Positions 1-15,826 of a stretch of 15,826 bases of DNA are shown one piece after another. Positions within the stretch are counted from its first letter, which is position 1. Every line of letters starts with the position of its first letter. Below the pieces are notes generated by a model. It ran no database searches, was not told the DNA's origin, and saw only the letters and a list, made by a program, of their open reading frames with translations. The stretch comes from Dysgonamonadaceae bacterium (GTDB lineage Bacteria; Bacteroidota; Bacteroidia; Bacteroidales; Azobacteroidaceae): assembly GCA_031255425.1 (NCBI GenBank), contig JAIRSN010000046.1, positions 1 to 15,826 of the forward strand, written 5' to 3'. A program made the translations under genes and the position numbers.

Positions 1-122
1 TAGTGAAAATCTTTCAAAGTTGCATCTTTTTAAGAATTTAATACGTAATTCAATTTATTTTTTTGTTTTCGGGAGTTTCCACAAGCATGAATTCGGTTGT
101 AAACATACTTTTGCCCCGGAGC
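1..122 (-). repeat. Tail of structured element, copy A (truncated by window start)
   Basis: Bases 1-122 match 3577-3698 with only four mismatches (57, 78, 84 and 120). In copy B the matching segment joins directly onto a ~400-bp structured element, so the rest of copy A presumably lies left of the window. The promoter-like TAnnTTTG box of copy A would straddle the left edge and read leftwards out of the window. The segment ends in the first 18-bp palindrome of the 42-bp array. No coding function is supported. Confidence 0.8.
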
Positions 123-470
123 AAAACCTTAAATTCAGTTGTAAAATAACTTTTGCCCTGGGGCAAAACCTTAAATTCAGTTGTAAAATAACTTTTGCCC
201 CGGAGCAAAACCTTAAATTCAGTTGCAAAATAACTTTTGCCCCGGAGCAAAACCTTAAATCCAGTTGTAAAATAACTTTTGCCCCGGGGCAAAACCTTAA
301 ATTCAGTTGTAAAATAGCTTTTGCCCCGGGGCAAAACCTTGAATTCAGTTGTACAATAACTTTTGCCCCGGGGCGAAACCTTAAATTCAGTTGTAAAATA
401 ACTTTTGCCCCGGGGCGAAACCTTGAATTCAGTTGTAAAATAGCTTTTGCCCCGGGGCAAAACCTTGAAT
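66..470. repeat. Tandem array of 42-bp palindrome units (array 1)
   Basis: Nine copies of the palindrome TTTTGCCCCGGGGCAAAA, or one-base variants, start at 109, 151, 193, 235, 277, 319, 361, 403 and 445, exactly 42 bp apart. Each is followed by a 24-bp AT-rich linker. A degenerate tenth unit with a GGGA..TTCC core sits 42 bp upstream, centred near 75. Variants such as GGAGC, CCTGGGGC and GGGGCGAAA weaken individual palindromes slightly. Because 42 is divisible by three, both strands stay open in one frame and give false repetitive reading frames with 14-residue repeats. There are no unique spacers and no cas genes, so this is not a CRISPR array. Confidence 0.95.
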
Positions 471-486
471 CGGATGAAAAAATGAT

Positions 487-502
487 TTCGCCGCAAGGCG
501 AA
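487..502. other. Small hairpin downstream of array 1
   Basis: TTCGCC (487-492), loop GCAA, GGCGAA (497-502) forms a perfect six-pair hairpin with a GNRA-type loop. It lies between array 1 and the terminator of the GLUG protein gene. A downstream GAGTACTC palindrome lies at about 511-518. Function unknown. Confidence 0.6.
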
Positions 503-528
503 GCCGGGAATGAGTACTCCGGGATAAC

Positions 529-570
529 AAAAAATAGTCCTGAATAACCGCCACCCGTTATTCAGGACTA
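529..570 (-). terminator. Intrinsic terminator of the GLUG protein gene
   Basis: A perfect 14-bp inverted repeat (535-548 and 557-570, arm TAGTCCTGAATAAC on +) encloses an 8-nt loop. Six A residues at 529-534 become a U-tract on the minus-strand transcript. It begins about 25 nt after the stop codon at 595, where a Rho-independent terminator is expected. Confidence 0.9.
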
Positions 571-594
571 ATCATCCCGTTATTGTATTTCTTT

Positions 595-3072
595 TTATTC
601 CCAGGTCAGTTTTGGCGTCCGGCCCGAAGCAGGCCAGAAGGCACCGCCGAGATCATCTTCGACAAACTTCACTGATTGGCTGTACTCGAGCGTGTATTTG
701 GGGTCTTCTCCCATGGTGAGATTGGCTGCAAGAACAGCGTCTTTCACTGCCGTCTCTTGTGGGGTATTCCAGCCGATCGGCTGATTTTGCTTCGGCACTT
801 CATTGGCGGAAACCACACCCGGTTTCGAATAAACATTGGTAGCATTTACTTCCACTAAAGCGCTATTTGACTCGAGAATCCAACCAATAAGAGACCCTGT
901 CCTGTTGCTGTTATTGCTAATAGCAACAGTGCCGAAATTAAAAGAATTACTTATATCCAAGGTTTGCTTGTTACCAAGGGTATTGTTTACTGAATATATA
1001 AAACCGCCACCTGCATAGCTGGTACTTATATCTCCTGTGTTATAACAATTTTTTATGGTCAGGACTCCGCCACCATATAGACATGTTCCTATTAATCCTC
1101 CCGCACCATTGTCTGTGGTAGAAATATTTCCTGTATTATAACAATTTTCAATAACAGCGCCGTCATAAGCTATCCAAACCAATCCGCCGGCTGAAGAATG
1201 AATATTAATGGAAGACGAATTATAACAATTACGTAATTTCCCGTTATCGGACAATATGCATATTAATCCTCCAGCGCCAGAGGCGTCAGTCCCGAAGGTA
1301 CTGCCTCCTTTACGCCCCAGGTTTTTAATTTCGCCATACTTTAATTCCTTAAAAAGCGACACTTCCGATTTTCCGGCAGCATCAATATCCAAATTCTCAA
1401 TCACATGCCCTTTTCCATCAAATGTGCCATAGAACCCGCCTGTCAATGAATTCTTAACCGTTTCATCGCCGGCAAAATCCAGGTCGGTCGTCAATTCAAA
1501 GCATTTCTGATAAGTAGCATCCGTGGAACCTAATATCTCAATATCTACCGCTAATTTTTTGAATTGACGCACACTGCTGATTTTATAAGGGTTGGCTGCC
1601 GTTCCGTCGCCTCCCGCATAAGCCGGAGCCGGCTCCAAAGCAGCCCAATTGGTAGAAGCAGTCACATAATTATTTTCGGGAGCCGGTTCGCCTGTAACAG
1701 TCACCGTGATAGTGCCGGTAAACTTAATCTCGTTATCATCATTTGGCGTTGCCGTAGCCGTAACCGTAACGACACCCGGTGTTCCCGCCTGAAACCATCC
1801 GCCGGACGTAACCGTTGAACCTGTATTTGCAGCGTCAGTTATCTCGTATGTCAATGTACCCATATTGTAGGCATTTATAGAATTATCTTTTGCTCTCCAT
1901 GTAGTCGCTATTTTTTTTATTGAACCCGCAGTCACGGTAGCGTCGCTGTCCGATACTCCAGCGAGGTGATAAAGAATAGGGATATTGGCATTTTTAGGCC
2001 GGATTGTTGCCGTTACAGAAGTAGTCGAACCGTCTTCCAGAATAACCGCATACGTAATAGATTTATTTGCATCCGGTCCGGCAGTAATTGAACCCGTCTC
2101 ACTGATGGAGAGGATTCCTGCGGAAACGTCGGAGATAAATTTGATTTGACCGGTATAAGTGTCTTCAGGGCTATTCGCGTAGGAGCGCCCGTCGGCAAAA
2201 TCCAGTTCGATTTGATACGTGCCATCCTGCTGTATAACTACGGGATACTTCACGGAAAACTGCGTTTCTTGTTTGCGAAGCGGATAGTCCGGAACGACAA
2301 ACACATCATCGTCCGGCGTACCCGGAATGCCGTCTGCTCCGGTATAAACAAGGATGTCGCCTTCATCTTCTGTTATTTTTAAATAAATGCCCGGAATATC
2401 GCTTTCAACAGGCTTGTAGGTATTACCCTCATAAACCAGATTTCCGTCTTTATCGGTATAGGTGCCGTTTCCGTTATCGATCAATATCTCGCCATCCTCA
2501 TCTACCGTAAATGTAAAAGTGACCGGGTTGGAGGTGCAGGGGTTTGTTACCGTCACGGCGTAATTTCCGGCGCCGGTGGTGACATAACTGTCGCTTGCCG
2601 CATTTGTATTGACATTCAGCCAAACGATGGTCCCGTTCTTCGTCCAGATATAGTTGTACGTGGGATTTCCGGAGGTGACCGTGACGGTTATCTCTACGTT
2701 CTTGGTCGATTCGACTTTTTTGGATTCTGCCGTCGCCTTTACCGAAGCACAAATATTGACATCGTTCCGCATGCTTTCCCATTTAGACCCGTTCCAGGCA
2801 TAGAGTCCGGTGCCGTCGGGAAGATCGGCATTGATGTTGTAAACCACCATGCCCGTCGCACTTACGCCTTCGTCTGCCTGCAACTGAAGTGCTTCCGTAC
2901 TAAAAAGGTGAACCTTTGGAAACAATACGCCAAACTCGGATGTATTTCGCGACAAATCCAGTATTGCGCCCTTGTGCGGGTCGTCCACACTTCCGATGTT
3001 CACCTGTGCATTTACACTTGCTGCGCCCGTCATGACCAGCGCCAGCAGCCAAAAAAATGTTCTCAATCTCAT
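595..3072 (-). CDS. Secreted GLUG-repeat / Ig-like surface protein
   Basis: This 825-residue protein starts with a signal peptide (1-23, hydrophobic core FFWLLALVMTG, cleavage near VNA-Q). A conserved Bacteroidetes segment follows (24-100: VNIGSVDDPHKGAILDLS ... GVLFPKVHL ... LYAWNGSKWE). Residues about 108-190 look like an Ig-like domain, and 290-460 like further beta-sandwich repeats. From about 485 (GDGTAANPYKISSVRQFKKLA) it enters a GLUG-repeat region (545-745), with repeated GGL...I.NCYNTG.I motifs at 600-690. It ends FWPASGRTPKLTW, common in this family, and I see no type IX sorting domain. It is probably exported and exposed at the cell surface or in the periplasm; the ligand is unknown. 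The start fits the AT-rich ATTTATTAAGAT leader just before ATG. It has its own terminator at 529-570, and the structured element copy B lies upstream in the same orientation. Confidence 0.85.
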   Translation of the reverse strand: MRLRTFFWLLALVMTGAASVNAQVNIGSVDDPHKGAILDLSRNTSEFGVLFPKVHLFSTEALQLQADEGVSATGMVVYNINADLPDGTGLYAWNGSKWESMRNDVNICASVKATAESKKVESTKNVEITVTVTSGNPTYNYIWTKNGTIVWLNVNTNAASDSYVTTGAGNYAVTVTNPCTSNPVTFTFTVDEDGEILIDNGNGTYTDKDGNLVYEGNTYKPVESDIPGIYLKITEDEGDILVYTGADGIPGTPDDDVFVVPDYPLRKQETQFSVKYPVVIQQDGTYQIELDFADGRSYANSPEDTYTGQIKFISDVSAGILSISETGSITAGPDANKSITYAVILEDGSTTSVTATIRPKNANIPILYHLAGVSDSDATVTAGSIKKIATTWRAKDNSINAYNMGTLTYEITDAANTGSTVTSGGWFQAGTPGVVTVTATATPNDDNEIKFTGTITVTVTGEPAPENNYVTASTNWAALEPAPAYAGGDGTAANPYKISSVRQFKKLAVDIEILGSTDATYQKCFELTTDLDFAGDETVKNSLTGGFYGTFDGKGHVIENLDIDAAGKSEVSLFKELKYGEIKNLGRKGGSTFGTDASGAGGLICILSDNGKLRNCYNSSSINIHSSAGGLVWIAYDGAVIENCYNTGNISTTDNGAGGLIGTCLYGGGVLTIKNCYNTGDISTSYAGGGFIYSVNNTLGNKQTLDISNSFNFGTVAISNNSNRTGSLIGWILESNSALVEVNATNVYSKPGVVSANEVPKQNQPIGWNTPQETAVKDAVLAANLTMGEDPKYTLEYSQSVKFVEDDLGGAFWPASGRTPKLTWE

Positions 3073-3088
3073 ATCTTAATAAATTTTT

Positions 3089-3118
3089 AATGGCGGCCTT
3101 TCCATAAGAAAAGCCATT
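3089..3118. other. Inverted repeat in the 5' region of the GLUG gene
   Basis: AATGGC (3089-3094) and GCCATT (3113-3118) are complementary, and inner bases GGCCTTTC/GAAAAGCC offer an alternative pairing. It lies just upstream of the start codon at 3072 and could be part of the 5' UTR. No clear -7 box is visible between it and copy B of the structured element. Confidence 0.4.
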
Positions 3119-3164
3119 GTTGTTAATATTATTTATAATGTTTGTTTTCGAACGGATAATTCCG

Positions 3165-3562
3165 GTTCCGGTAAAGGCAACTCCAACTTATATAAACATG
3201 AGAAAGAAATCTATTTACGTAACAAATGACAAGTTGCCTTTACCTTTGCCGGAAAGAATTATATGCGTTTTATATGTTTCATTGATGTATTTGGGCTTCC
3301 TGAGTCCCGAAGAGAAGCTATTTAAAAATCCGAAGCGCGGGACTTGTAACTTTATTTGTCTCTGAGGTTCTGAACTACCCGTACATACAAATAAGCTATT
3401 GCCCACGCTTTCACGCGAGCGTTCACTTACTTACTCTTGTATGTACAGAAATTGTTCAGATTTCAGAGACAAGAATAAAAGCTAACGCTTTCTTTTAATA
3501 ATATATAATGTCAAATGATTTCCTATGCTTTAATCAACTCTTTGATTAACTCTTTGATTGAA
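3165..3562 (-). ncRNA. Candidate structured RNA, copy B
   Basis: This element is homologous over its whole length to the window end (15405-15826, opposite strand). It can fold into a rod: outer stem 3356-3365 with 3463-3472 (10 bp), 3370-3375 with 3454-3459 (6 bp), 3381-3390 with 3437-3446 (10 bp, GTACATACAA/TTGTATGTAC), and inner ACGCT/AGCGT at 3405-3409/3418-3422. A second hairpin pairs TCCGGTAAAGGCAACT (from 3168) with AGTTGCCTTTACC...GGAA near 3231-3254. The stems differ from copy C but stay paired, which indicates selection on structure. The strand comes from a -7-like box at 3570-3578 and wobble pairs in copy C. It reads toward the GLUG gene at 3072, so it could be a separate RNA or a long leader. 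I recognise no known RNA family. Transcript ends are estimates. Confidence 0.6.
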
Positions 3563-3569
3563 AATCCGT

Positions 3570-3578
3570 GCAAAAATA
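3570..3578 (-). promoter_or_regulatory. TAnnTTTG-type -7 box for structured RNA copy B
   Basis: On the minus strand the sequence is TATTTTTGC, matching the Bacteroidetes -7 consensus TAnnTTTG. The position is conserved in copy C (TACTTTTGC). No TTTG lies at -33 in this copy, so it may be weaker than copy C's promoter. Confidence 0.5.
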
Positions 3579-3698
3579 GTGAAAATCTTTCAAAGTTGCA
3601 TCTTTTTAAGAATTTAATACGTAATTCAATTTGTTTTTTTGTTTTCGGGAGTTCCCACAGGCATGAATTCGGTTGTAAACATACTTTTGCCCCGGGGC
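3577..3698. repeat. Array-leader repeat, second copy (copy B)
   Basis: Direct repeat of 1-122 with four mismatches, ending in the palindrome TTTTGCCCCGGGGCA. Unlike at 1-470, the palindrome is not followed by tandem 42-bp units. It runs instead into a different hairpin series starting at 3699. This gives a single-unit counterpart to the expanded array 1. Confidence 0.9.
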
Positions 3699-3926
3699 AG
3701 AGGCGCAGCCTCTTTTGTATTTTTGGGAAGCAGTTCCCCCATGCGTAGCAGATACACCGTACACTTTAAAATTATAAAAGACACTGCGTGTCCGGCGCAG
3801 CCGCTAAAATATAAAAGAGGCTGCGCCTCCGTGTCCGGCGCCGGCGCCTTTGTATTTTTGGGAAGCAGTATCCCTATGCGTCGCAGATATACCGTACACT
3901 TTAAAATATAAAAGCGGCTGCGCCGC
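3699..3926. repeat. Hairpin cluster with two 67-bp direct repeats
   Basis: Two near-identical segments (3714-3780 and 3849-3914, starting TTTGTATTTTTGGGAAGCAG) are bracketed by short hairpins. Most of these keep a GCA or TGC loop while the arms change: AGAGGC/GCCTCT (3699-3713), GACAC/GTGTC (3780-3792), CGGC/GCCG (3793-3803), GAGGC/GCCTC (3817-3829) and GCGGC/GCCGC (3914-3926). GGCGCCGGCGCC at 3837-3848 is a perfect palindrome. Each direct repeat holds its own GGGA(A)...(T)TCCC hairpin. AAAATATAAAAG-type motifs precede three of the hairpins. The open frames here are a by-product of the repeats. Confidence 0.85.
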
Positions 3927-3937
3927 CGTGTCCTGCC

Positions 3938-3968
3938 TTTTGTTCCCGGTAAAAAAACGTTATATTTG
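3938..3968 (+). promoter_or_regulatory. Promoter of the KamA-family gene
   Basis: TTTTG at 3938-3942 (-33), an 18-nt spacer, and TATATTTG at 3961-3968 (-7) match the Bacteroidetes sigma consensus TTTG/TAnnTTTG. The start codon lies 15 nt after the -7 box, so the 5' UTR is only about 10 nt. Confidence 0.85.
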
Positions 3969-3983
3969 TAAAAATCTTACATT

Positions 3984-5309
3984 ATGAAGAAAACAATAAA
4001 ACAATACAACCTGCACAATTACCGGACGATTCCTTTCTTTTCCTCCTTACCCGAAAACCTGGTCAGGGATATTGAGATTGTCGGCAGGGTGTTGCCGTTC
4101 AAGACCAATAACTACGTGGTGGACGAACTGATCGACTGGGGGAATATCGAAACCGATCCTGTTTTTACATTGAATTTTCCAAGAAAAGAAATGCTGTTGA
4201 AAAAACATTACGCCGCCGTGGAAAAGGGTCTGAATGAAAACCTTCCCAAGGCGGCAATGGACATGAAAATCCAACAGATACGCCTGTCGCTGAATCCCAA
4301 CCCCGCCGGACAGGAACACAATGTGCCTTACCTGGGCGAAATCAAATTGAAAGGGATTCAGCATAAATACCCCGAAACGATATTGTTTTTCCCCAGCCAG
4401 GGGCAAACCTGCCACGCTTATTGCACCTTTTGTTTCCGCTGGCCGCAGTTTTCGGGAATGAACGAGTTGAAATTTGCCATGAAAGAGGCGGACTTACTGT
4501 TCCGGTACCTGCATTTGCACAGGGAAATCACGGACGTCCTCTTTACCGGGGGCGATCCGATGGTGATGAGCGCCGCGGTGCTGGAGGCTTACCTCCGCCC
4601 GCTGCTTCAACCGGAGATGGCACATGTACACACGATCCGCATCGGCACGAAGTCGCTGGCGTATTGGCCTTACCGCTTCCTGACCGACCGCGACAGCGAC
4701 GACCTTGTCCGGCTGTTCGACCAGGTGGCGCGTTCGGGCAAGAACCTCTCCATACAGGCGCATTTCAATCATCCCCGCGAACTGTCGACCCAAGCCGTTG
4801 AGGATGCCATCCGGCGAATCCGCTCCACCGGCGCACAGATCCGGACGCAATCGCCCCTGCTGCACCATATCAACGACAAACCGGAACTCTGGGCGCAACT
4901 CTGGCGCAAACAAGTGGACTTGGGATGTATCCCTTATTATATGTTCGTCGCGCGGGAGACGGGCGCAAAGCATTATTTCGAATTGCCGCTGGGCAAATGC
5001 TGGCAAATCTACCGGAAAGCCTACCGCAGCGTGAGCGGAATCTGCCGGACGGTGAGAGGTCCCAGCATGAGCGACCACGCCGGGAAAATACAGGTGTTGG
5101 GGATACAGGAAATAAAAGGCGACAAGGTCTTTGTCCTCCGCTTTCTCCAGGGGAGGAATCCCAAGTGGGTCGATATTCCTTTTTTTGCCGGGTACGATCC
5201 GAAGGCGACCTGGTTCAACCAGTTGAAACCCGCCTTCGGGGAAGAAAAGTTTTTTTTCGAAGAACAACCATCCAAATTGACGGTTACGAAACCCTTCCTG
5301 TTCGAGTAA
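3984..5309 (+). CDS. KamA-family radical SAM enzyme (lysine 2,3-aminomutase-like)
   Basis: This 441-residue protein has the radical SAM cluster motif CxxxCxxC at C143, C147 and C150 (CHAYCTFC). It also has GGDP (189-192), the family motif QAHFNHPREL (258-267), and QSPLLHHIND (289-298). These place it in the lysine 2,3-aminomutase/EpmB superfamily of 4Fe-4S, SAM- and PLP-dependent enzymes. K368 in SMSDHAGK is a candidate PLP-binding lysine. Of the two aspartates that bind the lysine side amine in LAM, one aligns with D298; the second falls in FVARETG, where no Asp is seen. The substrate may therefore not be lysine. The start follows a strong promoter and is the only reasonable ATG. The gene converges on thiL with a 6-bp gap, so neither has room for a separate terminator. 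The family call is firm; the reaction is not. Confidence 0.9.
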   Translation: MKKTIKQYNLHNYRTIPFFSSLPENLVRDIEIVGRVLPFKTNNYVVDELIDWGNIETDPVFTLNFPRKEMLLKKHYAAVEKGLNENLPKAAMDMKIQQIRLSLNPNPAGQEHNVPYLGEIKLKGIQHKYPETILFFPSQGQTCHAYCTFCFRWPQFSGMNELKFAMKEADLLFRYLHLHREITDVLFTGGDPMVMSAAVLEAYLRPLLQPEMAHVHTIRIGTKSLAYWPYRFLTDRDSDDLVRLFDQVARSGKNLSIQAHFNHPRELSTQAVEDAIRRIRSTGAQIRTQSPLLHHINDKPELWAQLWRKQVDLGCIPYYMFVARETGAKHYFELPLGKCWQIYRKAYRSVSGICRTVRGPSMSDHAGKIQVLGIQEIKGDKVFVLRFLQGRNPKWVDIPFFAGYDPKATWFNQLKPAFGEEKFFFEEQPSKLTVTKPFLFE

Positions 5310-5315
5310 ACGCTT

Positions 5316-6344
5316 TCAGGCAGGGTCTTCCGTTGCAGTCCACCCTTGCGCCGCCAGGGGGATATATGTGCCGTCGCGCGCAACCAGGTGGGCGCCGCTT
5401 TCCGCCTCGCAGATGTGCCCGATCAGCCGGATGCCGTCTATTTCCCGAATCGTTTCGTGAAGGGACAGCGGAACCGTGAACAGCAGTTCGTAATCCTCTC
5501 CGCCGTTCATTGCTGCCGTGGTCAGGTTCATGTTGAATTGTCCTGCCATCGTTGCCGTCTGGTAATCAATCGGAATCCGTTCTTCGTAGACGATGCAGCC
5601 GACCCCGCTCTGCCGGCAGAGGTGCAACAGCTCGGAAGCCAGGCCGTCGGCTACGGCGATCATCGAAGTGGGGACGATCCGCCTGCCGGCAAGCATCTCG
5701 ATGATGTCTTTCCGGGCTTCCGGTCGCAGTTGCCGTTCCAGCAGGTATTCTTTCCCGGCGAAATCGGGCGTGAAGCCGGCGTCGCCCCTGCCGACTGCCT
5801 TTTCCCTTTCCAGGAGTTGCAAGCCCATGTAGGCGGCGCCCAGGTCGCCGGAGACACAAATCAAGTCCGACGGTTTTGCCTGGCTGCGGTAAACGACTTT
5901 GTCTTTGTCCGCCTCGCCGGTACAGGTCACGCCGACCGTCAATCCGGTTAAGGAAGACGTTATATTCACGCCGGCGATGTCCACGCCGTACTTTTCGCAG
6001 GCATATTCCACGCCCGCGTGAAGCGCTTCCATATCTTCCACCGAAAACCGTTTGGAGACGCCGGTGGAAACAAGCAGTTGTTTCGGACGCCCGTTCATGG
6101 CGTAAATATTCGAGAACGCAACCGTTGCCGCCTTGTATCCCAGCAGTTTCAGGGTTACGTAGGTTAAATCAAAATGAATCCCCTCCAGCAGCAGGCGGGA
6201 GGCGACAAGCACTTCCTTGCCCTTGTATTCCAAAACAGCCGCATCGTCTCCAATCCCCCGGATGGTGGAGGGATTGGAGGTTTTAATATGGCTTGTAAGG
6301 CGATCCGTCAGTCCGAATTTACCCAGGGATGCGATTTCCGTCAT
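5316..6344 (-). CDS. thiL: Thiamine-monophosphate kinase homologue with altered active site
   Basis: ThiL phosphorylates thiamine monophosphate to the diphosphate cofactor. This 342-residue protein is full length and clearly of the ThiL/PurM-like fold: GIGDDAAVL (30-38), LLEGIHFDL (52-60), IYAMNG (80-85), VSGDLGAAYMGLQLLE, ERQLRPEARKDII and NGGEDYELLF. Several positions that are normally Mg-binding or catalytic aspartates are changed. The usual TD before the LLEG motif is S49-R50, SD before IYAMNG is S78-N79, GGDTTSS is GVNITSS (N127), and the first Asp of DISDGL is A230. GDDA (D33, D34) and D233-G remain. It may be inactive, changed in function, or decaying without frameshift. It is last in the operon and overlaps punA by 4 bp (ATGA). 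Confidence 0.85.
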   Translation of the reverse strand: MTEIASLGKFGLTDRLTSHIKTSNPSTIRGIGDDAAVLEYKGKEVLVASRLLLEGIHFDLTYVTLKLLGYKAATVAFSNIYAMNGRPKQLLVSTGVSKRFSVEDMEALHAGVEYACEKYGVDIAGVNITSSLTGLTVGVTCTGEADKDKVVYRSQAKPSDLICVSGDLGAAYMGLQLLEREKAVGRGDAGFTPDFAGKEYLLERQLRPEARKDIIEMLAGRRIVPTSMIAVADGLASELLHLCRQSGVGCIVYEERIPIDYQTATMAGQFNMNLTTAAMNGGEDYELLFTVPLSLHETIREIDGIRLIGHICEAESGAHLVARDGTYIPLAAQGWTATEDPA

Positions 6345-7153
6345 AGTTGCCTGATCACTTCTTCCATGATAAACGCCATCTTGGGCTGTGCTATCTTGGC
6401 GGCTTCCTGCACTTCCTCGTGGCTCACTTCTACTATTTTCCCATAAACGCCCAGGTCGGTGATAATCGAGAACGCCAGCACTTTCAATCCCCCGTGGCGG
6501 GCGACAATCACTTCCGGCACGGTCGACATGCCGACGGCATCGCCTCCGATAATCTTGAAGTAGTAATATTCGGCGGGCGTTTCGAACGTGGGTCCCTGCG
6601 TGCCGACATAGACTCCGGATTGCAGTTTGATATTGTTTTCCTGCGCAATGGAAACCGCCAGTTTCCGCAGCTCCGGGTCGTAGGGCTTGCTCATATCCGG
6701 GAAGCGGACGCCCAGCGCTTCGTGGTTTTTCCCTCTCAGGGGATGTTCGGGGAACAGGTTGATGTGGTCCTCGATCAGCATGATGTCGCCCACCCGGAAC
6801 GAGCCGTTCATTCCGCCGGCGGCATTCGATACAAACAGGTATTTGAATCCCAGCAACTGCATGACGCGCACGGGATAAGTGACCTGCTTCATATCGTATC
6901 CTTCGTAAAAATGGAACCGCCCCTGCATCGCCAGAATGGGTTTGCCGCCCAACCTGCCGGTGATCAACTTTCCGCTGTGTCCCTCGACGGTCGATACCGG
7001 GAAATGCGGAATCGTTTCGTACGGAATTTCTTTTTTACCGGTGATGCTGTTGGCAAGTTCGCCCAGCCCGGTACCCAGGATAATACCAATGTTTGTTTCT
7101 ACGGGTATCTGCGGCCTAAGCCAAGATACGGTTTCTTTTAAAGTTTCTAACAT
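6341..7153 (-). CDS. punA: Purine nucleoside phosphorylase
   Basis: This 270-residue trimeric-type PNP splits purine nucleosides with phosphate to base and ribose-1-phosphate, in the cytoplasm (purine salvage). Motifs are the phosphate-binding GTGLGEL (27-33), EGHSG (57-61), GRFHFYEGY (78-86), NAAGG (110-114), FETPAE with the base-contacting E191, and MSTVPE (209-214). At the position of the purine-recognising Asn of mammalian PNP there is D233 (SIITDLG). I recall Asp here in Bacteroidetes relatives, so it is probably lineage-typical. Length and motif set are normal. It overlaps the 3' end of lpxK by 38 bp and the start of thiL by 4 bp, indicating one transcript and translational coupling. 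Confidence 0.93.
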   Translation of the reverse strand: MLETLKETVSWLRPQIPVETNIGIILGTGLGELANSITGKKEIPYETIPHFPVSTVEGHSGKLITGRLGGKPILAMQGRFHFYEGYDMKQVTYPVRVMQLLGFKYLFVSNAAGGMNGSFRVGDIMLIEDHINLFPEHPLRGKNHEALGVRFPDMSKPYDPELRKLAVSIAQENNIKLQSGVYVGTQGPTFETPAEYYYFKIIGGDAVGMSTVPEVIVARHGGLKVLAFSIITDLGVYGKIVEVSHEEVQEAAKIAQPKMAFIMEEVIRQL

Positions 7154-8225
7154 GATCTTCTATTTTTTGTATAAATAATGCTTCTTGCTTTTCTCCGAAA
7201 ACGACCTCAACCGGCCAATAGTACAGGAACGGTTTGATTTCCTCCGGAAACAGCGCACTGTCCATCAGGCGGACGGCGTCTTTTTCGGAAGTGATAATCC
7301 GTTTGTTCCTGTTTTTTATTCCGGCAAACGCTCCGGTTATCGCGGCAATATCTTTCGCTTTGAAAGGATAATGATCGGGATAGGTCAGGGTCTGTAAACC
7401 GGAGGTATACCCGTTCAACTGCTCCCGCAGGGCTTCCGGATGGGCAATCCCCGTGACCAACAGGAAGGAATATGCCTCTTTTTTCAGCCGTTCGATGCTT
7501 TCTTTCTTTACGGAAGTGCTTTCCGGGAAAACCGGCAGCAGGCTTTTGTATTGATAAGAAGTGAAATACAGTTGCTGATGCGTACCCAGCGACAGGCGGG
7601 TTTGTATCGTCCGGTAATCGTCCGGCGGAAGCGCCCCGGCGCATTTCGTGCAGATGATTATATCGGCTCTGGCACTGTTTTTTGCCGGCTCGCGCAACCG
7701 CCCGGCGGGCAACAGGCGATCTTCGTAGAACGGACGGCGGCTGTCTGTCAACAAAATAGACAGGGATGGCTGCACGTAGCGGTGTTGATAGGCGTCGTCC
7801 AGCAGGACGACTTCCGGGCGGACGGCTTCGGGAAGGTTCAGCAGGTTCCGGATGCCCCGCCTCCGGTTTTCATCCACCGCGACGGTCAGGTCCGGGAATT
7901 TCCGGTACATCTGGAACGGTTCGTCGCCGAGAACCTGCGCGGAAGCGTCCGCTCCCGCCAGGACAAATCCCCTGGTTTTCCGCCTGTACCCGCGGCTCAG
8001 GACGGCGACTTTATACCGCTTACTCAACAGGCGGACCAGGTATTCCGTATGCGGGGTTTTCCCCGTCCCTCCCGCCGCCAGGTTCCCGACGGAAAGAACG
8101 GGAACGGCAAACGTTTCAACCGGCAAAAGGCGCCGGTCGAAGAGCTTATTCCGAAGTTCCACACTTATTCCGTAGAGCCATGAAAGGGGGGATAGAATCT
8201 TTTTTATGTTGCTGTTTATTGTCAT
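7116..8225 (-). CDS. lpxK: Tetraacyldisaccharide 4'-kinase
   Basis: LpxK phosphorylates the 4' position of the lipid A disaccharide at the inner membrane. The 369-residue protein has the Walker A region SVGNLAAGGTGKTP (45-58), the catalytic-loop motif DDAYQHR, the segment RLLPAGRLREP, and a C-terminal TSEKDAVRL. The N-terminus (LSPLSWLYGISVELRN) is amphipathic and suits membrane attachment. The frame is open further upstream to an ATG at 8276, but that would overlap the -33 region. The promoter -7 box at 8243-8251 lies 18 nt before the ATG at 8225, so I choose 8225. First gene of lpxK-punA-thiL, an arrangement usual in Bacteroidales. Confidence 0.93.
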   Translation of the reverse strand: MTINSNIKKILSPLSWLYGISVELRNKLFDRRLLPVETFAVPVLSVGNLAAGGTGKTPHTEYLVRLLSKRYKVAVLSRGYRRKTRGFVLAGADASAQVLGDEPFQMYRKFPDLTVAVDENRRRGIRNLLNLPEAVRPEVVLLDDAYQHRYVQPSLSILLTDSRRPFYEDRLLPAGRLREPAKNSARADIIICTKCAGALPPDDYRTIQTRLSLGTHQQLYFTSYQYKSLLPVFPESTSVKKESIERLKKEAYSFLLVTGIAHPEALREQLNGYTSGLQTLTYPDHYPFKAKDIAAITGAFAGIKNRNKRIITSEKDAVRLMDSALFPEEIKPFLYYWPVEVVFGEKQEALFIQKIEDHVRNFKRNRILA

Positions 8226-8242
8226 TTGCAGTGAAAATCCTT

Positions 8243-8276
8243 GCAAATATAGGGAATAATTGAGAATAAACGGCAA
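8243..8276 (-). promoter_or_regulatory. Promoter of lpxK-punA-thiL operon
   Basis: On the minus strand TTG (8276-8274), a 22-nt spacer and TATATTTGC (8251-8243) match the Bacteroidetes -33/-7 consensus. The layout resembles the KamA promoter, with a short 5' UTR, and it rules out the upstream ATG at 8276 as the lpxK start. Confidence 0.75.
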
Positions 8277-8336
8277 GTGAGGGGAAAATTTGGAGGCGCC
8301 ATGTCCTGTACCTGTATAGATGGTGTGATGAAACAG

Positions 8337-8372
8337 TAAAAGCGGTCGATGCCTGTTTCAGCACCGACCGCT
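8337..8372 (-). terminator. Terminator of the DUF6261-like gene
   Basis: AGCGGTCGATGC (8341-8352) and GCACCGACCGCT (8361-8372) form a 12-pair stem, with one G-U pair on the minus transcript and an 8-nt loop. A short U-tract follows (AAAA at 8338-8341 on +). The hairpin begins about 20 nt after the stop codon at 8392. Confidence 0.75.
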
Positions 8373-8391
8373 CCTGATTGTTTACGCACCT

Positions 8392-9321
8392 TTACGCGGG
8401 TTCCACGATATTAAAGCGGGTAATGTTCGATCCTTTGTAAGCGCCCTTGCCATGCACCGAGAGGGACGCCGTGCCTACGCGGTCGTTGTGCTTGTACGTG
8501 ACCTCGTAGTCGGCGGCGAAGACGAGTTTCTTGCCTTCGAAGGATACTTCCGGCAATACGATAACCGGTTTGCCTTCGTAGACCTGGTCCGGGATGGTAG
8601 CGATGACGGCATCTTTGATGTCGATTTTCGCGTGGTGATGACTGTGTTCTTTAACATATTCAATCCGGTAGTTCAAATCTTTGACAAAGTGACCGTATCC
8701 TTTTTCGCCGTTGATCAGGATCTGGGCAACAATTAACTTGGTCATACCGCGATAAATGGTGTCGATCTGCCGGCGAATGTTTCTCAGTTGTCCTTCCGGA
8801 CGATCCGCCATCTCGGAGGCACGATTCGTAAAGTAGGTCTGGAAATCGTTCTGGGCGATCGCCATTTCTTCCACCCAGCCGGTCAGTCCGAGTTGCGTGA
8901 CATCCGCTTCGAATGTTCCTTCCAGGTCGTCGATAAAGACTTTCACCGCCGCCGTTTCGTCCATGTATGTTTTCGTGGCAATTTCCTCGCGGAAAGTTTT
9001 AATACGTACCTCCAGCCGCCTTGCCGCTTCCAGGCACTTCGGGTCGTAGTGATGCAGCGCCGACCGGACGGCAGTGGTAAAACCGACTACGGCACGGTCG
9101 CGGCGATGATCGGACTCGGCGAGCTTTTCGGTGTAAAAACTTACCTTGACGGCATCCACAAATTTTCCTTCAATCGTAAGGAGTTCACTAAACTTCGGCA
9201 TCAGCGAAGTAACAATTGACACTACATTGGGATGCGCTCCCAATAAATCATAATAATCGAGCATAAACTGATAGTGCGTTTCATTAAGCAAATGATCAAG
9301 CTCAAGAGAATCGATCTTCAT
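8392..9321 (-). CDS. DUF6261-like protein with C-terminal beta domain
   Basis: This 309-residue protein has a helical N-terminal part (1 to ~225: MKIDSLELDHLLNETHYQFM ... DRAVVGFTTAVRSALHHYDP) resembling the DUF6261 family of Bacteroidales, whose function is unknown. A histidine-rich EHSHHHAKID follows near 225-235. The C-terminal ~70 residues (YEGKPVIVLPEVSFEGKKL ... GTASLSVHGKGAYKGS ... FNI) look like the beta repeats common in Bacteroidetes surface proteins. There is no signal peptide or membrane segment, which is odd for such a domain. It stands alone, with a terminator downstream and array 2 starting 60 bp upstream of its ATG. A weak promoter is possible (TTTG near 9374, TATTATTAA box near 9341). 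Confidence 0.75.
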   Translation of the reverse strand: MKIDSLELDHLLNETHYQFMLDYYDLLGAHPNVVSIVTSLMPKFSELLTIEGKFVDAVKVSFYTEKLAESDHRRDRAVVGFTTAVRSALHHYDPKCLEAARRLEVRIKTFREEIATKTYMDETAAVKVFIDDLEGTFEADVTQLGLTGWVEEMAIAQNDFQTYFTNRASEMADRPEGQLRNIRRQIDTIYRGMTKLIVAQILINGEKGYGHFVKDLNYRIEYVKEHSHHHAKIDIKDAVIATIPDQVYEGKPVIVLPEVSFEGKKLVFAADYEVTYKHNDRVGTASLSVHGKGAYKGSNITRFNIVEPA

Positions 9322-9380
9322 ACTTAATAAAATTTTAAATTGTTAATAATACATTTGTTCTGTTTTTTATCTCAAAGTGG

Positions 9381-9862
9381 CTTTCCATGTTACATGGAAA
9401 GTAAAAATCCGTTAATTTTTTGACATTGGGGTTTCCCCAAAAACGAAAATCTGTTAATTTATAGCTTGTGGGATTTCCCCAAAAACGAAAATCTGTTAAT
9501 TTATAGCTTGTGGGGTTTCCCCAAAAACGAAAATCCGTTAATTTTTTGACATTGGGGTTTCCCCAAAAACGAAAATCTGTTAATTTTTTACAATTGGGAT
9601 TACCCCACAACCGTAAAAATTTGCCCGGGGCGTTTGTGGGATTATCCCACAACCGTAAAAATTTGCCTGGGGCGTTTGTGGGATTACCCCACAACCGTAA
9701 AAATTTGCCCGGGGCGTTTGTGGGATTACCCCACAACCGTGAAAATTTGCCTGGGGCGTTTGTGGGGTCACCCCACAACCGTGAAAATTTGCCTGGGAGT
9801 CTTTCCGGGTGACCCGGAAACCGTGAAAATTTGCTTGGGACGTTTTCGGGTTTATCCCGAAA
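9381..9862. repeat. Array of twelve 42-bp hairpin units with changing arms (array 2)
   Basis: Hairpin centres lie at 9391, 9433, 9475, 9517, 9559, 9601, 9643, 9685, 9727, 9769, 9811 and 9853, exactly 42 bp apart. Loops are mostly TTA or TTT (TCA and TGA also occur). The arms differ while staying mostly complementary: CTTTCCATG/CATGGAAAG, TTGGGG/CCCCAA, TGGGG/CCCCA, TTGTGGGA/TCCCACAA, GTGGGG/CCCCAC, TTTCCGGG/CCCGGAAA and TTTCGGG/CCCGAAA. Units 3, 6, 8, 9 and 12 carry one mismatch. The linkers fall into two types, an AT-rich CGAAAATCYGTTAATTT type in the first five to six units and a CCGTAAAAATTTGCCYGGG type in the rest. Open frames across the array (14-residue periodic) are artefacts of the 42-bp period. 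Confidence 0.95.
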
Positions 9863-9869
9863 GGAAAAA

Positions 9870-9955
9870 AATAATAGTTTCATGATATTATCTAAACGTT
9901 CATTCTTCCGATTTATTATATTCTTCCTAATATAATATATGCATAGGACGATAAT
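9870..9955. other. AT-rich intergenic stretch, no feature seen
   Basis: This AT-rich stretch between array 2 and the GC-rich hairpin cluster contains short A/T runs such as TAATATAATATATG. I find no gene, RNA or clear promoter in it. Confidence 0.5.
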
Positions 9956-10024
9956 CCACACACCTCGCGCCCCGGGGCGAACGCCCTGGGCTGGGTTATT
10001 CGACCCTTTCAGGGTCGTGTGTGG
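9956..10024. repeat. GC-rich multi-hairpin repeat
   Basis: CCACACAC (9956-9963) pairs with GTGTGTGG (10017-10024). Inside lie the perfect palindrome CGCCCCGGGGCG (9968-9979), GCCCTGGGC (9983-9991), and the hairpin CGACCCT-TTC-AGGGTCG (10001-10017). GC-rich segments of this look recur in Bacteroidetes intergenic DNA as dispersed repeats (from general familiarity, not checked). The last hairpin lies 37 bp beyond the oxidoreductase stop codon and could help end that transcript, but no U-tract follows it. Confidence 0.7.
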
Positions 10025-10053
10025 GTGGTGAGGTTCCTCTAATGGGTAATGTG

Positions 10054-11541
10054 TCACTCCTTTATTTGCTGCATAATCGTGCGGACGCCCAACAACTCGC
10101 CCGAAGTGATAATCGCACCGATAATCACCCCAAGCGCCCCGTGCGAATTAGTGTTTTGCCCGGCCAAAAAGAGGTTCGGGACTTTGGTGCGTTGGGAAAC
10201 CACGTTCTGAACCGGTTCCGAACAGTCGCGGAGACGTCCGTACATCGACCCCTCTTCCGTTCCCGTGTAGTCTAAGTAAGTCAGCGGCGTAGAGGTGTAG
10301 TATTGCGCTATGCCGGAACGGGTTCCGGGGAGCTGCTGCTCCAATGCGTCCAGCAGGCGCTCGGCTTTCCGCCGTTTGAACTCCTCGTAATCCGCTCCCC
10401 GGTTGCCGGTGCGCGTGCCCTGCCAGCGGGCGACTTCTTCGAAATTCATATACGACAGAATCACTGCCGATTCCGCATATTCCGGCGCCGGAGAAGAACA
10501 ATGGTGCATGTAGAGGAATCCTTTGGGCCAATCCTGCTGCGTATAGTTCTCGCAACCGTACACGCGGTCACCGTTGTAATGGTAAAAGTTGGAATTGAGG
10601 TAACGCACCGCCGCCTTTTTGAACCGGATATAGACCGTGAAATTAGACGCCGTATGCTTCAACTTCAAAATACGGTCGCGGTACGCCTTGCGGATAAGCG
10701 GCGTCTCCAGCAACTCGATGGTGCGCAACGGATGGATGCCCGAAATGATGTAATCGCCGGCGATTTTCTCCTTGTTTTCCAGGGAAATACCGGTAGCTTT
10801 CTCCCGGTCGCAATGAATGGCGGCCACCGGCGAGGCGGCGTGGACGGAGCCGCCCATCGCGCGGATCGACCGCACCAGCGACTGCGCAATGACCGCGCTG
10901 CCCCCGACAATCCGGCAGGCGCTCTGGTTGTAAAAATGATTGATAAAGGCGTGGATGTAGAACGAGGTGCGCCCCTCCACGCCGGCGTAAAGCGGAACAT
11001 TCCCCGCCACAACCTGCCGCAACAAGGGATGCCCGATCGTGGAGGCAATCAATGCGTCGGCGCTCTTTTTGATGTAATCCGGGTTGAGCAGGTTCAGCGA
11101 AGGACTGTACTGAAGCGTGTACAAGGGAGAATGGAGGGCAACCTGCTCGATGGTCCGGTAATAGTTTTGCAGGTTGTTCCGTTCGCCGGGGAAATGTTGC
11201 GCCAGGGTTTCCACGAAATTTTCCTGCCCGTTGGCAAAGGCAAAGCGTTTGCCGGCAATGGAAATCACGTCGTAAGCCATCCTGTCCAAAGCGCACAGCT
11301 CCACATCCGGCAGCAGCGAAAGGTAACGGAAGAAACGGTGCAGGTTTTGCCCCGGATCCATGCCGCCGATGTAGTGCATCCCGGTTTCAAATTTCGCCCC
11401 GCCGCGCGTAAACGTCTGGAGGCAACCGCCCAGCCGGGCATTCTTTTCAAACAGGCTCACGCGGTAGCCGTTTTTCGCCAGGATATAACCGCAGGTCAGG
11501 CCGCCCAGACCGCTTCCGATGATGATTACATGTTTATCCAT
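10054..11541 (-). CDS. CrtI/retinol saturase-like FAD oxidoreductase
   Basis: This 495-residue NAD(P)/FAD-dependent oxidoreductase has the N-terminal dinucleotide-binding motif IIIGSGLGGL (6-15) followed by FEKNARLGGCLQTF. It has the C-terminal FAD motif LFLAGQNTNSHGALGVIIGA. The family includes phytoene desaturases, carotenoid isomerases and retinol 13,14-reductases, which act on polyene chains. It overlaps the upstream MMPL-acyltransferase gene by 8 bp, so the two are co-expressed. In Bacteroidetes this pair is typical of aryl-polyene/flexirubin-type lipid pathways, where the oxidoreductase is thought to act on the polyene. No ketosynthase, ACP or ammonia-lyase genes lie in the window, so the pathway is inferred. 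Length is normal. Confidence 0.85.
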   Translation of the reverse strand: MDKHVIIIGSGLGGLTCGYILAKNGYRVSLFEKNARLGGCLQTFTRGGAKFETGMHYIGGMDPGQNLHRFFRYLSLLPDVELCALDRMAYDVISIAGKRFAFANGQENFVETLAQHFPGERNNLQNYYRTIEQVALHSPLYTLQYSPSLNLLNPDYIKKSADALIASTIGHPLLRQVVAGNVPLYAGVEGRTSFYIHAFINHFYNQSACRIVGGSAVIAQSLVRSIRAMGGSVHAASPVAAIHCDREKATGISLENKEKIAGDYIISGIHPLRTIELLETPLIRKAYRDRILKLKHTASNFTVYIRFKKAAVRYLNSNFYHYNGDRVYGCENYTQQDWPKGFLYMHHCSSPAPEYAESAVILSYMNFEEVARWQGTRTGNRGADYEEFKRRKAERLLDALEQQLPGTRSGIAQYYTSTPLTYLDYTGTEEGSMYGRLRDCSEPVQNVVSQRTKVPNLFLAGQNTNSHGALGVIIGAIITSGELLGVRTIMQQIKE

Positions 11542-14500
11542 TCTTACTGAAATGTATTATTTGATCTTCCTTCAATACAAAAACCGCGTCGAAAGCGGAT
11601 GCCGCCGGCACTGCCGTCCTTTTGCACACAAGCAGGTTAGCGGGTTTCCCGGCGCAATGCTCCAGCAGCGCCGCTTTGTCCCCGTCGTCCTCGGTGGCGA
11701 CGACCTGAACCGCCTTGTGAACCAGGGCGAAAAGGAAGGCAAACACGCCGTAGCCGCTGTTTTCCACCCAAACCCTGCCGCCGCCTTCGTAGGTATCGAT
11801 CCAGGGGGAATAGTCCGCGTTCTGTTTCAGGATCGCACGGACATTCCGCTCAATGGCAGCGCCTTTGTACAAATAGTTGTGCAAAACAAACCGGCTGAAA
11901 TAGGCTGCCGTTTCCACCTGCCGGCAAAGGGCGGCATACGTCCGGCGGTAATACAGCCGGACCTCCCTTGTCCGGGCGAGGCAATCCGTCCCGTAGCGGG
12001 TGTCGCCCGGCGGAATGCGCGGATGCACCACTACGCGCAGGCTTCCTTCCCGCAACATCAAATCGTTTTTGGGCAATACATCGCTCGCTCCGTGAATAAA
12101 GACCGGCAAGAGGTCTACGTTCAGTTTTTCCGCCAGATGGAACGCGCCCTGGTGAAAGCGCCGGATCGAACCGTCCGCCGAGCGGGTGCCTTCCGGAAAG
12201 ACGACAACCGAATAGCCGTTCCGCACCCGGTCGGAGAGCGCCTTCAGGCTGTTTTCGATGCCGTTGGAAACCGGATAGAAGTCGGCATACTTAATCAGCC
12301 TGCCGTAAAAAGGATTGTTCCACACCCAGTCGTTGGTCAGGATAATCAGGCGGGGGGTCAGCCGCAGGATGCACATCAAATCCAGGTGCGACTGATGGTT
12401 GCTGATAATCACCGCCGGCTTTTCAAAGGTCTCGCCGGACCGGTTTTCGTAATTGAATTGCACGCCCGGAATCCGTTTAGTGACAAAGCGCGACACCCGG
12501 CACAACAGGGCATGGTAACGCCGCTTGTTCTCCTCCGTCTTCCGTCCGAATCCCAGCAGGAAAAAGCCGGCGAGGGTTATCAGCCCGCTTCCCGCCAGAA
12601 AAGCCAGGAAGGAATAGACGGAAAAAAGGAGGCGCTTGAAGGTGATGGGCACCGGGCGCAAGCCTTTTTTGGTTCCGGTCAGCCAGCGGAAAACGAGCGG
12701 CGGAATCAGGTACGCCATCAGGACAACCGAAAACATGCCGACGACCGTCACCTCCGCCAGCGACCGCAAAGCCGGGTGCCGGGCGAAAATCAGGGTGCCG
12801 ATGCCGGTAAACATGATCAGGGCGGAGAGCAGGATGCTGTTTTTGTAGGACGCAAGCATCCGGCGGCGGTAGGCGTACTCGTGCATCAGCCCTTCGGTGA
12901 TGAAAATCGTGTAGTCGTCGCCCTGCCCGAAGATGAATGTTGCCAGAATAATGTTGACAATATTGAAGCGAATATCGCCCAGTTGCATCAATCCGAGTAT
13001 CCATATCCAGCCCACGGCAAGGGGTAAAAACGACAGGAGGCTCAGCTCGAGCCGCCCGAAGGAAAACGTCAGGAAAAGGAACACAATCAGCCCGCAGAGG
13101 AAAAGCACGTAGTTGAAGTCGCCGGAAAGGGCGTCTACCATCCGCTGCCCGGTGTCGCGGGCATCGAAGAAGAAGGAGTCGCCCGCCTTTCCGTCCGCCA
13201 GGGCGCTTTCCAGCCGGGCGGTTTTTCCGTTTTCGCAATACAGCAGGTCGACGAGCATCGTTTTGCCATCCCTTTCTATTATATAGTTAGCGGCAAGCAG
13301 GGAGGTCAACGGGGCGAAATACGACTCGTCCTGCGGCGTGAACTCCGTTTCGAGCAGGCGGAAAAACGAATCGAACGCGCCGGGTTTGAACCCTTCGTGC
13401 CGGGCGGCGTTTTCGGTTTCCCGGATAATCTGCTCCCGGTGCGTTTCCCGGAAGCGGTTCCATCGGTCCAGGCGTTGCTGCTGTTCCGCCTTCGAAGCGA
13501 GAAACGAGCCAATGCCGGCGATGCTCTCAATCGTTCCCTCCTGCCGCAGGGAATGGAGCAGGGCGGTGTTGCGCTCGTAGACGGTCAAGGCGCTGTCGAG
13601 GGATTGTCCTTCGGAAATAAAATAGACCACGTCGCGCTCTTTTTTCTCCAGCGATTGCCGGAAATAGTGCATGTCTTCCCGCTGCTGCGCGGTCATGTAG
13701 TTGATGTTGTTCATATCCGCATCGAAAGCGGTGAAGCGGCTCAGGTAGAGGAATAAAAGCGTCAGCAGAAGCACAGGAATCACCACCGCCTTTTTCTTTT
13801 CGGGCGAAAAAGCCGCCTGCCGTTCGAAAAGCAGGCGCTCGTGTGTCGCCTCGCCGGGACGGATTTTCACCAGGTGCGGCAGGAAAATCAACACAAAGAG
13901 GATGGTCCCGACCAGGAGCAGGGAACCGAAAAGCCCCAGGTCGCGCATGGCGTCCGAACGGAGGAACACCAAGCTGAGAAAGGCGCTCACCGTCGTAATA
14001 TTTCCCGTCAGCAAGGGCGGAACGACCTCTTTCAACGCCTGTCTTCCATTGGGTTGGCGCCGGAGATGGTCGATAAGATGCAGCGGATAATTGATGGCAA
14101 TCCCGACAAATACAGACCCGATGCCGATGGCAATAATGGAGATGCTCCCCTTGAAAAGGGCAAGCAAAGCCAGCGCAAACAGCCAGCCAAAGAGGACGGA
14201 AAGGAATATCAGGGCGATGTTGCGGGCGTTGCGGAAAAAGTAAATCAGCAGGACGAAGATCAGGACGACCGACAGCGCAATGGCTAACAGGCTGTCTTTC
14301 TTTATCTGTCCGGCATTGGTGACGGCAATCGCCGGCGCCCCGAAACAACTCACCCGGACTTCGGGGAAATGCTGTTCCGTTTCCCGCATGACCGGATCGA
14401 CCAAGGCGAGGATGTCGCCGTTTTTCGCCGTCTCGCTGACGCCGTAAGGGGATGTCAGGAAGACCATTCCCCTTTTCCCGTCGGGCGAAAAGAGGTAGCC

Positions 14501-15088
14501 GTCGTTCAGGTTCGCCGCTTCGCCTGCCTGGAAATCTTTCATCCGCAACAGCAAGTGCGAAAAGAGATTCAGCGGGTCGGACTGGATATGCGACTTCAGC
14601 AGGCTCCCCGAAGGCAGCATCAGGAGGCGTTTGTTTTCCCTGATTTGCGACGCAATCCGCGGCACGGACAGGAGGGTATCGAGGCGGGCATAGTCTTCTT
14701 CCGTCAGGAAATACGGCGCGTTTTGCCGGATAAACGACATTTGTTCGAAAATCCGCGATTCGTCTACCTGCGCGATGATTTCCGGGATCCGGTGCAAGCT
14801 GTCGCGTTCGGTCAGCAAGCGGACGAAAAAATCAACAGACTCGATAATCGTCCCCGGATCCTCCCCGGAAAAGCTGACGATCAAACGGTTCGAGTTCCCG
14901 ATATGCTGATACACCGCATGGATACGCTCGTTCGCCTTCCTGCCGGGAAGAAATTCGGCAATATCCTCCCGGTAGTCCAACCGGAAACAGGCGAACGCCA
15001 TCCCGATCATCAGCAATGCCGCCCATACAAAGAGGTACCGCCGCCGCGAAAGAAAATAAGAATAGACGGAAAGAAATATTTTTGTCAT
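11534..15088 (-). CDS. MMPL/RND exporter fused to PlsC acyltransferase and a methyltransferase-like tail
   Basis: 1184 residues. TM1 is at about 17-37, a periplasmic loop follows, and a TM block spans 260-408. TM7 is near 433-451, a second loop follows, and a TM block spans 658-805 with FGQGDDYTIF (D724, D725, Y726; the Asp-Tyr pair is typical of MmpL proton relays). Another hydrophobic stretch at 820-848 leads into an LPLAT/PlsC domain (about 880-1025). That domain has the catalytic HX4D (NHQSHLD, H898/D903) and FPEGTRS (964-970). The last ~90 residues (from RVWVENSGYGVFAFLFALVH near 1105) resemble a SAM methyltransferase whose DxGxGxG motif has decayed. Likely role: acylation and export of a polyene lipid to the outer membrane. 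First gene of the pair; ATG at 15088 follows a -7 box. Confidence 0.9.
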   Translation of the reverse strand: MTKIFLSVYSYFLSRRRYLFVWAALLMIGMAFACFRLDYREDIAEFLPGRKANERIHAVYQHIGNSNRLIVSFSGEDPGTIIESVDFFVRLLTERDSLHRIPEIIAQVDESRIFEQMSFIRQNAPYFLTEEDYARLDTLLSVPRIASQIRENKRLLMLPSGSLLKSHIQSDPLNLFSHLLLRMKDFQAGEAANLNDGYLFSPDGKRGMVFLTSPYGVSETAKNGDILALVDPVMRETEQHFPEVRVSCFGAPAIAVTNAGQIKKDSLLAIALSVVLIFVLLIYFFRNARNIALIFLSVLFGWLFALALLALFKGSISIIAIGIGSVFVGIAINYPLHLIDHLRRQPNGRQALKEVVPPLLTGNITTVSAFLSLVFLRSDAMRDLGLFGSLLLVGTILFVLIFLPHLVKIRPGEATHERLLFERQAAFSPEKKKAVVIPVLLLTLLFLYLSRFTAFDADMNNINYMTAQQREDMHYFRQSLEKKERDVVYFISEGQSLDSALTVYERNTALLHSLRQEGTIESIAGIGSFLASKAEQQQRLDRWNRFRETHREQIIRETENAARHEGFKPGAFDSFFRLLETEFTPQDESYFAPLTSLLAANYIIERDGKTMLVDLLYCENGKTARLESALADGKAGDSFFFDARDTGQRMVDALSGDFNYVLFLCGLIVFLFLTFSFGRLELSLLSFLPLAVGWIWILGLMQLGDIRFNIVNIILATFIFGQGDDYTIFITEGLMHEYAYRRRMLASYKNSILLSALIMFTGIGTLIFARHPALRSLAEVTVVGMFSVVLMAYLIPPLVFRWLTGTKKGLRPVPITFKRLLFSVYSFLAFLAGSGLITLAGFFLLGFGRKTEENKRRYHALLCRVSRFVTKRIPGVQFNYENRSGETFEKPAVIISNHQSHLDLMCILRLTPRLIILTNDWVWNNPFYGRLIKYADFYPVSNGIENSLKALSDRVRNGYSVVVFPEGTRSADGSIRRFHQGAFHLAEKLNVDLLPVFIHGASDVLPKNDLMLREGSLRVVVHPRIPPGDTRYGTDCLARTREVRLYYRRTYAALCRQVETAAYFSRFVLHNYLYKGAAIERNVRAILKQNADYSPWIDTYEGGGRVWVENSGYGVFAFLFALVHKAVQVVATEDDGDKAALLEHCAGKPANLLVCKRTAVPAASAFDAVFVLKEDQIIHFSKNG

Positions 15089-15122
15089 TGTGAAAATGTT
15101 ATTTCGTGTAAATCTATGTGTC

Positions 15123-15131
15123 GCAAAAATA
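15123..15131 (-). promoter_or_regulatory. -7 box of the MMPL-oxidoreductase operon
   Basis: TATTTTTGC on the minus strand matches TAnnTTTG, 34 nt upstream of the ATG at 15088. No good TTTG is present at -33. A run of nine G (C on the transcribed sense) at 15155-15163 sits just upstream of the expected -33 position. Confidence 0.65.
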
Positions 15132-15154
15132 CAAAAATTTTCTTAATTATGAAC

Positions 15155-15178
15155 GGGGGGGGGCAACCCGGAGGGTTG
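15155..15178. repeat. G9 homopolymer and CAACCC/GGGTTG hairpin
   Basis: Nine G at 15155-15163 are followed by CAACCC (15164-15169), loop GGA and GGGTTG (15173-15178). The following ~20 bp (GAGTAACCCCGGGTCG) are also GC-rich. This resembles dispersed extragenic repeats seen in many Bacteroidetes genomes (general familiarity only). Confidence 0.65.
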
Positions 15179-15216
15179 AATATGAGTAACCCCGGGTCGT
15201 AGAGTGTGCGATGCCC

Positions 15217-15347
15217 CAGCATTGTGCGTTTCATTATTCATTATATACAGGTATAGGATAATACGTGCACGGATGTTTTCTCACATAAATCATATAAATC
15301 ACAGTTCAGACAATTACACCTGTATAAGGTGGAAACGCAGGATGCTG
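15217..15347. repeat. Long imperfect inverted repeat
   Basis: Three blocks pair in order: CAGCAT (15217-15222) with ATGCTG (15342-15347), TGCGTTTC (15225-15232) with GAAACGCA (15332-15339), and TATACAGGT (15244-15252) with ACCTGTATA (15318-15326). That is 23 pairs enclosing about 65 nt. It lies in the non-coding stretch between the MMPL promoter and copy C of the structured element. Function unknown. Confidence 0.75.
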
Positions 15348-15400
15348 CATTCTGTGCCTCTTTTATAATGCGTTTGCCCCGGATTTATTTTAATTTATTT

Positions 15401-15430
15401 TTTGCTTTCAAAGATTTTCACTACTTTTGC
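15401..15430 (+). promoter_or_regulatory. Promoter of structured RNA copy C
   Basis: TTTG (15401-15404), a 17-nt spacer and TACTTTTGC (15422-15430) match the Bacteroidetes -33/-7 consensus on the + strand. The -7 box and its surroundings (CTTTCAAAGATTTTCACTA) are conserved in copies A and B. Confidence 0.65.
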
Positions 15431-15437
15431 GCGGTTT

Positions 15438-15826
15438 CTTTTAACAAAAAGCTGATTAAGGCGTGGAAACCAATTAAAATACATAATTAATTAAAGAAAG
15501 CGTTAGCTTTTATTCTTGCTTTTAGAAACTTCAACAATTTCAACAGTGACAAGGATAAGTAAGTAAACGCTCGCGTAGGAAGCGTGGGCAACTTATTTGT
15601 TACTGTGGGTAGTTGAAGACCTCTAAAAGCGAATAAAGTTACAAGTCCCCGCTTCATTATTTTTTAAATCGCTTCTCTTTCGGGACTCAGGAAGCCCAAA
15701 CACAGCAATGAAACATATACACAGAATATAATTCTTTCCGGCAAAGGTAAAGGCAACTTGTTATTCGTTACGCAAACAGATTTCTTTCTCATGTTTATAG
15801 TTAGTTGGAGTTGCTTTTACCGGAAC
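15438..15826 (+). ncRNA. Candidate structured RNA, copy C (cut by window end)
   Basis: Counterpart of copy B in the opposite orientation. Stems: GCTTTTAGA (15518-15526) with TCTAAAAGC (15622-15630), CTTCAAC (15529-15535) with GTTGAAG (15612-15618), CAGTGACAA (15544-15552) with TTGTTACTG (15597-15605, one G-U), and ACGCT/AGCGT at 15567-15571/15581-15585. Stem sequences differ from copy B yet pair. Bulged outer pairing (GTTAGCTTTTATTC with GAATAAAGTTAC) is shared by both. A 3' hairpin pairs TTCCGG...TAAAGGCAACT (15738 on) with AGTTGCTTTTACCGGAA near the window end, again with a G-U pair on this strand. The apparent small frame MRKKS...LSPE on the opposite strand is broken by an extra base. The transcript may continue past the window. 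Confidence 0.6.

Follow-up and report, generated by a model that had tools for sequence, protein, structure and literature searches.

Two repeats in the window, which is an entire 15,826-base contig (C60, 1–15826) from a 2.0-Mb draft genome that is 77% complete, belong to a large family of folded leader RNAs in the Bacteroidota that is apparently unnamed. By comparing copies we established the helices, the strand, the position ahead of a gene and the complementarities among four short strands (a–d). The best explanation of the whole, and in our judgement a probable one, is a leader RNA with an attenuation switch.

An earlier note on this DNA had described copies B (3165–3595) and C (15405–15826), which lie in opposite orientations in the window, as homologous repeats with rewritten stem arms. 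Every stem that it named is found in the sequence. Read on the RNA strand, the outer stem is TTGTCTCTGA/TCAGAGACAA in B and GCTTTTAGA/TCTAAAAGC in C, a loop helix is CTGAAC/GTTCAG in B and CTTCAAC/GTTGAAG in C, and the inner stem is GTACATACAA/TTGTATGTAC in B and CAGTGACAA/TTGTTACTG in C. Both cores outdid shuffled sequence in folding by a wide margin, with z-values of −8.49 (B) and −5.28 (C). The observation was right and understated: the association with a downstream gene, the kissing loops and the alternative pairing are absent from it.

Features are listed in Table 1. In the RNA sense copy B runs from a TAnnTTTG box through about 80 nt to a core of about 160 nt, a 3′ pseudoknot, a further hairpin and an exported-protein gene. 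The parts of copy C come in the same order, and the contig end precedes any gene. The 431-nt repeat is composed of the promoter-like box, the core, the pseudoknot and a hairpin of the window's genus, and its phylum-wide part is the core only. Copy C has CCCCGC where copy B has CCCGCGC, leaving a bulge in its b:c helix.

Table 1. Parts of copies A, B and C in the window
Feature	Position	Strand	Basis
Copy B, TAnnTTTG promoter-like (−7) box TATTTTTG	3571..3578	−	coordinates; box statistics over 167 loci
Copy B, conserved RNA core: 5′ hairpin, P1, P2/P5 kissing hairpins (favoured reading), P3-P4-P4b, strand c	3331..3492	−	R1 163.2 bits; covariation
Copy B, 5′ hairpin AAAGC-GTTA-GCTTT	3478..3491	−	local-hairpin test
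Copy B, P1b 5′ arm TTGTCTCTGA, partner 3356–3365	3463..3472	−	covariation
Copy B, P2 hairpin, loop CTGAAC, predicted to pair with P5 loop	3448..3464	−	covariation
Copy B, P3 5′ arm GTACATACAA, partner 3381–3390	3437..3446	−	covariation
Copy B, strand a GCTCGCG, partner strand b	3414..3420	−	covariation
Copy B, strand b GCGTGGGC, complementary to a and to c	3401..3408	−	covariation, held-out copies
Copy B, P5 hairpin, loop GTTCAG	3366..3379	−	covariation
Copy B, P1b 3′ arm TCAGAGACAA	3356..3365	−	covariation
Copy B, strand c AGTCCCGCGC, complementary to b; its 5′ part to S2 GGGACT	3335..3344	−	b:c and c:d tests
Copy B, S2 hairpin, GGGACT (strand d) in loop, 3′ pseudoknot with c	3295..3318	−	c:d test
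Copy B, further 3′ hairpin of the window's genus, arms 3231–3253 and 3167–3188	3167..3253	−	
Gene that follows B, for an exported protein of 825 aa with GLUG motif; its start codon lies 258 nt past core	595..3072	−	
Copy C, TAnnTTTG box TACTTTTG	15422..15429	+	box search
Copy C, conserved RNA core	15496..15656	+	R1 154.4 bits
Copy C, S2 hairpin, GGGACT loop	15671..15695	+	c:d test
Copy A, promoter end only; RNA runs past contig start	1..20	−	1–123 repeats 3577–3699 at 97%

A covariance model (R1) was built from 52 hand-picked cores among 121 non-redundant ones. It matched 33 places in the window's own genome at E ≤0.01, B and C among them, where a DNA search had given 59 pieces. Scans of relatives and of a phylum sample scored a maximum of 7 or 30 candidates per genome under strict filters, so their counts are lower bounds. 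R1 matched at least 55 of 97 relatives, with from none to at least 30 copies per genome (at least 30 in six genomes of the window's genus), and at least 53 of 395 genomes of the phylum sample. A broader model, R2, matched at least 58 of these 395, and at least 13 of the matched genomes belong to other classes than the window's. Five named genomes have 3–8 R2 matches apiece, a few being weak or reverse-strand echoes. Among the matches listed by an exact motif scan, loci fall in records named Alistipes, Rikenella, Prevotella, Bacteroides, Odoribacter, Dysgonomonas, Pedobacter, Sunxiuqinia and others. The window's relatives appear to be the termite-type Bacteroidales that stand in GenBank as Dysgonamonadaceae and Candidatus Symbiothrix; a core from the window's genus (L031, genome G014) is identical to that of L083, from a record named Dysgonamonadaceae.

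Covariation was scored in an alignment (A3) of 88 hand-picked loci, against shuffled and slid-partner controls, and in held-out copies against swaps between copies. Two spurious reverse-strand rows of A3 were kept for the whole-structure, b:c and L2:L5 scores and for building R2, and were dropped for the column-pair ranking and the G-U count. Eight rows (L022, L059, L069, L077, L081, L104, L112 and L118) were dropped for an absent or too short core, L069 being by eye a chance motif match; L060 and L078 were dropped for want of a 3′ anchor. A held-out set comprised 33 copies from loci outside R2 training with at most 81.5% identity to any training row, although about nine of them are 82–93% alike among themselves. 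Three reverse-strand rows of A5 were removed from this set, and L251, a duplicate piece and one of 20 fetched stretches, was left out.

The compensatory change seen between two copies survives in this larger alignment: 91.3% of cells are paired over the whole structure, against 73.4% when shuffled and at most 53.6% with slid partners, and 841 cells are doubly changed against 242. Together with the held-out copies this supports the earlier proposal of selection on folding. The top 15 column pairs (corrected G-test, at least 4 columns apart, 89 diverse copies) all lie in predicted helices, namely P1b, P3, L2:L5 and P2. The first unpredicted pair, at rank 16, may extend P1b; ranks 23, 28, 31 and others within the top 60 are also unpredicted. 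Only four unpaired columns are more than 93% conserved. The pattern resembles that of a riboswitch, whose aptamer-like fold is conserved and whose expression platform varies: the core covaries and the 3′ part differs between lineages. Whether RNA or DNA was folding had been left open. Since G-U cells in the helices far outnumber A-C cells (435 against 53, strand b being counted with both partners), selection acts on RNA of this sense, and the strand is fixed; copy B is read from the minus strand.

CTGAAC/GTTCAG had been described as the next stem. Its pairing stands, but the two arms are better explained as the loops of two small hairpins, P2 and P5 (stems GAAA/TTTC and GGT/ACC), that pair with each other. 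This L2:L5 helix scores 0.656 against 0.219 when shuffled and at most 0.078 when slid, and because it is absent from R1 and R2 the alignment was not fitted to it. At least six pairs form in all 33 held-out copies; exchanging loops among copies brings the share down to 15%. Relative to P1 and P3 the L2:L5 helix is nested, and only hairpins P2 and P5 make it a pseudoknot. The covariation of these hairpins themselves is modest (P2: 13 doubly changed but 22 unpaired cells at the outer pair, and 7 at the next; P5: 8 at one pair), so that the kissing contact is favoured, not proven.

A long-range closing helix, AAAAGCG/CGCTTTT, proposed by RNAalifold and included in R1, is poorly kept (for example 68/89 at one pair) and was omitted from R2. 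Its 5′ strand instead forms a local hairpin in 82/89 and 27/33 copies, against about one third of shuffles.

Strands a, b and c have the sequences CUCACGC, GCGUGGG and CCCACGC. In the main part of P4b, a:b is paired in 99.5% of cells. For b:c the figure is 97.9% against 95.4% in the control, with 19 doubly changed cells against 4.3; its best column pair ranks only 42nd because the strands vary little within the class. The b:c score is at least 5.5 in 31 of the 33 held-out copies, compared with 50% of swapped combinations, and 5.0 in the other two, both outside the class. Outside the class all three strands are rewritten jointly, as in GCGTCC/GGACGC/GCGTCC then a T-run, or in L236 with a CACTCCG, b CGGGGTGTTCC and c GGAACACCC then a T-run; inside it, L250 sets GGTGTGT against ACACACC. 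Some 30 nt downstream of c, the loop of a hairpin with a changing stem can carry a GGGACT-type stretch (d) that complements the 5′ part of c. Of the 167 loci 157 were scored for this pseudoknot; it was found in 71, against 3.9% of shuffles, and not found in 86. Being complementary to both b and d, c has two possible partners, as b has in a and c. A T-run of at least 5 follows c in 58/74 loci of other lineages and 24/39 of the window's type (rough grouping; 113 loci scored), and a run of 6 is rare in the latter (1/39). With fewer T-runs there, the case for termination is weakest where the window lies.

The 167 distinct loci come mostly from the exact motif scan, as matches listed, and are biased in their 5′ sequence. 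In 97 of them core and next gene share a strand, in 2 they are opposed and 68 are unscorable; the upstream gene is on the same strand in 70 and opposite in 80. At 33 further loci the next gene gave 28, 2 and 3 unscorable. A TAnnTTTG −7 box stands within 120 nt upstream of the core in 138/167 loci (11.9% of shuffles), its distance clustering around 30, 65 and 83 nt, and a promoter box lies between core and gene in 3/97 only. The next ORF starts more than 200 nt from the core in many loci. Between box and core, start-stop mini-ORFs (ATG TAG, ATG GCA TAA) were seen in L061, L070, L117, L121 and others; at 35/138, against 13% in shuffles, the signal was too weak to make them part of the mechanism.

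By a crude rule 76 of the 97 downstream proteins have an exported-type N-terminus, compared with 151/492 other ORFs at these loci, a contrast somewhat inflated by control ORFs that are mechanical calls, spurious ones included. Without 18 proteins that match one family motif, the share is 58/79. Pfam was run on 73 of the 97, the 24 omitted being mostly termite paralogues: 11/73 are TonB-plug proteins, and the others include LRR, OmpA, beta-barrel, HlyD, Fib_succ_major and BACON. In the window's own genome the gene after the copy belongs, in 9 of 10 scorable cases, to one exported family with a similar N-terminus, the 825-aa protein of copy B included (eight assigned by motif, L021 by eye). No single metabolic theme among the target genes points to a ligand. 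Some copies (L050, L064 and L098) stand before HlyD-type or ABC exporter genes or, in L064, before a small HTH-like gene and then a GG-leader-like peptide noted by eye, suggesting bacteriocin-type export loci.

The nearly fixed place and strand before a gene, the promoter-like box of its own and the competing strands before the start codon are the anatomy of a regulatory leader. Very probably, then, judging from these comparisons, the element is a cis-acting 5′-leader RNA. It would be transcribed from its own promoter and open the mRNA of the gene that follows, which in most cases codes for an exported or outer-membrane protein. Its core would be a junction of P1, P2, P3-P4-P4b and P5 held by pairing of the P2 and P5 loops. 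Strand b could pair upstream with a, forming hairpin P4b, or downstream with c, behind which a U-run is common; at many loci d, in the downstream hairpin loop, could be an alternative partner for the 5′ part of c. Competition of a:b, with or without c:d, against b:c would follow the logic of a transcription attenuator. Given a cis-acting leader, we lean towards attenuation by b:c with the U-run. We infer that leader and gene form one transcription unit, that b:c plus the U-run acts as a terminator-like OFF state with a:b giving read-through, and that a signal of some nature, read by the kissing-loop junction, picks the state.

A general architecture of attenuators and riboswitches is the choice between pairings 1:2 plus 3:4 and pairing 2:3. 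The element is like them in being a 5′ leader on the strand of its gene, with a structured, sensor-like domain and predicted mutually exclusive pairings that end in c and often a U-run. It differs in that b:c is a long-range loop-tail pairing, which would span more than 60 nt as a pseudoknot and so depart from the usual terminator hairpin; most of its targets encode exported proteins and do not form one pathway, and it comes with no known ligand or leader peptide. The cobalamin riboswitch (RF00174) also has a four-way junction with a kissing-loop contact and also stands before TonB-dependent transporter genes, and the element, on the favoured reading, shares this architecture and context. Identity with RF00174 was rejected, since neither the window nor the element in 35 related loci matched Rfam and we recognised no common conserved sequence. 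A bolder possibility, one we hold to be somewhat doubtful, is a new phylum-wide riboswitch class answering to a global signal, c-di-GMP excepted (for example a different nucleotide messenger or an envelope precursor), that would set the Bacteroidota surface proteome and be massively expanded in termite-gut symbionts. Sensing of c-di-GMP is very unlikely: GGDEF was found in 1 of the 97 relatives, many of them incomplete drafts, and the RNA in 55 of the same 97.

The leader might instead be bound by a regulatory protein or by the transcription machinery, in processive antitermination of which EAR, put and LoaP-type elements are examples, and not by a small molecule. Many targets that share one theme, export, and no metabolic one would suit this, as would the specialised NusG paralogues that Bacteroidota use. 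A protein site is usually a conserved loop, however, and here just those four unpaired columns are so strongly conserved; nor was a linked regulator gene noticed at the loci in an unsystematic look. We regard this reading as unlikely, though to be taken seriously. Quite improbable is a family of free-standing, trans-acting sRNAs ending at c and the U-run, with the neighbouring genes expressed separately. The promoter box, the 3′ T-run and the many paralogues in one genome are what such a family would show, but the orientation of the next gene (97 to 2 and 28 to 2) beside a randomly oriented upstream gene argues against it, as do the scarcity of promoter boxes between core and gene (3/97) and the free rewriting of stems and loops, in which a constant seed is not evident. 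The model here is FopS, described within the Bacteroidaceae and one phage, with a single-stranded 5′ stretch and one terminator hairpin, which represses its targets in trans (PMC11697453, text seen in part). Like FopS as portrayed there, the element is a multicopy Bacteroidota RNA family tied to surface-protein control; identity was rejected because the core, unlike that single-stranded 5′ end, is a multi-helix junction. Rfp18 of Flavobacterium psychrophilum, in the portion of PMC9723704 consulted, is an independent sRNA conserved in its genus, likewise structured and affecting metalloprotease expression, and is set apart here by its description, not by sequence.

Two further readings treat the repeat as DNA. 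It could be a shared 5′ end for exchanging surface genes in antigenic variation, with the RNA fold secondary; the single exported family with a shared N-terminus behind 9 of 10 scorable own-genome copies and the assembly breaks at copies fit this picture. Recombination would homogenise the stems, yet these are the most divergent part, and other genomes have fewer copies before unrelated targets, which makes it very improbable. A mobile repeat (MITE or REP-like) with folding ends was already disfavoured and is extremely improbable. For it speak 33 copies in a single draft genome, the many contigs that end near copies and a viral-collection contig that has recombinase-like genes and one exact match to the motif. 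Against it, and against a transposon-end reading in general, stand the nearly fixed strand and promoter relative to the next gene and conservation across the phylum, with 3–8 matches apiece in five named genomes, a count that takes in weak and reverse-strand echoes; 25 of the 57 inverted pairs were listed, and among these the whole unit has no inverted ends. Spread by phages or plasmids was rejected: blastn with copy B, which would miss distant relatives, found no match among 72,556 plasmid and 50,697 phage records, leaving the exact motif on that one viral-collection contig. There (L213:12314–13096) the motif precedes a gene for RteC (PF09357, E 6.3e-43); ORFs that look by eye like tyrosine recombinases are close by, and integrative elements may use the RNA too.

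That no known RNA family was recognised at the outset agrees with Rfam 15, which had no match at gathering score in the window. With relaxed filters no family reached gathering score for the element, and across the 35 related loci it was without a match under relaxed and gathering settings; hits elsewhere in those loci were an XIST repeat (below threshold), RNase P and tRNA. A relaxed hit of the element to the plant mir-5014 (E 0.0021, 27.3 bits against a gathering score of 101, plus strand) was rejected as a chance match to a long hairpin, and four other relaxed hits had E of 1.5–4.2. No tRNA or tmRNA was found. In the literature searched, the text of PMC8632094 included, the element is undescribed, although a candidate catalogue may list it in a supplement without a name. 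Two catalogues were consulted in their article text: PMC2864571, with 104 motifs that are comparative candidates, some from Bacteroidetes, and a table in which a few (GUCCY-hairpin, Bacteroides-2) are without an Rfam number, and PMC8040213, with 3161 human-microbiome candidates found by comparison. The element is unmatched in either article text, and might stand as an unnamed fragment in the supplementary alignments.

If genes for TonB-dependent transporters, lipoproteins, LRR, OmpA and adhesin-like proteins have leaders of one architecture, their regulation could be approached through a single RNA class. Bacteroidota are dominant in animal guts and carry large sets of surface transporters and adhesins, and to our knowledge few RNA leaders have been described for their surface genes. 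The proposed switch of a:b versus b:c is defined and testable, and dozens of rewritten yet paired copies within one genome make a natural laboratory for the evolution of RNA helices.

Some features of the genome and window lie beside the RNA itself. A common sequence breaks three own-genome cores (L026, L028 and L029, on contigs C110, C249 and C48) at one place in strand c, where CCCGCG or CCCACG ends; it seems to be an element with site-specific insertion into this RNA. Its readable end resembles, by eye, the C-terminus of an IS110-type transposase; Pfam and NCBIfam gave no support for that identity. In the window, 11537–15088 encodes a 1184-aa protein in which an MMPL-type exporter is joined to an acyltransferase domain, and the adjoining 10057–11541 a flavoprotein whose resemblance to the phytoene desaturase family stays below cut-offs; the pair suggests a locus for a lipid or a pigment. 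Tandem repeats of 42 nt whose centres are self-complementary (for example GCCCCGGGGC and GTGGGATTACCCCAC) form two arrays, at 80–530 and 9404–9888. Upstream of copy B, 3700–3936 holds a dispersed short repeat, GGCGCAGCCTCTTTTGTATTTT, with inverted copies, and similar pieces precede other copies.
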